From Streptomyces sp. NBC_01142 (lineage in GTDB: Bacteria; Actinomycetota; Actinomycetes; Streptomycetales; Streptomycetaceae), in contig NZ_JAPEOR010000003.1 in NCBI RefSeq assembly GCF_026341125.1, positions 930,001 to 994,000 on the forward strand: 64,000 nucleotides of DNA, in the 5' to 3' direction. Positions 1 to 64,000 of the stretch are shown piece by piece. The notes beneath the pieces are model-generated. The model ran no database searches, was not told where the DNA came from, and saw only the letters and a list, made by a program, of their open reading frames with translations. Position 1 is the stretch's first letter. The number at the start of each line of letters is the position of its first letter. The translations under genes were made by a program, and so were the position numbers.

Positions 1-306
1 GCTGCCGGACAGCGCGGCCTGCGTCGAGATCGGCGAATCGTGGCGACACCGGGAGACCGTCGGGGTGCTGGGGGCCCGGGCCGTGCTCGGTCTCGTCGTG
101 GCGCCGATCGTCCTGGGCCGGATGGCGCGGCGGGAGTCGTGCGGACTGCGCCGCGACGAGCGCCGTACCCCGGCCGGCCGCCGGACGGTCCACGCCGAAT
201 CCGCACCTGGGCCGATGGACACGCCTGAGCCGGTCTGGTCCAGCTCCTGCCCGAGGGTGCCGGGTACGGCTGCCGCGTTCGCGATGTCGGGGATGCGGCT
301 TCCGTG
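1..306. other. Window edge, no firm gene
   Basis: The plus-strand frame that starts at base 2 is open from the window edge. It contains a hydrophobic stretch (around VLGLVVAPIVLG, bases 85-120) followed by basic residues, which could be the last membrane segment of a gene entering from the left. The frame then continues into the antisense of the decarboxylase, so its true end cannot be placed. I do not recognise the protein. Confidence 0.2.
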
Positions 307-1674
307 TCAGGCGCTGGTGGATGCGCGCCGGATCGCGTCGAGCGTACGAGTCACGTCGTCGTCGGTCGTCGACCAGTTGCTCACCGAGATCCGCATGACA
401 CGACGGCCGTGCCAGGTGGAGCCACTGATCCACGCCGTGCCGTCGTCGAGCAGCCGGGTGAGTATCTGTTCCGTGCGTTCGTCGTTGCCGAACTCGGCGC
501 AGACCTGGGTGAACACCACGTCGTTGAGGATTGTTGCCCCGTCGATCCCGGCAATACCGGTGGCGAACGAGGAGGCATGTCGGCACAGCCGCTCGACGAG
601 GTCGGCCACCCCCGATCGCCCGAGGGACCGGAGTGCGGCCCACACCGGGAAGGCTCTGCCGCGCCGGGAGAGCTCGGGCACCTTGTCGAACGGGTCGCCC
701 TGTTCGTCCTGGATGAGGTAGTCGCCGCGCAGGCCCATCGCTGCCCGGACCGCGAACGGGTCGCGCACGATGGCGAGCCCGCAGTCATAGGGAACGTTCA
801 GGGTCTTGTGGGCATCCGTCGCCCAGGAATCGGCGTGTGCGCAGCCCGCCGTCAGGTGTGCGTATGTCGGTGAGGCGGCCGCCCACAGTCCGAAGGCGCC
901 GTCGATGTGGACCCATGCGTCAGCCTCGCGAGCGGCGCCGATCGTCTCGACGAAGGGGTCGAAGGCACCGGAGTGGATGTCTCCCGCCTGGAGGATCACG
1001 ATCCTGGGTCGCTCACCGCCGGCCGCCAGGGCGTGCCGCAGTGCCTCGGGCTCGATGCGTCCCTGATCGTCTGACGTCACCACTTCGGGTTCGCCGAGCC
1101 CCAGGTAGCGCAGCGCCAGGTCGATGGCCATGTGGCGGTCCTCGCCGACGATCACGTGTACGGGTGGCCCACCCGCGAGCCCGTCGCGGGCGACGTTCCA
1201 GCCCGCGCGCCGCAGCACCGCGTCGCGCCCGGCGGCGAGGCAGGTGAAGTTCGCCATCGTGGCACCGGTGGTGAAGCCAACGGCGCTGTCGGTCGGCAGG
1301 CCCAGCAGATCGAGCAGCCACGCACTGGCGATGTCTTCCGCTGCCGTGTGCGCGGGCGTGACGGCGCGCATCACGCAGTTCTGGTCCCAGGCACTGACCA
1401 GCCAGTCAGCGGCCAGTGCGGCCGGTTCAGTGCCCCCGATCACGAACCCGTAGAAGCGGCCACCGGGAAACGCGGTGAGCCCCGGCTCGCAGGCGGATAC
1501 CAGCAGCTCGACGACGTCGGCGGGCGTGCTCGGACCGTCCGGCAGCCCGACACCGAGCGCGTGCACGATCTCGTCGACCGAGGCGCGGGCCGGGACCCGG
1601 CGATCGGACAGGCTCGCCAGCCAGCGGACGGCATGGTCGTGTGCCTGTTGAAGCGCTGCCTCGCGCGCGTCCAT
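307..1674 (-). CDS. PLP-dependent decarboxylase of the aromatic-amino-acid/glutamate decarboxylase family
   Basis: A fold-type I pyridoxal-phosphate enzyme of the group II decarboxylase family, 455 residues. The PLP lysine is Lys290 in ATDAHKTLNVPYDCG, and the aspartate that pairs with the pyridine nitrogen is in HIDGAFG (Asp258). The segment around TTGATMANF (about residues 135-143) fits the phosphate-binding region. The family decarboxylates aromatic amino acids, glutamate or related acids; the substrate cannot be read from sequence. Some members are aldehyde synthases or aminotransferase-like. The ATG at 1674 was chosen because the 12 extra codons upstream begin with TTG and read unlike the family. 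The gene appears to stand alone: the next gene, also on the minus strand, is about 400 bases upstream. Confidence 0.88.
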   Translation of the reverse strand: MDAREAALQQAHDHAVRWLASLSDRRVPARASVDEIVHALGVGLPDGPSTPADVVELLVSACEPGLTAFPGGRFYGFVIGGTEPAALAADWLVSAWDQNCVMRAVTPAHTAAEDIASAWLLDLLGLPTDSAVGFTTGATMANFTCLAAGRDAVLRRAGWNVARDGLAGGPPVHVIVGEDRHMAIDLALRYLGLGEPEVVTSDDQGRIEPEALRHALAAGGERPRIVILQAGDIHSGAFDPFVETIGAAREADAWVHIDGAFGLWAAASPTYAHLTAGCAHADSWATDAHKTLNVPYDCGLAIVRDPFAVRAAMGLRGDYLIQDEQGDPFDKVPELSRRGRAFPVWAALRSLGRSGVADLVERLCRHASSFATGIAGIDGATILNDVVFTQVCAEFGNDERTEQILTRLLDDGTAWISGSTWHGRRVMRISVSNWSTTDDDVTRTLDAIRRASTSA

Positions 1675-2080
1675 GCCTTGGACTATGAGACAGTCGCCGC
1701 TGCTGCGCAAGCCACAGGTCTTCCGGCTCGATCATGGCCTGCGGCCGTGGTTCGACCACCACCGCCGAATGCCGGCACGAGCGGCGGCACGATCTCGCCG
1801 ACACTCGTGCACCCGCGTGCTTCATGCCGGACGACAGCCCCCAGGGTTGACGCATCTGCGTGCGGCCCCGCCGAGGGCCCCGCCGAGCGGGGTGGCGACA
1901 CGCTGCCGAGCGGTGTCCCTCGGCGCGTCGGGCGGGGCCGGGAACCGCATCGCTCTGATGGCCGCGACCGCGGCCGGACAGGGCTGATTCCGCCAGTCCG
2001 GTGTACGGGGGCCGGGCCCGGGCGGGGAGCGCCCCTGCGCCTGCCGGGCCCGGGCCGCTGTCAGGTGCCCCTCACGTGCC
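1675..2080. other. Intergenic region upstream of the decarboxylase
   Basis: About 400 bases between two minus-strand genes. It holds a very G+C-rich hairpin next to the reductase stop codon (annotated separately). The rest must hold the decarboxylase promoter, but I see no clear operator or small gene. Confidence 0.4.
2012..2053 (-). terminator. G+C-rich hairpin behind the CurA-like reductase
   Basis: Two copies of the self-complementary decamer CCGGGCCCGG (2012-2021 and 2044-2053) can pair, with a second small stem (GGGG/CCCC) between them. It lies 28 bases downstream of the reductase stop codon on the minus strand. There is no U-tract, which is usual for Streptomyces terminators. Confidence 0.45.
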
Positions 2081-3094
2081 TCACTCGCCCGCCACCTCGA
2101 GGACGAGCTTGCCGTGGTTCTCGCCGCGGAAAAGCCGCAGCAGAGTGTCGTGGAACGCGTCGATCCCACCCTCTACGACGTCCTCCCGCGTTCGCAGCTT
2201 CCCCTCCGCCAGCCAGCCGGCCAGTTCGGCTGCGGCGTCGGCGTACCGGTCGGCGTAGTCGAACACCACCATGCCCGTCATGGTGGCGCGATTCACCAGC
2301 AGGGACAGGTAGTTGGCGGGGCCCTTGACGGGCTCCACACTGTTGTACTGGGAGATCGCGCCGCAGATGACGATGCGGGCACCGCGCGCCAGCCGGGTCA
2401 GCACCGCGTCGAGGATGTCACCGCCGACATTGTCGAAATAGACGTCCACGCCGTCGGGGGCCAGGTCGCGCAGCGACTTCTTCACGTCGTCGGACTGATA
2501 GTCGATGGCGGCATCGAAGCCGAACTCCTCCACCAGCATCCGGCACTTGCGCTCACCGCCGGCGATGCCGATGACCCGGCATCCCTTGATCTTGGCGATC
2601 TGGCCCACCACGCTGCCCACCGCCCCGGCGGCGCCGGACACCACGACCGTCTGGCCGGCCTCCGGGCGGCCGATGTCGAGCAGTCCGAAGTAGGCAGTCA
2701 TACCCGTCATGCCCAGGGTGCCGAGGTAGACGGGCAGCGGTGCCAGCTTCGGGTCGATGCCGATGACCCCGCTGCCGTCCGAGATGCAGTACTCCTGGAC
2801 TCCGAAACCGCCGGACACATAGTCGCCTTCGGCGAAGCCGGGGTGACGGGACGCGATGACCCGCCCGACCGCACCCGCGCGCATCACCTCGCCGATCTTC
2901 ACGGGCGGAATGTATGATTTGCCCTCATTCATCCAGCCGCGCATCGCCGGGTCGAGCGAGAGCTGGAGCACCCGTACCAGCAGCTCGCCTTCGCCCGGCT
3001 CGCCGACCGGCTCCTCGGTCCGTTCCCAGTCGGTGGTCCGGGGCAGCCCCACCGGGCGGGCGGCCAGACGGACTTGGTGGTTGATGGGGCTCAT
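2081..3094 (-). CDS. NADP-dependent oxidoreductase, CurA/leukotriene-B4 12-hydroxydehydrogenase-like (MDR superfamily)
   Basis: A 337-residue medium-chain dehydrogenase/reductase without structural zinc cysteines. It shows the N-terminal GroES-like fold, LSLDPAMRGWM (about residues 45-56), typical of the LTB4DH/CurA group, and the nucleotide-binding loop SGAAGAVGSVVGQ (about residues 153-165), followed by FDNVGG. These enzymes reduce the double bond of enones such as curcumin, 2-alkenals or prostaglandin-like compounds with NADPH. The length fits the family. The ATG at 3094 has GGAG about 8 bases upstream. A TetR-type palindrome lies 24 bases upstream of the start, so the gene is probably controlled by a TetR repressor encoded elsewhere. 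Confidence 0.9.
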   Translation of the reverse strand: MSPINHQVRLAARPVGLPRTTDWERTEEPVGEPGEGELLVRVLQLSLDPAMRGWMNEGKSYIPPVKIGEVMRAGAVGRVIASRHPGFAEGDYVSGGFGVQEYCISDGSGVIGIDPKLAPLPVYLGTLGMTGMTAYFGLLDIGRPEAGQTVVVSGAAGAVGSVVGQIAKIKGCRVIGIAGGERKCRMLVEEFGFDAAIDYQSDDVKKSLRDLAPDGVDVYFDNVGGDILDAVLTRLARGARIVICGAISQYNSVEPVKGPANYLSLLVNRATMTGMVVFDYADRYADAAAELAGWLAEGKLRTREDVVEGGIDAFHDTLLRLFRGENHGKLVLEVAGE

Positions 3095-3117
3095 GCGGGC
3101 TTCTCCTCGCTAGGGTG

Positions 3118-3131
3118 ACCGACTGGTCGGT
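3118..3131. promoter_or_regulatory. TetR-type operator palindrome
   Basis: ACCGAC-TG-GTCGGT is a perfect inverted repeat with 6-base arms and a 2-base centre, just upstream of the CurA-like reductase. Operators of this shape are common for TetR-family repressors in Streptomyces. No TetR gene is recognisable in the neighbouring 800 bases. Confidence 0.5.
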
Positions 3132-3886
3132 ATGCCATCCATGAATCTAGCTCCCGCCACCCTTCCCGACAACGCCCCATGGATCCGGATGCCGAAGGCA
3201 CGCTCGCCGGAGGCCGTTCCGGAGGCGCGCCTCGGCCGGGTCCAGCGCCGTCACCCACGGAGACCGGTGGCGGCCCGACCGCGAAGCGCACATCGGCGAA
3301 CGCGGTGGTAGGGGTCCTCGGCCGGCTGCCGGCCGGGCAGCGCTCCGCCGGCCGCGGGATCACGGTCCTGGCTCGGTGCGCCAGGTCTCCTGTCGTCGGC
3401 CGAGGGCGCGCGCCGGACCCCCTGCCGCCGCACCGGATGAAACACCGTGCAGCGCGCCGTTTGCAGGCAGCCCCGATCGGCTCGTTCCGCGGGATGCCGC
3501 ACGGTCGACGTGAGCAGGCTGAGCACCGACCCCCGGGGGGAGAGCTTCAGCGTCTGCCTCGACCGGTGTGAGAGGAAACCCGACGTGGTCCCCCCAGTCG
3601 GCCTGCCGCTCCACCCCGCCGACGAACCGTGCACAGGCGTCGCTGAGCACGGGAACTCATCCGCCCCCGGCTCCCACCGCGTCCGGGCGAACTCGTCCAC
3701 GCGGTCACCGCTCTCGGCGCCGAACTTCGCGGAACCTCTGCTGCCGGAGAAAGTTCAAGGCCAGTCCAGTCTCCGGCTTCCCCGGGCCAAGCCGTCTCCG
3801 TCGCGATCGCACCGTAGCGCGAGGACGTGCTGTCCGTCGGAGCGTCCGTGCAGACATACGTCGCGTCGCCCCGGCCCACGGGACGC
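3132..3886. other. Decayed intergenic region
   Basis: About 750 bases with no intact gene. Its middle part carries the frameshifted flavin reductase remnant listed separately. The other open frames (for example 3179-3571 plus and 3251-3700 minus) are Arg/Pro-rich, lack family motifs and look like chance frames in G+C-rich DNA. Confidence 0.45.
3545..3770 (-). pseudogene. Flavin reductase-domain protein remnant (two frameshifts)
   Basis: Reading the minus strand and changing frame twice restores a continuous flavin reductase-like stretch. GLALNFLRQQ (about 3767-3738) is the usual beta-strand of the FMN-binding split barrel. FGAESGDRVDEF and RTRWEPGADEFP (about 3725-3660) match the F-x-G-x-x-W-x-PG-x-x-x-x-P segment. 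LSDACARFVGGVERQ and DWGDHVGFPL (about 3650-3570) match the A-x-F-x-x-x-x-E...GDH core. The N-terminal half cannot be traced and the C-terminal end fades. This is a broken gene unless there are several sequencing errors. Confidence 0.45.
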
Positions 3887-4651
3887 TCAAGGGGTCGGGA
3901 TACCGCCGGGGCGGGCCGGGCGGCCGAAGCGTACCGGGACGCCCGGCGAATACAACACGCTCACCGGCTCGCCCGCCGGTACGGGCAGTCCTGCCGCTGT
4001 CACCAGGTCCTGGTCGCACTCGATGAGATCGGCACGGTGCAGGGGCCAGCGCGGATGGGTGTTCGGCAGGTACATCGGCCGTCCGAAGAAGGTGCTGTGC
4101 ATGCCCCAGCGGGCCGTCAGGAAATGTTCGAGCTCGCTGGGAGCCTCGACGCGCTCACCGACCCGCAGAGCGATCCGGCTGTACGCGCCTCGTGGTCCTG
4201 GCCAGCGCCGCCTGCTGGTGTACGTGAGGATGTCGCCTTCGCGCCGGATCGCCATCCGGGACCACAGGTACGGCAGCCGGAACATCGTTCGCGCGATCGC
4301 CACCGGGATCAGCCGGGAGGCATCGAGCGATCGGAAGACCACTCCACGCCGTCCGTGGGCGTCCCTCGAGTAGAGACGGACATTGGTCTCGGGAAAGGTG
4401 CCCAAGTAGGGGACGCCGGGGAGGCGGAACCAGCCCACCCGGTGCATCCGGAAGGCGACGAGTCCGATATAGGTGACGCCGTGAAGGGAGTCGGGAACGG
4501 TCTCGGCCGGCAGGAGCGGTGCCACGTCGGCCGGATCGGCGGCCCAGTGCACGAAGGCCAGGTCCAGCCAGGACTGGGTCATCAGAGGGCTCACCCCGGG
4601 GTGGGGCGAATCAGCCGTGATCGGATGCGGAGTGCGCGGCGTGAGGGTCAC
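3887..4651 (-). CDS. DUF2071 (YqjF-like) protein
   Basis: A 254-residue member of the DUF2071/COG3361 family. The N-terminal signature is visible: MTQSWLDLAFVHW, then LPAETVPDSLHGVTYIGLV and FRMHRVGWFRLPG, then FPETNVRLYSRD. The function of the family is not established. The GTG at 4651 keeps 23 residues before the conserved MTQSW; the ATG at 4582 is an alternative that starts directly at the motif, and the longer frame from 4702 is less likely. The gene lies downstream of the srs-like operon on the same strand but is separated from it by 250 bases, so it is probably transcribed separately. Confidence 0.75.
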   Translation of the reverse strand: MTLTPRTPHPITADSPHPGVSPLMTQSWLDLAFVHWAADPADVAPLLPAETVPDSLHGVTYIGLVAFRMHRVGWFRLPGVPYLGTFPETNVRLYSRDAHGRRGVVFRSLDASRLIPVAIARTMFRLPYLWSRMAIRREGDILTYTSRRRWPGPRGAYSRIALRVGERVEAPSELEHFLTARWGMHSTFFGRPMYLPNTHPRWPLHRADLIECDQDLVTAAGLPVPAGEPVSVLYSPGVPVRFGRPARPGGIPTP

Positions 4652-4903
4652 CCCGTCAGCATCGCAGAGCCCATTCGGCGGACGTACGGGGCGGGCATCC
4701 ACCCTGACGGGAAGGGAGCGGCTGCCGAGGAGGCAGATCTGACGTCAGCATTGAGGGCAAGCCGTATCGGCGGCCGGCGCAGCCGGGGGCGTTGTGATGT
4801 GAACGCTCCCCGTGCGGTCGGGAGGTGTCGCGGCCGCCGGGAGGGCCTCGCGCAGTCAATGCGGGCAGTACGGCCGGATTTCGGCAGCCGCGGGCGACCG
4901 TTC

Positions 4904-5917
4904 CTACTGGAGTGCCCGGACCGCCGCCCGGAAAAGCGCCGGCGCGTGGTGGGCCGCCGGGACGATCAGGCGGGCTGTGGCGGGGTAGCGGGCTGCCCGC
5001 AGCAGGCCCTCGGTGAGCAGCCGGTGACGTCTCGTCAGCCGCGCCCACTGCGCGGGATACGCCTGGGGGCGGCCGGCGGCCAGGCATTTGACCGCCTCCG
5101 CGGCCGTCACCATGGCCAGGGCGATGCCTTCACCCGTCAGCGCGTCGATGTAGCCTGCCGCGTCACCGATCAGCAGGGCACGTCCTGCCCGCTGGCTCCG
5201 TGCCCGCTGGTGAAGCGGCCCGGCGCCGCGCACGGGACTCGTGCCCCGGCCCCGGAGCAGAGCGGCGAGGGCGGGGAACGCCGTCAGGTGCTCGTCGTAG
5301 GAACGGCGGTCGCGGCTGAGTACGGCGACGCCCACCAGGTTGTCCCCGACCGGCGTCACGTACGCCTCGCCATGGCGGGACCAGTGGACTTCAACGAAAT
5401 CCGTCCACGGGGCGATTCGGAAGTGGCGGCGCAGACCGTAGCGGCGCGGTGCACCCCCGGAACGGTCCAGGCCGAGCTCGCGGCGCAGCGGGGAGTGCAG
5501 GCCGTCGGCGCAGATCAGCCAACGCGCCGTCAGCCCTGCCGCGCTGACACGGTCGTGGCCCTGGCGGATCTCCCCCACCCTGCCCGGCACGATCCGTACC
5601 CCGAGGTCCACGGCCCGTTGGTGCAGGGCGGCGTGCAGTACGGTCCGCCGTACGCCGATTCCGGGACGGCCCCCGAACGTCGCCTCCGCGCTGCGGCCGG
5701 CCTCGAGGTAGCGGATGCCGCGCAAGTCGCGGCCGGCCACCTCGACACCCACCGAACGGAGCGCCGCCACACCGCTGGGCATGATTCCCTCGCCGCAGGC
5801 CTTGTCGACGGGAGCGGCGCGAGGTTCGACCACGACCGCTTCCATCCCCAGCCGCGCGGCATGGATCGCCGCCGCCAGGCCCGCCGGGCCTCCGCCCGCC
5901 ACCAGGAGGTCGATCAC
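4904..5917 (-). CDS. srsC: FAD-dependent monooxygenase/hydroxylase, SrsC-like
   Basis: A 337-residue flavoprotein of the geranylgeranyl reductase/PHBH group. The dinucleotide loop GGGPAGLAAAIHAARLG lies at residues 8-24, and the second FAD motif ALLIGDAAGYIDALTGEG near residue 260. In S. griseus the third gene of the srs operon oxidises alkylresorcinols to alkylbenzoquinones; the gene order here (type III PKS, ICMT-like methyltransferase, flavoprotein) supports the same role. The GTG start overlaps the stop of the methyltransferase gene by 4 bases (GTGA), which fixes the start and indicates translational coupling. Geranylgeranyl reductase activity is an alternative by family alone. Confidence 0.8.
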   Translation of the reverse strand: MIDLLVAGGGPAGLAAAIHAARLGMEAVVVEPRAAPVDKACGEGIMPSGVAALRSVGVEVAGRDLRGIRYLEAGRSAEATFGGRPGIGVRRTVLHAALHQRAVDLGVRIVPGRVGEIRQGHDRVSAAGLTARWLICADGLHSPLRRELGLDRSGGAPRRYGLRRHFRIAPWTDFVEVHWSRHGEAYVTPVGDNLVGVAVLSRDRRSYDEHLTAFPALAALLRGRGTSPVRGAGPLHQRARSQRAGRALLIGDAAGYIDALTGEGIALAMVTAAEAVKCLAAGRPQAYPAQWARLTRRHRLLTEGLLRAARYPATARLIVPAAHHAPALFRAAVRALQ

Positions 5918-6441
5918 CTTCCCGTGCCCGCTGCCGCCGCGGAGGCCAGGGCCCCGTCCTCGCACCGGATGCGGACAGCCATGAGCACCGCGTTGAGCAC
6001 GGTGAAGACGAGGGCGGTCACCCACGCACCATGGACCAGCGGCAGCGCCAGTCCTTCGGAGGCGACCGCGACATAGTTGGGGTGGCGCAGCCATCGATAG
6101 GGCCCGCCGGTCACCAAGGGCAGGCCCGGAACGACGATGACACGGGTGTTCCACTGTCGTCCGAGCGTACGGATGCACCACCAGCGCAACGCCTGCGCGG
6201 CGACGACCACGGCCACCATGGTCCAGCCGAGCAGCGGCAGAAACGGGCGGCCGGTCAGCCAGACTTCGGCGAGGCAGCCCGCCAGCAGTCCGGTGTGCAG
6301 GGCGACCATCGCCGGATAGTGCCCGCTGCCGGCTTCGGTGCCGCCCCGGGCCAGGCTCCAACGCGTGTTGCGCAACGCCACAGCGAGTTCGGCGAAACGC
6401 TCGCCCGCGACAGCCAGCACCAGAGCGGTGTACCAGATCAC
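5914..6441 (-). CDS. srsB: Isoprenylcysteine carboxyl methyltransferase-family protein, SrsB-like
   Basis: A 175-residue integral membrane methyltransferase. Four to five hydrophobic segments are visible, and the family's C-terminal SAM-binding signature reads GPYRWLRHPNYVA (about residues 117-129). In the srs pathway the ICMT homologue O-methylates alkylresorcinols at the membrane. It sits 12 bases downstream of the type III PKS and overlaps the next flavoprotein gene by 4 bases, so the three genes form one operon. The ATG at 6441 follows a purine-rich stretch (GGTCGGAGGACGCG), giving a GGAGG site about 4 bases before the start. Confidence 0.82.
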   Translation of the reverse strand: MIWYTALVLAVAGERFAELAVALRNTRWSLARGGTEAGSGHYPAMVALHTGLLAGCLAEVWLTGRPFLPLLGWTMVAVVVAAQALRWWCIRTLGRQWNTRVIVVPGLPLVTGGPYRWLRHPNYVAVASEGLALPLVHGAWVTALVFTVLNAVLMAVRIRCEDGALASAAAAGTGR

Positions 6442-6453
6442 GCGTCCTCCGAC

Positions 6454-7509
6454 CTACCAGCGCAGCAGCACCAGTTCGCAACAGAAACCCGGGCCCATGG
6501 CCATCAGCAGGCCGGGCGTTCCCGGTTCGGGCCGCCTCTGCTCCAGTGTGTCCCGAAGGACGTACAGGACCGAGGACGACGACAGGTTCCCCACCTCGGA
6601 CAGCGAGCGCCAGGTGACGTCGAGGGCGCCCTCGGGCAGCGAGAGAACCTCGGAGACGGCTTCCAGGACCTTCGGGCCGCCGGGATGGCACACCCAGTGA
6701 GCCACATCCTTCGGCTTGAGGCCGTGCTCCTCCAGGAATCCATGGACGTCCTCGGCGAGATACCGGCGGACGACGTCGGGGACGGCCGGGTCGAGCACCA
6801 CCTTGAAGCCGGAGCTCTGGATGTCCCAGCCCATCACGTGTTCGGTGTCCGGGTACATACGGCTGCGGGTGGCCACCACCTCGGGACCGGCGGTCGACGC
6901 CCGGCGGTCGCCGACAGCGACAACGGCGGCTGCCCCGTCGCCGAACAGCCCGGTCGCCACCAGGTTGGCGGGCGTCGCGTCATTGCGCTGGAAGGTGAGC
7001 GAGCAGAGTTCGACCGAGAGCAGCACAGCCACGTGGTCGGGCCAGCCGACCAGGTAGTCGTGCAGCCGCGCCACACCGGCGGCCCCGGCGACGCAGCCCA
7101 GGCCGAAGACAGGCAGCCGCTTCACATCGGGGCGCAGGCCGAGGCGGCCGACGAGCCGGGCATCGATGGAGGGCGCGGCCAAACCGGTGACGGAGGTGAA
7201 CATCAGCAGATCCACATCAGTGGGCCGCAGCCCCGCGGTCCGCAGCGCACCGCGCACCGCCTCGGCACCGAGATCGGTAGCGGCGCTGATGAAGACGTCG
7301 TTGGAGGTGCCGAGGCCGTCCAGTTCGCAATAGCGCTCCAAAGGGAGTACCACGTGCCGCGTGCGCACCCGAGCGTTCTCGTGGAGCCGATCCAGGACGC
7401 GGCGGTCCGCGCCCGATGGCAGGCAGGTGCGAGCCACCATGTCGGTGAGCTCGCGCTGGGTATGGCGGTGCGGTGCCAGGGAGCCGTGAACAGCTGCGAT
7501 CTGGGTCAT
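6454..7509 (-). CDS. srsA: Type III polyketide synthase (alkylresorcinol/alkylpyrone synthase type), SrsA-like
   Basis: A 351-residue chalcone/stilbene synthase-fold enzyme. The catalytic triad is complete: Cys139 in VFGLGCVAG, His275 in CHPGGPK and Asn308 in EVGNLSSSS. The C-terminal GPGF-like loop reads MGPGFCCE. Enzymes of this kind condense an acyl starter with malonyl- or methylmalonyl-CoA. The tight operon with an ICMT-like methyltransferase and a flavin hydroxylase matches the phenolic-lipid srsABC operon of S. griseus rather than the naphthol synthase RppA. The ATG at 7509 was taken as start; the 29 upstream codons read unlike the family. The starter chain length cannot be predicted here. 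Confidence 0.88.
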   Translation of the reverse strand: MTQIAAVHGSLAPHRHTQRELTDMVARTCLPSGADRRVLDRLHENARVRTRHVVLPLERYCELDGLGTSNDVFISAATDLGAEAVRGALRTAGLRPTDVDLLMFTSVTGLAAPSIDARLVGRLGLRPDVKRLPVFGLGCVAGAAGVARLHDYLVGWPDHVAVLLSVELCSLTFQRNDATPANLVATGLFGDGAAAVVAVGDRRASTAGPEVVATRSRMYPDTEHVMGWDIQSSGFKVVLDPAVPDVVRRYLAEDVHGFLEEHGLKPKDVAHWVCHPGGPKVLEAVSEVLSLPEGALDVTWRSLSEVGNLSSSSVLYVLRDTLEQRRPEPGTPGLLMAMGPGFCCELVLLRW

Positions 7510-7633
7510 CCCGGTTCCCGCTTCGGAGGCATCATGGTCCCATCCCTGCCCCCGCTCGGACACGGGGACACCGCGAGTAGCCCGTGCGGTGGTCACACCC
7601 GCTTTTTCGGCACGGACTGCCTACCATCACACG
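7510..7633. promoter_or_regulatory. Divergent promoter region between srsA and the UbiA gene
   Basis: The 124 bases between the two divergent starts must carry both promoters. I see no clear inverted repeat. The arrangement suggests that the prenyltransferase and the phenolic-lipid operon could be co-regulated. Confidence 0.4.
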
Positions 7634-8503
7634 ATGGGCACTACGGATCCGTCGCAGGTAAGCGGCCCGGCCGCGTGGCCGCTCCGCCGCGCGGTGGCGC
7701 TCGCTCTGTCCTGCCATCCGGGGCCGGTGGTCGCTGTCACCGTCCTCACCACCGCACTGGCCGTCAGCGCCGGCCTCGGCGGCGCCCGTTGCGCGCTGGT
7801 CGGCGCGGCCGTGCTGGCCGGCCAGCTCTCGGTGGGCTGGTGCAACGACGCCTTCGACGCCCGGCGTGATGCCGCGGTCGGCCGCCGAGGCAAACCGGTG
7901 GTCGACGGTGCGGTGAGCCGGCGCACCGTGTGGGCGGCGGCGTTCGCCGCGCTCCTGCTGTGTGTGCCCTTGTCGCTGGCCTGCGGCCTCTTGGCCGGTA
8001 CGGTGCACCTGACCGCGGTGGCGGCGGCATGGATGTACAACCTGAAGCTGAAGGCGACGTTGCTGTCCTGGCTCCCGTACGTGGTCGGATTCGGCAGCCT
8101 GCCCGCCGTCGTCACCCTGAGCATGCCGGGCCACCCCTGGCCCCAGGGGTGGGCCGTGACGGCCGCAGCACTGCTCGGCGTCGCGGCCCATCTGGGCGAC
8201 GTACTCCCCGACATCGACGACGATGTGAAGACCGGACTGCGCGGACTGCCGCACCGGCTGGGCGCCACCGGCACCCGGCTGCTGCTGCCGGTCCCCCTGG
8301 TGGCGGCATCGGCGGTACTCGTGCTGGGACCCGCGGGTCCGCCGGGCGCGTGGGGTGCGGCCACGCTCGCGGCAGCGCCGCCGACAGCGGTCGCGGGGCT
8401 CGCACTCGGCCGGTACTGGCGCAAGGCGGCGTTCGCCGGGACGGTCGTCGTGGCAGCTGCGGACCTGGCACTGCTCCTGGTACGGGGCACCGCCCTTGTG
8501 TGA
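7634..8503 (+). CDS. UbiA-family prenyltransferase
   Basis: A 289-residue polytopic membrane prenyltransferase. Both Asp-rich Mg-diphosphate motifs of the UbiA family are present: NDAFDARRD (about residues 75-83) and DVLPDIDDD (about residues 192-200). About eight hydrophobic segments are seen. The family transfers a prenyl chain from a prenyl diphosphate to an aromatic or other acceptor. The gene is divergent from the srs-like operon, so an alkylresorcinol or quinone from that operon is a reasonable candidate acceptor (inference). The ATG at 7634 was chosen over a GTG at 7589 because the upstream 15 residues are polar and unrelated. Confidence 0.87.
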   Translation: MGTTDPSQVSGPAAWPLRRAVALALSCHPGPVVAVTVLTTALAVSAGLGGARCALVGAAVLAGQLSVGWCNDAFDARRDAAVGRRGKPVVDGAVSRRTVWAAAFAALLLCVPLSLACGLLAGTVHLTAVAAAWMYNLKLKATLLSWLPYVVGFGSLPAVVTLSMPGHPWPQGWAVTAAALLGVAAHLGDVLPDIDDDVKTGLRGLPHRLGATGTRLLLPVPLVAASAVLVLGPAGPPGAWGAATLAAAPPTAVAGLALGRYWRKAAFAGTVVVAAADLALLLVRGTALV

Positions 8504-8850
8504 CGTGGTATCAACACCGTTGGGCTGCGCCGCTGCACGGCCGGCGCCATGAGTATGTGGTGCTGCGGCGGCTGGGTGACGTAGAAGGCCCGTTCGCCAA
8601 GGTCTTCAGTGCGGCGTCCCTCGGTCACCCGGCCACGTAGGCGCAGCGTGATCCGGTCGCCACCACGAACCAGCCGGGGCGGGAGGCGAATTCACGTGAT
8701 GGACAGCGGGATTCGTGAGGAACACCGCATCCAGGAGACGTTCGATGTCTGCCGCTTCGGTGTGCCCACAGGCCGCAGCCTTTTCGGGGCGTGCACCCGT
8801 GGCAGAACCTCCCGAGGCGTGAGGACGCCGCTGCGGGGCAGGCGAGGGGA
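8504..8850. other. Intergenic region
   Basis: About 350 bases downstream of the UbiA gene. The open frames here are Arg-rich with no recognised motif. I see no strong hairpin or gene. Confidence 0.35.
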
Positions 8851-9090
8851 ATGGCAGACCTTGGAGAACTTCTGCAAGTGACCATGCGCCGTCGTCACCT
8901 GACCGCACAAGCCCTTGCGGAGCGGACCGGTATCCGGACCCCCCGTATCAGGGTCTTCGCCGAGGACGGCGCCGATGGTCCGATCCAGCCGACCGAGCAG
9001 GAGCTGGCCGAACTCGCCGCCGCCCTCGGTCTGCCGTTGCACGACGTCCTGGGCGCCGCGCACGTTCCTGCCCGGGCACCCGCCTCGTGA
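8851..9090 (+). CDS. Small XRE-type helix-turn-helix protein
   Basis: A 79-residue protein that is almost entirely one HTH domain: LGELLQVTMRRRHLTAQALA, then AERTGIRTPRIR, and a C-terminal LAELAAALGLPLHDVLG typical of the last helices of Cro/CI folds. The start is the ATG at 8851 with GAGGGG just upstream. It is probably a DNA-binding regulator with an unknown target. Its stop overlaps the GTG of the next small gene by 4 bases, so the two are cotranscribed. Confidence 0.65.
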   Translation: MADLGELLQVTMRRRHLTAQALAERTGIRTPRIRVFAEDGADGPIQPTEQELAELAAALGLPLHDVLGAAHVPARAPAS

Positions 9091-9260
9091 TACGCGGCGT
9101 GGCAGGCCCCATCGTGGCGGTGACCGCCGTGCTTCTGCCCGCCGCGCTTCTCGTCCTCGTCGTCGCGCTGGCCCGGTACGAGGAACACCTGCTCACGCCC
9201 CGGCCCGCCCGTCGGCACCGTCGCTCCCGCGCTGCTCGACATGCCCGCCGACGACGCTGA
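9087..9260 (+). CDS. Small single-pass membrane protein (57 aa)
   Basis: This short frame opens with a GTG that overlaps the stop of the HTH gene (GTGA). It has one clear transmembrane helix (PIVAVTAVLLPAALLVLVVA, residues 8-27) followed by ARYEEHLL and a strongly basic tail rich in Arg and His. The topology (helix, then a cytosolic basic tail) and the coupling to the regulator support a real gene. I do not recognise a family. It could be a partner that anchors or senses for the HTH protein (inference). Confidence 0.5.
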   Translation: MIRGVAGPIVAVTAVLLPAALLVLVVALARYEEHLLTPRPARRHRRSRAARHARRRR

Positions 9261-9369
9261 CCCACCCTGCTCCCTGCCGGGTACCGGTCGCGCAACCGGC
9301 AGGCCGAGAGCAACACACCAATGGCGCACAGTGCTGTTGAAATCAGTGAAACTCAGGACGGTGTCTCCC

Positions 9370-10473
9370 ATGCATGACAGGGAGTTTGCGGGTTACCCGT
9401 ACGTCATGGCACCGATGTGGCAGCGAAAGCACGGGGACAACCGGGACCCGCGGGCAGGCCGCGGGGCGGATGCGGAGCCCGACAGCGCTGCTGTGGGGCC
9501 GGATCCCCAGGTGGACCGTGATGCTCCGGACGAGCCGACCGCGCTGGGCAAGAAGTCGTGGGGGGCGGTTCTGAAGCGGACGGCGGCGGAGTTCGAGGAT
9601 GATGAGCTGGCCGACCGGGCGGCGGCGCTGACCTACTACGGGGTCCTGGCGCTGTTCCCTGCTCTGCTGGTGCTGGTCTCCCTGCTGGGCATCGCCGGCG
9701 AGTCGGCAACCAAGAGCATCCTGGACAACCTCACCAAGCTCACGCCCGGATCCGCACGCGACATCATCACCAATGCGGTCGAGCAGCTGCAGTCCAGTGG
9801 CGGCACCGGATCCGTCCTGGCGATCGTCGGTCTGCTGGTTGCGCTGTGGTCGGCGTCCGGCTATGTGGCCGCGTTCATCCGCACCTCCAACGCCGTCTAC
9901 GACGTCCCCGAGGGACGCCCGGTCTGGAAACTCACCCCGTTGCGGGTGGCTCTGACGCTGGTACTGATGATCCTGGCGTGCGTCAGCGCACTGATCGTGG
10001 TGTTCACCGGCGGCCTTGCCCGGCAGGTCGGCGCCGCCCTGGGCATCGGCGACACCGCCTTGACGGTCTGGTCGATCGCCAAGTGGCCCGTCCTGGTCCT
10101 GCTGGTCACCATCATGATCGCCATCCTGTACTGGGCGTCGCCGAATGCGAGGGGCCGCGGGTTCAAGTGGGTCACCCCGGGGAGCTTCCTGGCCTTGGTG
10201 ATCTGGATGATCGCCTCGGCGGGCTTCGCGCTGTATGTGGCGAACTTTGCCTCCTACAACAAGATGTACGGCACCCTGGCCGGCGTGATCATCTTCCTGG
10301 TGTGGCTGTGGATCACGAATCTGGCGATTCTGCTGGGCCTGGAGTTCGACGCGGAAATGATGCGTGAACGCGCGATCATCGGTGGCCACCCGACCGATGA
10401 GGAGCCGTACGTCGAACCGCGTGACACGCGCAAGTGGAGTGAGAAGGAGCGCGAGGAGATGGGCAGCGACTGA
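9370..10473 (+). CDS. YihY/UPF0761-family membrane protein
   Basis: A 367-residue protein with a polar N-terminal tail of about 75 residues and then six membrane segments. The YihY signature FEDDELADRAAALTYYGVLA (about residues 74-93) and LWSASGYVAAFI (about residues 160-171) are clear. The family was once called ribonuclease BN, an assignment later withdrawn; it is now treated as a possible transporter or envelope protein. The highly charged C-terminus (RKWSEKEREEMGSD) is cytosolic. The ATG at 9370 is the first plausible start; ATGs at 9406 and 9415 are alternatives. Confidence 0.85.
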   Translation: MHDREFAGYPYVMAPMWQRKHGDNRDPRAGRGADAEPDSAAVGPDPQVDRDAPDEPTALGKKSWGAVLKRTAAEFEDDELADRAAALTYYGVLALFPALLVLVSLLGIAGESATKSILDNLTKLTPGSARDIITNAVEQLQSSGGTGSVLAIVGLLVALWSASGYVAAFIRTSNAVYDVPEGRPVWKLTPLRVALTLVLMILACVSALIVVFTGGLARQVGAALGIGDTALTVWSIAKWPVLVLLVTIMIAILYWASPNARGRGFKWVTPGSFLALVIWMIASAGFALYVANFASYNKMYGTLAGVIIFLVWLWITNLAILLGLEFDAEMMRERAIIGGHPTDEEPYVEPRDTRKWSEKEREEMGSD

Positions 10474-10883
10474 TCGCGGCCCCGTCGCCCGGGTCGGCGC
10501 GTGCGCCGGCAGATGGCGGGTACCCGAGAAACGCGCGCACACGAGGCGAATCGTGCACCACGGAACCGTGCAAAAAAAGAACCATGCACAACAATGGAAG
10601 AGAGGCATTCGTGGCGGCAGGCCATGAGGTCGGGTCCAAGCCCGCTGCGGGCTGCTGCTTCGTACTGATCGCTACCGTGGGGCAGGTCATCGCCACCAAC
10701 GAGCACGAACCATGCCTGCCTGGGCGGCATCGGCTCAGTCAAACGCAACGCTGACGCGCCCGTCCAGGACATTGCTCCCGTCACCCACACGGAAAGCCGG
10801 AGCCGCCCATGGTCCTTGCCACCCACTCGGGACCGACCCACTGCCGGCCCGGGACGTGCGACGAAAGGCAGGTCGCGACAACG
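10474..10883. other. Intergenic region with a possible 56-aa ORF
   Basis: About 410 bases between YihY and the holin-like gene. One short frame, 10584-10754 plus (ATG at 10584; alternative GTG at 10611 with AGAGG upstream), would encode 56 residues with a short hydrophobic core (CCFVLIATVGQVIA). I recognise no family and rate it as uncertain. Confidence 0.3.
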
Positions 10884-11300
10884 ATGAACTCACTGGACCA
10901 CCGGCCGCAACAGAACACCGAGGAATCGGTGGGCGAGCTGGTCAAGCAGGCATCTGAGCAGATCTCCCAGCTGATGCGGCAGGAGCTGCGGCTGGCGCAG
11001 GCGGAGATGCGGCAAAAGGGCAAGCGGTTCGGGATCGGCGGCGGTCTGTTCGGCGGAGCCGGCGTGATCGGCTTCCTTGCGCTGCAGGCACTTGCGGCCA
11101 CCGCGATCGTGGCCCTGGACCTGATCTGGCCGCTTTGGGCCTCGGCACTGACCGTGACCGCAGTCCTGCTCGCGGTGGCCGGCGTGCTCGCCGCCGTGGG
11201 CAAGAAGCAGGTCGGCCAGGCAGGCCCGCCCGCCCCCGAGCAGGCCATCGACAGCGTCAAGGCCGATGTGGCCGAGATCAAGGAGAGGGCACACCGATGA
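10884..11300 (+). CDS. Phage holin-like (Phage_holin_3_6/DUF1469) membrane protein
   Basis: A 138-residue protein with an N-terminal amphipathic segment (ESVGELVKQASEQISQLM, about residues 14-31, then RQELRLAQAEM), a glycine-rich turn, and two transmembrane helices (about residues 60-84 and 90-112). This is the layout of the actinobacterial putative actinobacterial holin/DUF1469 family. It is a chromosomal membrane protein and not evidence of a prophage. The ATG at 10884 has GGCAGG upstream. Its stop overlaps the next gene's ATG (ATGA), so the two form one unit. Confidence 0.8.
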   Translation: MNSLDHRPQQNTEESVGELVKQASEQISQLMRQELRLAQAEMRQKGKRFGIGGGLFGGAGVIGFLALQALAATAIVALDLIWPLWASALTVTAVLLAVAGVLAAVGKKQVGQAGPPAPEQAIDSVKADVAEIKERAHR

Positions 11301-11728
11301 CGGACAAGTCGCAGAGCAACGGCTCCACCCCCACCCCCGAGGAACTGCGCGAGCAGGTGGAGGAAACCCGCGAGGAGCTCGGCAGGACGGTCGAAGCGCT
11401 GGCCGCCAAGGCCGACGTCAAAACCCAAGCTCAGCAGAAGGCGGCGAAGGTCAGGAGCCAGGTGCAGGACAAGGCGGCTCACGCTCTCCATGTCGCGCAG
11501 GACAAGACTCCCCAGCCGGTGCGTGACAAGGCCGCCCACGCCAAGGAGCAGCTGACAGAGACCGCCCACATCGTGGGAGAGAAGATCCAGGACAGGGCCC
11601 CGGATCCAGTCCGCGAGAAGGCCTATCAGGTAGCGGAGTCCGCTCGCAGCAGCCGAGGTTGGCTCATCGCCGGAGGCGTGGCCGCCCTCGCCGTGATCGC
11701 CCTTGTCTGGCGCAGCAGGCGGTGCTGA
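11297..11728 (+). CDS. DUF3618 protein
   Basis: A 143-residue protein. The DUF3618 signature is at the N-terminus: TPEELREQVEETREELGRTV (about residues 12-31), then EALAAKADV. A long Ala/Lys/Gln-rich amphipathic region follows, with repeated VRDKAAHA/VREKAYQ units, and a single C-terminal transmembrane helix (GWLIAGGVAALAVIALVW) closes the protein. It is translationally coupled to the holin-like gene. This pair is common in Streptomyces and is thought to act at the membrane; the function is not known. Confidence 0.82.
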   Translation: MTDKSQSNGSTPTPEELREQVEETREELGRTVEALAAKADVKTQAQQKAAKVRSQVQDKAAHALHVAQDKTPQPVRDKAAHAKEQLTETAHIVGEKIQDRAPDPVREKAYQVAESARSSRGWLIAGGVAALAVIALVWRSRRC

Positions 11729-11878
11729 AACCGTTCGCGACGGTCACCGCTTTCGCGCGGTGCCTGCCGTGCTGCGGTGCCTGCCGTGCCTGCGGTGTCG
11801 GTGACTTCCTTGATGTCGACGGTGAAGCTGACGGCGATGATGTCGTCGTCGAGCATTTCGGCGCGCCGAAGCGTTCGG

Positions 11879-11986
11879 CATGCCGCCGGCGAATACGAGG
11901 GGCTAGAGGGCGGCGCGGGCGGTGGGGACGGCGGCGGTGTATCCGGCGGGGCCGGAGCCGACGACGTTCCGGATCTTGCCGTTCAC
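11879..11986 (-). pseudogene. trxB: Thioredoxin reductase (trxB/arsT) N-terminal stub
   Basis: The arsC stop codon overlaps a GTG (GTGA) that opens a frame reading KIRNVVGSGPAGYTAAVPTA, then RAAL, then an in-frame TAG at 11903-11905, then PLVFAGGM. This is the N-terminal FAD-binding motif of thioredoxin reductase (V-R-N-V-I-I-I-G-S-G-P-A-G-Y-T-A-A...T-A-R-A-x-L-x-P-L-V-F). The stop replaces one residue, and homology ends about 8 codons later. The overlap shows that arsC and trxB once formed an operon, as in other actinobacterial ars loci where this gene is called arsT. Confidence 0.65.
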
Positions 11987-12411
11987 TTGGCGGCCTCGGC
12001 CTCGGCCTCGGCGTCGATCTCGGCGATGAGGCCCTCGACGAGCTTTTTGATCTCGTCGCGGACGGGGCGGACGGCCGCGACGCTCTGACCGGCCGGGTCC
12101 TCGAGCTGCCAGTCGAGATACCGCTTGCCGGGGAAGACCGGGCAGGTGTCGCCGCAGCCCATGGTGATGCAGACGTCGGACTCGCGGACGGCGTCGACGG
12201 TGAGGATCTTCGGGGTCTCGGCGGAAATGTCGATGCCGACCTCACGCATGGCCTCGACCGCGGCCGGGTTCACGGCGTCGCCGGGGTTGGAGCCCGCGGA
12301 CCGGACTTCGATGCGGTCCCCGGCGAGGTGGGTCAGCCAGGCGGCGGCCATCTGCGAGCGCCCGGCGTTGTGGACACAGACGAAGAGCACGCACGCGCGC
12401 GGGTTGAGGGA
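11983..12411 (-). CDS. arsC: Arsenate reductase, low-molecular-weight phosphatase type (thioredoxin-linked)
   Basis: A 142-residue ArsC. The P-loop CVHNAGRS (residues 12-19) carries the nucleophilic Cys and Arg, and the redox cysteines are in MGCGDTCPVFPGK (about residues 82-94). This enzyme reduces arsenate to arsenite through a disulfide cascade resolved by thioredoxin. The C-terminal tail is Glu/Ala-rich (AEIDAEAEAEAAK). The ATG at 12411 was preferred over an upstream start because the 14 extra residues are not conserved. The gene is divergent from arsR. Without a pump in the locus, the arsenite produced has no obvious local exit. Confidence 0.92.
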   Translation of the reverse strand, partial: SLNPRACVLFVCVHNAGRSQMAAAWLTHLAGDRIEVRSAGSNPGDAVNPAAVEAMREVGIDISAETPKILTVDAVRESDVCITMGCGDTCPVFPGKRYLDWQLEDPAGQSVAAVRPVRDEIKKLVEGLIAEIDAEAEAEAAK

Positions 12412-12568
12412 CATCAGTTCTCTTTCCTTCGTGACATCGGGCCTTCGTGACATCGGGAAGGACGAGGAGCGGGGAGGCGGAGAGGAGAACCCCTTCGGCG
12501 GACCCTCAGGGAGCCTACGGTTCAGCCCGCGCCGGTATCAGCCCCGGGTGATGTGAAAATATCAGCCC

Positions 12569-12880
12569 ATGATGACGTCAGTCGACACTGATCTGATCCG
12601 GGTGCTGGCCGACCCGCTCAGGCTCCGGATCGTGACCCTGCTCGCCCACGAGGCGCTCTGCACCACGCACCTGGTCGAAGAGACCGGGGCGCGGCAGACG
12701 AACCTCTCCAACCATCTGAAGGTGTTGCGCGAGGCCGGGGTCGTGGAGACGGAGCCGTGCGGCCGCTTCACGTACTACACGTTGCGGCCCGAGGTCATCG
12801 AGGCACTCGCCGGCTCCTTCGGTGAGCTGGCGGCCGCAGCCCGTACGACCGCCGAGTCCAACCGAAAGCGAGCCTGCTGA
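12569..12880 (+). CDS. arsR: ArsR/SmtB-family arsenic-responsive repressor
   Basis: A 103-residue winged-helix repressor. The recognition helix region reads TGARQTNLSNHLKVLREAGV (about residues 40-59), followed by the wing ETEPCGRFTYYTL. Cysteines sit at ALCTTHL (just before the first HTH helix), EPCGRF and the C-terminal KRAC; these are candidate As(III) ligands. The gene is divergent from arsC and likely controls both directions through the A+T-richer segment just upstream (GTGAAAATATCA at about 12551). Immediately downstream, overlapping its stop, lies a truncated acr3. Confidence 0.88.
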   Translation: MMTSVDTDLIRVLADPLRLRIVTLLAHEALCTTHLVEETGARQTNLSNHLKVLREAGVVETEPCGRFTYYTLRPEVIEALAGSFGELAAAARTTAESNRKRAC

Positions 12881-12978
12881 CGGCCACGACCGCACCCGTC
12901 CATGAGGACGAGTCGGTCGTCGCCGGGCCTTCCGTGCTGGACCGTCTCCTGGCGGTCCGGATCCTCGTCGCGCCTCAC
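12877..12978 (+). pseudogene. acr3: ACR3-type arsenite efflux pump, N-terminal stub
   Basis: Directly overlapping the arsR stop, a frame opens (CTG at 12877) that reads LTATTAPVHEDES, then VLDRLLAVRILVAP. This fits the N-terminus of actinobacterial ACR3 transporters (short polar leader, then S-x-L-D-R-x-L-A-V-W-I-L-A-A-M). The conserved W is R here and homology stops after about 34 codons, where the terminator and the next gene begin. The other roughly 320 residues of the pump are missing. Part of a deletion scar is the most likely reading. Confidence 0.55.
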
Positions 12979-13011
12979 GCGCCCAGCGCGGCGTCGACCG
13001 TTCTTCGCGTA

Positions 13012-13062
13012 CGCACAAGGCCCGCTCGCCCTTGCCTGGAGCGGGCCTTCGGTGTTGTGCGA
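13012..13062. terminator. Bidirectional terminator between two convergent arsR genes
   Basis: AAGGCCCGCTC (13017-13027) and GAGCGGGCCTT (13039-13049) form a perfect 11-base-pair stem with an 11-base loop, extended by CGCACAA/TTGTGCG outer arms. It lies 8 bases from the stop of the minus-strand arsR and serves transcripts from both sides. Confidence 0.75.
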
Positions 13063-13069
13063 GTACAGG

Positions 13070-13435
13070 TCAGGCTGAGGTGGCGGTGGTCAGGAGTTGA
13101 CCCATTGCGGCGAGTACGGACGGCTCGACGCGGTAGTACACCCAGGTGCCGCGCCGCTCGGACGTGAGCAGCCCCGCTTCTTTGAGCTTCTTCAAGTGAT
13201 GGGAGACGGTGGGCTGGGAGACGCCGACGTCGGAGATGTCGCACACGCACGCCTCGCCGCCCGCATGGGAGGCCACCGCGGAGAAGAGGCGCAGCCGGAC
13301 CGGGTCGCCGAGCGCCTTGAACATCCTGGCGGCCCGCTCGGCCTCTTCGGCATTGAACGGGCGCTCGGTCAGCGGCGGGCAGCAAGCCTCGACGTCTGAC
13401 TCGATCAGCGGCAGCAGCACCTTCGCGTTCGACAT
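13070..13435 (-). CDS. arsR: ArsR-family regulator with ELCVCDL-type metalloid site
   Basis: A 121-residue repressor. The As(III)-binding motif of the classical ArsR alpha-3 site is present as EACVCDIS (about residues 61-68), followed by the HTH VSQPTVSHHLKKLKEAGLL and the wing TWVYYRV. An additional N-terminal pair EACCPP (about residues 17-22) may add a ligand. The ATG at 13435 lies inside the palindrome GACATATGTC, so autoregulation by binding over the start is likely. It is divergent from arsO, and a near-copy of its operator lies upstream of arsO. Confidence 0.88.
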   Translation of the reverse strand: MSNAKVLLPLIESDVEACCPPLTERPFNAEEAERAARMFKALGDPVRLRLFSAVASHAGGEACVCDISDVGVSQPTVSHHLKKLKEAGLLTSERRGTWVYYRVEPSVLAAMGQLLTTATSA

Positions 13436-13438
13436 ATG

Positions 13439-13460
13439 TCTATGTTGACACATGTCGAAC
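13439..13460. promoter_or_regulatory. ArsR operator copy 1 (beside arsR)
   Basis: TCTATGTTGAC followed by ACATGTCGAAC. The same 22-base pattern recurs at 13625-13646 with only a few changes. It directly follows the palindrome GACATATGTC (13431-13440) that covers the arsR start codon. Confidence 0.55.
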
Positions 13461-13624
13461 CAGGCGCCCCGGGGTGTGCCCTCGCCCCCGTAGCCGGGCG
13501 AGGGGAGTCGAGGCCAGGGCGGTAGCCGGCGGCCGACGTGATGGCGTCGACGTCCTCGGCCGTTTCGTTCTGCCGCACAGCAACGTCGAGAGCTCCCTTG
13601 CGCCGTCGACTGATTCGATAAATA

Positions 13625-13646
13625 TCTATGTTGACGTCTGTCGAAA
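13625..13646. promoter_or_regulatory. ArsR operator copy 2 (upstream of arsO)
   Basis: TCTATGTTGAC followed by GTCTGTCGAAA, in the same orientation as copy 1. A third partial copy of the right half (TGTCGAAACAG) lies at 13683-13693, just before the arsO start. The repetition between the divergent arsR and arsO genes suggests one regulator controls both. Confidence 0.55.
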
Positions 13647-13705
13647 CAGGTGTCATGGTGATTCCGTAAGCCATCGACGGATGTCGAAACAGCAGGGGAG
13701 TCATT

Positions 13706-15064
13706 GTGAACGCGCCCACCGCCGCACTGCCCACCGTGGTGATCGGAGCCGGCCCCATCGGCCTGGCGGCCGCCGCCCACCTGATCGAGCGCGGCATCGA
13801 ACCGCTGGTCCTCGAAGCGGGCGACGGAGCGGGCCACGCCGTACGGGAATGGAGCCACGTACGACTCTTCTCCACCTGGGCCGAGGTCGTCGACCCGGCC
13901 GCCGAGAAGCTCCTGGCTCCCACCGGCTGGGTGACGCCGGAGGGGACGGCCTGTCCGACCGGCGGCGACTGGGCCGGGCAGTACCTGCAGCCGCTGGCCG
14001 ATGCCCTGGGCGACAGGGTCCGCTTCGGTGCCCGTGTCACCGGTGTCTCCCGTGCCGGCCGCGACCGTGTCGTGGACGCCGATCGCGAGCGGCAGCCTTT
14101 CACCGTCCACATCCTCCACGCCGACGGCAGTGGAGAGCGCGTCACCGCACGGGCCGTCATCGATGCCTCCGGTACCTGGTCCGTCCCTGGCCCGATCGGC
14201 GGCGACGGTCTGCCTGCGCTCGGCGAGCGGGCAGCCGGGACGCGAATCTCCTACCGCGTGCCCGACCTCAAGGACCCGGCCGTCCGCGCACGTTACGCAG
14301 GCAGGCGCACGGCGGTGGCCGGCTCCGGTGCCTCGGCGTTCACTGCCTTGGCGACGCTCGCCGATCTGGCGAAGGACGAAGCCGGCACGCATGCGGTGTG
14401 GATCCTGCGCCGTGGCATCGGGGGGTCCACCTTCGGTGGAGGGGAAGCCGACCAGTTGCCTGCCCGTGGCGCGCTGGGCCTGCGGGCCAAGGCAGCCGTC
14501 GACGACGGCTACGCCAGCGCCGTCACCGGCTTCCGCGCTGCGTCGATCGAGAAGATCGGCGAGCACCTGGTCCTCGTCGGTGAGGACGGCCGCCGCCTCG
14601 ACGGGGTCGACGAAGTCATCGTGCTGACCGGCTTCCGTCCCGACCTGTCCTTCCTCGACGAACTGCGACTCGGCCTGGACGAGCGCCTCCAGGCACCCGT
14701 CGAGCTGGCTCCGCTCATCGACCCCAACGTCCACTCCTGCGGCACCGTCTACCCGCACGGCGTGAACGAGCTCTCCCACCCGGAGAAGGACGTCTACCTG
14801 GTCGGCATGAAGTCCTACGGCCGCGCGCCGACGTTCCTCGCCATGACTGGCTACGAGCAGGTCCGTTCCATCGCCGCGGCCATCGCCGGCGACCGAGAGG
14901 CAGCCGAGCGCATCGAGTTGACCCTCCCGGAGACGGGCGTGTGCGGTGGCGCAGGCCTGTTCGACGAGCCCGGCGCCACCAAGACCGACGGCGCAAGCGG
15001 TGGCTGCTGCGCAACGCCCAGCACCCTCCAGATCGGCGCCCCCGCTGCTTCCGGCGGCTGCTGA
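13706..15064 (+). CDS. arsO: Flavin-binding monooxygenase-like protein ArsO
   Basis: A 452-residue two-dinucleotide-domain flavoprotein. The FAD loop GAGPIGLAAAAHL is at residues 13-25, and the NAD(P)H loop AVAGSGASAFTAL is near residue 205. VLTGFRPDLSF and KSYGRAPTFL are typical of ArsO-type proteins found in actinobacterial arsenic loci. The reaction is not firmly established; oxidation of an arsenic species or of an intermediate has been suggested. The C-terminus is a Cys-rich tail (SGGCCATPS ... ASGGC), similar in kind to that of the next protein. It is divergent from arsR and followed after 31 bases by arsI. Confidence 0.82.
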   Translation: MNAPTAALPTVVIGAGPIGLAAAAHLIERGIEPLVLEAGDGAGHAVREWSHVRLFSTWAEVVDPAAEKLLAPTGWVTPEGTACPTGGDWAGQYLQPLADALGDRVRFGARVTGVSRAGRDRVVDADRERQPFTVHILHADGSGERVTARAVIDASGTWSVPGPIGGDGLPALGERAAGTRISYRVPDLKDPAVRARYAGRRTAVAGSGASAFTALATLADLAKDEAGTHAVWILRRGIGGSTFGGGEADQLPARGALGLRAKAAVDDGYASAVTGFRAASIEKIGEHLVLVGEDGRRLDGVDEVIVLTGFRPDLSFLDELRLGLDERLQAPVELAPLIDPNVHSCGTVYPHGVNELSHPEKDVYLVGMKSYGRAPTFLAMTGYEQVRSIAAAIAGDREAAERIELTLPETGVCGGAGLFDEPGATKTDGASGGCCATPSTLQIGAPAASGGC

Positions 15065-15095
15065 GTCCCCGTCCCAACCCTGCAGGAGGTTCGTC

Positions 15096-15569
15096 ATGTC
15101 CCGCGTACAGCTCGCTCTGCGCGTCCCCGACCTTGAGGCGTCGATCGCCTTCTACTCCATGCTCTTCGGCACGGAGCCCGCGAAACTCCGCGACGGCTAC
15201 GCCAACTTCGCCATCGCCGAGCCTCCGCTCAAGCTCGTCCTCATCGAGGGCAATGGGGGAGAGGACACTCGCATGGACCACCTCGGCGTCGAGGTCGACA
15301 CCACGGAAGCCGTGCACGCCGCGACCACCCGCCTGGCCGACGCGGGCCTGGCCACAGACGTGGAGAACGACACCACCTGTTGCTATGCCCTTCAGGACAA
15401 GGTCTGGGTCCACGGCCCCGGCCGGGAGCCCTGGGAGGTGTACGTCGTCAAGGCCGACGCCGACACCCTGATCAAGCAGCAGGGCAGCACCTGCTGCAGC
15501 AATCCGGACACCGCCGCATCCGGCGGCGGTGCGGGCGAGCCGGTCCCCGCGTCCGGCGGCTGCTGCTGA
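15096..15569 (+). CDS. arsI: ArsI/CadI-family C-As lyase-like dioxygenase
   Basis: A 157-residue vicinal-oxygen-chelate (glyoxalase-fold) protein. The metal ligands of the ArsI family can be matched: Gln5 in RVQLALRV, His62 in MDHLGVEV and Glu114 in PWEVYVV. The substrate-binding cysteine pair is Cys95-Cys96 in TTCCYALQDKVWV. Such enzymes cleave the carbon-arsenic bond of methylarsenite and aromatic arsenicals, giving arsenite. The ATG at 15096 has AGGAGG 8 bases upstream. A C-terminal extension of about 35 residues ends in STCCSN ... ASGGCC, echoing the ArsO tail. It forms an operon with arsO. Confidence 0.88.
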   Translation: MSRVQLALRVPDLEASIAFYSMLFGTEPAKLRDGYANFAIAEPPLKLVLIEGNGGEDTRMDHLGVEVDTTEAVHAATTRLADAGLATDVENDTTCCYALQDKVWVHGPGREPWEVYVVKADADTLIKQQGSTCCSNPDTAASGGGAGEPVPASGGCC

Positions 15570-15922
15570 CCGCGGGATGACCGACCCTCGTACCCACGAG
15601 GCCGCCCAGGCGTGCTGTGTGCGGCGAGGATCCCGAAGGCCACCAGGCCGGCGTCTCCCGGGCTGGAGGCCTCACACCCCTGAGCAATGGGCCTGTTGGC
15701 CCGCGCAAGCGCGTTGTTCCTCCTTGATGGGAGTCCGCCGTGCCTGCTGCGGGAAGTAGCCGCGCCCGCGGAACGTGTTGGAGGCGGTGAAGGCGGCGGC
15801 AGCCTGGTGCCGAGTGGGTGTGCTGCCACGTCTCCCGCGGTGCGCCTGCGATCGGCGGATCGACTCGAGTGGGAGTTAACATTTCACTGTTCGTTCGAAC
15901 ATTGCTGTGTTAGAAATGGGGC
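15570..15922. other. Intergenic region with possible truncated third ars gene
   Basis: About 350 bases. Right after arsI an ATG at 15577 opens MTDPRTHEAAQACCVRR, which looks like a genuine N-terminus, but then the frame turns into Arg/Trp-rich noise and ends at 15759. It may be a truncated third gene of the arsO operon; I cannot name it. The right end carries the promoter of the deoR gene. Confidence 0.3.
15888..15901. promoter_or_regulatory. Inverted repeat upstream of deoR
   Basis: TGTTCG-TT-CGAACA, 22 bases before the start codon of the DeoR-family gene and next to an A+T-rich stretch (GTTAACATTTCA). The position over the likely promoter suggests an autoregulatory operator. Confidence 0.5.
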
Positions 15923-16708
15923 ATGGGAGTAGCGAATCGTCTGGATCTGACGTTGCGGCTGGTGCAGGGCACGGGCCGGGTCTCCGTTGCGGAGTTGTCG
16001 CGACGTCTGGGTGTGTCGGAGATGACGGTGCGGCGTGATCTGGACGAGTTGGAGCGCCAGGGGCTGGCCAAGCGGGTACGGGGAGGGGCGATCGCCACCC
16101 GCTCGCGTGAGGAGGAAGCCGGGTTCGCGGCGCGGGAGGGGTGGCAGGCGGCGACGAAGGACTGGCTGGGGTGCGCGGTAGCGGAGTTGGTGGAGCCAGG
16201 GTCGACTGTGCTGCTCGACGCGGGTACCACGACGGTGCATGTTGCCGAGCACCTGGTCGCCCGCGCGCCGTTGACGGTGGCGGTGCTCAGTCTGCAGGCG
16301 GCAGTGCGGCTGGCGGACCGGCCCGGAATCCGGTTGCTGGTGATCGGCGGCCACTCCCGCCCGGGTGAGCGTTCCCTGGTCGGCCCGCTCGCGATGCGGG
16401 CCCTGCAAGCGATGGCGTTCGACGTGTTCGTGATGTCGATCGGGGGCGTGCAGGCCCAGCACGGCTGGTCGGAGTTCTCCCTCGACGACGCCGCCGTGAA
16501 GCAAGCCGGACTCGCCCAGGCCGCCCGGACGATCACGGTGGCCGACGCCACCAAGCTCGGAGTGCGCGCCTTCAGTCAGGTCGCCGGCCTGGGCGCGGTG
16601 GACACCTTCGTCACCGACGCCGCCGCCGATGATGTGGCCACTCACCCCAAAGGCCCCGAGACACTGTTCGCCCTGCGCGACGCGGGTGTCGACATCGTGC
16701 TGGCCTGA
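15923..16708 (+). CDS. DeoR/GlpR-family transcriptional regulator
   Basis: A 261-residue regulator. The N-terminal DeoR HTH is clear: VSVAELSRRLGVSEMTVRRD (about residues 20-39), then LDELERQGLAKRVRGGA. The C-terminal sensor domain has LLDAGTTTVHVAEHL, VIGGHSRPGERSLVGPLA, and VADATKLG near residue 215, typical of the sugar-phosphate-binding isomerase-like fold. It leads an operon with a DUF4406 protein and a NudK-type hydrolase, so the effector may be a phosphorylated sugar or nucleotide sugar (inference). Confidence 0.88.
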   Translation: MGVANRLDLTLRLVQGTGRVSVAELSRRLGVSEMTVRRDLDELERQGLAKRVRGGAIATRSREEEAGFAAREGWQAATKDWLGCAVAELVEPGSTVLLDAGTTTVHVAEHLVARAPLTVAVLSLQAAVRLADRPGIRLLVIGGHSRPGERSLVGPLAMRALQAMAFDVFVMSIGGVQAQHGWSEFSLDDAAVKQAGLAQAARTITVADATKLGVRAFSQVAGLGAVDTFVTDAAADDVATHPKGPETLFALRDAGVDIVLA

Positions 16709-16772
16709 CCGGCCGTGATCCCCGTCCTGGCGCTGTCGCCCAGGGCCCCCGACTGTTGTACGGAGTGACGCC

Positions 16773-17150
16773 ATGACTGTTGCCCCACATCCGCTGATGA
16801 TCCTGGTTGCCGGCCCTTACCGGTCGGGCACGGGGGACGACCCGGCCAGACTCGCCGCACATGTGCGGGCGATGAACGAAACCGCACTCAGCCTCTTCCG
16901 TGCCGGACACCTGCCCGTGACCGGTGAAGCCCTCGCCCTCCCACTGCTGGAAGTCGCCGGCAGCGCTCGGCCGGGGGACGCCGCCTTCGAGGAGATCTTC
17001 CACCCCGTAGCGGAGCGGCTGTTGGCGCGCTGCGACGCGGTGCTGCGGATCGGCGGCACGTCAGCCGGGGCCGACATGATGGTGGAACAGGCCCGCGCCG
17101 CGGAAAAGGACGTCTACACCGCCCTCGCCGAGATACCGGCGGCACGATGA
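16773..17150 (+). CDS. DUF4406 (nucleoside 2-deoxyribosyltransferase-like) protein
   Basis: A 125-residue protein. The N-terminal ILVAGPYRSGT (about residues 10-20) and the C-terminal RCDAVLRIGGTSAGADMMVE (about residues 84-103) fit the Rossmann-like fold shared by DUF4406 and nucleoside 2-deoxyribosyltransferases. Activity has not been established for most members. Its stop codon overlaps the ATG of nudK (ATGA), and it follows deoR by 64 bases, so it belongs to the same operon. A role in nucleoside or nucleotide-sugar salvage is plausible (inference). Confidence 0.75.
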   Translation: MTVAPHPLMILVAGPYRSGTGDDPARLAAHVRAMNETALSLFRAGHLPVTGEALALPLLEVAGSARPGDAAFEEIFHPVAERLLARCDAVLRIGGTSAGADMMVEQARAAEKDVYTALAEIPAAR

Positions 17151-17848
17151 CCACGGGCGTCGACACCCCCGACCCCCGTGGCCGCACCGGACTGGACCGC
17201 CATGGCCGTGACCTGACCGCGAACCCGCGGGTGCGCGTGCGCGACGTGGAGGTGCTGTCCTGCGACTGGTACGTACTGCGCAAGACGACCTTCGACTTCC
17301 AGCACAGCGACGGCCACTGGAGCCGCCAGCAGCGTGAAACCTACGACCGGGGTGACGGCGCCGCGATCCTGCTCTACGATCCCGGCCGCCGCACGGTACT
17401 GCTGACCCGGCAGTTCCGCTTTCCCGCCTACGCCAACGGTCACCCGGACGGGATACTGATCGAGGCCGCGGCCGGGCTGCTGGACGGCGACAGCCCCAGC
17501 GAAGCGATCCGCCGGGAAGTGGCCGAGGAGACCGGGCACGTCATCGGCGAGGTCCGCCGTGTTTTCGACGTCTATATGAGCCCCGGCTCGGTCACGGAGC
17601 GGCTGCACTTCTTCGCCGCCCCCTACAGTCCAGCCGGTTCCACCTCCGTCGGCGGCGGAATCGCCGCCGACGGCGAGGACATCATCGTCGTCGAACTGCC
17701 GTTCACCGAAGCGCTCGCCATGATCCGCGACGGGGCCATCGCCGACGCCAAAACCATCATGCTGCTGCAATGGGCCGCCTTGGAAGGCCCCTTCCGGTCG
17801 GTGCCCCCTCGCCAGGAACCCGCCCCCCGGACCGGTGGTGTGCCATGA
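17147..17848 (+). CDS. nudK: NudK-type Nudix hydrolase (GDP-mannose/ADP-sugar pyrophosphatase)
   Basis: A 233-residue Nudix hydrolase. The Nudix box is recognisable as AGLLDGDSPSEA followed by IRREVAEETG (about residues 106-127), with the NudK-like form in which the first box Glu is Asp. YMSPGSVTERLHFF, GGGIAADGEDI and LPFTEAL follow as in E. coli NudK, which hydrolyses GDP-mannose to GMP and mannose 1-phosphate. The protein is about 40 residues longer than NudK at the N-terminus. It is translationally coupled to the DUF4406 gene. Confidence 0.85.
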   Translation: MTTGVDTPDPRGRTGLDRHGRDLTANPRVRVRDVEVLSCDWYVLRKTTFDFQHSDGHWSRQQRETYDRGDGAAILLYDPGRRTVLLTRQFRFPAYANGHPDGILIEAAAGLLDGDSPSEAIRREVAEETGHVIGEVRRVFDVYMSPGSVTERLHFFAAPYSPAGSTSVGGGIAADGEDIIVVELPFTEALAMIRDGAIADAKTIMLLQWAALEGPFRSVPPRQEPAPRTGGVP

Positions 17849-18136
17849 CGTCGATGCCCTCGCCTTCGTCGGCCCCGCCTTCACCCTGCACGGTGTCGGG
17901 CGACGCCGCGCCGATCGCATGCGGTCAGGCCGCGTCACATTCGGTCCGCAGCAGCCGAGGACGCCTGTGTCGAAGCGCAGTGCGGCCGACGACGCCGCGG
18001 GCGGACTGAGTTCCATCGGGTGTTGCGTTATGACGAGATGCTATTGGGGTCGTTCGGGTGGTAGTTGGCCACACATGCAACTGGACTCCGCTTCCAGGGA
18101 CTCCTGTCGGTCAGTGACAACACCCAGGAGGCCCCG

Positions 18137-18472
18137 ATGAACGCCACACAGGTTTCTGCACTCACGCAGCCGACCACGCCGCAGTGGGCACGCGACGTCT
18201 ACCGCTGCCCCCTCCTGCAGGACTTCGAGCAGCAGGATGCGGCGGGAGCCGTCGAGGAGGCAGGCGACTATTTCCTGCCGGCTCCCGACCCCAAGCAGCG
18301 GCTGTCCTTCACTCTGGCGGCCCCCGACAAGCGCCGCCTGGACCTGCACGCCGCACTGACCACGACAGGGATCGCACCGCTTCCCGGCGACCTCCACGCA
18401 ATCCATGCCCTCTGCACTCTCGACGACACCACCATCAGGACCGTCCTGCGATGGATCACCAGCCCCCGCTAG
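18137..18472 (+). CDS. Conserved hypothetical protein (111 aa)
   Basis: A soluble 111-residue protein with no signal peptide or membrane segment. The start is the ATG at 18137, with a strong AGGAGG 6 bases upstream. The sequence is moderately acidic, with FEQQDAAGAVEEAGDYFLPA in the middle and CTLDDTTIRTVLRWI at the end. I recognise no family. It stands alone: the genes on both sides are about 190-290 bases away. Confidence 0.6.
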   Translation: MNATQVSALTQPTTPQWARDVYRCPLLQDFEQQDAAGAVEEAGDYFLPAPDPKQRLSFTLAAPDKRRLDLHAALTTTGIAPLPGDLHAIHALCTLDDTTIRTVLRWITSPR

Positions 18473-18664
18473 CAGACCGCTCGTACGCCTGGACGCGCGA
18501 CCGGGTCCAACGGAACACCGCTGTGACGACCCCGCGACCTATCGGTGTTCCGTAACCGGATCTGCGGCGCGTCGCTGCCCGCAGGAGGCTCCTTCGGCCT
18601 CCCGCAGCGGGCCTGTACACGGCTGCGCGGTCGCATCGGGTGGCCACCGGCCCCCGCAGCGGCG

Positions 18665-19195
18665 TCAGGCGCCGGAGCTGCGGAAGGCGGTGGCCCGGAC
18701 CTTGCCGTCGCAGAGGGCGAAGTCACCGCCGTCCTCCAACCCCAGTTGCAGCCCCCCGCCGCCTGCACCCAGCACGATCGAGGGTGCGACGGAAGGCTTG
18801 GCCTTGGAGGCGCAGTAGCCGTCGGCCTCACCGAGCACCGGCGTGAAGGTGAGCTGCGTCGAGGCCCTGCCGCCAACCGCGAGCTTCACCGGCCGTGCGT
18901 CGCCCTGGCGCACGACCTTGAGAGGTTTGTTGTTGCTGGGCGACCCCTGACCCGCAAGGGCCACGGTGGGGAAGCCCTTCAGCACGCACGGCTTCGGGCC
19001 ATCGTTGATCAGCGTGATTCGCACCCGGTCGGCCCCCACTTGCTGCGCGCTGTCCGCAATGAGCTGGGTGTGCTTACAGGCAGCGACCGGGGCACGCGGG
19101 ATGTACGCCCCGTCTGCCGCCGCTTGCGTCACTGCACCAACCGTGAGGAGCATGGACGAGACCATAACCGCTCCCAGTCTCCCTGTGGGCCTCAT
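18665..19195 (-). CDS. Secreted DUF4232 protein
   Basis: A 176-residue secreted protein. An N-terminal signal peptide is evident (basic MRPTGR, hydrophobic AVMVSSMLLTVGAVTQ, cleavage near AAADGA). The DUF4232 fold follows, with its paired cysteines (AACKHTQL near residue 38, KPCVLKGFP near residue 68, GYCASKAK, FALCDGK) and the LINDGPKPCVL strand. The role of the family is unknown. The ATG at 19195 is preceded by GAGAGGAGAAGCG, giving a good ribosome binding site. It is monocistronic. Confidence 0.8.
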   Translation of the reverse strand: MRPTGRLGAVMVSSMLLTVGAVTQAAADGAYIPRAPVAACKHTQLIADSAQQVGADRVRITLINDGPKPCVLKGFPTVALAGQGSPSNNKPLKVVRQGDARPVKLAVGGRASTQLTFTPVLGEADGYCASKAKPSVAPSIVLGAGGGGLQLGLEDGGDFALCDGKVRATAFRSSGA

Positions 19196-19508
19196 CGCTT
19201 CTCCTCTCACGGCCCTATGTGACGGCTACAGCCTGACGCAGCACCCGTGACCGCAGCGTGAACGAGGCGTGACGTGGCAACGGGCAGCGCGGCCTCCCGG
19301 CCACGTCGGGGTCACGCTGTCGTGACGGGAACCGCGGAACGGTCCCGCGTCGGTGACCCATCGGCCGGGGGCGTTCCCGGTCGACGACGAGGTCCGATCC
19401 GTGGTGCGGGCTCGTGCTCCGACCGATGGGGCCGCCGCGAATGTCCCCGGGGTACGGATGAGGAATCCGTCTGACTGCGTGGGCCGGCCAACACAGCAGT
19501 CATCTCCT
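19196..19508. other. Intergenic region
   Basis: About 310 bases between the DUF4232 gene and the 3' end of the XRE-TPR gene, both on the minus strand. It must hold the DUF4232 promoter. Open frames here lack recognisable motifs and I see nothing else. Confidence 0.35.
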
Positions 19509-20888
19509 TCAGCTCCACTCCGCGGTCGGCCGTACGCCGCCGCCCGCGCCACGCAGGCGATCCGGCATCGACGCGGGCGCCGTCCCCAGGGTCGTCGTGC
19601 CGGGGGCCGCGCGGTCGCCGAGGCCCGTGCGGTACGCGTCGAGTGCCGCCTCGGTGCGGCCCGTGCGGCGCAGCAGGTCGCCCAGTAGTCGGCACAGGTC
19701 GGCGAGGTCTCCTGTCGCCCCGCTCCTCTCCAGGAGGCCGAGTGCCATGACGTAGTGCTCCTCTGCGGCCTCGGTCGCCCCCTTCTCCTCCGCGATCAGG
19801 CCGAGCAGCCGGTGTGCCCCGCCTGCGTGTACGGCGCCGTGCTGGTCGCCGAGTTCGAGCAGTGCCGAAAGGAGTCCGGACGCCTCGTCGTGTCGGCCGA
19901 GGCGGCGCAGGACGTCCGCGAGCTCGACCTCCACCTGGGCGGTGTAGAGGGCGGCGCGCTTGGCCGCCAGCATGTCCCGGGCGGTACGCAACTGCCTTTC
20001 GGCCGAGTCGAGTTCGCCGTTCTGGGCTTGAACGTAGCCGCGCATCCAGTGGCAGTGCGCCAGGTCGGTGTTCAGTCGCAGCTGGTGGTAGATCGTCTGG
20101 GCCTTGGCCAGGGAGGCGTCGGCGTCGGCCGTGCGCCCTTCGGCGAGGAAGGTGCGGGCGACCTGTCGGTGCATGCCCGCCACCAGCGCCGGGTCGCTGA
20201 CCTGCGGGGCCAGGGCGAGGGCGAGCTCCGCGGCGTGCGCTGCGCGGGCGTGGGCGCCCATGTCGATGTACGGGCCGATGACGGCGGCGTACAGCAGGAC
20301 CAGCGCCTCCGGGTCGGCCAGCCCGCTCGTGCCGAGCTCGTCGATGGTGGATTCGAGGAGGTAACAGGCGTACCGCAGCTCCCCCGCGAGCAGATGTGCG
20401 ATGGCGCGGCCGCGGATCGCGCGGGCGCGGCGGGGGAGCGGTTCGCCGGACAGGAGCCGCTCGGCCGCCTGGAAGTGGCGTCCGGCGTCGCCCAGTTCGC
20501 CGGTCTCCAGCGCGCAGTCACCCAGCCCGAGCAGCGCCTCGGCCTGCTCGGGAGCGAGGTCGAGGTGTTCGGCGTCGGTGAGGAGGCGGCGGTAGCGGAC
20601 CGCCGCCTCGTCGGCGGCGCCGGTGGCGAGCATCTGCTGGGCGTCGGTGAGGGCGAGCCGTAGTTCGGTGGCCAGGTGGGCAGGGCGTCCGGTGGCCAGT
20701 TCCTCGTACGACGTGCCGAGGCGCTCGGCCAGAAAGCGCAGCGCGGTCTCGGAGGGCCGCACCTTGCCGGACTCCAGCGTCGAGACGTAGGCGGCGGTGT
20801 ACGAGGGTTCCGCCAATTGCCGTTGGGTCAGGCCGCGTTCGGTACGCAGACGCTGAACCCGGCGGCCGATTTCGGCCGGTTCGTCCAT
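19509..20888 (-). CDS. XRE-family regulator with TPR domain
   Basis: A 459-residue protein: an N-terminal Cro/CI HTH (GRRVQRLRTERGLTQRQLAE, about residues 8-27, then YVSTLESGKVRPS), then a long array of tetratricopeptide-like helices from about residue 90 to 430 (for example ALLGLGDCALETGELGDAGR). This layout is typical of peptide- or protein-sensing regulators. It is divergent from the secreted M64 peptidase gene with about 140 bases between the starts, so it may control that gene (inference). Confidence 0.85.
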   Translation of the reverse strand: MDEPAEIGRRVQRLRTERGLTQRQLAEPSYTAAYVSTLESGKVRPSETALRFLAERLGTSYEELATGRPAHLATELRLALTDAQQMLATGAADEAAVRYRRLLTDAEHLDLAPEQAEALLGLGDCALETGELGDAGRHFQAAERLLSGEPLPRRARAIRGRAIAHLLAGELRYACYLLESTIDELGTSGLADPEALVLLYAAVIGPYIDMGAHARAAHAAELALALAPQVSDPALVAGMHRQVARTFLAEGRTADADASLAKAQTIYHQLRLNTDLAHCHWMRGYVQAQNGELDSAERQLRTARDMLAAKRAALYTAQVEVELADVLRRLGRHDEASGLLSALLELGDQHGAVHAGGAHRLLGLIAEEKGATEAAEEHYVMALGLLERSGATGDLADLCRLLGDLLRRTGRTEAALDAYRTGLGDRAAPGTTTLGTAPASMPDRLRGAGGGVRPTAEWS

Positions 20889-21027
20889 GGAGACCCCCTG
20901 GTCGCTCGAACTCCCCAGTATTCAGGGGCCACTGGCCATTGCGCACCTCCCGCGCACGCCCCTAATTTAAGCAACTCGTTCAACACACTTATCCATGCAC
21001 TTAACTTCCGTACAGGGGGAGGACTCC

Positions 21028-22398
21028 GTGCGCTCAACCCTGCGCAGGGCCATGGCAGCGGCCGGTGTCGCCGCAGCCGTCACCGCCGCACTGGCCGCCG
21101 GAGCAGGGCCGGCAGCCGCCGGCCCGGCTCCGGCGGCCGAGGCGAGCCGGGCCGAGGCCAAGACGGTGGAGGTCGAGATACCGGGGCCGGAGCACGGCAC
21201 AGCCGCCGGATCCGGCCACACGTACATACCGGCCGACGGGCGGGACCGGCCCGCGCCCCGGCTCTCCGCCCGCGAGGCGGCGGCCGACGGCGAGGTCACC
21301 AAGGTGATCGACAACGGCTCCACCGCGGACCGGCTGGACGTGGTCGTCGTCGGCGACGGCTACACCGCCGCCGAGCTGGCCCAGTTCCACACCGACGCCA
21401 AGGAGAAGTGGGCCGAGGTCGGGGCCGTCGAGCCGTACACGACCTATCAGAACCTCTTCAACCTCTGGACGGTCGACGCGGTCTCCCACTCGTCCGGCGT
21501 CTCGGGCGACCCCGACCAGGCCACTGTGCGGGACACCGCCCTCGGCTCGTACTTCTGGTGCGACGACATCGAGCGGCTGCTCTGCATCGACCAGACCAAG
21601 GTCGACTCGTACGTGGCCAGGGTCCCGGAGGCCGACCTCGTGATCGTCCTCGCCAACAGCACCAAGTACGGCGGCGCGGGCTACAACGAGCCCAGCGAGA
21701 CCCTCGGCTATGAAGGCATATCGACCGCCTCGGCCGCCAACGACCGGTCGGGCCAGGTCGCCATCCACGAGACGGGCCACTCCCTCGGCAAGCTCGCCGA
21801 CGAATACTTCTACCCCGGATACCCGGGCTACGAGCAGTACACGGGCCCGGAGCCCGGCGACTCCAACATCTCGACCCTGACGGCCGACCGGATGGCAGCC
21901 CAGCGCGCAAAGTGGCACCGCTGGCTGGGCGAGGAGTCGCCCGACGGCGGCACGATCGGCGCGTACGAGGGCGGCGGTTACTTTGTGAAGGGGCTGTACC
22001 GCCCCACCGACAATTCGCTCATGCGCGTCCTCGGCAAGCCGTTCAACCTCCCCGGCACCGAGGCGATGATCGCCGGCTTCTACCGTCACGCGACGGTCGC
22101 CACCGCCGTCACCCCCACCGACCGCACGCTGCGCGCACGCCATACCGCGAAGGTCTCCGTGCCCCGGCTGGCGGGCGTGGATGCGACGCAGCTCGCGGTC
22201 CGCTGGTCGTTGGACGGCAAGGAGCTGAAGCGCTTCGCCGGGCGGACCGAGGTACGCGTGTCCGAACTGGGGCTGAAGCTGTGGGACTTCAGGAAGCACC
22301 GGCTGTCGGTCACCGTCGTCGACCGGACGGCCTCGGTACGCGACCCGGAGATCGCCGGCAACTTGCGTGCGACGGTCGTCTGGGCCGTCCGGCTCTGA
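21028..22398 (+). CDS. Secreted M64-family metallopeptidase (IgA peptidase M64)
   Basis: A 456-residue secreted peptidase. The GTG at 21028 has GGAGGA 4-9 bases upstream. A signal peptide is clear (RSTLRRAMAAAGVAAAVTAA, then an Ala/Gly-rich stretch). The zinc site is complete: HETGHSLGKLADEY, an HExxHxxGxxxxE/D-type motif at about residues 249-262. VVVGDGYTAAEL near residue 106 is also typical of M64. The C-terminal third has an Ig-like beta domain (VRWSLDGKELKRF). The substrate is not known; the name comes from a clostridial IgA peptidase. Confidence 0.88.
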   Translation: MRSTLRRAMAAAGVAAAVTAALAAGAGPAAAGPAPAAEASRAEAKTVEVEIPGPEHGTAAGSGHTYIPADGRDRPAPRLSAREAAADGEVTKVIDNGSTADRLDVVVVGDGYTAAELAQFHTDAKEKWAEVGAVEPYTTYQNLFNLWTVDAVSHSSGVSGDPDQATVRDTALGSYFWCDDIERLLCIDQTKVDSYVARVPEADLVIVLANSTKYGGAGYNEPSETLGYEGISTASAANDRSGQVAIHETGHSLGKLADEYFYPGYPGYEQYTGPEPGDSNISTLTADRMAAQRAKWHRWLGEESPDGGTIGAYEGGGYFVKGLYRPTDNSLMRVLGKPFNLPGTEAMIAGFYRHATVATAVTPTDRTLRARHTAKVSVPRLAGVDATQLAVRWSLDGKELKRFAGRTEVRVSELGLKLWDFRKHRLSVTVVDRTASVRDPEIAGNLRATVVWAVRL

Positions 22399-22578
22399 TC
22401 CCTGATCTGCCCGCGTGGATCTCCGGGCGGCGATTGTTGGACCGCCGCTGCCCGGAGCGCTCGACTTCGGTCACCACCTTGTCGACCTGCTGAGGCATGA
22501 GGGCGACTCAGTCCCCGCCAGGCTGTCGTAGGAGACCTCGTGGAGTTCTTCCTCTGGGCGGCGTGAGGGCACAAATGT

Positions 22579-22609
22579 GGCGTGCCGCGGCTGGGGGCCG
22601 CGGCACGCC
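22579..22609. terminator. Strong hairpin terminator
   Basis: GGCGTGCCGCGGC (22579-22591) pairs perfectly with GCCGCGGCACGCC (22597-22609) around a 5-base loop. It lies between the convergent M64 peptidase and lamin-tail genes and can serve both. Confidence 0.8.
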
Positions 22610-22670
22610 GTGCGGGTGGGGCGGCGACCGTGCCTCTGTGAGTCAAGGGCAAGGCCGCCGGTTATGGAGA

Positions 22671-23309
22671 TCAGGGGCGGCCGTTGTTGTGGTGGTCACG
22701 GCCCCAGAAGTCGGTGCCGTCGGTACGGCCGTTGTTGTGGTGGTCACGGCCCCAGAAGTCGGTGCCGTCGGTACGGCCGTTGTTGTGGTGGTCACGGCCC
22801 CAGAAGTCGGTGCCGTCGGTACGGCCGTTGTTGTGGTGGCCACGGCCCCAGGAGTCGGTGTCGACGGTGCGGCCGTTGTCGTTGCGGAGGGTGGCGGTGT
22901 CGGAGCGGTCGTCCCAGACGTAGTCGCTGCGGTCCTGGTAGACATCGCGGCGGGTGTCGCGGCCGTGGCCGGTGTGGACGCGAACGGTGGAGTGGCCGGC
23001 CAGGCGCAGGTTGTCGAAGTGGTAGCGGTCGCCGTCGCGGTTGGTGAGGGTCCAGCCGTCGAGGTCGACCGCGCGGCGGCCGTTGTTGGTGACGTCGACC
23101 CATTCGGCGTTCAGGCTGCGGTTGGAGCGGGTGTCGCGTCCGGGGCTGTCGTACTGGATGTCACCGAGTACGACGGCGGAACGGGCTTGCTGGTGCCGGC
23201 CGTGGTCACGTCGGTCGTCGGCCGAGGCCGGCAGCGCCGCAGCGCCCACCAGGGCACCGGTGGCCAGAAGAGCGGCGACAAGGCGGCGAGTGGTACGAGA
23301 AGCAGACAT
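22671..23309 (-). CDS. Secreted lamin-tail-domain protein with repeated C-terminus
   Basis: A 212-residue protein. It has a signal peptide (RRLVAALLATGALVGAAALP, cleavage near ASADD), then a lamin tail domain (about residues 42-145) with SLNAEWVDVTNNGRRAVDL and WTLTNRDGDRYHF. The C-terminus consists of four 16-residue units of the form GRTDGTDFWGRDHHNN; the first unit is diverged (VDTDSWGRGHHNN). The repeats are rich in His, Asp and Asn and could bind metal ions (inference). LTD proteins are often secreted, and in bacteria some are nuclease-linked; no nuclease domain is present here. Confidence 0.82.
   Translation of the reverse strand: MSASRTTRRLVAALLATGALVGAAALPASADDRRDHGRHQQARSAVVLGDIQYDSPGRDTRSNRSLNAEWVDVTNNGRRAVDLDGWTLTNRDGDRYHFDNLRLAGHSTVRVHTGHGRDTRRDVYQDRSDYVWDDRSDTATLRNDNGRTVDTDSWGRGHHNNGRTDGTDFWGRDHHNNGRTDGTDFWGRDHHNNGRTDGTDFWGRDHHNNGRP
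22678..22869. repeat. 48-base tandem repeat, four units
   Basis: Units at 22678-22725, 22726-22773 and 22774-22821 read as identical; the fourth, 22822-22869, is diverged. They encode the His/Asn/Asp-rich 16-residue repeats at the C-terminus of the lamin-tail protein. Identity at the DNA level, including silent positions, indicates recent expansion. Confidence 0.9.
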
Positions 23310-23941
23310 GATGTCCCCTCAACTAAGTGCGCCTAGCCCCCTGAACTGGGGTGTTGACGCGATGCGGGTTCCCGGCCGGAGCCGAGGACCACAGATTGGC
23401 GTAATCGCGCCACCAAGAGCGGAGGCGCCGATTCGCGTTACCAAATACGGACATGTCCGTAACTCTCCCTTGCGTAAGGCATCGATCCGTCAGGCCCGAT
23501 TGCCCGGTTCGCATGGCCACTGCACCGATCGGTACAAGGATCAACAACAACCGCTTTCCGCCTCCCCGCGCCACCCGGACGCCACCCCGGGTGTTCGCAC
23601 TCGAGAGCCGCAGAATTGTGTAACACCTTCATCCTCGCGCTCTTCGTACAGGCCATCGTGCCCCGGTTTCACTTTCGATTTCCGAGCAGGTCGCTCCCGG
23701 CGCGGAGATCTTCCGGAGCGACCGCAGGTTCCACCCCTGTGCCCACGGCGCCAGTCACAGCCGACTGCTGTTGCGCAGCGACGGCCGCCCGGGGGTGCCA
23801 GTCCGGGCCGGCGACCGAATCGCGGACATCTCGATATCTCGTCTGCGGTGCGGCCACGGTAAGTTCCTCTCCGTGCCCGGCGATCGGCGTCCCCACGACC
23901 CGGGTCAGGTACTTCGAGCCGATATCGGGGTGGAGCACGTC
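23310..23941. other. Intergenic region
   Basis: About 630 bases upstream of the divergent lamin-tail and hypothetical genes. Apart from the palindrome at 23446-23461 I see no convincing gene; the open frames are short and Arg/Pro/Ser-rich. The stretch is somewhat lower in G+C than its neighbours. Confidence 0.4.
23446..23461. promoter_or_regulatory. Perfect 16-base palindrome
   Basis: TACGGACATGTCCGTA reads the same on both strands. It lies about 135 bases upstream of the lamin-tail gene start, in an intergenic region, and may be an operator for an unidentified dimeric regulator. Confidence 0.4.
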
Positions 23942-24430
23942 GTGATCACAGGAATGGACAGCGTCTTCCTGGCGCAGCTGCCCGTCTCCGTCGCGATGGA
24001 GCGTTTCCTGGACCGCTGGCTGGAGCGCTGGCCCGGGCTCCGGGTCGCGTCCGGTGACGAGGGAGCCGACGGAGTCTTCTCACCGTGGGTTCCTGGCGCA
24101 GTGAAGCTCCCCGCGGACGCAGTCCATCTTCTCGTCGCCCGTGATGAGCAGATGGAAGCGGGCTGGGACGACTTTGGCTATGTGCTCGACGAGCGCGGAG
24201 AAGGACCCTTCTCCCTCGCCTGCGAGCCGGTGGGCTGGCGGTCACTGCGCTTGACGGCTCAGGAGGATCCTTACGGCCGCACCGGGTTCCGGTACGAGCC
24301 GTACGACATCGCGGTGGTGGGCGCGGGTCTCCAGCTGGTCACCGTGGTGACCCCTCCGGAGAGCGACTGGTCGCGCACTGTCCTCGAGACGCTGGTGAAC
24401 TCCTTCGTCCCGGCCACGCCCGGCCACTGA
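23942..24430 (+). CDS. Conserved hypothetical protein (162 aa)
   Basis: A soluble, acidic protein of 162 residues. LPVSVAMERFLDRWLERWPG lies near the N-terminus, VFSPWVPGAVKLP in the middle, and TPPESDWSRTVLETLVNSF near the end. I recognise no family. The GTG at 23942 has GGTGGAG upstream; an ATG at 23954 is an alternative. No partner gene is adjacent. Confidence 0.55.
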   Translation: MITGMDSVFLAQLPVSVAMERFLDRWLERWPGLRVASGDEGADGVFSPWVPGAVKLPADAVHLLVARDEQMEAGWDDFGYVLDERGEGPFSLACEPVGWRSLRLTAQEDPYGRTGFRYEPYDIAVVGAGLQLVTVVTPPESDWSRTVLETLVNSFVPATPGH

Positions 24431-24736
24431 TCGGACCAGCGGCAACCCACCTGGCACTGAGCCGTGCGGCTGCCCCAGGAGTTCGGAGCGCCGCGCGGCT
24501 CCCTCGTCGCTCAGCCCCGTACGCTGCCGGGCCGTAGCGACATCGACGCAGGCCGGGGCGCGGCCCCGTTCGGGGTTCGCCTCCGAACCGTCCTTGACCG
24601 GCACTGCCTCTGCAGGATCCGCCTCGTGGGGGAGAGCGGTTGTTGCCGCCACTGCTCGGCCGATCACTGCAGGCCAGGAGAACCGCTGCTCCCGTTTCGA
24701 CCTCGTGCGCCGGTCCTGGTGGTGCAGGGGGGTCTG
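24431..24736. other. Intergenic region
   Basis: About 300 bases between convergent genes. No clear terminator hairpin or small gene was seen. Confidence 0.35.
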
Positions 24737-25558
24737 TCAGGAGCAGTGGTAGGTAAGGTGTGTGGTCGCTGTGTGTGAGGAGGGCGTCAGGATGTGCAGT
24801 TGTGCACGGGCCTCGTAGGTTCCCCGGCCGTGAAGGGTCCACAGCAGGTGGAGACGGGCCTGTTTCTGGCCGTGTGTCAGTTTCTCGCGCAGAAGGCCGG
24901 AGGAGGTGCCGTCGCTTCGTGTCCAGCGGTAGGTCAGGGTTCCGGGCTGTCCGTTGGTCGTGACCAGGCCGGTGACGTCGGTCGTGCTGTCACACGCGGG
25001 CTCCTGTGCGGTGGTGTGCAGGGTCACGGTTGACACGGCCAGGGCCGGTCCGTGTCGTTGCCACGTGAGGTAGGCCAGAACGGCGAGCAGGACAGTGGCA
25101 GCCAGGGCGTAACGGCGGAGTCCGCGGCGCTGTCGGCGGGGCTGCTGCCGGGACGGGTTTCCGTGCCAGAGGGCCGCGGCGGTAGTGACGGGGTTGTCGT
25201 GGTTGCGCCGTTGTCGTTGGAGGACGGCGGTGACTCCTGGACCGAAGCGAAGGACTTCGCCTTCCACGCGGTCGGGTGCCGCGCTCGTCGGCTGCCTGGT
25301 GCAGAGGCGGGTGGCGGTGTCCGGCGCGGGCTGCGAGTCCGGACGCTCGAACCAGTGGCTGCCGAGCGCGGTCGCGCTGTACCCGTCCCTGCCGCCCGCG
25401 TCGTGAACGCCGTGAGCCGCGTGTGGCGATGGGGTGTCACTGGAGGGACCGCCCGCGGGCAGGCGTGCGGTGGTGCAGTCCGGTGCCTGCTGCGGGTCCG
25501 GGCGCGGAGGGCAGTGCCGGTCCTTCGCGCTGTCGTGGGGGATGCGTGGATCGTTCAC
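24737..25558 (-). CDS. Membrane-anchored protein downstream of a kinase remnant
   Basis: A 273-residue protein. It has a polar, Pro-rich cytosolic region (about residues 1-135, including VEGEVLRFGPGVTAVLQ), one transmembrane helix (YALAATVLLAVLAYLTW, about residues 147-163), and an extracellular beta-rich domain (TLTYRWTRSDGTSSG near residue 205) with cysteines at EPACDST and at the C-terminal YHCS. The GTG start overlaps the stop of the kinase-like gene (GTGA), so the pair was an operon. It may be the sensor or substrate partner of the kinase (inference). No known family was recognised. Confidence 0.65.
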   Translation of the reverse strand: MNDPRIPHDSAKDRHCPPRPDPQQAPDCTTARLPAGGPSSDTPSPHAAHGVHDAGGRDGYSATALGSHWFERPDSQPAPDTATRLCTRQPTSAAPDRVEGEVLRFGPGVTAVLQRQRRNHDNPVTTAAALWHGNPSRQQPRRQRRGLRRYALAATVLLAVLAYLTWQRHGPALAVSTVTLHTTAQEPACDSTTDVTGLVTTNGQPGTLTYRWTRSDGTSSGLLREKLTHGQKQARLHLLWTLHGRGTYEARAQLHILTPSSHTATTHLTYHCS

Positions 25559-26787
25559 TGGACGCTGCACCTTCGAGTGAGGATCTGCTGCGAGGAACTG
25601 CCGTTCGCGGCGGCCGGGTGCGTCGTTGCGTGGACGGTCCAGTAGCAGCCCCCAGTGCGGAAGGCGTGATCGAGGGTGATCGTGTACTGCGTCGCACCGC
25701 TGCGCCGAAGGGTCTGCGAGCTGTCCTGCGGGCCCGGTTCGCCCTTGGTGTCGCCGGCGAACCATACGACGTCGAGGGTCACCGGATCGGTTCCGTCCGT
25801 GGTGACGGCGAGGGTGACGGTGGCGCCTGTCGGGCTGGTCTGGCGCAGGCCGGTGATGGAGAGGGACTTCACGCGCACGGATGCTGTGGGCGTGGGGGCG
25901 GGCGCGGAGGGGCTGGGCGATGCGGACGTCGCTGACGGATCCGGCGGGTCGGCCGCGGTCGGTGACATCGCCGGTGAGGGCCCGGCGGGAATGGCCGCCG
26001 TGCTCTCGGAAGGAGGACCGGAAGGGGAACCGGGAGGAGAGGGGGAGGGGACGGCGGTGGTGCTGGCGGCCGGTGACCGGCTCGCGGACGCGGTCGGGCC
26101 GTGGGGCGCGCCGGTGGCCGGGTGCGGCAGTGCGCTGGTGGTGGCGACGGTCCGGGCCGTGGTCCGGTGCGGAGTTTCTGCGGAGGGGCCTGCGGCGGCA
26201 ACGGCGGCCACTACGGCCAGGATCAGCGCGGCGGCGCCTGCCAGTGCCCCCGGCAGGCTCGGCGTCCAGCCGCGGCCTTCGGCGCCTCCCAGCGCGGTGG
26301 TGGCCAGTTCGGTCGTTCCCGCGGCCTGGCCCGTGGGGGAGGGGAGGAGCAGCGGCAGGAGCGCGGCGAGCGCGGCGAGTTTGCGCTGGCCGCGTTCCTC
26401 CCAGTGGGGGCCGTAGGCCGCGTTGGCGATCTCTTCCAGCTCCGCCACGAATGCCGCCGCGTTCTCGGGCCGCTCCTGCGGAGCCTTGGCCAGCCCGCGC
26501 CGGATCAGCGGGCGCACCGGATCCGGTGCCTGCTCCTCGGGTACCGGCGCGCTGATGTGCTGCAGCGCCAGCTCGGCGAAGTTGTCGCCGGTGTACGGTT
26601 TGCGGCCGGTCAGGCATTCGTAGAACGTCGCGGTTGCGGCGTAGACGTCGGCTGCCGGTGAGGCGGGCTCCCCGTTCCACTGCTCCGGGGCCATGTACGC
26701 GGGGGTGCCGGCCACACCAGGCGTGTCGCCGCGGCCCGCGGCGATGCCGAAGTCGACGAGTTTGGACGAGCCGTCCGCGGCCAGTCG
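25555..26787 (-). pseudogene. Ser/Thr protein kinase lacking its N-lobe and catalytic loop
   Basis: From about 26787 the frame reads as a Hanks-type kinase C-lobe: KLVDFGIAAG (DFG), GVAGTPAYMAPEQW (APE), PAADVYAATATFYECLTGRK, and the final helices RPENAAAFVAELEE. A membrane segment (LAGAAALILAVVAAVAAAG), a long Ser/Pro/Thr linker and a C-terminal extracellular beta domain follow. Upstream of DFG, where HRDLKPxN, the invariant Lys and the Gly-rich loop should be, the sequence is unrelated. The frame stays open to 27201, but the kinase cannot be catalytic as it stands. I read it as a 5'-truncated gene; a pseudokinase is less likely because half the fold is missing. Confidence 0.65.
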
Positions 26788-27367
26788 GCTGACGATGGCG
26801 CGGAACTGATGGGGGCGGTTGAAGCTCCTTCCGGCCACGATGTGTTCACGGTGGGGGCTCCACCGAAGGCCGGGCGGGCGCCCAAGGGGTGTGTGCCGGC
26901 AAGTCACATCCGCCTGCGAACCTGACCATCGGGCAGCATGCTGGCGGAGAAATGCTCTTCCTGTCGCCGGTCCACACTGTGAGCGTGGTCCCGGGCCACC
27001 GCAGCGTCGGCTTCGGGCGTGAAGTCGCCACCCTGAGCCATATCTGACGCAACGAAACAAGTGGCCCGCCGAAGCGGGCCACTGCGTGAGGGCGAGGAGC
27101 GAGGAGCGAGGGGTGAGGGATGAAGGGTGAGAGTGTGACGTCCCGGCTGCTCCTGCACGCGGAACGCGGGCTCGGGGCCCAACGGGCAGCAGCGCAGGCA
27201 CCGATGACGTAGGTGCAGGTCAGAGGGGCTATAGTAAAAAACTCGACGAGTTCGTCGGCCTGGCTTGTGTCCTCCGCACGCGCATATTGCGGGCGCAGCG
27301 GGGCGTTACTCGACTCCCGGTCGGAGAGACGGGGCCGGACGGTGGGCGACGTGGAGTCGCCCACGTT
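26788..27367. other. Scrambled region upstream of the kinase remnant
   Basis: About 580 bases where the kinase N-lobe should be. I find no kinase motif in any frame. It contains the hairpin at 27061-27082 and a run of short GAGGAGCGAG-type direct repeats (about 27090-27125). This looks like the scar of a rearrangement. Confidence 0.4.
27061..27082. terminator. Hairpin, probable terminator
   Basis: GTGGCCCGC-CGAA-GCGGGCCAC forms a perfect 9-base-pair stem with a 4-base loop. It lies about 290 bases downstream of the GTP cyclohydrolase stop codon on the minus strand and upstream of the kinase remnant. Confidence 0.55.
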
Positions 27368-28024
27368 TCAGGACTCGTCGGCCGCGCGGTCCAGGTGCGG
27401 AAGGTGATGGCCGAGGCGTTCCCGCTTGGTCCGCAGATAGAAGATGTTCTCCTCGCAGGGGGGGATCAGCAGCGGAACCTGTTCGGTGAGCTTGATGCCG
27501 TGCTCCAGAAGCGCCGCGCGCTTGCGCGGGTTGTTGGACAGCAGCCGTACGGATCGCACACCGAGGTCGTGCAGGATATCCGCCGCAACCCGGTAGCTGC
27601 GGGCGTCGTCCGGGAGCCCGAGCGCGAGATTGGCCTCGACGGTGTCCAGTCCTTCGGCCTGGAGCTGCATTGCCTGCAGCTTGGCCAACAGGCCGATCCC
27701 CCGCCCCTCGTGTCCGCGGAGGTAGACGAGAATGCCGCGTCCCTCGTTCGCGATAGCGCGCAGCGCCGCGGACAACTGCTCTCCGCACTCACAGTGCTTG
27801 GACCCGAAGGCGTCTCCGGTCAGGCACTCCGAATGTACGCGGGTAAGCGTTCCTTCCCCCTCGACATCGCCGTATACCAGCGCTATTTGTTCGTCTCCGC
27901 GAATGCGGTCCAGGTAGCCGACAGCGAGGAAATCGCCATGCTCCGTGGACAGTCGGACATTTGCCACGCGTTCGACGCCCGACGTACGGGCGCTGTCGCG
28001 CTGCGTGTCATTGTTATCTATCAT
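27368..28024 (-). CDS. ribA: GTP cyclohydrolase II homologue, FAPy-forming type (Tyr to Met)
   Basis: A 218-residue GTP cyclohydrolase II fold. The zinc cysteines are in CLTGDAF and CECGEQL (Cys67, Cys78, Cys80), and GTP-binding motifs RVHSE and GHEGRGIGLL are present. The position of E. coli Tyr105 (KIRAYALQ) is Met119 here (KLQAMQLQ). As I recall, the S. coelicolor paralogue SCO6655 has Met at this place and stops at the formylated pyrimidine FAPy instead of releasing formate. The neighbouring creatininase-like and RibD-like genes fit such a product. The ATG at 28024 was chosen; an upstream TTG (28063) adds 13 unconserved residues. This is probably not the housekeeping riboflavin enzyme. 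Confidence 0.9.
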   Translation of the reverse strand: MIDNNDTQRDSARTSGVERVANVRLSTEHGDFLAVGYLDRIRGDEQIALVYGDVEGEGTLTRVHSECLTGDAFGSKHCECGEQLSAALRAIANEGRGILVYLRGHEGRGIGLLAKLQAMQLQAEGLDTVEANLALGLPDDARSYRVAADILHDLGVRSVRLLSNNPRKRAALLEHGIKLTEQVPLLIPPCEENIFYLRTKRERLGHHLPHLDRAADES

Positions 28025-28168
28025 GATCCGATCATATCGGCTAACCTGCGGCGGTAGGCTCAAAATCGGTGAGTGGATATCAACTGGTCTGCCGATTCAA
28101 CGAGTTCGGTCGATAGGTGAACCATCCACGCCACCTCTCGTAGCAGAAGAAGGGAAGGGTCGGAAAGC
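28025..28168. promoter_or_regulatory. Divergent promoter of the FAPy cluster
   Basis: The 144 bases between the GTP cyclohydrolase and creatininase genes are relatively A+T-rich for this genome (TCATTGTTATCTATCATGAT). The imperfect palindrome CCGAT-CAT-ATCGG lies at about 28029-28041, close to the GTP cyclohydrolase start, and is a candidate operator. Confidence 0.4.
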
Positions 28169-28933
28169 ATGAGCGGTCCGCAAGCGCGACTTCCGGTATG
28201 CGGCCTGTTGCCGCTGGACACGACGACGGAGGATGTGAGGGCCGGGCAGAGTGACGTCGCTGTCCTTCCCGTCGGGAGTTTCGAGCAGCATGGGCCGTTT
28301 CTCCCCCTGATGACCGATACTGTCATCGCCTGCGCCATCGCCCGGGAGGTCGCTGCCGCGTATCCGGTTCACCTTCTTCCTCCGGTGACGGTCTCCTGCT
28401 CGCACGAGCATGCCGCCTGGCCGGGAACCGTCAGCATTTCCGCCGCGACCCTCTATGCCGTCGTGCGGGACATCGCCGAATCGCTTCGCCGCTCCGGTAT
28501 CAGTAACTTGGTTCTGATCAATGGGCACGGTGGAAACTACGTACTGCGCAACATTGTTCAGGAGTCCGCCGGCAGCGGGACTCGCATGGCGCTTTTCCCG
28601 GGGTCCACCGACTGGACCGCGGCGAGGGACAGGGCCGGTGTGCGGACGCCGTCTCACAGTGATATGCATGCGGGCGAAGTGGAGACGTCCATCTTGCTGC
28701 ACGACAGTCCAGAACTGGTACGCCCCGGTTACGAGACCGCCGATTGGACGGCCGACGAGCGGGAGCATCTGCTTACTCTCGGTATGCAGGCCTACACGGA
28801 ATCAGGCGTGATCGGCTGCCCGTCATTGGCGTCGTCCCGGAAGGGTAAGGAATTGCTGGCAGGCCTTGTTGATTCTTTCTCCGAATACTTCTCGCTCATG
28901 GCACCGGCCAACGTCCGGCAGGAGACACGATGA
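28169..28933 (+). CDS. Creatininase-family amidohydrolase (candidate FAPy deformylase)
   Basis: A 254-residue creatininase-fold protein. The metal-binding motifs are PVGSFEQHGPFLPLMTD (about residues 33-49), INGHGGNYV (about 113-121) and SDMHAGEVETS (about 165-175). In archaea a protein of this family, ArfB, removes the formyl group from FAPy in riboflavin and F420 synthesis. Standing divergent from a FAPy-forming cyclohydrolase and coupled to a RibD-type reductase, this protein is well placed for the same reaction (inference). GGAAAG lies before the ATG at 28169. Its stop overlaps the next ATG. Confidence 0.88.
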   Translation: MSGPQARLPVCGLLPLDTTTEDVRAGQSDVAVLPVGSFEQHGPFLPLMTDTVIACAIAREVAAAYPVHLLPPVTVSCSHEHAAWPGTVSISAATLYAVVRDIAESLRRSGISNLVLINGHGGNYVLRNIVQESAGSGTRMALFPGSTDWTAARDRAGVRTPSHSDMHAGEVETSILLHDSPELVRPGYETADWTADEREHLLTLGMQAYTESGVIGCPSLASSRKGKELLAGLVDSFSEYFSLMAPANVRQETR

Positions 28934-30702
28934 CCGGCAGCGCCGCCGAGCAGGGTGTCGGCATGGTCGACGCATCGGAAGCCTGGGAGCGGCTGCGCGG
29001 CATCCGATCCGAGGCGGACGCCGACGCCGCCGGGCTGTTCCGGGGCGCGGACGGAAAGCGCCGGTGGCGGGACGCCTCGCCCGAGGCGGATGTCCTCGCC
29101 GACCGCTATCTGTCGCTGTGCCTGGCCGGTCCGCGCTTCACGTTCGCGCAGCTGGGGCAGAGTCTGGACGGTTTCATCGCAAGCCGTACCGGCGACGCCA
29201 ACTACGTCACCGGCGAAGAGGATCGCGAGCACCTGCACCGCGTGCGGGCGCTCGCCGACGCGGTGATCGTCGGAGCCGGCACCGCGGTCGCCGACGATCC
29301 CCAACTGACAGTCCGTGCCTGCACGGGAGCCAACCCGGTGCGCGTCGTCCTCGATCCGCACTGCCGGGTACCGCTGCGCCACCGGGTGTTCACCGACGGG
29401 GCGGCGCCGACCCTGTGGGTGGTGGGCGCCGACAGCGAGCGCGGGCAGGCCACTACGAGAATCGACGGCGTTGACGTACTGACCCTGCCCGACAGCGCTG
29501 CGTTCGCCCCTCGACGCCTGGTACGCGAGCTCGCAGCACGCGGCCTGGGCCGCGTGCTCGTCGAGGGCGGCGGCGTGACCGTGTCGCGCTTCCTCCATGC
29601 GCGGGCGCTGCACCGGCTCTACGTCACCGTGGCACCGGTCCTGCTCGGCGACGGCGTCCCGGGGCTCGGCTTCCCCGGTCCGGAGCTGATGCGGGACGCG
29701 CTCCGTCCGCCGACGCGACGCGCCGTCCTCGGCGAGGACACCCTCTTCGAACTCGACCTGCGGATGGCGCATTCCGGCGAACCACTGGGTGAGGAGCACA
29801 CCGATACCGGGCAGGCTCGCGGCGAAGGTGAGTAGTCCGTACACCACGGCAACGGTCAGCCCCTGGGCAGCGCCCATGCCCGCGGCTGCGAAGGCCCAGG
29901 CGGTGACTCCTTCCCTGGGCCCCCAGCCGCCGATGTTCAGCGGCAGCGCCATGGCGAGCAGCGCCAGCACCATCAGGGGCAGCAACTCGGCCGCCGGCGC
30001 CGTCGACCCCGCGGCTCGGGCAGCGAGGAGGAACGTACCGAGATGCCCCGCCAGCACCGCAACGGAGGAGATCAACACCCCCGGCCAGCTCCCGCGGGCG
30101 AGCAGTCCGAGCCGTGCTTCGGCCAGCGTGGTGCGGAGCGACCGGCGCCATCGCGATGTGTCCGGCGTCCGGCGGAGCCGGACGACTCCCACGATCACAA
30201 GACCGGACACCACGGCAAGGGCTGTCGCGGCGCCCGGCGTCGCGACACGGTGACCGATCTCCGCCAGGGCCAGGGAGGGTTGCGTGATCAGGAGCGCCAC
30301 CCCGACCGCGACCAGGACCGCCTGCCCCGCGATCCGTTCGAGGACGACCGCGCGGATGCCCCGGCCGACGTCACCGGCGCTCTGCCCGTGCCGTACCGCG
30401 CGGTGCACGTCGCCGAGGACGCCGCCGGGCAGCGCCGCGTTCAGGAACAGAGCGCGGTAGTAGTCGGCGACGGCCCGGCCCAGCGGCAGCCGGATGCCCA
30501 GCCCCCGAGCCACCAGGCACCAGCGCCACGCGCTGAACACGGTGGTGAACAGCCCGAGGGCGAGAGCCGCCAGGAGGGTGGGTCCGTCGATCCCGTGCAG
30601 GCCGTCCAGGAAAGCGCCGGTGCCCTGCCACCACAGCATCGCCGCGACGATGGCGGCTCCGACGAGCATGCCGAGGCGGGCCCGGACCGCCCGCAGGATC
30701 AT
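28792..30702 (-). CDS. LPG-synthase-TM/UPF0104-like integral membrane protein (3' end uncertain)
   Basis: Residues 1-315 (about 29750-30702) form a polytopic membrane protein of the lysylphosphatidylglycerol synthase TM-region/YbhN family: FLNAALPGGVLGDVHRAVRH (about residues 91-110) and LPLNIGGWGPREGVTAWAF (about 255-273) are its hallmarks. Such proteins act in lipid or glycolipid transport or modification. The frame then stays open for over 300 codons antisense to the RibD-like gene, giving a sequence with no family character; the natural stop may be lost or a frameshift may lie near 29800. The ATG at 30702 overlaps the methyltransferase stop by 4 bases, so it is the last gene of that operon. 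Confidence 0.65.
   Translation of the reverse strand: MILRAVRARLGMLVGAAIVAAMLWWQGTGAFLDGLHGIDGPTLLAALALGLFTTVFSAWRWCLVARGLGIRLPLGRAVADYYRALFLNAALPGGVLGDVHRAVRHGQSAGDVGRGIRAVVLERIAGQAVLVAVGVALLITQPSLALAEIGHRVATPGAATALAVVSGLVIVGVVRLRRTPDTSRWRRSLRTTLAEARLGLLARGSWPGVLISSVAVLAGHLGTFLLAARAAGSTAPAAELLPLMVLALLAMALPLNIGGWGPREGVTAWAFAAAGMGAAQGLTVAVVYGLLTFAASLPGIGVLLTQWFAGMRHPQVEFEEGVLAEDGASRRRTERVPHQLRTGEAEPRDAVAEQDRCHGDVEPVQRPRMEEARHGHAAALDEHAAQAACCELAYQASRGERSAVGQGQYVNAVDSRSGLPALAVGAHHPQGRRRPVGEHPVAQRYPAVRIEDDAHRVGSRAGTDCQLGIVGDRGAGSDDHRVGERPHAVQVLAILFAGDVVGVAGTACDETVQTLPQLREREARTGQAQRQIAVGEDIRLGRGVPPPALSVRAPEQPGGVGVRLGSDAAQPLPGFRCVDHADTLLGGAAGHRVSCRTLAGAMSEKYSEKESTRPASNSLPFRDDANDGQPITPDSV
28930..29835 (+). 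CDS. RibD C-terminal-domain (pyrimidine reductase-like) protein
   Basis: A 301-residue protein of the dihydrofolate reductase-like RibD_C family. LGQSLDGFIASRTGDANYV (about residues 75-93), DAVIVGAGTAVADDPQLTVR (about 109-128), RVLVEGGGVTVSRFL and TVAPVLLGDG fit the NADPH-dependent pyrimidine reductase fold. There is no deaminase domain; the first 65 residues are an unassigned helical extension. It is translationally coupled to the creatininase-like gene (ATGA). The likely role is reduction of the ribosyl side chain to ribityl, as in the archaeal ArfC step. Its 3' end is convergent with, and overlapped by, a minus-strand membrane protein gene. Confidence 0.85.
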   Translation: MTGSAAEQGVGMVDASEAWERLRGIRSEADADAAGLFRGADGKRRWRDASPEADVLADRYLSLCLAGPRFTFAQLGQSLDGFIASRTGDANYVTGEEDREHLHRVRALADAVIVGAGTAVADDPQLTVRACTGANPVRVVLDPHCRVPLRHRVFTDGAAPTLWVVGADSERGQATTRIDGVDVLTLPDSAAFAPRRLVRELAARGLGRVLVEGGGVTVSRFLHARALHRLYVTVAPVLLGDGVPGLGFPGPELMRDALRPPTRRAVLGEDTLFELDLRMAHSGEPLGEEHTDTGQARGEGE

Positions 30703-31592
30703 GCGGTGCCGCCCGTCGGCCCGGGCAGGGCCAGCACATCGCTGTGGTGCACCACGGCCCGCAACTCACCCGCTTCGCACGCTGCCAGGCGGCGTTGCAG
30801 ATACGAATCGGCATCCGGCGCGAGGTCCGGCCGCTGGTCACGGGCGGCGCCGACCCAGCCCCGTAGCCACTCCGCCGTCAGCGCGGACTCGTCGGCGCCC
30901 AGCCGCCACGGGCTGGCCTGCACCTGCACCGTCAGGCCGTGGCGTGCGAAGGCATCGGAGGCCGCCGTGGCGGCATCGGGTCCCAGGAGCCGGCGGCCGT
31001 GATCGACGCGGCGCTGGTGGGCGTTGAACGCGTCGGCGATCTCGGCGTCCAGCGGGTCGGCAGGCGTGAGACCGACCCGCCCCGCCACGGAGAGCGCCAG
31101 CAGCGCAGGGCAGCCGGCCACGGCACAGGCCGCGGCGAGCGCGTCCAACTCGTCGCGGGTGAGCAGGTCCAGGAGAGCGGAGGCCGTCACCAGCGAGGTG
31201 CCGGTGAGGCCGTCCGCGGTCAGGCGGGTGATGTCACCGCGTTCCGTCGTCACCGTGACGCGGCTGCCGTCGGCGGCCGTACGGGGCATCTGCGCGGCGG
31301 CCAGAGCGAGCAGGCCGGGGTCGTGGTCGTGCAGGATCCAGTGCTGGGGACCGTTCAGCCGGGGGGCCAGCCAGCGCCCCATGGAACCGCTGCCGCAGCC
31401 GAGATCGCGGATTGTCAGCCCCGCGTCCCGCCGCGCCGGACCCGCCGGATTCATGGGGGCTGCCGGATCCACCTGGTCCGCCAGGTGTTCCCGCAGCGGG
31501 TCGAGGAGTTCTGCTGCGCGGGCGGCGGCGTCGGCGCCCTCCCGCAGTGCCAGCCACTCCGGGGCGTATCGAGGTGCGTCGGTCTCGCTCAT
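30699..31592 (-). CDS. SAM-dependent methyltransferase
   Basis: A 297-residue class I methyltransferase. Motif I reads IRDLGCGSGSMGRWLAPRL (about residues 61-79), the acidic loop is ILHDHDPG, and motif III lies around LVTASALLDLL. The substrate is unknown; the operon suggests a pterin/pyrimidine-derived or glycosylated intermediate (inference). The ATG at 31592 overlaps the glycosyltransferase stop (ATGA), and its stop overlaps the next ATG. Confidence 0.85.
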   Translation of the reverse strand: MSETDAPRYAPEWLALREGADAAARAAELLDPLREHLADQVDPAAPMNPAGPARRDAGLTIRDLGCGSGSMGRWLAPRLNGPQHWILHDHDPGLLALAAAQMPRTAADGSRVTVTTERGDITRLTADGLTGTSLVTASALLDLLTRDELDALAAACAVAGCPALLALSVAGRVGLTPADPLDAEIADAFNAHQRRVDHGRRLLGPDAATAASDAFARHGLTVQVQASPWRLGADESALTAEWLRGWVGAARDQRPDLAPDADSYLQRRLAACEAGELRAVVHHSDVLALPGPTGGTA

Positions 31593-32710
31593 GCGGCTCT
31601 CCGTGGTTCTTGCCGGAGTTGTTCCAGCGCCTTGGCCAGGCTCCGTGAGGTCGCTTCCCAGCCGTCCAGCGCGGTGCGCCGGCGTCGCGCGGCCGCCTTG
31701 GCACGGTGGCGTTCGCCGGGGTCGCTCAGCCAGCGGCGCAACGCCGCGGTGAGAGCCGCCGGGTCCTTCGGCGGTACAAGGACGCCCGGCACACTGCCGT
31801 CGGGCGCGCGCCCGACCGCCTCCGGGAGCCCGCCGACGGCCGTCGCCAGTACGGGAACCCCGCGCGCGAGCGCCTCCGTCACGGCCATGCCGTACGTCTC
31901 GGCGTGCGAGGTGAGCACCAGAAGGTCGGCGGCGGCGTAGCTCGCGTTCAGCTCGGCGCCGGACCGGGGGCCGACGAGGTGGACCCGGTCGCCGAGGCCC
32001 CGTTCACCGATCAGCTCCCTGAGCAGGGCTACGTACTCCGGATCCTGGCCCAGCCCGCCGACGCAGAGGCAGCTCCACGGCAGGTCGGCGACGGCGGCGA
32101 GGGCCTGCACCAACTGGTCCTGGGCCTTACGCGGGGTCACCGAGGCGACGCACAGCAGCCGCAGGGGGCTGCCGGTGCCGGTCGCCAGGGGGGCTATGTC
32201 GGCTCCCGGGGCGGCGACATGGACCCGGCCGGGGGCGAGCCCGTGGTGGTCCACGAGCCTGTCGGCCGCCCACTCACTGGTTGCCACGACTGCCGCCACG
32301 GCCCGCAGTGTCCTGCGCTCCGCGGCGTCCAGAGTGGCCGCCGGGCCCGGTGCCAGTCCTGTCTCGTCGCCCAGCGGCAGGTGCACCAGTACCGCCAGGC
32401 GCAGCCGTTCGGCCTCGGGGACGATGATGTCGGGTACGGCGCAGGCGACGAGTCCGTCGAGGAGGACGAGGGTGCCGTCCGCCGACTCCCGGAGGATCCG
32501 CGCCAGCTCCGCCCGCGCGTCGGCTCCCGGCTGTGGCCAGTCGCCCGCGACAGCATGCTCACGGACCTGCCAGCCGACCCGGGGGAGGTCCCGGCACACC
32601 CTGCGGTCGTAGATGTTTCCGCCGCTCGGCGCGGCCGGATCGTCGACGCCACCGGGCATCACCACACGCACTGAGCGCTGGGGCATGGCGGTGGCGGCTG
32701 CGTGGCTCAC
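31589..32710 (-). CDS. GT4-family glycosyltransferase
   Basis: A 373-residue GT-B glycosyltransferase. [20 protein letters not shown] (about residues 186-205), the linker [20 protein letters not shown], and the nucleotide-sugar motif [20 protein letters not shown] (with E-x7-E) place it in GT4. The GTG at 32710 overlaps the stop of the PTPS-like gene (GTGA), which fixes the start. The donor and acceptor are unknown. It is part of the five-gene minus-strand operon 34207-28792. Confidence 0.88.
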
Positions 32711-33105
32711 AGAGCCCGCTCGTAACTCGCCCACGCGATGTGCGATTCGTGCAGGGTGACTGTGATGCCGGCGAGACCGCGGGCTCCCTCGCCCAGCGCC
32801 CCGGCGTGCACCCGGTCGGCCAGACGGTCGGCGATGACCTTGGCCAGGAATTCCGTCGAGGTGTTGGTGCCGGCGAATTCGGATTCGTCATCGAGGTTGC
32901 GGTAGTTGAACTCGCCCACCACGCTGCCGAGTTCACTGGTGGCCAGTCCGATGTCGACGACGATGTTGTCGGCGTCGAGCTCGGGACGGCGGAAGGTGGC
33001 GTCCACAAGGAACGTCGCTCCATGCAGACGCTGCGCGGGTCCGAAGACCTCCCCGCGGAAGCTGTGAGCGATCATGAGGTGCTCGCGGACGGTGACGCTG
33101 AACAA
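32707..33105 (-). CDS. 6-pyruvoyltetrahydropterin synthase/QueD homologue without zinc site
   Basis: A 132-residue T-fold protein: [53 protein letters not shown]-like [15 protein letters not shown], and [14 protein letters not shown]. True PTPS/QueD enzymes have Cys-x3-HGHNY; here this reads AQRLHGATF, so the second zinc His and the catalytic Cys are missing. I recall that the S. coelicolor homologue SCO6650 has a known structure, lacks zinc and the catalytic triad, and does not catalyse the PTPS reaction, yet keeps a pterin-like pocket. The TTG at 33105 is chosen because GGGAGG lies 9 bases upstream and the family starts at FSVTVR. Confidence 0.85.
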
Positions 33106-33208
33106 CGGTTGTGACCTCCCGGTCCGACGCATATGGCCGCTGGCGGCCCTATGCCCATCAGTACGGCCGGAGCGTACTGCGTGTTCAAAGGCCCAGGTCG
33201 TTCGGAGT

Positions 33209-34207
33209 TCAGGCGCAGGACGTCGCGGTGGTCGTGTCGTACAGAACGCGGTGGCACAACCCGGGAAGATCACCGGCGGCGATCCCGTTCATCACCGACG
33301 GCAGCTCCTCGAAGGCGCATTCACCGGTGACCAGTGCGTCGAAGGCGGGGTCGGCGAGCAGATCGAGCGAGAGCGCGAGCCGGTCGGCGAAGGTCCGGCT
33401 GGAGCGCCGGGCCGGAGACACCCTCCCCACCTGGCTGCCGCGCAGGACCAGACGGCCGGAGTGGAAGGCCTCCCCCAGCGGCAGACTGATCCGCCGGTCG
33501 CCGTACCAGCTCAGTTCCAGGACCGTTCCCTCCGCAGCCAGGAGCTCCAGTGAGCGTGCGAGTCCGCCCTCCGTGGCGCTGGCGTGGACGGCGAGGTCAC
33601 AGTCGCCCAAGGCGTCCTCGGGGAGCGCGAAGTCGACGCCCAGCGCCTCGGCGACGGCGGCGCGGGCGGGGTCGGAGTCGACCAGCTGGACGCGCACGCC
33701 CGGGTACCGGGCGAGAAGACCGGCGACAGAACAGCCGATCATGCCGGCTCCGACAACGGCGATCCGGTCACCGATCAGCGGTGCGGCGTCCCACAGGGCG
33801 TTCACCGCGGTCTCCACCGCCCCTGCCAGCACGGCCCGCCCGGCGGGGACGGTGTCCGGCACCGGGGTCACTGCACTCGCCGGGACGACGTACCGGCTCT
33901 GGTGCGGGTAGAGGCAGAAGACCGTACGGCCGACGAGGTGCCGCGGACCTTCCTCGACAAGGCCGACGTTGAGATAGCCGTACTTGACGGGCCCGGGGAA
34001 CTCGCCGTCCTGGAACGGCGCCCGCATGGCGGTGTGCTGGCTCTGCGGTACGCCGCCGCGAAAGACGAGGCTCTCCGTACCCCGGCTCACACCGGAACAC
34101 AGGGTGCGCACCACGACGTCGTCGTCGGCCGGTTCCGGCAGCGAAACATCCCGTATCTCGCCGTGACCGGGGGATCGGAGCCAGAAGGCGCGTGCGGCGC
34201 GGTCCAT
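33209..34207 (-). CDS. Zinc-type alcohol dehydrogenase-like protein
   Basis: A 332-residue MDR-superfamily protein. [15 protein letters not shown] (about residues 37-51) resembles the L-threonine/sorbitol dehydrogenase-like group that lacks the structural zinc loop, and the Rossmann loop is [20 protein letters not shown] (about residues 149-168). The ATG at 34207 has AGGAGG 8 bases upstream. It heads the minus-strand operon with the PTPS-like, glycosyltransferase, methyltransferase and membrane protein genes. It may oxidise or reduce a sugar or alcohol in the pathway. Confidence 0.85.
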
Positions 34208-34324
34208 TCGGCGACCTCCTGTTTTGAACGCTGGGGTGACGGTTTACGTTCTGATCATCGTGAGACCGCGCACACGGTACGCGGCACTCAGCGAATCTGT
34301 CACATGGCCTGAGGATGGTGCGCG

Positions 34325-35083
34325 GTGGCCCTGAGCGGCACATACGACACGAGGCTGGTGCGCCCGGCGCCGGCGGCAGGGGCGGGCGCGCAGACGCTTC
34401 TGCTGGTTCTTCTCGGTGCGGTGATCGGACTGGGGCCCGCGGGATGGCTGACGGGCCTGACGTTCACGGTCGCCACCTGGGCTGTGCTCACCCGTGCCCT
34501 TCGCCGGTCGCGGCGCGGGCCCTTCGGCCCGGCCAACGGCGTCACCCTGGCCCGCACAACGCTCGTCGGGGGTGTGACCGCTCTGGTCGCGGATTCCTTC
34601 GTGAGCCGGCCGCCGGTGGTGGTCCTCGTCGTCCTCACCACGGTGGCGCTGGTCCTTGACGCGGTCGACGGCCAGGTCGCCCGGCGCACCGGTACGGAGT
34701 CCGCCTTGGGGGCACGCTTCGACATGGAGGTCGACGCCTTCCTCATCCTGGTGCTCAGCATCTACGTCGCCATGTCGCTGGGCGCGTGGGTGGTGTTGAT
34801 CGGCGCCATGCGCTACGTCTTCGTCGTGGCGGCCCGGGTGCTTCCGTGGCTGCACGGGCCGCTTCCTCCGAGCACGGCCCGTAAGACGGTGGCCGCGCTC
34901 CAGGGAATCGTCCTTCTTGTGGTCGGCGCCGGGATCATCCCGCGGGTGTCCGCGTACGCGGTGGTTGTGGCGGCGCTGGCGCTGCTCGTCTGGTCCTTCG
35001 CGCGTGACATCAGGTGGCTGTGGCGGGTGAGGGTCCGTGAAGACGCTCCGGGGGTCCCGGCCCCGACGCACGAAAGCGTGTGA
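34325..35083 (+). CDS. CDP-alcohol phosphatidyltransferase-family protein
   Basis: A 252-residue membrane enzyme with about five to six helices. The CDP-AP motif D-x2-DG-x2-AR-x8-G-x3-D-x3-D is complete: DAVDGQVARR followed by ALGARFDMEVD (about residues 113-136). The family joins a CDP-linked alcohol to a second alcohol with release of CMP. The GTG at 34325 is the start. It is divergent from the dehydrogenase that heads the minus-strand operon, with about 117 bases between, so it likely belongs to the same cluster. Confidence 0.87.
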   Translation: MALSGTYDTRLVRPAPAAGAGAQTLLLVLLGAVIGLGPAGWLTGLTFTVATWAVLTRALRRSRRGPFGPANGVTLARTTLVGGVTALVADSFVSRPPVVVLVVLTTVALVLDAVDGQVARRTGTESALGARFDMEVDAFLILVLSIYVAMSLGAWVVLIGAMRYVFVVAARVLPWLHGPLPPSTARKTVAALQGIVLLVVGAGIIPRVSAYAVVVAALALLVWSFARDIRWLWRVRVREDAPGVPAPTHESV

Positions 35084-35260
35084 CCCGCTCCGCGTGAGCG
35101 GGCGGGGGATCGCGGACGTGTCCGTGGACGCCGAAAGCCGGGCCCGGTCCGGTCCTATGCTCCGTCAGGCCGTAGAACGGGTTCCAAGGGTCCGAGAGCG
35201 CCGTGGCCTCCGCTGCCTTCAGTGTTCAGTGCCTTCAGGGATCAGCTTGCGCCTTCAGTC

Positions 35261-37078
35261 TCAGGACGCTGCCCGGCGGTAGATCGTGATCGAGTGGCCG
35301 ATCTCGTCGAGGGGCCTGCTGCTTTCGATCAGCGCCCTCAGCCGGCCGTCGGCCTTGGCGATCGAGGAGTCCGACACGACGAGCAGTCCCTGAACCTCGC
35401 TCGGGGGTGCTGTGCGCGGGTCGGACGCATCGATGCCGTAGGAGGACGGCACACCGCTGCCCTTGTAGACGAGCCAGATCCTCTCGCCCGGGTACCGCTG
35501 CCGGAGGTGGTCGGCCAGCCGGCCCAGGTCCTGGCCCCAGTCGACGTTCGAGTCGTGCAGGCGCAGATGGGTCTTCGCCGGACCGCCGAACGCCTCGTTG
35601 GAGTACGGCAGGTAGTACGGGAACGTCCGCACCGAGCTGACCGCGACGAACAGGAGGAGCGCCGCCGTCACGACATGTGCCCACCGCCGCCGGAAGGCGA
35701 CCACACCGGCCGCCGCGACCGCGAGGAACATCGGTACGAAGACGGCGTACCGCACGCCGAGATCGCGGGATCCGGTCACGGCCGCGGCCAGCAGCACGGC
35801 CGTGGGGACGAGCACGTACGGTGCCGCGGGCCGCAGCCGCGGAACCGTCACGGCAGCGACGGCACCGGCCGGCCACAGCGCGAGCATGCCGAGCGGGGTC
35901 TTTATCAGCAGCGCGGCCGGCAGGTAGTACCACAGCGAACCGTGGTAGTGGCGGCCCAGCAGGAAGCCGCTCCAGGTCGCGTTCTCGAAGCCGAACTGAA
36001 TGCGCATACCGTCCCGGTACGGTTCCGGGAAGGGGAGCCGGTCGACGACATACGCGCGCAGTCCATGGGTCACCGGCAGGTTGTCGGGCGCAGCCCAGCG
36101 CAGCCGCGGGTCGACGGCGAGGTAGGTGGCCCACACCGTGGCGATCGCGACCAGCGCCACGACGACCGCTGCCGCCAGGCCATGCGCGAGAAGCCGTGCC
36201 CGCCCGCGCGGGCCGGGGCCGTCCGTCCGTCCGGCGTACCAGACCGACAGGACGACCAGGAGCAGCAGTACCGGCACCGTCGCCAACGCGTTCATTTTCG
36301 TGGCCATGGCCGCGCCGAGCGCCACTCCGGCGAGCGGCAGGTGGAGGCGCGGCCGCCGCCGTGCCCGCCACAGCAACCAGACCGCGGTCAGCAGGAAGCC
36401 GGCCGTCAGTACGTCGAGCGTGGCCAACGACCCGTGCGCGATGACGTCGGGCGAGAACGCGTACAGGGCGAGCGCCACCAACCCGCCCACCGGGCCGGCG
36501 AGGTCACGGGCGAACGCGAAGACGACCACACCGAACAGCAGTGTCAGCACGATCACCGGCAGGCGCGCCCACAGCATCAGGCGCCACGGATCGTTGCCCG
36601 CTTCGTACAGGACGTGCCGCCCGAGCTGCGTCTGATTGCCGACGAAGGCGGGGTCGAGGCGTGCGTCGGCGAACGCCGTCCCCGCCGCGATGATCAGCTT
36701 GCCCAGCGGCGGATGCTCGGGGTTGTACCGCAGGCTGTGCTGCTGCTGGTAGACCTCCGCCGCGCCCACGTACACGGGCTCGTCGATGGTCGGGGTCTGC
36801 TCCACGGCCGTCGTGACCATCGCGACCGCCATCTCGGCGAGGAGCGCGACCACGGCGAGCGCGATCAGCCACCGCCGGTGCCGCCGCAGCCCTTCGGAAA
36901 TCCGGCCCGGGTGCCGGCGCAGCCCTTCGAGCAGGCGCGGCAGCCTTCCGCCGGCCGGGACGGGCCGGCGGGGCACAGCGGGCGTTGCGGTGTGCTCGCC
37001 GCCCCCGCGGTCGAGGAGCACGTGGTGTTCTTGGCTCGTCGTCCCCGCAACCCGCTCCCGGTGTCCCTCGGTGGTCAC
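35261..37078 (-). CDS. GT39/ArnT-like membrane glycosyltransferase
   Basis: A 605-residue polytopic glycosyltransferase of the protein-mannosyltransferase/ArnT superfamily. The first periplasmic loop has the catalytic-type Asp-Glu in TPTIDEPVYVGAAE (near residue 100), then RYNPEHPPLGKL, and about eleven hydrophobic segments follow. Such enzymes transfer a sugar from a polyprenyl-phosphate carrier outside the membrane. The GTG at 37078 overlaps the stop of the LtaS-like gene (GTGA), which sets the start; the longer frame to 37426 is antisense-like Arg-rich sequence. Confidence 0.82.
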   Translation of the reverse strand: MTTEGHRERVAGTTSQEHHVLLDRGGGEHTATPAVPRRPVPAGGRLPRLLEGLRRHPGRISEGLRRHRRWLIALAVVALLAEMAVAMVTTAVEQTPTIDEPVYVGAAEVYQQQHSLRYNPEHPPLGKLIIAAGTAFADARLDPAFVGNQTQLGRHVLYEAGNDPWRLMLWARLPVIVLTLLFGVVVFAFARDLAGPVGGLVALALYAFSPDVIAHGSLATLDVLTAGFLLTAVWLLWRARRRPRLHLPLAGVALGAAMATKMNALATVPVLLLLVVLSVWYAGRTDGPGPRGRARLLAHGLAAAVVVALVAIATVWATYLAVDPRLRWAAPDNLPVTHGLRAYVVDRLPFPEPYRDGMRIQFGFENATWSGFLLGRHYHGSLWYYLPAALLIKTPLGMLALWPAGAVAAVTVPRLRPAAPYVLVPTAVLLAAAVTGSRDLGVRYAVFVPMFLAVAAAGVVAFRRRWAHVVTAALLLFVAVSSVRTFPYYLPYSNEAFGGPAKTHLRLHDSNVDWGQDLGRLADHLRQRYPGERIWLVYKGSGVPSSYGIDASDPRTAPPSEVQGLLVVSDSSIAKADGRLRALIESSRPLDEIGHSITIYRRAAS

Positions 37079-38901
37079 CGGGCCGACGGGGACGACTTGG
37101 GGCCGGGCTGCGGACCGTAGGCGGTCAGGAAGCGGTCGCGGAAGGTGTCCATCCGCCAGGCCGGAGCCTGCGGGCCGGGCTTCAGGCCGTCCTGCCAGCC
37201 CCAGCCGGAGATCCTGTCCATCACGGCCGGGTCGCGGGCGACGATCGCGATCGGTACGTCCCGGCCGAGCTTGCCTTCGGTGACGGTCGGGTTGGGCTGA
37301 TGGTCGCCGAGGAAGACGAGCACAGTGTCGTCGTCGCCGTACTTCTCCACGTAGGAAATGAGGCTGCTCAGTGAGTACTCGATGGCGCGCCGGTATTCGG
37401 TGCGCACCTGGGCGGGGTCCTTCCACACGTCCTTGGGGTCCTTGCCCGCCTCTTTGATGGCGTGGTAGACCGAGCCGTCACCGACCTCGTCCCAGCCGAT
37501 CATCTTGGGTATGGGGGCCCAGGGATTGTGGCTGGAGGCGAGAATGATCTCCGCCATCAAGGGCTTGTGGCCCTGCTTGCCGTGCTCCAGGCGTTCAAAG
37601 GCCGACAGGCTGTACTGGTCGGGTACGGGCGTCCAGCTGAACTTCGGCCCCTCGTATCCGAGATCCCGGGAGTCGTAGACGTTGTCGAGACCATAGAACT
37701 CCCCTTCCGGCCAGGACCGGGTGACGCCTGGCATGATGCCGACCGTCCGCCAGGCACCCGTGTGCTGAAAGGCGCTGGTGAGGGTCAGGCGGTCGCTCGA
37801 GGTGAGATTGCGGTACCGCTGCTGGTTCTTGATCCACAGGCCTGACGCGAAGGTGGAGTGGGCCAGCCAGCTGCCGGCGCCCGTCGTCGGGGAGGTGAGG
37901 AAGGCGCTTTGGGAGGTGAACCCGGCCGCGCGCAGCCGACTGGTCCCGTCCGCGAGCACCGCGCCGACCTGCGGCGCCATCTCCGGGTCCTCGACCGCGC
38001 TGCGGCCGTAGCTCTCGATGAAGGCGAAGATGACGTTCTTGCCGCGCAGTCCGGTCAGCAGCTGGTCGGTCGGGGTGTCGCGGAAGGCGTCGACGGCGGA
38101 TTCCCTGGCGAACGTCTGCTTGTCCTCCAGGCCCGCATTCACCTGCTCCACACGGCTCTGGACCAGCCCGGCCGTGTTCCTGGAAGCGACCGGCCCGCCG
38201 GCGATCTGCACGCCGAGAGCAGCACAGGTGATCCAGACGGTCCCGAGGACCAACGTGGTCCGGGTCGCCGCGACGCTGTGCCGGACCACGAGGTGGCTCA
38301 GCCGGACGACCGCCAGTGCCATGAGAACGAGCAGGGCGAGGACGAGGACCACGACCCCGACCAGGGCCACGATCGTGCCGGCCTGGCCGACGGAGTCCCT
38401 GAGGAACGCCTCGGCGTCGTCGAACAGGATCCAGTCGAGCACCAGGTCGAACGGCCGGTCGAGAACCGAGTAGAAGCCCATGTCGAGGAATTTCAGAATG
38501 GTCAGCAGGCCCAACACCGCCCCGGCGAGCACCGCCACCACCCGCCTCGCCTTCGGCCGCAGGACGAGAAGCACGGCGGCACCGAAGATCCCCTCCACCG
38601 GGATGCGCGCGAACTCACCGGGCGTGAGGCGGGTGAGCTCGTTCGGCACGAGGAGACCGAAGAGCACGAGCACGGCGGCCAGGCCGGTGGTCACCCTTGC
38701 TCCGGCCTGTGCCGCGGCCGGGTGCCTGTCCCGCCAGCCTCCTGGTACGGCCTCGCCCGGGGCGTCACTGCTGCCGTCCTCACCCGCGGCGGTGTCGTCC
38801 GCCGCGTGCTCCGGGGAGGGGGAGGCGTCCGGCGGCAGGCCCTCGTCCCTGCTTGCGTCATCCGTGGTCGGCAGCTGACGAGAGCGTGTGAAGATCGACA
38901 A
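37075..38901 (-). CDS. LtaS/sulfatase-family membrane phosphoglycerol transferase-like protein
   Basis: A 608-residue protein: a cytosolic acidic N-terminus (about 70 residues), four to five membrane helices, and a large extracellular alkaline phosphatase/sulfatase-fold domain. Recognisable parts are GKNVIFAFIESYGRSAVEDP (about residues 288-307), TSPTTGAGSWLAHST (candidate nucleophile Thr) and VLVFLGDHQPNPTV (metal ligands Asp-His). The family includes lipoteichoic acid synthases and phosphoglycerol transferases. The TTG at 38901 is preferred because GGAAGG lies 8 bases before it. It is coupled to the GT39 gene. Confidence 0.83.
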   Translation of the reverse strand: MSIFTRSRQLPTTDDASRDEGLPPDASPSPEHAADDTAAGEDGSSDAPGEAVPGGWRDRHPAAAQAGARVTTGLAAVLVLFGLLVPNELTRLTPGEFARIPVEGIFGAAVLLVLRPKARRVVAVLAGAVLGLLTILKFLDMGFYSVLDRPFDLVLDWILFDDAEAFLRDSVGQAGTIVALVGVVVLVLALLVLMALAVVRLSHLVVRHSVAATRTTLVLGTVWITCAALGVQIAGGPVASRNTAGLVQSRVEQVNAGLEDKQTFARESAVDAFRDTPTDQLLTGLRGKNVIFAFIESYGRSAVEDPEMAPQVGAVLADGTSRLRAAGFTSQSAFLTSPTTGAGSWLAHSTFASGLWIKNQQRYRNLTSSDRLTLTSAFQHTGAWRTVGIMPGVTRSWPEGEFYGLDNVYDSRDLGYEGPKFSWTPVPDQYSLSAFERLEHGKQGHKPLMAEIILASSHNPWAPIPKMIGWDEVGDGSVYHAIKEAGKDPKDVWKDPAQVRTEYRRAIEYSLSSLISYVEKYGDDDTVLVFLGDHQPNPTVTEGKLGRDVPIAIVARDPAVMDRISGWGWQDGLKPGPQAPAWRMDTFRDRFLTAYGPQPGPKSSPSAR

Positions 38902-39273
38902 ACCAAAGGTCCTTCCGTGCGAAGCCCGGTGATGACACGGCGGACCAGGCTCGGGACGTGCAAGGCCGCGACTAGCTGTACGGCTGGCCGGCGGCTTCAG
39001 TTCAGGCTCAGGGGCAACGGGGTGGTAACAGGCGTGGTCGAGCGCGCCGCCGGCCCAGGCAGCCACCTCCCGTACCGCTCCGGACAGAGCCCGCCCCCAT
39101 CGTCCACCGCCGGTTCCAGGACCATCTGCGGGCCCTTCCCGCTGAGCGGCGGGGCACGATGGGGGCGGGCAGTGGCGAGCGAGCGCCGGTGGCCGGGGAG
39201 GCCACCGGCGCGTCGTTCTGTCGTCGTTCCGTCGTGGTGCTGCTGTCGTCGTGCCGCTGTCGCGCGGGGACGG
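38902..39273. other. Intergenic region between LtaS-like gene and NRPS operon
   Basis: About 370 bases. The left part should carry the promoter of the LtaS-like gene; the right part holds the strong hairpin that ends the NRPS operon (listed separately). No additional gene is seen. Confidence 0.45.
39183..39211 (-). terminator. Terminator of the NRPS operon
   Basis: GCGCCGGTGGCC (39183-39194) and GGCCACCGGCGC (39200-39211) form a perfect 12-base-pair stem with a 5-base loop, 63 bases downstream of the last NRPS gene's stop codon. Confidence 0.75.
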
Positions 39274-42138
39274 TCAGCGGCCGGGCGGGGAGATCATCGC
39301 GGCCAGCACGGAGCGCCGGTCCTCGCCCGCCCGGGCGCGCAGGGACGCAGCCAGGCGGCCGGAATGGTAGTGCCAGTGGTGGTCGAGGTCCGGGTGGACC
39401 TCGTCCGTATCGCGGATCTCGCTGTCGCTGGCGAGCAGTTCGGTCAGGTCGGTGGCGAGATCCCGCCAGGTGACGTGCCCGCTCAGAGCATTGGCGATGC
39501 CGTGCACAGGTGAGTCCAGGCACGAGGTCACGGCCCGCGCCAGGGCAGCGGCATGCACCCAGGGTGCGCCGTACCAGGTCTGACCACGGGCGCCCGGTTG
39601 CGGCAGGGCGATCGGCCTGCCCTCCAGCGCAGCCTGGTAGAGCAGGCCGGTGGCGCCCCAGCGCAATTGGTCGCGCAGCCGGTCGTGCGGGCCCCACACG
39701 ATGGGTGAGCGTACGACGCTCGCCCCACCCCGGTCCTGGGTGCCGGCCGCGCGCAGCAGCAGTCCCTCGCAGTCGAGCTTCGCCCGGCCGTACCCGCTCA
39801 ACGGCTCCTGCGAGGCCGACTCCTCCGCCACCCACTCCGCGGCGGGGTGTCCATAGGCGTCCACGCTGCTGACAAAGACGAACGGGCCGCGCCGCCAAGC
39901 GTCGACCATCGCTTCCATCGCCGCCACATCGACCTCGGGACGGGTGAAGGTACAGGCCGCGTGGATGACGGCATCCGCGCTCTCGACCGCCTTGCGCAGG
40001 CCGGCCAGGTCGGCGAGGTCGCCCTCGACGACGTCCACGCCCTCCCCGGCGACCAGGTGCGAGGATTCGGGACGGGCCAGGGCCAGTACCGGACGCCCCT
40101 GGGCAACCAGTTCGCGCAGTACGAACGCGCCCACCCCGCCCGTGCCGCCGGTGACCAGAACCGTCCCCTCGCGCGAGCGCCGCGGGCGTGAGGATGTGGC
40201 CGGGGCTGCTGCGGCACGTTCCGCCTCGCGCGCCTCCAGCAGGGCGGTGATCGCCCGCGGGGTGCGCGCCTGCATGATGTCCAGGCCGGTCAGCGGCAGC
40301 TTCAGCGCGCCGCGCAGCCGCTCGGCGAGCTGGACGGCGGCCAGCGAGTGACCGCCGAGGACGAAGAAGTCGTCGTCCGGCCCCGGCCTGCTGCCCAGCA
40401 CAGCCGTGAAGCCATCGACAACGGCGTCCGCACGGGGGCCTTCCGGCACGGGGACGGACGGCATCCCGGGCAGCCGCGCCGGGTCGAGAGCGCCCTCGGC
40501 CGTACGCGGCATGGCGTCCAGCAGGGTGACGGCGACGGGAACCAACTCCGGTGCCAGCCCGGCCCGGAGACAGGAGCGCAGCTCAGCAGGGGAAGGGCCA
40601 CCGATCTCGCGCAGCACGGCGTACGCCAGAAGGGAACCGGGGACCGGTTCGAGTACAGCGGCATCGGCCACCTGGGGGTGTGACCGCAACGCCACCTCGG
40701 CCGGATGCCCGCCCCGGTCGTGCTCACGCGCCGGCGCCGTACCGGGCAGCTGCGACAGCCTCAGGCCCGGATCGGCCGCCACCGCGGCGAGCAGAGCGGC
40801 GTAGTTCCCGCCGAGGGCCGCCACCGCTTCCTCGTCCATGGCGGTGGGGCTGTACTGGACGAGACCGGCAGGGCTTTCGGTGTCCACCAGGCCGAACGAG
40901 AGGTCGAACTTGGCCTCACCGACGCCGACTTCCACGGACTCCCCGACCGTGCCCGGCAGACGCAGTGCCGTAGGGGAACCCAGGACGTCCGCGGTCACCC
41001 GTACCAGTGCCGTCCCGTCGGTGTCGCGGGCGGCGGCCCCGAGCTGCTCCAGAATGAGGTCGAACGGCACATCGCGGTACTGCTGGGCCTCCAGGAGCGC
41101 GTCCCTCACCCGCTCCACGAGCGCAGTGAAGGACGGGTCGCCGGACGCGTCCACGCGGACCGGGAGAGTGTTGACACACAGCCCGACCAGACCGCGCATG
41201 GCCGCGCCTTGCCGGTGCGTGGCAGCGACCCCGATCACCAGGTCGTCCTCGCCGGTGAACCGGTGCAGGGCGGCGAAGGCCGCGGCGAGTGCCACGGTGA
41301 ACAGGGTGGCCCGGTGCTGTCGGCCCAGCTCGCGCAGGGCGGTCGGCACCTGCCGGCCGAGCGGAGCGGTGTGCGTGCAGGCGGGCCGTGTGCTCGCCTC
41401 GGCCGGCGGGGTCGCGGGGCGGGGCAGACGCAGGGGAGCGGCGCCTTCGAGCCGCTCGGTCCAGTGACGCAGCCCCTGGTCCAGACCGTGGGCGTTCGCG
41501 TGCTCGCGCCGTGCGAAGTCCGCGTACTGCGGCGGCTGCGCCTGGATCTCGGGAACGGTTCCCTGCGCGGCGGCCGTGTACAGCTGGGCCAGTTCCTCCG
41601 CAACTGTCTCCAGCGATCCGCCGTCGAGGCTGATGTGATGGAACGTCAGCTGAACGGTGTGGTCCTGCTTCCCGTGCCTGAGGACCAGGGCGCGCGGTAC
41701 GGCCCCGGCGGACAGGTCGAAGGGGCGGCGCGCCTCCTCGGCCAGCAGGGCGTGCGCATCGTCCTCGTCCGTCTCGACGACGGGCACGGCGATCGCATCG
41801 GGCGCGGGGAACGCCTCCTGGTACGGCTCGCCGTCCCTCTGCCCGTACCGGGTGCGCAGAATCTCGTGGCGACGTACCAGCGAGGTCAGCGCGGCGGCCA
41901 GGGCGTCCACGTCGAGCGGGCCGCGCAGCCGGGTGGCGAAGGGCACGCTGTAGGAGGCGCCGCCGCGGCCGAGCTGGTCCATCAGCCACATACGGCGCTG
42001 GGCGCGGGAGAGCGGAGCGGGTCCCTGCTGGACGGCGTCCGGGGCGGGGGCGGGAGCGGGACGGCCGGAGGCGCGGGCGCGCGCCCGTCGCAGCAGTTCT
42101 TCCTGGAGGGCCAGGGCTGCGGGTGTGTCAGTGGCCAT
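39274..42138 (-). CDS. NRPS: condensation - truncated A tail - carrier - SDR domain
   Basis: A 954-residue protein. A condensation domain occupies about residues 40-450 with the active motif HHISLDG (His167, His168, Asp172). Then come only the last 90 or so residues of an adenylation-like domain (VALRSHPQVADAAVLEPVPG to AMPRTAEGALDPARL); the A10 lysine is absent and no A3-A8 core exists. A carrier domain follows with DDFFVLGGHSLAAVQL (about 580-650; phosphopantetheine Ser in GGHSL). The C-terminus (about 660-954) is an extended SDR: TGGTGGVGAFVLREL and YGRAKLD (YxxxK). It looks like an NAD-epimerase-type fold more than a standard thioester reductase. The ATG at 42138 overlaps the upstream stop. 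Confidence 0.85.
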   Translation of the reverse strand: MATDTPAALALQEELLRRARARASGRPAPAPAPDAVQQGPAPLSRAQRRMWLMDQLGRGGASYSVPFATRLRGPLDVDALAAALTSLVRRHEILRTRYGQRDGEPYQEAFPAPDAIAVPVVETDEDDAHALLAEEARRPFDLSAGAVPRALVLRHGKQDHTVQLTFHHISLDGGSLETVAEELAQLYTAAAQGTVPEIQAQPPQYADFARREHANAHGLDQGLRHWTERLEGAAPLRLPRPATPPAEASTRPACTHTAPLGRQVPTALRELGRQHRATLFTVALAAAFAALHRFTGEDDLVIGVAATHRQGAAMRGLVGLCVNTLPVRVDASGDPSFTALVERVRDALLEAQQYRDVPFDLILEQLGAAARDTDGTALVRVTADVLGSPTALRLPGTVGESVEVGVGEAKFDLSFGLVDTESPAGLVQYSPTAMDEEAVAALGGNYAALLAAVAADPGLRLSQLPGTAPAREHDRGGHPAEVALRSHPQVADAAVLEPVPGSLLAYAVLREIGGPSPAELRSCLRAGLAPELVPVAVTLLDAMPRTAEGALDPARLPGMPSVPVPEGPRADAVVDGFTAVLGSRPGPDDDFFVLGGHSLAAVQLAERLRGALKLPLTGLDIMQARTPRAITALLEAREAERAAAAPATSSRPRRSREGTVLVTGGTGGVGAFVLRELVAQGRPVLALARPESSHLVAGEGVDVVEGDLADLAGLRKAVESADAVIHAACTFTRPEVDVAAMEAMVDAWRRGPFVFVSSVDAYGHPAAEWVAEESASQEPLSGYGRAKLDCEGLLLRAAGTQDRGGASVVRSPIVWGPHDRLRDQLRWGATGLLYQAALEGRPIALPQPGARGQTWYGAPWVHAAALARAVTSCLDSPVHGIANALSGHVTWRDLATDLTELLASDSEIRDTDEVHPDLDHHWHYHSGRLAASLRARAGEDRRSVLAAMISPPGR

Positions 42139-44035
42139 CGGTGTCCTCCGGGGCATCGGGGCGCAGATCGCTGTGTGCGGCGAGCAGCGCGTGCTCGACC
42201 AGAGCGGCCTGTCCGGCCACCGTCGGGGCGGCGAAGAAGTCGGCGAGAGCGAGCTCGACGCCGAGTTCCTCGCGGAGGTCGTCGGTGACACCGAGCGCGA
42301 GCAGGGAGTGACCGCCCATGGCGATGAAGTCGGCGTCCGGGCGGGTGACTTCACAGCCCAGCGAACGGCTCCACACATCGGCAACAGCCTGCTGCAGCGG
42401 CGTCAGCGGCTGGGCCGGGGCTTCGGGCGTGTCAGCGGCGACGAGGTCCGCGAGTGCGCGGCGGTCGACCTTGCGGGACGGGGTGAGCGGCAGATGGTCG
42501 ACGACGGTCAGCTCGTCCGGGACCAGGTGGGCGGGCAGCACACCGGCGAGCCGCTCGCGCAGGGTGGCGGCGCGGGGCACGGGCCCGGGGGCGGCCACGA
42601 CGAAGGCGACCAGACGGGCGTCGTCGGGAGCGGGGCGGTGCACGGTGACGGCCGCTTCATCAACGTCGGGCTGCTCCCGCAGGGCGTGCTCGATCTCCCC
42701 GGGTTCGATCCGGAAGCCGCGTATCTTCACCTGGTCGTCCCTGCGACCGTGGAACTCCAGGACCCCGTCCGGACGGGCGGAGGCGAGGTCGCCGGTGCGG
42801 TAGAGGCGCCCCAGCTCGCGATGGTCGGTGAAACACTCGGCGGTCAGCTGCGGCTGTCCGGTGTAGCCGTGGGCCAGCCGGCTGCCGCCGATCCACAACT
42901 CGCCGCGCTCGCCGGGCGCGACCGGCCGGCCGGAGGCGTCCAGCAGGTGCACGGTCGCGCCCGCGATCGGCCGGCCGATCGGCACGTGGCCGTCGCAGTC
43001 CGAGTCGGTGACGCGATGTGCCGTGGCGAATGTCGTCGCCTCCGTCGGCCCGTAGCCGTTGACCAGTTCCAGCCAGGGGAACGCCCGCAGTACCTGACGG
43101 GCGTGCTGGGCGGCCAGTGCCTCCCCGCCCACCACGACCGTGCGCAGCAGCGAGAACACCCGGGAGCGACGGACGGCCAACTGGTGGAAGAGCGCCGTGG
43201 TGAAGAAGGCGACGGTGGCTCCGTGGCGTTCCACCTGCTGGGCCAGGTCCTCGAACGAAGGCCGCTCGACGGCGCACACCACCACGGCGGCACCGTTGGC
43301 GAGCGCTCCCCACACTTCGAACGTCGACGCGTCGAACGTCATCGGCGAGTGGAACAGCACCCGGTCGCGGCGCGTGAGCGTGACGTAGGCGGGATCGAGA
43401 ACCAGCTCGGCGATCGCACTGTGCGGTATCGACACACCCTTGGGCCGGCCGGTGGAGCCGGAGGTGAACATGATGAACGCCGCCGCGTCCACGCCGAGTT
43501 CCGCCGGGGGAATCGGTTTGTCGGTCAGCAGCGGATCGCCGGGCAGCGCGAGGGTGGCGACGGAGAGTCCCGCGGATTCGAGCAGCTTGCTGTCGCCCAC
43601 GGTCAGCGTCACGCCCGCGTCGGCGGCCATGGCTTCGGTACGGGGACGAGGATGTGCCGGATCGAGCGGTACGCACACGGCGCCCGCCCACCACAGCGCG
43701 AGCTGGGCGACGACCGTGCGGGCGGAGCGCGGCATCAACAGAGCCACGGAGTCGCCCCGGTGGACTCCGTGCTCGTGCAGATGGGCGGCGAGAGCGCGGG
43801 CGGCGGCCACGAGCTGCGCATAGGTGAGCGTGGTGTCGCCGTCCGCCACGGCCAGGGCGTCCGGGGTCCGTTCGGCCTGCCACGCCACGAGTGCGGGCAG
43901 CCCGTCCGCGGGCGAGGGCCGTCCGGCCTCGGGGGCGTGCGGAGCTGCCGGGGTGCGCTCGCCGGGCAGAGTGCGGTCGGTGAGCATGGAGCCTTCCTTC
44001 AGGGTGTCGTGACTGTGCGGGGTCGAAAGGGTCAT
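42128..44035 (-). CDS. NRPS: adenylation - carrier (predicted Val-like)
   Basis: A 635-residue A-T protein. The A-domain motifs are intact: FTSGSTGRPKGVS (A3), FDASTFEVWGAL (A4), NGYGPTEATTFAT (A5), YRTGDLA (A7), VKIRGFRIEPGEIE (A8) and the A10 lysine in TPSRKVDRRAL. The carrier serine is in MGGHSLLALGV. By eye the specificity residues read D-A-F-F-V-G-G-T-F-K, close to the textbook valine code DAFWIGGTFK, so an aliphatic residue such as Val or Ile is my best guess. The ATG at 44035 lies one base after the upstream stop. The substrate call is unverified. Confidence 0.88.
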   Translation of the reverse strand: MTLSTPHSHDTLKEGSMLTDRTLPGERTPAAPHAPEAGRPSPADGLPALVAWQAERTPDALAVADGDTTLTYAQLVAAARALAAHLHEHGVHRGDSVALLMPRSARTVVAQLALWWAGAVCVPLDPAHPRPRTEAMAADAGVTLTVGDSKLLESAGLSVATLALPGDPLLTDKPIPPAELGVDAAAFIMFTSGSTGRPKGVSIPHSAIAELVLDPAYVTLTRRDRVLFHSPMTFDASTFEVWGALANGAAVVVCAVERPSFEDLAQQVERHGATVAFFTTALFHQLAVRRSRVFSLLRTVVVGGEALAAQHARQVLRAFPWLELVNGYGPTEATTFATAHRVTDSDCDGHVPIGRPIAGATVHLLDASGRPVAPGERGELWIGGSRLAHGYTGQPQLTAECFTDHRELGRLYRTGDLASARPDGVLEFHGRRDDQVKIRGFRIEPGEIEHALREQPDVDEAAVTVHRPAPDDARLVAFVVAAPGPVPRAATLRERLAGVLPAHLVPDELTVVDHLPLTPSRKVDRRALADLVAADTPEAPAQPLTPLQQAVADVWSRSLGCEVTRPDADFIAMGGHSLLALGVTDDLREELGVELALADFFAAPTVAGQAALVEHALLAAHSDLRPDAPEDTDGH

Positions 44036-44036
44036 C

Positions 44037-45968
44037 TCAGGCTCCCGCCGGTCGCAGGGCGTTGCGGCGCTTGTCGACGAGGGCCGCGACGGCCCGCAGG
44101 TCCGGCTGGCGCAGCAGTTCGGGGGCGCGCAGCCGTACGCCACTCTCCTGCTCGATGACGGTCAGCAGCCGTGCGGCGACGAGAGAGGTGCCGCCGGCTT
44201 CGGTGAAGTTCTCCGTCAGCGTGGCCCGGGGCCGGGCGAGGAGGTCGCGTACCGCTCTCAGCACGAGCCGTTCACCGGGAGTGGCGCCGTCGGGCAGCTC
44301 GCCCTCCGGGCCGGCGGTGTCGCCGGCGGTGTCTTCCGAACCGGCCGCCTGTCGTGCCAGCTCGACGCGGTCCACCTTGCCGTTGGCGTCCAGCGGGAAG
44401 ACGTCCACGATCCGCAGGGCCGAGGGTACGGCCTGCTCGGGCAGCCAGGCCCGGACCGCCGACAGAAGTCCGGCCGGGGTGGGGGCGGCCCCGGTGACCG
44501 GCCGTACGTGCGCCACCAGACGGGCGCGACCGTCGGGCGTACGCGGCGCGGTGACGACGGCGCCGGCGACGGCCGGGTCCTTCTCCAGCGCGGCCTCGAC
44601 CTCCCCCGGTTCGATCCGCACACCGCTGATCTTCACCTGGTCGTCGAGGCGGCCGAGAAACTCCAGTCGCCCGTCGGCCAGCATCCGCACCCGGTCTCCG
44701 GTGCGGTACAGACGGTCCACTCCCGGCAGCTCGAGTCCCTCGGGAGGGGTGGTGAAGCGGAGCGCGGTCAGTTCGGGGTCCAGATAGCCGAGCGCCAGAC
44801 AGCTTCCGCCGATGCGGAGCTCGCCCTCCTCACCGCGTCCTACGGGGCGGCCGTCCTCGCCGGTGACGACAACGGTCACGCCCGGTACGGGGTCGCCGAT
44901 CGGCGGCCCGGACTGCTCGCCCGCCTCACGGTCCGTGCCGTTCATGGCGTACGTGGTGGTGACGACGGTGGCTTCGGCCGGTCCGTAGGCGTTGTGGACG
45001 GTCGCGGTGACGTCGGCGCCGGGACGCCGGCGCATCCGGTCACCGCCGACGATCAGGTGACGCAGATTCAGGTTCTCGGGCCAGGGCCGGTCCAGCAGCG
45101 GCTCGATCATCGGGGTGGCCGCGACGCTCACCGACACGGCGGCCTCGCGCCACCATCCGGCGAGCACGGCGGGGTCCCAGCGGACCTCGTCCGGAGCGGG
45201 TACGAGAGCGGCCCCGGACGTCAGTCCGGCCCACAACTCCAGCAGATGCGGGTCGAACGCGACGCCGATGAGCAGGGACTGCCGGTCACCAGGGACCAGG
45301 CCGGTCTCGGCGCGGTACCAGTCGAGCAGCGTGGCGAGCGCAGGTTCGGCGACGGCAACCGCCTTGGGCCGGCCGGTGGAGCCGGAGGTCAGTACGGCGT
45401 AGAACGCCTCGGGGGGTGCACAACGCGCGTCAGAACCGGGCGCGGCGAACGCCGCCACGACCCCGGCGGTGGCATTGACGCCCTCGCCGGGCAGCGCCAG
45501 GTCCACAAGGTCGGACGCCTGATGCCGGGACGGCAGAATCTCGGGGTCACCGATCAGGCAGACGACGTTCAGGTCCTCGGTGACGGCGTCGGTGCGGCGC
45601 TCACCGGGCCGGGGGCCCAGCGGCAGATACACCGCCCCGATTCTGGCGAGCGCGACGGCTGTCACCACCAGTGCGGCAGAACGGTCGAGGCAGACGCCCA
45701 CGAGATCCCCCGGGCCGACTCGGTCGCGCAGTGCGCGTGCGACCTCGTCGGCGGCGGCGTCGATCTGCTGGTACGTCCAGCTGTGGCTCCCGTCGATCAC
45801 GGCGGGGGCATGGGGGGAGCGGCGTGTCCACTCCTCGAAGCGGGAGAGCACTCCGGTCGCGCTGCCTCCGGCGGGCGCAGCGCCGTGGGCAACGCTGAGC
45901 GGGCTGCCCTGCGGATCGGGCCGCCGGGTGACGGCGGTCGTCGAGGCTGTCTTCGGCTGGGTCATCAC
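44037..45968 (-). CDS. NRPS: adenylation - carrier (substrate unclear)
   Basis: A 643-residue A-T protein. Core motifs are present with variations: LTSGSTGRPKAVAV (A3), FDPHLLELWAGL (A4), NAYGPAEATVVTT (A5, Ala for Thr in GPTE), YRTGDRVR (A7), VKISGVRIEPGEVE (A8) and DANGKVDRVEL (A10 Lys). The carrier domain has the Ser in AGGTSLVAARL. By eye the specificity residues read D-P-L-V-I-G-A-V-V-K, which I do not recognise as a standard code. The GTG at 45968 overlaps the previous stop; the adjoining ATG at 45965 is equivalent. Confidence 0.87.
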   Translation of the reverse strand: MMTQPKTASTTAVTRRPDPQGSPLSVAHGAAPAGGSATGVLSRFEEWTRRSPHAPAVIDGSHSWTYQQIDAAADEVARALRDRVGPGDLVGVCLDRSAALVVTAVALARIGAVYLPLGPRPGERRTDAVTEDLNVVCLIGDPEILPSRHQASDLVDLALPGEGVNATAGVVAAFAAPGSDARCAPPEAFYAVLTSGSTGRPKAVAVAEPALATLLDWYRAETGLVPGDRQSLLIGVAFDPHLLELWAGLTSGAALVPAPDEVRWDPAVLAGWWREAAVSVSVAATPMIEPLLDRPWPENLNLRHLIVGGDRMRRRPGADVTATVHNAYGPAEATVVTTTYAMNGTDREAGEQSGPPIGDPVPGVTVVVTGEDGRPVGRGEEGELRIGGSCLALGYLDPELTALRFTTPPEGLELPGVDRLYRTGDRVRMLADGRLEFLGRLDDQVKISGVRIEPGEVEAALEKDPAVAGAVVTAPRTPDGRARLVAHVRPVTGAAPTPAGLLSAVRAWLPEQAVPSALRIVDVFPLDANGKVDRVELARQAAGSEDTAGDTAGPEGELPDGATPGERLVLRAVRDLLARPRATLTENFTEAGGTSLVAARLLTVIEQESGVRLRAPELLRQPDLRAVAALVDKRRNALRPAGA

Positions 45969-48900
45969 GACTCCGTCGGCGTGGTCGTAGCTGCAGGTAC
46001 GGGTACGGGTACGGGTACGGGTACGGGGTCGGGGACGCCTCCGACGCCGGTGCCGACGGCCGCGAGAGCACCGGCCTGGTCGGCCAGCACCGGGTTCTGG
46101 AAGAGCAGCCGGATGGGCGGACGCTCTCCCAGCCGCGGTTCGAGCCAGGCAGCCAGCTGCGCGGCGAGCAGCGAGTGGCCGCCGGTTCGGAAGAAGTGCG
46201 AGGCCGCGTCGAAGTCGCTGTGGCCCAGTACCTCGCGCCAGCCCTCGGCGAGCAGCGTCGTCATCGCGTCGGTCGGCATCGCCGGTCGCGCGCCGGTCTC
46301 CTCGGACGGCGCGACCGGCTCCAGCGCGGCGGCCCGGCGGGCGAGCGCCCCCCGGTCCGGCTTGCCACCTGCCAGTGTCGGCATGGAGTCCAGCCGCGCC
46401 CAGCGTCCCGGCACGAGCGCGCTCGGCAGCCGCCGGCTCATCTCCGCGTGCAGCGTTTGCTCGTCCCAGGCCTCACTCGCGTCCGCGCTCTCCAGGAAGC
46501 CGACCAGCCTCGGTCCGCCGGGGGCTTCGCGGTCCAGTACGACGGCGCAGGACCGGCCGCCCAGCGCGGCCGATGCGGCCGCCTCCACCTCTTCCAGTTC
46601 GATGCGGTAGCCCCGCAGTTTGATCTGGTTGTCCCGGCGCCCCAGGAAATACAGCAGCCCGTCGCGGCCGCGGTAGCCGAGGTCGCCGGTGAGGTAGACC
46701 CGCTCACCGCCCAGGGCCTCTACGTGTACGAACCGTGCGGCGGTGGTCTCGGGGTTGCCGACGTATCCCTCGGCCAGCCCGGCTCCGGCGATGGCCAGTT
46801 CGCCGACCGCGCCCGCCGGAAGCGGCCGGTGATGGGCGTCCAGTACATGGACCCGCTCACCGGGCAGCTCGGTGCCGAGCGGTATCTCCGCCCCGTCGGC
46901 GAGGTTGTCCCGGGTGATCTCGTGGACGGTGGAGCTGATGGCCGCTTCCGTGACGCCGTAGACATTGAGAACGGTGGCGTCGGTGTCGGCCAGGAAGGTG
47001 CGCATGACGTCCGCCGGGAGGCGTTCACCACCCAGGACCAGCAACCGCGGCGCCCAGCGGCCGTCGCGGAGCGCGGGGCGCACATCCTCCCGGGTGGCGA
47101 GGAAGTAGCTGGTGGGCAGGTTGGCCACGGTGACCCGTGCGGCGACCAGCATGTCGGCCAGCTCGGCGCCGGTGGGAACCTCGCGCTCGGGCAGGACGAG
47201 GCACGCCCCGGCGTACAGCGACGGAAGCACCTCTTCGAGCGCCACGTCGAACGACGGCTGGGCGAACAGCAGCACCCGGTCACCGGGTGCCAGGCCGAAC
47301 CGGCCGGCCGCGCCGGTCAGATGGTTCTCCAGCGCCGCGTGACCCACGGCGACGGGTTTGGGTATGCCCGTCGAGCCGGAGGTGTGAATGACGTACGCGG
47401 CGCCGGGCACGACCTCGGCCGCCCGTGCCGAGGGCAGGACCGGGGCGTCGACGGTGGCTGTCGGCAGGCCGTCGGGAACGGTGACGGCGGTGTCGGCGGA
47501 TGTCAGGACCAGTGCCGGATTCAGGCGGGTCAGCAGCAGTTCCAGCCGGGCCGGAGGGTCGGACGGCGAGAGCGGACAGTACACCGCTCCGGTACGGAGG
47601 CAGGCCAGTAGCGTCACGACGGAGTCGGCGCCGCGGGGCAGCACGGCGGCGACCGGCTGACCGGCTGTCACTCCCGCGGCCAGCATCCGCTGTGCGAGAG
47701 AGGACACCTGCACGTCGAGTTCGCCGTAGGTGATCCGTCGGGCGCCGATGAGCAGCGCGGCCAGGGACGGGTCATGGGCGGCGGCGGGGTCGAGCGGCTC
47801 GCGAACCTGGCCCTGGGCGGCAGCGGCCGGGACGGCCGGCGCCTGCGGCAGTGCGAGGTCGGCCGATGTCTGCGGCAGCGCCAGGTCGGCGAGGACGGTG
47901 CCCGGGGCGTCGAGATAGGCCCGCAACAGGTCCAGGAACCGCTCGGCGAGCAGCTTCGCCACGTCCTCGCCGAACATGTCGGCGTCGTAGTCCCAGACCA
48001 GGGTCATACCGGGAGCACCGTGCCGGGGGCCGACGCCGCGCCGGTCGTCCGGCAGCAGCACCACGTCCAGGTCGAACCGGGTGGTGCCGGTGTTGAACCC
48101 CTCGAACAGGGTGATGTCCAGGCCCGGGACGTCGATCTCGGGCAGTTCGGCGTCGTGTGCACTGAACATGACGCTGAACAGTGGGTTGTCCGCGCCCGAT
48201 GTGTGCAGCCCCAGCGCGCGGGTCAGTTCCTGGACCGGCACCTCCTGGTGCGGCAGGGCGCGGATGAGCGTGTCGGTCACCTCGTCCATCGACTCCTCGG
48301 CCGGGGCGGCCGGGTCCAGCCGGAGCGAGAGCGGAATGGTGTTCACGAACATGCCCACGGCGTCCTCGAAACCTCGTGGGCGGTTGCCGACCGCGGTGCC
48401 GACGACCATCTGCGAGCGGCCGCTGTGGCGGCGCAGCAGTTCGGCGAAGAGCCCGAGGAGCGTGGCGAACGGTGTCAGGCCGCGGAGGCGGGCGTGGTGG
48501 CGAAGGCGTTCCGCCAGATCCGCGCCGATCGACTGGCGCAGCTGGCCGCCGTGGTGCCTGCGCAGCGAGCCGGGCCGGGTCAGTCCGGGCAGCGGCATGT
48601 CGTACGACACGTCGCGCAGTTCACCGGTCCAGAATTCCAGACCGGCCTGCCGCTCCTCGGCCCGTACGTCCCCGGACTGTGCACGGACATGGTCGGCGTA
48701 GGAGGGCGCGGGAGACAGCTCGGCCGGCTCGCCCAGGACGTGGCCCCGATAGACGGAGAACACGTCCCGCAGCAGGATCGCGAACGAGTGACCGTCGTGG
48801 ATCAGATGGTGCTCGACATGGATGAGCCGGTGGCTGTCGTCCGCCATCCGGACCAGCGTCCAGCGCAGCAGCGGCGCCTCGTACGTGTCGAGCGGGGTTT

Positions 48901-49207
48901 CCGCCTCGGTGCGCAGCAGCGCCTGGAACGCGGCCTCCGGGTCTGCTTCCCCGCCCAGGTCCACCGTGCGCAGCCGCGGCACGCAGGCATCGGCGACCCG
49001 CTGTCCGGGCATCGCTCCGGCGACGGAGACGAGTTCCAGCCGCAGACCGGGGTGGCGGTCGAGTGCGGCGGCGAGCCCCTGGTGCAGGGCGGCTGTGTCG
49101 AGCGGGCCCCACAGGTCGAGTGCGGCGGTGAAGTTGTAGGCGCGGCTGCCCGGTTGCACCTGCTCGTGCAGCCAGACGATCTCCTGCGAGGAGGAGAGCG
49201 GAAGCAT
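45965..49207 (-). CDS. NRPS: condensation - adenylation - carrier
   Basis: A 1080-residue C-A-T module. The condensation motif is HHLIHDG (His133-Gly139). A-domain motifs: [13 protein letters not shown] (A3), [12 protein letters not shown] (A4), [11 protein letters not shown] (A5, Val replacing Pro), YLTGDLG (A7), [14 protein letters not shown] (A8) and [11 protein letters not shown] (A10 Lys). The carrier Ser is in [11 protein letters not shown]. Specificity residues read by eye are D-V-E-N-V-G-V-I-S-K; codes with D-x-E-N are known from hydroxyornithine-type domains, but this is only a weak hint. The C-terminus ends in a Pro-Val repeat linker. The ATG at 49207 was chosen at MLPLSSSQ, the usual C-domain start. 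Confidence 0.88.
45997..46027. repeat. 6-base microsatellite encoding a Pro-Val linker
   Basis: About five copies of GGTACG in a row inside the 3' end of the C-A-T gene. They encode the alternating PVPVPVPVP segment just before the C-terminus. Confidence 0.8.
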
Positions 49208-49260
49208 GGGCGATCCCTGAGGTAGTCGGGTCGGGTGTTCGAAAGGGCCGGATCGAGGTC

Positions 49261-49288
49261 GGACCGGCCGTGATACACAGGCCGGTCC
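49261..49288. terminator. Hairpin inside the NRPS operon
   Basis: GGACCGGCC and GGCCGGTCC form a perfect 9-base-pair stem around a 10-base loop, between the free-standing C-domain gene and the C-A-T gene. It may be a partial terminator or an RNA-stabilising hairpin that sets the expression ratio. Confidence 0.5.
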
Positions 49289-49353
49289 GCGGATCGCGCG
49301 GCCAGGCCTGGTGGTGTGGGTGCTCGGGTACGGGGGCGAAGGGCCGTGGTGGA

Positions 49354-50649
49354 TCAGCCGGCCGTCGGCGCCGGTGCCCGGAGCGCGTCGGCGAGTGCGG
49401 CGAAGGCACTCTCGGCGATGTGGTCGCCGAGGACCGAGCGGTCCCACACCATGCGCAGGTGCAGCTCGTGCCCCTGGGTGACGGAAACCGCGAAGGGACC
49501 GCGCACAGGTCTGCCATCGATGTGGACCTCGCGGCCTCCCACACCGCCCAGGTGGAGCGGGGGGCGTCGCCGCGCCTCGTCCACGGTCAGCATGCCGTCG
49601 AGCCGACCGGACCAGTCGGAGCCGGCCGCCCGAGCTGCGTGCACCACGGCGTCGAAGGGTGTGTCGGCCCGGTCCAGGTCGTCCCACCAGGCGTTGGCGG
49701 TCGCCTCTGCGGCGGCGGGCGCCTGCCCTGTCGCGGCCGGGAAGACCACGGTGTTGAGGAAGCAGCCGAGCACCGGTGCGGCACCGGGCGGCCGACCGCC
49801 CCACGGGTAGCCGAGTGGCACGACCTGGCCCGGTCCGTACAGGGCCCGCGCGGCGGGACGGCAGGCGTCGAGCAGTTCGGGGAAGGGCACACCGCCCGGC
49901 GGCGTGGGCATCCGCAACTCGGCCGAGCCGCTCGGCAGCGTGCCGGGTGCGGCAGGTTTTGGCCGGAGCACAGGGGACTGTTCGCGGACCGCGCGGAGCC
50001 GGTCGCCCCAGTACGCCATCGCCGCGGGCGAACTCGCGCGCTCCTCCGCGTCGAGCTGCAGCAGGACGGCTTCCCGGTAGGCCGCCAGCTCGGCTGCGGT
50101 GTCAGCGGGATCCGGCCCGTCGGCCCCGGCCGTTTCGTCGTAGGCGGCACCGAGTTCCTCGACGATCCGGGCAAGCGACTGGCCGTCGCACGCGGTGTGG
50201 TCCAGTACGACAGCGAGCATCTCCTCCGCGGCCTCGGGCTCCCGCGCCAGGAACAGCCGCAGCGGCGAGCCCTGCGGGGTCCAGTCGCTCAGCGCCCGGC
50301 GCAGGACGTCGGCCGCGTCCTGGCCGGGCGCGCAGGGCACGCGCGTCACGGGCACATCCGGCTGCTCCAGGCACAACACGGGCGTGCCGCGCAGCACGGC
50401 CGGCCGGCCGCGCAGTACCGGATGCAGGGCAGCGAGGTGGTTCGCGGCTGCCGCCAGGCGTACGGGATCCACTGCGCCGCGCGGGAAGGCGAAGAACATC
50501 GGAACGAGGTCCGGCCGCCCGGCGCGGTCCAGGGAACGCACCAGCACGAAGCGACGCTGGGCGCCGGTGACGGGCAGCAGGGCCGGTGCCCCGTCGCCGG
50601 AGTCGAGCCGTCGGAAGCGGGCCAGGTACTGGCTCGTGATGCTGAGCAC
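49354..50649 (-). CDS. Free-standing condensation-domain protein
   Basis: A 431-residue single condensation domain (N-terminal half LLPVTGAQRRFVLVRSLDRA; C-terminal latch region around GCFLNTVVFPA). The HHxxxDG motif reads DHTACDG (Asp150-Gly156): the catalytic second His and the Asp remain, while the first His is Asp. Such proteins can condense, acylate the first residue or release the product. It lies second in the operon, just downstream of the MFS exporter gene. Whether it is active cannot be decided from sequence. Confidence 0.8.
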   Translation of the reverse strand: MLSITSQYLARFRRLDSGDGAPALLPVTGAQRRFVLVRSLDRAGRPDLVPMFFAFPRGAVDPVRLAAAANHLAALHPVLRGRPAVLRGTPVLCLEQPDVPVTRVPCAPGQDAADVLRRALSDWTPQGSPLRLFLAREPEAAEEMLAVVLDHTACDGQSLARIVEELGAAYDETAGADGPDPADTAAELAAYREAVLLQLDAEERASSPAAMAYWGDRLRAVREQSPVLRPKPAAPGTLPSGSAELRMPTPPGGVPFPELLDACRPAARALYGPGQVVPLGYPWGGRPPGAAPVLGCFLNTVVFPAATGQAPAAAEATANAWWDDLDRADTPFDAVVHAARAAGSDWSGRLDGMLTVDEARRRPPLHLGGVGGREVHIDGRPVRGPFAVSVTQGHELHLRMVWDRSVLGDHIAESAFAALADALRAPAPTAG

Positions 50650-50760
50650 GTGATCCTCTCTGTCGTTGCTGTGCTGCGCTGCCCGGGCAGATGCGGGCGG
50701 TGCGGCAGCGAGTGGTGGCCGGCGGGCACGGGCCGGCTGAGGTGGGGTCGGCCGGCTCGG

Positions 50761-52077
50761 TCAGCCGATGGACGCGGGCTCGGCCCGGTCGTCGGTGCCG
50801 GATACGGCGGCGTCCTTGTCCTCCACCGGTTCCGTGTCCGGCAGTTCGCGCATCCGGCGCAGCGGGGAGAGCAGCAGCGGCAGCGGTACGGCGAGGAAGC
50901 CGGCCGCGCACCACACCAGCGCCACACGTGCGCCGAAGGCGTCGGCCAACGCGCCGCCGGCCAGGGCCCCGAGCGGCAGGGTGCCCCACATCAGGAACCG
51001 CAGAGTGGCGTTCATCCGGCCGAGCAGCCGGGGCGGGCACAGGGTCTGCCGGAAGCTCACCTGCGCGACGTTGTAGACGACAGCTCCGAAGAAGACCACA
51101 CCGGAGCCAACTGCGAACAGTGCCGCCCCCGCGCCGCGTCCGGACAGCGGCCACAGCAGCGCGAACGGTCCGGTGGCCAGGGCTGACAGCCAGATGATCC
51201 GGGCCTGGCCGAGCTTGCGGGCGATGGTTCCCGCGCAGAGCGCGCCGGCGAGCCCGCCCAGGGCGGCGGCGGACAGCACGAGGCCGACCGCTCCGGGCTT
51301 CAGTTCAAGCACGCGGACCAGGAAGACGGTCTGCGTGGCCATCAGCATGGCGGCGAAGAAGTTTCCCAGACCGGTCGCAGCGGCGATCACGCGCAACAGC
51401 GGCTGGCCGAACACGAACCGCAGCCCCTCGCCGATGTCCTGACGCAGGGATGTACCCGGTACGGGTTCCGGGCGGCTCTCCGGTTGTCTGATGCCCAGCA
51501 GGAACAACGCGGAGAGGGCGTAGCCGACCGCGTCGGCCACGATGGCCAGGTGCGCCCCGAGCAGCTGGACGAGACCGCCGCCGACACCGGGACCTGCGAC
51601 CTGTGCCGAGGAGCGGACCGTCTCCAGTGCTCCGTTGCCCGAGACCAGGTGCTCCTTGGGCAGTAGTTGGGGCAGGAAGCTCTGGTGGGCCACGTCGAAG
51701 AAGACGGTCGCCACACCGGTGACCAGGGCGACGACGTACAGCTGGGCCATCGTCAGTACGCCGGCGACAGCGGCCAGGGGGATGCTCGCCATGGCCACGG
51801 CCCGTACCGCATCGGCCCGGATCATCAGCGGCAGCTTGCGCATCCGGTCGACCCAAGCCCCGGCCGGCAGCCCGATCAGCAGAAACGCGGCGGTCTCTGC
51901 GGCCGTGAGCAGACCCACCTGGAAGGCGGGCGCTTCGAGGATGAGTACGGCTACGAGGGGCAGGGCGACCAGGGTGACGTGGGCGCCGAGCTGCCCAGCC
52001 GCGGCTCCGGCAAGCAGAAGACGGAAGTCGCGCATGCGCAGTGGACCTGGGGTTGCGGCCCGGGGTGTGACGAACAT
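50761..52077 (-). CDS. MFS exporter (EntS-like)
   Basis: A 438-residue transporter with twelve predicted helices. DFRLLLAGAAAGQLGAHVTL at the N-terminus, the loop AGAWVDRMRKLPLMIRADAV between helices 2 and 3, and the mid-protein DIGEGLRFVFGQPLLR are typical of the enterobactin-exporter-like MFS group. It is the first gene of the NRPS operon and most likely exports the peptide. The ATG at 52077 has GAAGG 8 bases upstream; the GTG at 52092 lacks a site. The C-terminal 30 residues are acidic and probably cytosolic. Confidence 0.86.
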   Translation of the reverse strand: MFVTPRAATPGPLRMRDFRLLLAGAAAGQLGAHVTLVALPLVAVLILEAPAFQVGLLTAAETAAFLLIGLPAGAWVDRMRKLPLMIRADAVRAVAMASIPLAAVAGVLTMAQLYVVALVTGVATVFFDVAHQSFLPQLLPKEHLVSGNGALETVRSSAQVAGPGVGGGLVQLLGAHLAIVADAVGYALSALFLLGIRQPESRPEPVPGTSLRQDIGEGLRFVFGQPLLRVIAAATGLGNFFAAMLMATQTVFLVRVLELKPGAVGLVLSAAALGGLAGALCAGTIARKLGQARIIWLSALATGPFALLWPLSGRGAGAALFAVGSGVVFFGAVVYNVAQVSFRQTLCPPRLLGRMNATLRFLMWGTLPLGALAGGALADAFGARVALVWCAAGFLAVPLPLLLSPLRRMRELPDTEPVEDKDAAVSGTDDRAEPASIG

Positions 52078-52637
52078 GTGAACGACCTTCACTGAACAGG
52101 TGATTAGTAGTCAAAAGCCAAAGAGCACTTTCGGTCGTTTCTTTCGCTGTTTGTGTGCGAGGGCAGGAAATATTTCGCCAGATCGCGGCAACTTCCGCAT
52201 GAATGACGGATGCTGCACTCGCCGGGAGGCAGGAAACGCGCGGCCGTGACGGTGTGAGGTCGGGCGACTGCGCCACGGATTGCACTCTGACCGAAAACAG
52301 TCACTCCTGACCCCTTGTTGGCGGAAGCGGTCATTCCACCCGCTATGAACCACATAGGGCCAGCGGCGAGGCCGGCCCCTCTCGCCACGAACAGGCGGCA
52401 CAGGGGAGAGTCCACCGCGGCCCGGGGGATCCTGAACCACCATCCGGTGGAGGCGAGCCCCAGCTCGGTCCCTGTTCACAACGTGAAGGGTGGGTGGACC
52501 GTCCGCCGTCGAGGGCTGGAACACCGGCGGGAGCTGCCGCCACGTGCAGCCGGAAGCTGCATGAGTACGATCGCCGCCCGACCTAGTGGGCTCAGGAGTT
52601 CCACGTCGCGTCTGCCACCGCGATATAGCGTGTGGCC
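52078..52637. other. Intergenic region, NRPS promoter side
   Basis: About 560 bases. Next to the MFS gene the minus strand is unusually A+T-rich and contains TTGACTACTAATCA (about 52103-52116), a possible -35 element or binding site. The remainder carries only short Arg/Pro-rich frames. No regulator gene was found beside the operon. Confidence 0.4.
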
Positions 52638-53178
52638 ATGTCCGCGTTCATACAACAACTTCCCGCCCTGATCGGCGTGGTGGTCGGCGCTCTCGGATCG
52701 TACTTGGCGATTATGCGGGCCGATCAAGCCCGCTTTCGCCGTGAGCAGGCGGCCCGTTGGGAGGAACGCCGGCTGGCGACCTACGCCAACTACGCCAGGT
52801 CGCTGAAGCAGTCCGTCACCCTGACGTACCGGACGCGGCCCACCTGGGCAACGACCCTCACCCGCACCCCTTGTCGCCCGAGGAGGCAGCGCCTCACCTG
52901 GCCGATGCCACTGATGCCAGGGATCCGGCCGGGGAGGCGCTGTTGATGCTCGGCACCCCGGAGGTGGTGGAGAGAGCCCGCGAATGGGTCGTCGCGGTCA
53001 TGGACATGGAACGATTCCTGCGCGACCGGGGACCCATGACCCGGAGGCATGGTCAGCCATGCTCGAACGCCAGCGTGCCGCACGTGAGAGGTACTACGCG
53101 GCCGTCCGACGCGACCTGGCCCTCCCACCCGGCCATTCCGGGGAATGGCCGCTCCCGACTTCCTCGGGGACCGGGTGA
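52638..53178 (+). pseudogene. Membrane-anchored hypothetical protein with two frameshifts
   Basis: Three frames join into one sensible protein. The first (52638 to about 52830) has an N-terminal membrane helix (FIQQLPALIGVVVGALGSYL) and ADQARFRREQAARWEERRLA. The second (about 52828-53025) continues with VPDAAHLGNDPHPHPLSPEE, ADATDARDPAGEALLML and EVVERAREWVVAVMDMERFL. The third (about 53030-53178) gives DPEAWSAMLERQRAARERYY and AAVRRDLALP. This fits a small actinobacterial protein with an N-terminal anchor and a helical domain. It is broken as read. Confidence 0.6.
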
Positions 53179-53382
53179 CTGCGTTCGAAACGGTCTCCTG
53201 CCCGGACGAGTGCGACGAGACGGGGTGCGCTGACTGCGCGCCATCGGAGCCGGATCGGTCATCACGCGGGGCAGATGGACGTGGAGGTGCTCGACCTCGA
53301 CTTCGTAGGCGCGTTCGCGCAGTGCTCAGCCTGACGTTTGACCACTCCCCAGCGGTTGAGGCATCGTGCCAGGGTGGTGGCC

Positions 53383-53922
53383 ATGTCGACACTTGATCAC
53401 CACGACTGGTCATTCACCACTGCACGCGAGCCGGCCTCCTTTGCCGCGTGCCAGGAGACGGACTCACCGTCCGTGGAGCACGCATTGGCGGGGAGCGCCA
53501 CGCTCTGCGGTATCCGGCAGGATCAGGTGACCGTGTACCGGCATCCGTTCTTTGCCGAGAGGGCAGAGGCGTGTTCGGAGTGCAGGAAGGCGGCTGCTGA
53601 CGCTCCTACTGAACCCGGAGTCCAAGAACGCCTTCACGGAAGGGTTGAAGTCGCAGTGCCGGGCAGCTTGCGGGACGAACTGCTTGAGGCGCTCCGGAAG
53701 GGCGCCGACGTCCGGCTCTGGGTCAATGGACCGGCGGACCGGATGGTGCGTCACTACGCGGAACTCGACCGGATCGTCGACGGCGGCGAACCGATCGAAG
53801 CCGTGTTGCGCGGGGGCGGCCGACTTGGGTTGGCGCGCGTGGTCCACGGTGCTCGTGAGTTCGTCGTGTTCCTTCCTGAGGACGGCGCCACGTTCGTCGC
53901 CCGCGCAAAGCCAGGGTCGTGA
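53383..53922 (+). CDS. Conserved hypothetical protein (179 aa)
   Basis: A soluble protein of 179 residues. The middle has a cysteine pair in ACSECRKAAADA (about residues 63-74) and an upstream Cys in ATLCGIRQDQVTVYRHPFFA, which could bind a metal. The C-terminal half is a compact alpha/beta region (GADVRLWVNGPADRMVRHYA, GGGRLGLARVVHGAREF). I recognise no family. The ATG at 53383 has a G-rich stretch (AGGGTGGTGG) upstream; a longer frame to 53338 is less likely. Confidence 0.55.
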   Translation: MSTLDHHDWSFTTAREPASFAACQETDSPSVEHALAGSATLCGIRQDQVTVYRHPFFAERAEACSECRKAAADAPTEPGVQERLHGRVEVAVPGSLRDELLEALRKGADVRLWVNGPADRMVRHYAELDRIVDGGEPIEAVLRGGGRLGLARVVHGAREFVVFLPEDGATFVARAKPGS

Positions 53923-54150
53923 CTGTCGGGGTTGCTACTCCGAGCTTGTGCTCCAGGCCGTTTCGTTTGGATCACCGGGCGGACCGGAGGTGCACGGGGG
54001 CGGCGTCTCGGCAGTGGTCCTGAACTGCGTGCTGGTGCTCGGTCCCGCAGCGCGGGCAGGGGAGACGCACGTCACATTCGTTCATGTCACATCGTGCCGA
54101 GCCGTTCCGTCAGAAGTGTGTAGCCACCGACAACGGCAGAGGAGCACACC

Positions 54151-54624
54151 ATGGATGCCCGTTTGAACGTCTTCGGCAGCCCGACCGCAGGCAAGGTCCT
54201 GAAGTACTTCACCTCCGCAGGCAAGGTGGTCTCGGACTCGGCACTGCCGGAGGCAACGCAGGAACTGGTGAAGATCCGCTCGAGTCAGATCAACGGCTGC
54301 GGTTTCTGCCTCGACATGCATACCAAGGACGCTGCCGCCGCCGGTGAGACCTCGGCGCGCCTCAACCTGGTCGCGGCATGGCGGGAGGCCACGGTCTTCA
54401 CCGAGGCCGAGCGCGCCGCGCTGGAGCTGACGGAGCAGGGCACCCGCATCGCGGATGCGGCCGGTGGCGTCACGGACGAGGCCTGGGCGAACGCCGCCAA
54501 GCACTATGACGAGGAGCAGCTCACCGCCCTGGTGTCCCTGATCGCCCTCATCAACGCCTTCAACCGGATAAACGTCATCGTCCAGCAGCCCGCCGGCGAC
54601 TACCAGCCCGGCCAGTTCGGATAA
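54151..54624 (+). CDS. AhpD-like carboxymuconolactone decarboxylase-family peroxidase
   Basis: A 157-residue protein of the alkylhydroperoxidase AhpD/CMD superfamily. The redox motif is CGFCLDMH in INGCGFCLDMHTKDA (about residues 47-61), i.e. Cys-x2-Cys followed by His three residues later, preceded by LVKIRSSQ. These proteins reduce peroxides through the CxxC pair. GAGGAG lies about 8 bases upstream of the ATG at 54151. In Streptomyces the gene often sits beside a SigJ-type sigma factor; none is adjacent here. Confidence 0.88.
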   Translation: MDARLNVFGSPTAGKVLKYFTSAGKVVSDSALPEATQELVKIRSSQINGCGFCLDMHTKDAAAAGETSARLNLVAAWREATVFTEAERAALELTEQGTRIADAAGGVTDEAWANAAKHYDEEQLTALVSLIALINAFNRINVIVQQPAGDYQPGQFG

Positions 54625-55043
54625 CCGGGAGTGCCTGGCCGCGGGGCTGGTGCCGTTCCGCGCCGGCAGCAGCCCCGCCCTCCGGCACCGCCGGCCGGGC
54701 CCGGGGGCGTTCCCCCGGGCCCTCCAGTGGTCCGGCTGACCAAGCGGGATCAGGGCGTGGCTGTCGTGGACGTTGGTGCCGGAGATTGCGACGGACCGGG
54801 GCAGACCGGTCCACTCGGTATCAGATGGATCTTCGATCCGTACGCGCCCCGGCTGACAGGATTCTGACCTGTCAGGTCCCCCTTTCTTACGGGCCCTGCG
54901 CGCGGATCTCCTCGATGGCCACCTGGGCGGCGTCCTGCGAAGCGCGCATGGGCATGCTGCCGAAGCCCACGTGCACCGGTGGTGTGCCGGCGTCCAGGAA
55001 CGCCACCAACTCCGCAGGGAGTGGGCGTTCGTCCGGCCCGACG
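54625..55043. other. Intergenic region with glycosyltransferase fragment
   Basis: About 420 bases between the AhpD-like gene and helR, which are convergent. The right-hand 146 bases are a remnant of an rgt-like gene, listed separately. I see no intact gene in the rest. Confidence 0.5.
54892..55037 (-). pseudogene. Rgt-like glycosyltransferase fragment
   Basis: These 146 bases align without gaps to 57807-57952 inside the intact rgt gene, with about 14 differences by eye (roughly 90% identity). On the minus strand they read [20 protein letters not shown] and [20 protein letters not shown], the middle of the glycosyltransferase. Only this piece survives, 6 bases from the helR stop codon, and in the same orientation as the intact copy on the other side of helR. 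Confidence 0.75.
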
Positions 55044-57191
55044 TCAGGAGCTCGTGAGGATGACGAGTTGCTGGGTCGCTCGGGTCATCGCGACATAGCG
55101 GTCGACCGCTCCTTCGATGCCCTTGCCGAACGCCTCTGGGTCGATGAGGACGACCAGGTCGAACTCGAGCCCCTTCGACAGCTCCGGGGTCAGCGACCGG
55201 ACACGGGACGTCGTACGGAATGTGGGATCACCGATGACGCAGGCGATCCCGTCGGTATGTGCGGCGAGCCAGGTGTCGAGGATCGAGCTCAGATCCGAAG
55301 CAGATCCGTGTACGACGGGTACGTTGCTGCTGCGGATGGACGTCGGCACGTTGGCGTCCGGGAGCACGGCCCGGATGACCGGCTCGGCTTCCGCCATGAT
55401 TTCTTCCGGCGTCCGGTAGTTGATGCTCAGGGAGGCCAGGTTGATCCGGTCGAGCCCGACCCGCTCGAGCCTTTCCTGCCACGACTCCGTGAATCCGTGC
55501 CTGGCCTGGGCACGATCGCCGACGATGGTGAAGCTCCGGGACGGGCATCGGAGCAGCAACATCTGCCACTCTGCGTCGGTCAGTTCCTGAGCCTCGTCCA
55601 CGACGATGTGCGCGAACGGGCCGGCGAGCAGGTCCGGTTCGGTGCCGGGCGATGCGGTCTCGTCGACCAGGGTGTCCTGCAGGTCCTGTCCGCGCAGCAT
55701 CGTCACCGCACCTTCACCGTCGGCATCGGCCTCGAGCAGGGCGTCGATGACGTAGGCCATGTGCTCGCGTTCGGCGGCGACAGAGGCGTTGTGCCGACGC
55801 TTACGTCGCGACGCCTCCGGGTCGCCGAGCCGCTGCCGTGCTGCGTCCAGGAGTGGCAGGTCGGATACCGTCCAGGCCTGGGCGTTTTCGCGCTGCAGCT
55901 TCCGAACGTCATCAGGGCCGAGCCAGGGAGCACACTTGCGCAGGTAGGCAGGTACCGACCACAGGTCTCCGACGAGGTCGGCCGCTTCGAGCAGCGGCCA
56001 CGCGCGGTTGAAGGTAGTGAGCAGCTCCCTGTTCTGCAGCAGCGACTTGCGGAGCAGGTCGGCCGGGGCGTCGCTGTCGTGCTTGTCCACCAGGATCGTG
56101 ACCAGCTCCTCCCAGATCTGGTCGCGCGCCTCGTTGTGCGGAGCACCAGGGTCTGCTGCTTCGAACGCCGCGGCCCAATCGTCGGCGCTCAGCCAGATGT
56201 CGGACCAGTGGGTCGTGACCGTCATCCCCCTGGTGGGCGGCTCCTCGTAGAACCTGACGGCCGGCTCGATCGCCTTCACCAGGTTCGCGGACGACTTCAG
56301 GAGGGCCACGTTCGGGTCGGTCTCGATCGCTGCTGCGGATCCCTCGGCGACGAGGTCCCGCAGGGTGCAGGTCTGCACGCCCTCCTCTCCGAGGCTGGGG
56401 AGGACGTCGGCGACGTAGCCCAGGTAGGGCTGGTGCGGACCGACGAACAGCACGTCGCCCCGGCGGGGACCGAGGCGCGGGTCGGAGTAGAGGAGGTAGG
56501 CGGAGCGGTGCAGAGCGACGACGGTCTTCCCCGTACCCGGACCGCCGTCGACGACGAGAGCGCCGCGGGATCCCGCGCGGATGATGGCGTCCTGGTCTGC
56601 CTGGATGGTGCCGAGCACGTCTCGCATCCGTGTCGACCGGTTGCTGCCCAGGCTGGCTATGAAGGCGGACTGGTCGTCGAGCGCGGCGTGCCCGACAAAC
56701 CCGTCCGAGGTGAACACCTCGTCCCAGTAGTCGCTGATCCGGCCGCGGTTCCAGCGATATCTGCGGCGGCTTGCCAGACCCATCGGGTTGGCGTGGGTGG
56801 CTCCGAAGAACGGCTCCACTGCGGGGGAGCGCCAGTCGAGCAGCAGCCGACGACCCGTGCTGTCCGTAAGGCCAAGTCGTCCGACGTACACGGGCTCGGC
56901 GCTGTCTGCGCTGACCATGCGCCCGAGGCACAGGTCCAAACCGAAGCGACGCAGTGTGCGCAGGCGAGCGGTCAGCCGGTGGATCTCCATGTCCCGGTCC
57001 ATCGCCTGCCGGCCTACGCCGCCGGGCGTCCTGCGCTCGGCATCGAGGCGGTCGGACAGGTCGGCGATCGACTCTTCGAGGCACTCCGCGATGGCCGCGA
57101 AGTGCTGCTCATCGCCGGCGATCAGCGTTGGGTCGGCCTTCGGGGAGAGGCGGTCGGGAAGTTCAAACGCGCTGGTAGTCAGGGGGTTCAC
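55044..57191 (-). CDS. helR: HelR-type helicase-like RNA polymerase recycling/protection protein
   Basis: A 715-residue UvrD/HelD-like ATPase. Walker A is GGPGTGKT (about residues 215-222); Walker B is [10 protein letters not shown]; the C-terminal RecA lobe ends with [14 protein letters not shown] and [14 protein letters not shown]. The N-terminal coiled-coil region ([20 protein letters not shown]) and the length match HelR, which removes rifamycin from RNA polymerase in Streptomyces and Mycobacterium. The GTG at 57191 has GGAG 8 bases upstream. It follows rgt on the same strand after 190 bases and is probably served by the same RAE-driven transcript. Confidence 0.85.
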
Positions 57192-57381
57192 AGCATCAGC
57201 TCCGATTCTGAGGTCGCTTGCGACCATTGCGCGCAGCAAGGCGTCCGGACCGGCGTGACGAACCTGGTGGCCATGACGAGCAACGCTCCGCCTGACGCGA
57301 CCCCCTGGCCGTTGCCGGTTCAGGCCGCCAGATTTTGCACGTTCTCGTGTTCTGGGTCCTGGCTCGACGATCCCGCGTGGT

Positions 57382-58617
57382 TCACGCAGTCATGGGCGGC
57401 CTTTCTTGGCTGACGGCGCCGAGCAACAGTTTCGCGGCCACCGTCGTCCCGTCGGTGCGGATCGTGCCGGCCACGGCGCTCGCTCGTGTGCGGGTCTCCG
57501 GTGTCAGGGCCGTCCTGAGGGCGGCCGAGAGGGACTCGAAGGTCGGAGTCGGACCGTCGTGTGCCGCGCCGATGCCCAGCTCGGCCACCCGGCCGGCCCA
57601 GTACGGCTGGTCCACGAACTGGGGGACCACCACCTGAGGTGCGCCGGCCCGGGCGGCCGTCGTCGTGGTGCCCGCGCCACCGTGGTGCACAACGGCGGCC
57701 ACCCGGCGGAACAGTGCCTGATGGTTGACCTCGCCGACGGCGAAGCAGTCGTCCCGGTCGTCGATCAGGGTCAGATCGGCCCAGCCGCGGGAGACGAGTA
57801 CGCGGCGGCCGTGCGCGCGAATCGCCTCGATGGCTACCTGGGCGGCGTCCTTCGGGGCGCGCATGGGCATGCTGCCGAAGCCCACGTACACCGGCGGTGT
57901 GCCGGCGTCCAGGAACGCCTCCAACTCTTCCGGGAGCGGGCGTTCGTCCGGCAGGATCCACGCGCCGGTCTGTACGAGGTCGAGGTCCGTCAGCTCCTGC
58001 CACGGGCCCAGGACCGGGTCCGCCGCCATCCAGGGCTGGTCGGTGAAGACGTGGTCGCGGACGTTGTCCACCGGTGGCAGGCCGATCGACGCCCGGTGGG
58101 TGTTGAGCGCCTCGCCGTACAGAGCGTTCACCTTCTCGGCGTCCAGGTCCCACAGCACCCGGTTGTCGGTCACCTCCGGCGGGAACGGCCGGCCCGGCCG
58201 CGGCGACGGCAGGTAGTGCGGCGACGGCAGTTCGAACGGGTGGAAGCACGCGTACACGTAGCGGATGCCCAGTTTCTCGGCCACCGACCGCACACCGGCC
58301 GGCATCAAACCGGTCGCCACCAGCACATCACACCCCTCGGCCGCCGCGGCGACCGTGTCGAAGTGCGCGGCGACCAACTCGGCCGCGATCCGGAACGGGT
58401 CCGGCGGCGACGCCGGCGTCGCCCCGGTCACCAGCGCGCGCACCGACTGGCCGAAGGGCACCAGCGGCACGCCGACACCGGCCAGCAGCGCCGCGAACTC
58501 CTCGTCCGGCGGCGCGCACACCCGCACCTCCGCGCCGAGTGCCCGCAATTGGACCGCGAGTCCCGCCAGTGGTTCGACGTCCCCCCGCGACCCATACGAC
58601 ATCAACAACACACGCAC
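57382..58617 (-). CDS. rgt: Rifamycin-inactivating glycosyltransferase (Rgt/MGT type, GT1)
   Basis: A 411-residue GT1 (GT-B) glycosyltransferase. LLMSYGSRGDVEPLAGLA lies at the N-terminus, [11 protein letters not shown] in the middle, and the nucleotide-sugar motif HHGGAGTTTTAARAGAPQVV near residue 300. The family includes macrolide glycosyltransferases; the RAE 57 bases upstream and the downstream helR identify it as a probable rifamycin glycosyltransferase, which glucosylates the ansa-chain hydroxyl. The GTG at 58617 has GGGAG about 8 bases upstream. The first 24 codons of the longer frame (to 58689) would lie over the RAE and are rejected. Confidence 0.85.
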   Translation of the reverse strand: MRVLLMSYGSRGDVEPLAGLAVQLRALGAEVRVCAPPDEEFAALLAGVGVPLVPFGQSVRALVTGATPASPPDPFRIAAELVAAHFDTVAAAAEGCDVLVATGLMPAGVRSVAEKLGIRYVYACFHPFELPSPHYLPSPRPGRPFPPEVTDNRVLWDLDAEKVNALYGEALNTHRASIGLPPVDNVRDHVFTDQPWMAADPVLGPWQELTDLDLVQTGAWILPDERPLPEELEAFLDAGTPPVYVGFGSMPMRAPKDAAQVAIEAIRAHGRRVLVSRGWADLTLIDDRDDCFAVGEVNHQALFRRVAAVVHHGGAGTTTTAARAGAPQVVVPQFVDQPYWAGRVAELGIGAAHDGPTPTFESLSAALRTALTPETRTRASAVAGTIRTDGTTVAAKLLLGAVSQERPPMTA

Positions 58618-59191
58618 TTCGCGACTCCCGTTTCCGCAGGTTCTGGCCTCGGCCAGCGATTCTGCGGTACGACGGGGGCCTTGCCGCAAGGCCCCCCATG
58701 CGCTATATGTTGAGAGTGGAAAGGAGTGGGTACTCCTCCTTCCCTCCTATCGTCCGCTGTGGACGGACAACCTCCTCGCGAAGCGGCGGCGCGCCGCGTA
58801 CGGCCGTACGTCGGCCCAGGTCCGCAGATCTTCGCCCTGCTCCACCGGTTCAAACGACTCGCCGTTCGTCGGGAACGCCGCACCGAACTCCACGACGCCT
58901 TCATCTCCCTCGCCTGCAGCCTCATCTGCCGGCGACGCCCAGAACGAGCCCGACGCGGGTGGCCGCAGGGGTGGTGTAGCGCTCCAGCAGACGGCAGTGA
59001 CCGACGGACTGATCAGGGAGCGCGTCCCGTAGGAGAAGACCCCGACAACTACCCCTACCCATCAAGATGTTGACCCTCAGGAGCATCCGGGTTCGTTCCA
59101 TCCGTTGCGACGACCCGGCCGTACCGTGTGAGCGCCAGGATGGGAGTCGCTCACACAACGCGAGCCCGACCGCTGCCCCTGGAGCCTCACC
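58618..59191. other. Intergenic region upstream of rgt and the serine hydrolase
   Basis: About 570 bases. It holds the RAE and the rgt promoter on the left and the promoter of the plus-strand serine hydrolase on the right. Frames within are Arg/Ser-rich with no recognised motif. Confidence 0.45.
58674..58696. promoter_or_regulatory. Rifamycin-associated element (RAE)
   Basis: A 23-base perfect inverted repeat: GGGGGCCTTGC, one central base, GCAAGGCCCCC. From memory the published RAE consensus is a repeat of the GGGGCTTGC...GCAAGCCCC form found before rifamycin-inactivating genes in actinobacteria; the match in arms and centre is close. It lies 57 bases upstream of the rgt start. Confidence 0.82.
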
Positions 59192-60367
59192 TTGAACGTT
59201 CGTACGCGCACCGCGCTGGCTGCCTCCCTCGTGCTCGCCGTCACAGCCGGCCCGATCGCTGCCTCCCCAGCCTTCGCCGCTTCAACCTCCGCTACCTCCG
59301 CCACGGCTTCGGCTTCGCTCCCCGACGCCAAGGCGCTGCGCGCGGCGATCGCCGGCCTGCCGGACGCTGACGCCACCGCAGCGCTCGTCCGCGTCGCCGG
59401 TACGGACGGCAGCTGGCGTGGCTCCAGCGGCGTCGCCGAGATCGGCAGCGGCCGAAAGGCGCTGGAGCAGGCCCGTTTCCGGATCGGCTCCACAACCAAG
59501 GTGTTCACCGCGGCGGTGGTGCTGCAACTCGCCGCCGAGCACCGGATCGACCTCGGTGCGCCAGTCCAGGACTATCTGCCCGGCCTGCTGCCCGGCCATC
59601 CGCCCATCACCGTCCGTCAGCTCCTCAACCACACCAGCGGACTTCAGGAGGCCCATGACGACAGGACCTTCGACGAGGCGTACCAGCACCGCTTCGACAC
59701 CGTCACCCCACGGCAGCTGGTCGCGGCGTCTGCTGCCAAGCCCCTCGAATTTACCCCCGGCACACAGCAGCACTACGTCGGCGTCAACTACACGCTGCTG
59801 GGCCTGCTGATCGAGAAGACGACTGGCTGCTCGTACGAACAGCAGGTCTCCCAGCGCATCCTGCGGCCGCTCGGTCTGCGTCAGTCCTCGTTCCCCGGCG
59901 CCAACCCACGCATCGACGGCCCGCACAACCACGGTTACCAGGCCGTCAAGCGCTCCGACGGCACGACCGAGCTGCGCGATGTCACGATGTGGAATGTCAC
60001 GGACGTCTGGGCCACCGGCAATCTGATCTCCACGACAGCGGATCTGGAGCGCTTCCTGAACGCGCTCTTCCGCGGTGAAGTGGTCCCCAAGGCCCAACTG
60101 GAGGAGATGTTCACTGTGCCGGAGGGCATCCCCCTGTACGGCAGCGACAGGCCCGCCGAATACAGTGCCGGCCTGACCCGCTTCACCTTGCGGGACGGCA
60201 CCGTGGGCTGGGGCAAGACCGGCGGTCTCTACGGTTGCAACACTGCCGTCCTCGCCGCCCGCGATCTGAGCCGCAGCCTCGTCTACTCGGTCAACTCCAC
60301 GAACGCCAGGGACCGGGATATGAACAAGGTCGTCGGGCGCATCATCACGGCTGCGTTCACCCGCTGA
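59192..60367 (+). CDS. Secreted serine hydrolase (beta-lactamase class C/D-Ala-D-Ala carboxypeptidase family)
   Basis: A 391-residue secreted protein. It has a signal peptide (RTALAASLVLAVTAGPIAAS, cleavage near AFAAS), the SxxK motif STTK in RIGSTTKVFTAAVVL (about residues 98-112), LLNHTSGLQ, and KTGG (GWGKTGGLYG near residue 336). The second motif, normally YxN, reads YVG in HYVGVNYTLLG, so the usual Asn is Gly. This is a carboxypeptidase, esterase or beta-lactamase-like hydrolase. The TTG at 59192 has TGGAG about 9 bases upstream and starts directly at the signal peptide. Confidence 0.86.
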   Translation: MNVRTRTALAASLVLAVTAGPIAASPAFAASTSATSATASASLPDAKALRAAIAGLPDADATAALVRVAGTDGSWRGSSGVAEIGSGRKALEQARFRIGSTTKVFTAAVVLQLAAEHRIDLGAPVQDYLPGLLPGHPPITVRQLLNHTSGLQEAHDDRTFDEAYQHRFDTVTPRQLVAASAAKPLEFTPGTQQHYVGVNYTLLGLLIEKTTGCSYEQQVSQRILRPLGLRQSSFPGANPRIDGPHNHGYQAVKRSDGTTELRDVTMWNVTDVWATGNLISTTADLERFLNALFRGEVVPKAQLEEMFTVPEGIPLYGSDRPAEYSAGLTRFTLRDGTVGWGKTGGLYGCNTAVLAARDLSRSLVYSVNSTNARDRDMNKVVGRIITAAFTR

Positions 60368-60556
60368 GCCGCGCGCTCCGGCCCGCACTGCGCCGCGCCG
60401 ACCGTCGGCGGCAACAGGCCGGCCCACGGCCGATGCCCGCTCCGACACGTGATCGTCCGGCCAGGATCTCCACCTGCCGCCAAGGACAACTGTGAACCGT
60501 AGTGCATGAGTTGGCCCCTGCAAGATCACTCTGAAGACGGACTCTCATTGACAGGC

Positions 60557-61114
60557 TCAGAGTTCGCTCAGCGAGTGCAGTTGGGCGAACTCATCAGCGA
60601 GCATGCCCATCATGACGAGATCGTGATGCCGACCGGCGAGGAACACGTGATCGCGTAGGCGCCCCTCCTCGGTGAACCCGAGCCGACGTTGAAGTGCCAG
60701 CGATGCCTCGTTGTGTGCGAATATCCGCGCTCCGCACTTGTGAAAGCGCCGCTCGGCGAACATGAAGCGCAGCAGCATCACCACGGCTTCTGCCGCGTAG
60801 CCTTTGCGCCGATGATCCGCGCCCATGGTGACGCCGTACTCGAACCAGCCCGCACGTGGATCAGCGTGGTGCGAGCCGACAGCACCGACTATCTCTCCCG
60901 TGTCGACGGCTTCGATTGCCAACTGGAAGCAGTCGTCATCGGATTTGGCAGCGGCCTGCTCCTTCGCCCAGGCGCGGTAGCCCTCGGCGGAACGGGGTGG
61001 GTGCAGCAGGTCTCCCAACCGCTGCTCGTCATCGGCGAAACGCATGAACGCGGCCCAGTCGTCGGGCTCGATACCACGCAGGCGTACCCGTTTGCCGGTC
61101 CAGAACGATGTCAT
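60557..61114 (-). CDS. GNAT-family N-acetyltransferase (RimJ/RimL-like)
   Basis: A 185-residue acetyltransferase. The acetyl-CoA binding motif is TMGADHRRKGYAAEAVVMLL (about residues 96-115; R-x-x-G-x-A form RRKGYA), and the fold begins with GKRVRLRGIEPDDW. KCGARIFAHNEASLALQRRL closes the core. The substrate is unknown. The ATG at 61114 starts the family's usual N-terminus. It stands alone. Confidence 0.87.
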   Translation of the reverse strand: MTSFWTGKRVRLRGIEPDDWAAFMRFADDEQRLGDLLHPPRSAEGYRAWAKEQAAAKSDDDCFQLAIEAVDTGEIVGAVGSHHADPRAGWFEYGVTMGADHRRKGYAAEAVVMLLRFMFAERRFHKCGARIFAHNEASLALQRRLGFTEEGRLRDHVFLAGRHHDLVMMGMLADEFAQLHSLSEL

Positions 61115-61351
61115 CCCCTATTTGATCACGCTGTATCACGCGGGGCCGGGACGGGGATGCCTCTGAACTGCCACGCTGCTCCAGGGGCGTGCTCAGCCGT
61201 ATCCGATTGCCCAAGGCCCGGGCGCCGTGGCACCCATGGCGCACGTTCGCACGGCGTATGGCGACGCCGCGTCGCGGGCTGTGCCGCCTTACCCCGTGAC
61301 CGGTCGGGCCGCCGGCTGGCCCGCACCGCGCGGGGGGTGTTTCATCGAAGA

Positions 61352-62311
61352 GTGACCCATCTGCGTATCGATGTGCACGCTCACCTGTGGACCACGGGGT
61401 ACCTGGACCGCCTCGAACGGCTGGGGAAGACCGATACCGGCACCCAGCGCGGGATCGGCGCCGACGCGACCGAGGCCGATCTGGACCGCCGTTTCGCACT
61501 GATGGACCGGGCAGGCATCGACCTTCAGGTGCTCTCCGTGGCACCGCAGTCCCCACACCTGACGGGGGAGCCCGACGCCGTGGCGCTGGCGGGCGCGGCG
61601 AACGAGTCGTACGCAGAGCTGGTGGCCCGTTTCCCCGGGCGCTTCCGGGCCTTCGCCGCGCTGCCCCTCCCTCATGTCGACGCGGCCCTGCGTGAGGTCG
61701 TCCACGCCCTGGACGACCTCGGTGCGGTCGGTGTCGGCGTGACCACGACCGTACTCGGCCGCACACTCGCCGATCCGCTTTTCGCCCCCCTCTACGAGGA
61801 GCTCGATCGGCGCGGTGCCGTCCTGTATATCCACCCGGCCGGCGAAGGGGCGGCCAGCCCGCTGATCACCGGGCACGGCATGACGTGGATGGTCGGGGCG
61901 CTGGTCGAGGACACGGTGGCGGTCATGCACCTGATCCTCGCGGGCATCCCGGTGCGCTATCCGCGGATGCGTATCCTGGCCTCGCACCTGGGCGGGGCGC
62001 TGCCCTTGTTGCCGCGCCGGCTTGACGACCATCTGGCGTTCGAGTCCCCTGAGACGCCCGAGCTGCCTTCGGTGGCCGTCGGCCGCCTCTGGTACGACAC
62101 GGTCAGCCACGTGCATTCGCCGGCGCTGGTCGCCGCCGCGGCGTCATTCGGGGCGGACCGCCTCGTACTCGGCACGGATTTTCCGTACGAGGACGGAGAG
62201 GTCTTCGTGCGGGCCGTGGACTACATCGCTGACTCGGGGCTCGCCCCGGAGGAGGTCACGATGATCCTCGACACCAATGCGGCAGACCTGCTCGGCCTGT
62301 CCGGGCCGTGA
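61352..62311 (+). CDS. Amidohydrolase-family protein (ACMSD-like decarboxylase/hydrolase)
   Basis: A 319-residue TIM-barrel metal enzyme of the amidohydrolase_2 group. The N-terminal metal motif is DVHAHLW (HxH, about residues 6-12), then HPAGEG (about residue 152), ILASHLGGALP (His near 211) and the catalytic Asp in LGTDFPYEDGE (about residue 274). Members decarboxylate aromatic or semialdehyde acids such as ACMS, or hydrolyse lactones. The GTG at 61352 lies just after GAAGA and begins at THLRIDVHAH; the longer frame to 60689 is antisense to the GNAT gene. No pathway partners are adjacent. Confidence 0.87.
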   Translation: MTHLRIDVHAHLWTTGYLDRLERLGKTDTGTQRGIGADATEADLDRRFALMDRAGIDLQVLSVAPQSPHLTGEPDAVALAGAANESYAELVARFPGRFRAFAALPLPHVDAALREVVHALDDLGAVGVGVTTTVLGRTLADPLFAPLYEELDRRGAVLYIHPAGEGAASPLITGHGMTWMVGALVEDTVAVMHLILAGIPVRYPRMRILASHLGGALPLLPRRLDDHLAFESPETPELPSVAVGRLWYDTVSHVHSPALVAAAASFGADRLVLGTDFPYEDGEVFVRAVDYIADSGLAPEEVTMILDTNAADLLGLSGP

Positions 62312-62469
62312 TCCTTCGCCCACCACAAGGCGAGCGGTGTTTCGGTGCCGGTTGCCACACCCGGTAGACGCCACCATCCACCTGGCCGGACTCCGCGGCC
62401 GGGCGGGCGTCTCCTGCCAACACCGGCCGCGGCGGGCGCGCGCCCCGGTCCCGCGGCGTGTGGCTTCCT

Positions 62470-63786
62470 TTACCACGGGCGGGTAATTCTGTTGGTGTCC
62501 AGAGTTACAGAGCCGTCGATGGCCAATACCTGGCCGTTGACCGTCACGCCGGCGTTCACGGTGATCGATGTCTGGGCCAGGATCCTGCCTGCGAAGTCGG
62601 TGTCGGTACCCAGAGTGGCTGAACTTCCGATCAGCCAGATGACATTGCGGGCCGTGGCGCCGTTGGTGAGGAGCACGTGGCTCGCGGTTGCCGTCGTCAG
62701 GGTCGATCCGACTTGGAAGATCCAGTCGGCGTTGCGGTCGCCCTGGGCATCCAGCGTGAGGGTGCCACTGAGCGCGATGGAGGACGCGGCGTTGTAGACG
62801 CCGGGGGGCAGTGTCAAGCCGCCGATGTCTCCGGCGATGCTGGCGTCCGGGATCTGGCCGACGGCGTTGTTGTACGTCGTGATCAGGTCGGCATGGGCTG
62901 CGACGGCGTCCGCGTCCGAGTTGTGGATGCTGCCGTCGACCTGGCCGGGTGGGAAGCCAGTAAGGGACACTCCCGGGCATACTCCGAGGTCTCCGGTGAT
63001 GCTCGAGAGGCCGGTGTTGGTGACCGACTGTCCGCCCAGCACCGCGAAGCGTCCCAGATAAGTGTAGGCGTCCGAGGCGGTTGTGGTGCCACCGAGAGTG
63101 GTGACCGAGACATCGGCAGGGCCGAGCTCTCCAACTGGCAGCAGGGCGTCGATCTCAGTGTCGGAGGCTATCCGGTAGGAGATGGCGGGTGTGCCGTCGA
63201 AAGTGACACCGGTGGTGTAGGAGAACGCGGTCCCGGTGATGACGACGAGATTGTTGCCGTCCACCGGTCCTGAGTCGAGGGTGACGACGGTGATGGAAGG
63301 CGAGTCGAGGTAGGTATAGGTGACTCCGCTGGCGATTCCGCCCCTGGCTCTTACGGTGACCCCCACCGGGCCCGCGGAGGTCACCGCTGGGACCACCACG
63401 GTGAGCTGGCCGTCGGAGTCGACGGTGAACACGGCGGCCTGCGTACCGAATCGGACCTCGCTCGTGGTGTAGAGGCCGACACCTGTGAGTGTCACCGTAT
63501 TGCCGCCTCCCAAGGGACCCGCGGGAGGCGGGTCGAGACGAAAGGAGGGCGGCGGCAGGTAGTAGAAGGTGCCGACAGTTCCCGTTCCCCCGGGGGTTGT
63601 TACGGAGACCGGAACGGGCCCGTGGCCGGAGGGGGTGATGGTGTCGGTGGTGGTGTCGCTGACGACCGTGAAGCTCGTAGCCTGGCGCGAGCCGTAGCGC
63701 ACGGTGGTGGTGCCGGTGAAGTGGCTCCCGGTGAGGGTCACCGCGTCGCCCCCGCCGGTGGATCCCTGGTTCGGTGAGACTGGCAT
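62470..63786 (-). CDS. IPT/TIG-repeat protein with DUF3494 (ice-binding-like) domain
   Basis: A 438-residue protein. Three IPT/TIG beta-sandwich repeats cover about residues 1-245 (PNQGSTGGGDAVTLTGSHF, PPAGPLGGGNTVTLTGVGLY, LDSGPVDGNNLVVITGTAFS). A DUF3494 domain covers about 250-438, with FAVLGGQSVTNTGLSSITGD, GLTLPPGVYNAASSIALSG and FAGRILAQTSITVNAGVTVN. DUF3494 forms an ice-binding-type beta-solenoid, but in soil actinobacteria it is better viewed as adhesin-like. No signal peptide is visible at the N-terminus (MPVSPNQGST). The ATG at 63786 has GGGAG about 8 bases upstream (GGACTCAGGGAGCGCCCT). Confidence 0.87.
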   Translation of the reverse strand: MPVSPNQGSTGGGDAVTLTGSHFTGTTTVRYGSRQATSFTVVSDTTTDTITPSGHGPVPVSVTTPGGTGTVGTFYYLPPPSFRLDPPPAGPLGGGNTVTLTGVGLYTTSEVRFGTQAAVFTVDSDGQLTVVVPAVTSAGPVGVTVRARGGIASGVTYTYLDSPSITVVTLDSGPVDGNNLVVITGTAFSYTTGVTFDGTPAISYRIASDTEIDALLPVGELGPADVSVTTLGGTTTASDAYTYLGRFAVLGGQSVTNTGLSSITGDLGVCPGVSLTGFPPGQVDGSIHNSDADAVAAHADLITTYNNAVGQIPDASIAGDIGGLTLPPGVYNAASSIALSGTLTLDAQGDRNADWIFQVGSTLTTATASHVLLTNGATARNVIWLIGSSATLGTDTDFAGRILAQTSITVNAGVTVNGQVLAIDGSVTLDTNRITRPW

Positions 63787-64000
63787 AGGGCGCTCCCTGA
63801 GTCCATCACCGACGGACGGGGCGCGTCTCGAACCAGCCCCTCGTTCGGCGACACAGCGGTTCGACTACACCAAGTAGCCCACCGGTGCAAACCAGTGTCA
63901 ATGGCCAAGGACTCATGCCGCCCGCAATGGAGGCGCGTTGAGCGCTTCGTGTCATACGGTGACCACCGGCGCACCCAACAGCGCCGTCGGCTCACGAGTT
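63787..64000. other. Right window edge
   Basis: About 210 bases upstream of the IPT/TIG gene. No gene, hairpin or operator was recognised. Confidence 0.35.

Follow-up and report, generated by a model that had tools for sequence, protein, structure and literature searches.

The DNA analysed, a window of 64,000 nucleotides from Streptomyces sp. NBC_01142, contains a real gene cluster that is not a peculiarity of Streptomyces and would, with a probability of about 0.5, convert GTP into a modified 2-amino-4-oxopyrimidine or pterin metabolite that is placed on a membrane lipid. The nine genes named in the original prediction are all present where it had put them, with the domains it ascribed to them (Table 1). 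The start of RED overlaps the stop of the creatininase gene by 4 nt, and mt overlaps each of its two neighbors by 4 nt; frame lengths in relatives leave the true stop of flip uncertain, its open frame running on in antisense to 28792. Judged by sequence comparison, the cluster probably extends to the sulfatase-superfamily gene, whose product shares 33–36% identity over 513–536 aa with those of sulfatase genes in rhizobial clusters (L196, L201, and L202); a sulfatase-type gene adjoins related clusters in 7 of 21 cases and, in a second set, in 6 of 80. Among 40 relatives compared, no member of the family of the intervening PMT-type glycosyltransferase was found. The downstream NRPS-like genes (from 39274) were rejected as members, as no regular gene family occurs on that side beyond the sulfatase gene in relatives. 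A scan for sigma-70 promoters returned no site, and terminator-like sites occur at chance level. A role in defence was also dismissed, PADLOC giving only weak E1–E2 matches, on the dehydrogenase.

Table 1. Genes of the cluster and its flank, in window coordinates
Feature	Positions	Strand	Evidence
GTP cyclohydrolase II (GCHII, gch2), SCO6655-like	27368..28063	-	PF00925 219 bits; alternative start 28024
Creatininase-family protein (crea), predicted FAPy deformylase	28169..28933	+	PF02633 220 bits
Stand-alone RibD_C reductase (RED), no deaminase domain	28930..29835	+	PF01872 132 bits
Flippase-like LPG_synthase_TM protein (flip)	29785..30702	-	PF03706 129 bits
Class I SAM-dependent methyltransferase (mt)	30699..31592	-	PF13649 30 bits
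GT4 glycosyltransferase (gt4)	31589..32734	-	PF00534 108 bits; alternative start 32671
PTPS (T-fold) homolog (ptps), SCO6650-like	32707..33105 (about)	-	3d7j match; PF01242 fold
BchC-like MDR dehydrogenase (adh)	33209..34207	-	TIGR01202 46.8 bits; AlphaFold2 model
CDP-alcohol phosphatidyltransferase (cdpap)	34325..35083	+	PF01066 53 bits; DAVDGQVAR...GARFDMEVD
PMT-type membrane glycosyltransferase	35261..37078	-	PF02366 49 bits
Sulfatase/alkaline-phosphatase-superfamily membrane protein	37075..38901	-	Pfam Sulfatase 19.7 bits, below cut-off 25

The expectation that these genes would co-occur in other genomes was borne out by a gene-neighborhood search. Among the best 80 of at least 372 PTPS relatives, all actinobacterial and by this choice weighted toward close kin, adh and cdpap are present in 80 loci, gt4 and mt in 79, flip in 77, and creatininase and GCHII in 73 each, RED being the exception with 10. 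The dehydrogenase–PTPS–GT4–methyltransferase core also occurs in proteobacteria and haloarchaea, and the central genes keep the same order across distant bacteria and haloarchaea. Matches to the dehydrogenase occur in 126 plasmid records, and in 16 of the 18 examined ptps adjoins adh; in L207 the two are one gene apart, and L198 has no ptps. Haloarchaeal adh, ptps, gt4, mt, and cdp are matched by profiles built from the window proteins and plasmid-borne bacterial proteins, with E-values computed for about 35 haloarchaeal neighborhood proteins. Homologous adh and ptps thus stand adjacent, together with mt, in bacteria and archaea alike, except in L198 and in the Arthrobacter locus L278, where no mt was matched. 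Given that L278 matches adh–ptps–gt4 only and the Halobellus locus L208 has adh–ptps–mt, glycosylation and lipid attachment would not be universal. In terms of frequency, the dehydrogenase was found at E <= 1e-50 in 9 of 396 Actinomycetota genomes (5 candidates scored per genome), PTPS in 154 of 293 genomes of the Streptomycetales, and the creatininase marker in 121 of 246 Streptomyces genomes sampled. The creatininase alone was discarded as a marker of the cluster, since a homolog (34–64% identity) stands without any other cluster gene in 19 of the 40 Streptomyces regions fetched; synteny was therefore inspected, in 21 of the 121 marker-positive genomes.

The window GCHII belongs to the bacterial family (TIGR00505, 222.5 bits, cut-off 205.85), and at the position of Tyr105 of E. 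coli RibA the alignment places a Met (KLQAMQLQ vs. KIRAYALQ of 2bz0). We take this Tyr to be the residue linked to GCHIIs that make the diamino compound DARP, a hallmark that the window enzyme lacks and that the other GCHII match of the genome, a RibBA, carries. SCO6655 of S. coelicolor reportedly has Met at the same position and stops at 2-amino-5-formylamino-6-ribosylamino-4-pyrimidinone 5'-phosphate (FAPy), according to work ascribed to Spoonamore et al. in 2006, and the window GCHII is likewise predicted to form FAPy. GTP cyclohydrolase IIa (GCHIIa), the archaeal FAPy-forming type, adjoins adh in three of the eight haloarchaeal loci examined (L192, L198, and L204; confirmed by Pfam GCH_III in L192 and L198) and is not beside adh in the other five. 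FAPy as the entry point, proposed for the window at the outset, is strengthened by these three haloarchaeal clusters.

The window creatininase is the sole match to PF02633 in its genome. Residues E39, H41, D50, H120, and E170, presumably the ligand residues of the creatininase family, are all kept in 94 of the 95 ptps-bearing loci with a creatininase gene. For 28169–28933, mycofactocin MftE (TIGR03964, 139.3 bits, cut-off 172) and true creatininase (TIGR04448, 96.0 bits, cut-off 235) were considered and rejected. Within the fetched stretches, to which the search for creatininase, GCHII, and RED was confined, a creatininase accompanies each of the 93 clusters in which GCHII is without the RibA-type Tyr and none of the six with Tyr, counts that overstate independence because the switch is a single event on the core-gene tree (118 rows, with a long-branch warning; L206, in which PTPS was not detected, was left out). 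As a sign of a functional link, the association is suggestive only. The coupling is also imperfect: L113, L178, and L187 lack both genes, L175 has a creatininase and no detected GCHII, and no GCHII is listed in five of nine bacterial plasmid loci (L193, L194, L195, L200, and L203). The predicted deformylase role, which the original prediction had assigned, gains from this distribution and from BrbF (SMc02977), a bacterial creatininase-family protein whose FAPy formamidase activity is demonstrated (PMC9478397); BrbF differs in serving riboflavin, is likened to the window protein by family and predicted reaction, and has a FAPy-making partner that the same paper describes as unknown. GCHII would thus open GTP to give FAPy, and the creatininase would take formate off FAPy to give DARP. 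These two entry steps are predictions, but well supported, and we hold them with strong confidence.

The third enzyme, RED, stays below the cut-offs for ArfC (TIGR01508, 104.3 bits vs. 186.45) and canonical RibD (TIGR00326, 111.2 bits vs. 156.35), and it groups with reductases from proteobacterial clusters. As the creatininase also falls short of ArfB (NF033501, 41.4 bits, cut-off 180) and the GCHII is bacterial, the label "archaeal-style" suits the chemistry and not the protein families: the three reactions predicted for the window are those of archaeal ArfA, ArfB, and ArfC, which start riboflavin and F420 synthesis, and GCHIIa itself appears in the three haloarchaeal versions. The reductase had been regarded as a regular member and proves optional, as neither RED nor an alternative RibD_C gene was found in the examined stretch of 68 of the best 80 loci, 3 of which (L122, L125, and L148) are truncated at contig ends. 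Among Streptomyces genomes with the cluster, all 20 that have RED carry canonical RibD (E <= 1e-60), against 2 of the 101 that lack RED (G118 and G215), figures that overstate independence because the link amounts to one or two events on the tree. The cluster was scored here by creatininase at E <= 1e-104, plus G233, and a contig-end copy in G001 (8.4e-88) was placed in the no-cluster group. The six RED-less, cluster-bearing genomes examined have a reversed reductase–deaminase fusion. We consider it moderately likely that a deaminase-free reductase, RED here and another elsewhere, reduces the ribosyl to a ribityl group and retains the 2-amino group, which the bacterial riboflavin route removes.

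Two other accounts of these enzymes have to be weighed. It is unlikely that the cluster acts as a split GTP cyclohydrolase I, in which GCHII and creatininase would make DARP, the PTPS homolog would perform both the Amadori rearrangement and ring closure, and RED would stand off the main path and reduce a pterin ring. PTPS and GTP cyclohydrolase I are related through the T-fold, the DHFR-like fold of RED would allow such a reduction, and the cluster in its commonest Streptomyces form is without RED; however, RED is linked in eight of nine annotated bacterial plasmid loci (all but L200), L113, L178, and L280 each have a neighboring stand-alone reductase that belongs to an archaeal-like clade, and RED-less Streptomyces mostly have a different RibD. 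Far less probable is a second supply line of the riboflavin/F420 type that merely raises flavin or deazaflavin precursors, given that the ten cluster proteins scanned contain no RibH, RibE, or RibB domain, that the genome separately encodes RibBA and a canonical RibD, and that PTPS, GT4, and CDP-alcohol transferase have, to our knowledge, no role in riboflavin synthesis. In its favor, the GCHII, creatininase, and RibD_C enzymes of the cluster are of the riboflavin type, and it is riboflavin that BrbF serves (PMC9478397).

Returning to a dedicated pyrimidine or pterin product, the window PTPS homolog matches SCO6650 (PDB 3d7j) over all 122 aa (E 1.4e-67), which makes the original comparison with SCO6650–SCO6655 apt. 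With six genes other than RED to accommodate, the six locus numbers would have no place for RED, which the window carries along with a sulfatase gene. For SCO6652, the values 0.8, 4.3, and 4.1 are given for mycelial stages in a table of PMC3610822. SCO6650 reportedly lacks zinc, the catalytic triad, and PTPS activity, according to the same work ascribed to Spoonamore et al. in 2006. In the window protein the Glu of LHES is kept and the HGH motif is missing, its QRLHGAT differing from the PTPS-I, -II, and -III signatures of COG0720 (CxxxHGH, CxxxxxHGH, and ExxHGH), with which it has the PF01242 fold in common; PMC5041015, the source of these signatures, calls PTPS-V unclear. They are likewise absent from the haloarchaeal PTPS of L192 (EGEIHSHHY). 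The haloarchaeal PTPS compared with solved structures has SCO6650 as its top match. Haloarchaeal PTPSs retain three His (AQH, HSH), unlike the bacterial ones, and may therefore differ in chemistry.

The neighboring dehydrogenase lies far below the BchC cut-off of 291.25 bits and apparently lacks the usual zinc-ligand motifs, at the positions that we take to be those of MDR dehydrogenases; GTE and KYGY are invariant in 22 actinobacterial members. Its AlphaFold2 model (pLDDT 82.1) has an MDR fold, that of the methyltransferase (pLDDT 87.9) gives generic methyltransferase matches, and Foldseek searches with both returned generic relatives only. The dehydrogenase bears on a further alternative, an uncyclised ribityl-diaminopyrimidine glycoside as first proposed, in which the PTPS homolog would merely bind the pyrimidine and no pterin ring would form. 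Pyrimidine glycosides of comparable kind are known, for example, vicine of faba bean. RED and GT4 would suffice for such a product, and a PTPS without the published HGH signatures would suit it; nevertheless, it would not need the dehydrogenase, which accompanies PTPS in all of the best 80 loci and also in L208 and L278, both of them minimal, and we regard this alternative as rather improbable.

For the later steps of the proposed pathway, each of which is tentative, with at best an even chance, the BchC-like dehydrogenase would oxidize an alcohol of the side chain. Oxidation at the 2'-hydroxyl would yield a 1'-amino-2'-ketone identical to the one formed through Amadori rearrangement by GTP cyclohydrolase I. 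The zinc-less PTPS homolog would then grip the pyrimidinone via its conserved Glu and aid closure to a dihydropterin, which the methyltransferase and GT4 would decorate. The CDP-alcohol phosphatidyltransferase would join the product or its alcohol to a phosphatidyl lipid (archaetidyl in archaea), and the flippase-like protein would move this lipid outward, where the sulfatase-fold protein may act; sequence does not reveal which substrates the lipid enzymes use. A putative product that is glycosylated, methylated, and perhaps lipid-linked, as originally suggested, fits the gene content. Taken to its full extent, as a pterin route independent of GTP cyclohydrolase I in which the reductase makes a ribitylamine, the dehydrogenase re-oxidizes C2' to the amino-ketone that closes to dihydropterin, and actinobacteria, proteobacteria, and haloarchaea put different FAPy/DARP-making enzymes up front of a methylated, glycosylated, outward-flipped lipid head group, the scheme is doubtful. 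A redox role in it would fit the cytochrome b561-type gene of four proteobacterial clusters (L193, L196, L201, and L202). In the open-licence literature, no paper recognisable as describing the product of the cluster was found. Pteridine glycosides are a known class in cyanobacteria, Chlorobium, and Sulfolobus, glycosylated pterins as proposed here, and the part of PMC3546692 at hand mentions neither lipid attachment nor an origin from FAPy or GCHII.

Roughly one in two of the sampled Streptomyces genomes carries the markers, and the structure 3d7j is deposited in the PDB under the label of an uncharacterised protein. The enzyme set is kept in both domains, with differing routes to seemingly the same diaminopyrimidine, which points to a shared, undiscovered metabolite. 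As the prediction gives each enzyme a substrate, it can be tested step by step.

The genes and domains of the original prediction are present in the window, which comes from a 10.1 Mb genome, as described. On the minus strand, the BchC-like dehydrogenase, PTPS homolog, GT4 glycosyltransferase, methyltransferase, and flippase-like protein are encoded in one run, with 4-nt overlaps at the glycosyltransferase/methyltransferase and methyltransferase/flippase junctions; the CDP-alcohol phosphatidyltransferase gene is divergent from the dehydrogenase gene. The genes for the creatininase and the stand-alone RibD_C reductase (RED) are on the plus strand and overlap by 4 nt, and the GTP cyclohydrolase II (GCHII) gene is divergent from that of the creatininase. 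The open frame of the flippase gene extends, uninterrupted, antisense to RED and part of the creatininase gene; frames of at least 614 codons occur in 10 of 22 RED-bearing relatives, the longest among RED-less ones being 482. The NRPS-like genes that adjoin the cluster are apparently not members of it.

Features with coordinates in the window and in fetched loci (L-numbers)
Feature	Location	Strand	Remark
Secreted-looking protein gene	window 22671-23309	minus	
Repeat within that gene	window 22678-22879		4.2 copies, 48-bp unit, encodes NGRTDGTDFWGRDHHN-like units
Flippase open frame	window 28792-30702	minus	636 codons without stop
Large NRPS-like genes	window 39274 to ~52000	minus	named by eye
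Regulator-like gene	L037, about 10650-11867	minus	creatininase adjoining
Reversed RibD	L229:1006-2136		Streptomyces without canonical RibD; also L230, L233, L234, L236, L237
adh-ptps-gt4 matches	L278:8983-11393		Arthrobacter plasmid
adh-ptps-gt4 matches	L279:9522-12298		actinobacterial genome G487
Short sulfatase-like protein	L197:7996-8865		beside Haloarcula sinaiiensis cluster

The expectation that these genes co-occur in other genomes was borne out. A creatininase search of 246 Streptomyces genomes found matches (E ≤ 1e-10) in 167, and of 40 such regions fetched, 21 hold the cluster and 19 the creatininase homolog alone. In a scan of named genomes by PTPS, the best 80 of 372 relatives (PTPS in 80/80 by construction) contain the dehydrogenase and the CDP-alcohol transferase in all 80 loci, the glycosyltransferase and the methyltransferase in 79 each, the flippase in 77, creatininase and GCHII in 73 each, and a reductase in 12, two of which (27% identity) represent a different subfamily. 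These loci are mostly from Streptomyces but also from Actinacidiphila, Phytohabitans, Planosporangium, Amycolatopsis, Sciscionella, and Actinomadura, and three end at contig ends. Creatininase and GCHII were both not found at L113, L178, and L187; L175 has the creatininase with no GCHII match, and L183 GCHII with no creatininase. No regular flanking gene family was found outside the GCHII-to-CDP-alcohol transferase interval in the 40 regions compared, and a sulfatase gene lies beside the cluster in 7/21 fetched regions and 6/80 PTPS loci (best 80 of 372). Of the 19 regions without the cluster, 15 (L034, L036-L042, L044-L050) have the creatininase homolog (53-64% identity, presumed metal-site residues retained) immediately after a gene of a single family, HTH/TPR regulator-like by eye, the two genes making up a separate unit.

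Beyond these genomes, a tblastn search with the dehydrogenase hit 126 of 72,556 plasmid records, many of them in part only. The 18 loci opened come from Ca. Thiodictyon, Methylosinus OB3b, Agrobacterium, Palleronia, Peteryoungia, Rhizobium, Neorhizobium, a Rhodobacteraceae strain, Microbacterium, Arthrobacter, and eight haloarchaea. PTPS directly follows the dehydrogenase in 16/18 (one gene intervenes in L207, and PTPS is absent from L198), the glycosyltransferase is next in order in 12/18, and a methyltransferase is nearby in 16/18, two of these being annotated as hypothetical but recognized through a profile or BLAST match. When the window proteins and those of the bacterial plasmids were made into profiles, with E-values that apply to a small set of neighborhood proteins, the profiles matched the haloarchaeal dehydrogenase in seven loci (7e-69 or better), methyltransferase in six (3.4e-17), PTPS in six (9.1e-10), glycosyltransferase in four (2.2e-47), and CDP-alcohol transferase in three (3.3e-20). 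The top solved-structure match of the haloarchaeal PTPS from L192 is SCO6650, ahead of QueD, and in the core tree a long, supported branch separates six haloarchaeal rows from the rest. L278 and L279 match the dehydrogenase, PTPS, and glycosyltransferase only, followed by a protein of ~360-400 aa without an assigned family and a tRNA-type deaminase gene, possibly a minimal form of the cluster. The sulfatase-like protein of L197 scores 21 bits with Pfam Sulfatase (cut-off 25), and a creatininase gene (33% identity) lies ~5 kb away.

In three haloarchaeal loci (L192, L198, L204), the gene ahead of the dehydrogenase is annotated as GTP cyclohydrolase IIa, which Pfam assigns to GCH_III in L192 and L198. 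Given that the product of the archaeal enzyme is the formylamino compound FAPy (PMC9478397), the cluster there holds an enzyme that is not related to the bacterial GCHII yet forms the compound predicted for it. The position of E. coli Tyr105 was read at every locus, out of 137, where GCHII and PTPS occur together: 93 loci have a residue other than Tyr (88 Met, 3 His, 1 Leu, 1 Cys) and each of these has the creatininase, and five have Tyr, none of them with the creatininase; in L280, a sixth Tyr case, likewise no creatininase was seen. The GCHIIs with Tyr do not all belong to one type, that of the proteobacterial plasmid locus L196 being PRK08815-type and that of L183 a short RibA type. On the core tree, however, Tyr and creatininase absence need one change each, so the association counts as one contrast, not 99. 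A bacterial creatininase-family protein, BrbF, can act as a FAPy formamidase (PMC9478397). FAPy formation and deformylation, steps 1 and 2, are likely in the cluster.

The window RED groups with reductases from proteobacterial and Microbacterium clusters. RED is present in 8/9 bacterial plasmid loci and in 12/21 and 10/80 (best 80 of 372) actinobacterial loci, and was found in none of the haloarchaeal loci. Canonical RibD (query L209, E ≤ 1e-60, 246 Streptomyces genomes) occurs in 20/20 genomes with cluster and RED, in 2/101 with the cluster but without RED (G118, G215), and in 113/125 of the remainder. In all six RED-less genomes with a fully read RibD, the domain order is reversed, reductase then deaminase (Pfam on one), and RibD likewise starts with the reductase in L256 and L258. 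A GCHII-like gene, by eye, is close to the reversed RibD in five of the six. In L113, L178, and L280, from genomes with canonical RibD, a stand-alone reductase of the other, archaeal-like clade lies beside the cluster; the best NCBIfam match of the L113 enzyme, under cut-off, is archaeal DARP reductase. In our reading, the pathway needs a reductase for the 2-amino compound, be it RED, a linked archaeal-like enzyme, a reversed fusion, or, in archaea, an enzyme of primary metabolism. On the core tree, this reading is backed by only one or two independent contrasts, and step 3 is plausible.

With respect to later steps, GTP cyclohydrolase I yields a 1'-amino-2'-ketone through its Amadori rearrangement, and by textbook chemistry, reduction followed by C2' oxidation would lead to the same compound. 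The dehydrogenase scores far under the BchC cut-off; its GTE and KYGY motifs, invariant across 22 members, sit at what we take to be the ligand positions of zinc MDRs. The PTPS homolog differs from the published PTPS families in lacking their HGH signatures: PAQ..HGAT is found in 9/9 bacterial members, AQH and HSH are retained in 6/6 haloarchaeal ones, and a Glu near the C-terminus in 15/15. The CDP-alcohol transferase, flippase-like, and sulfatase-fold proteins suggest a lipid stage. Four proteobacterial clusters contain cytochrome b genes (Pfam cytochrome b561 for two), and an inositol-monophosphatase gene adjoins the Palleronia cluster.

As hints on the expression of the S. coelicolor counterparts, a table on mycelial stages gives 0.8, 4.3, and 4.1 for SCO6652 (PMC3610822), and SCO6655 is tabulated at -0.61 among genes with expression opposite to predicted flux, most of which rise in stationary phase according to the legend (PMC2853524).

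Overall, the gene set noted in this Streptomyces cluster is confirmed as an observation, and its interpretation, a pathway to a glycosylated, methylated pyrimidine or pterin-like product that is perhaps lipid-linked, is partly supported and widened, with the steps after the reductase as a testable hypothesis.
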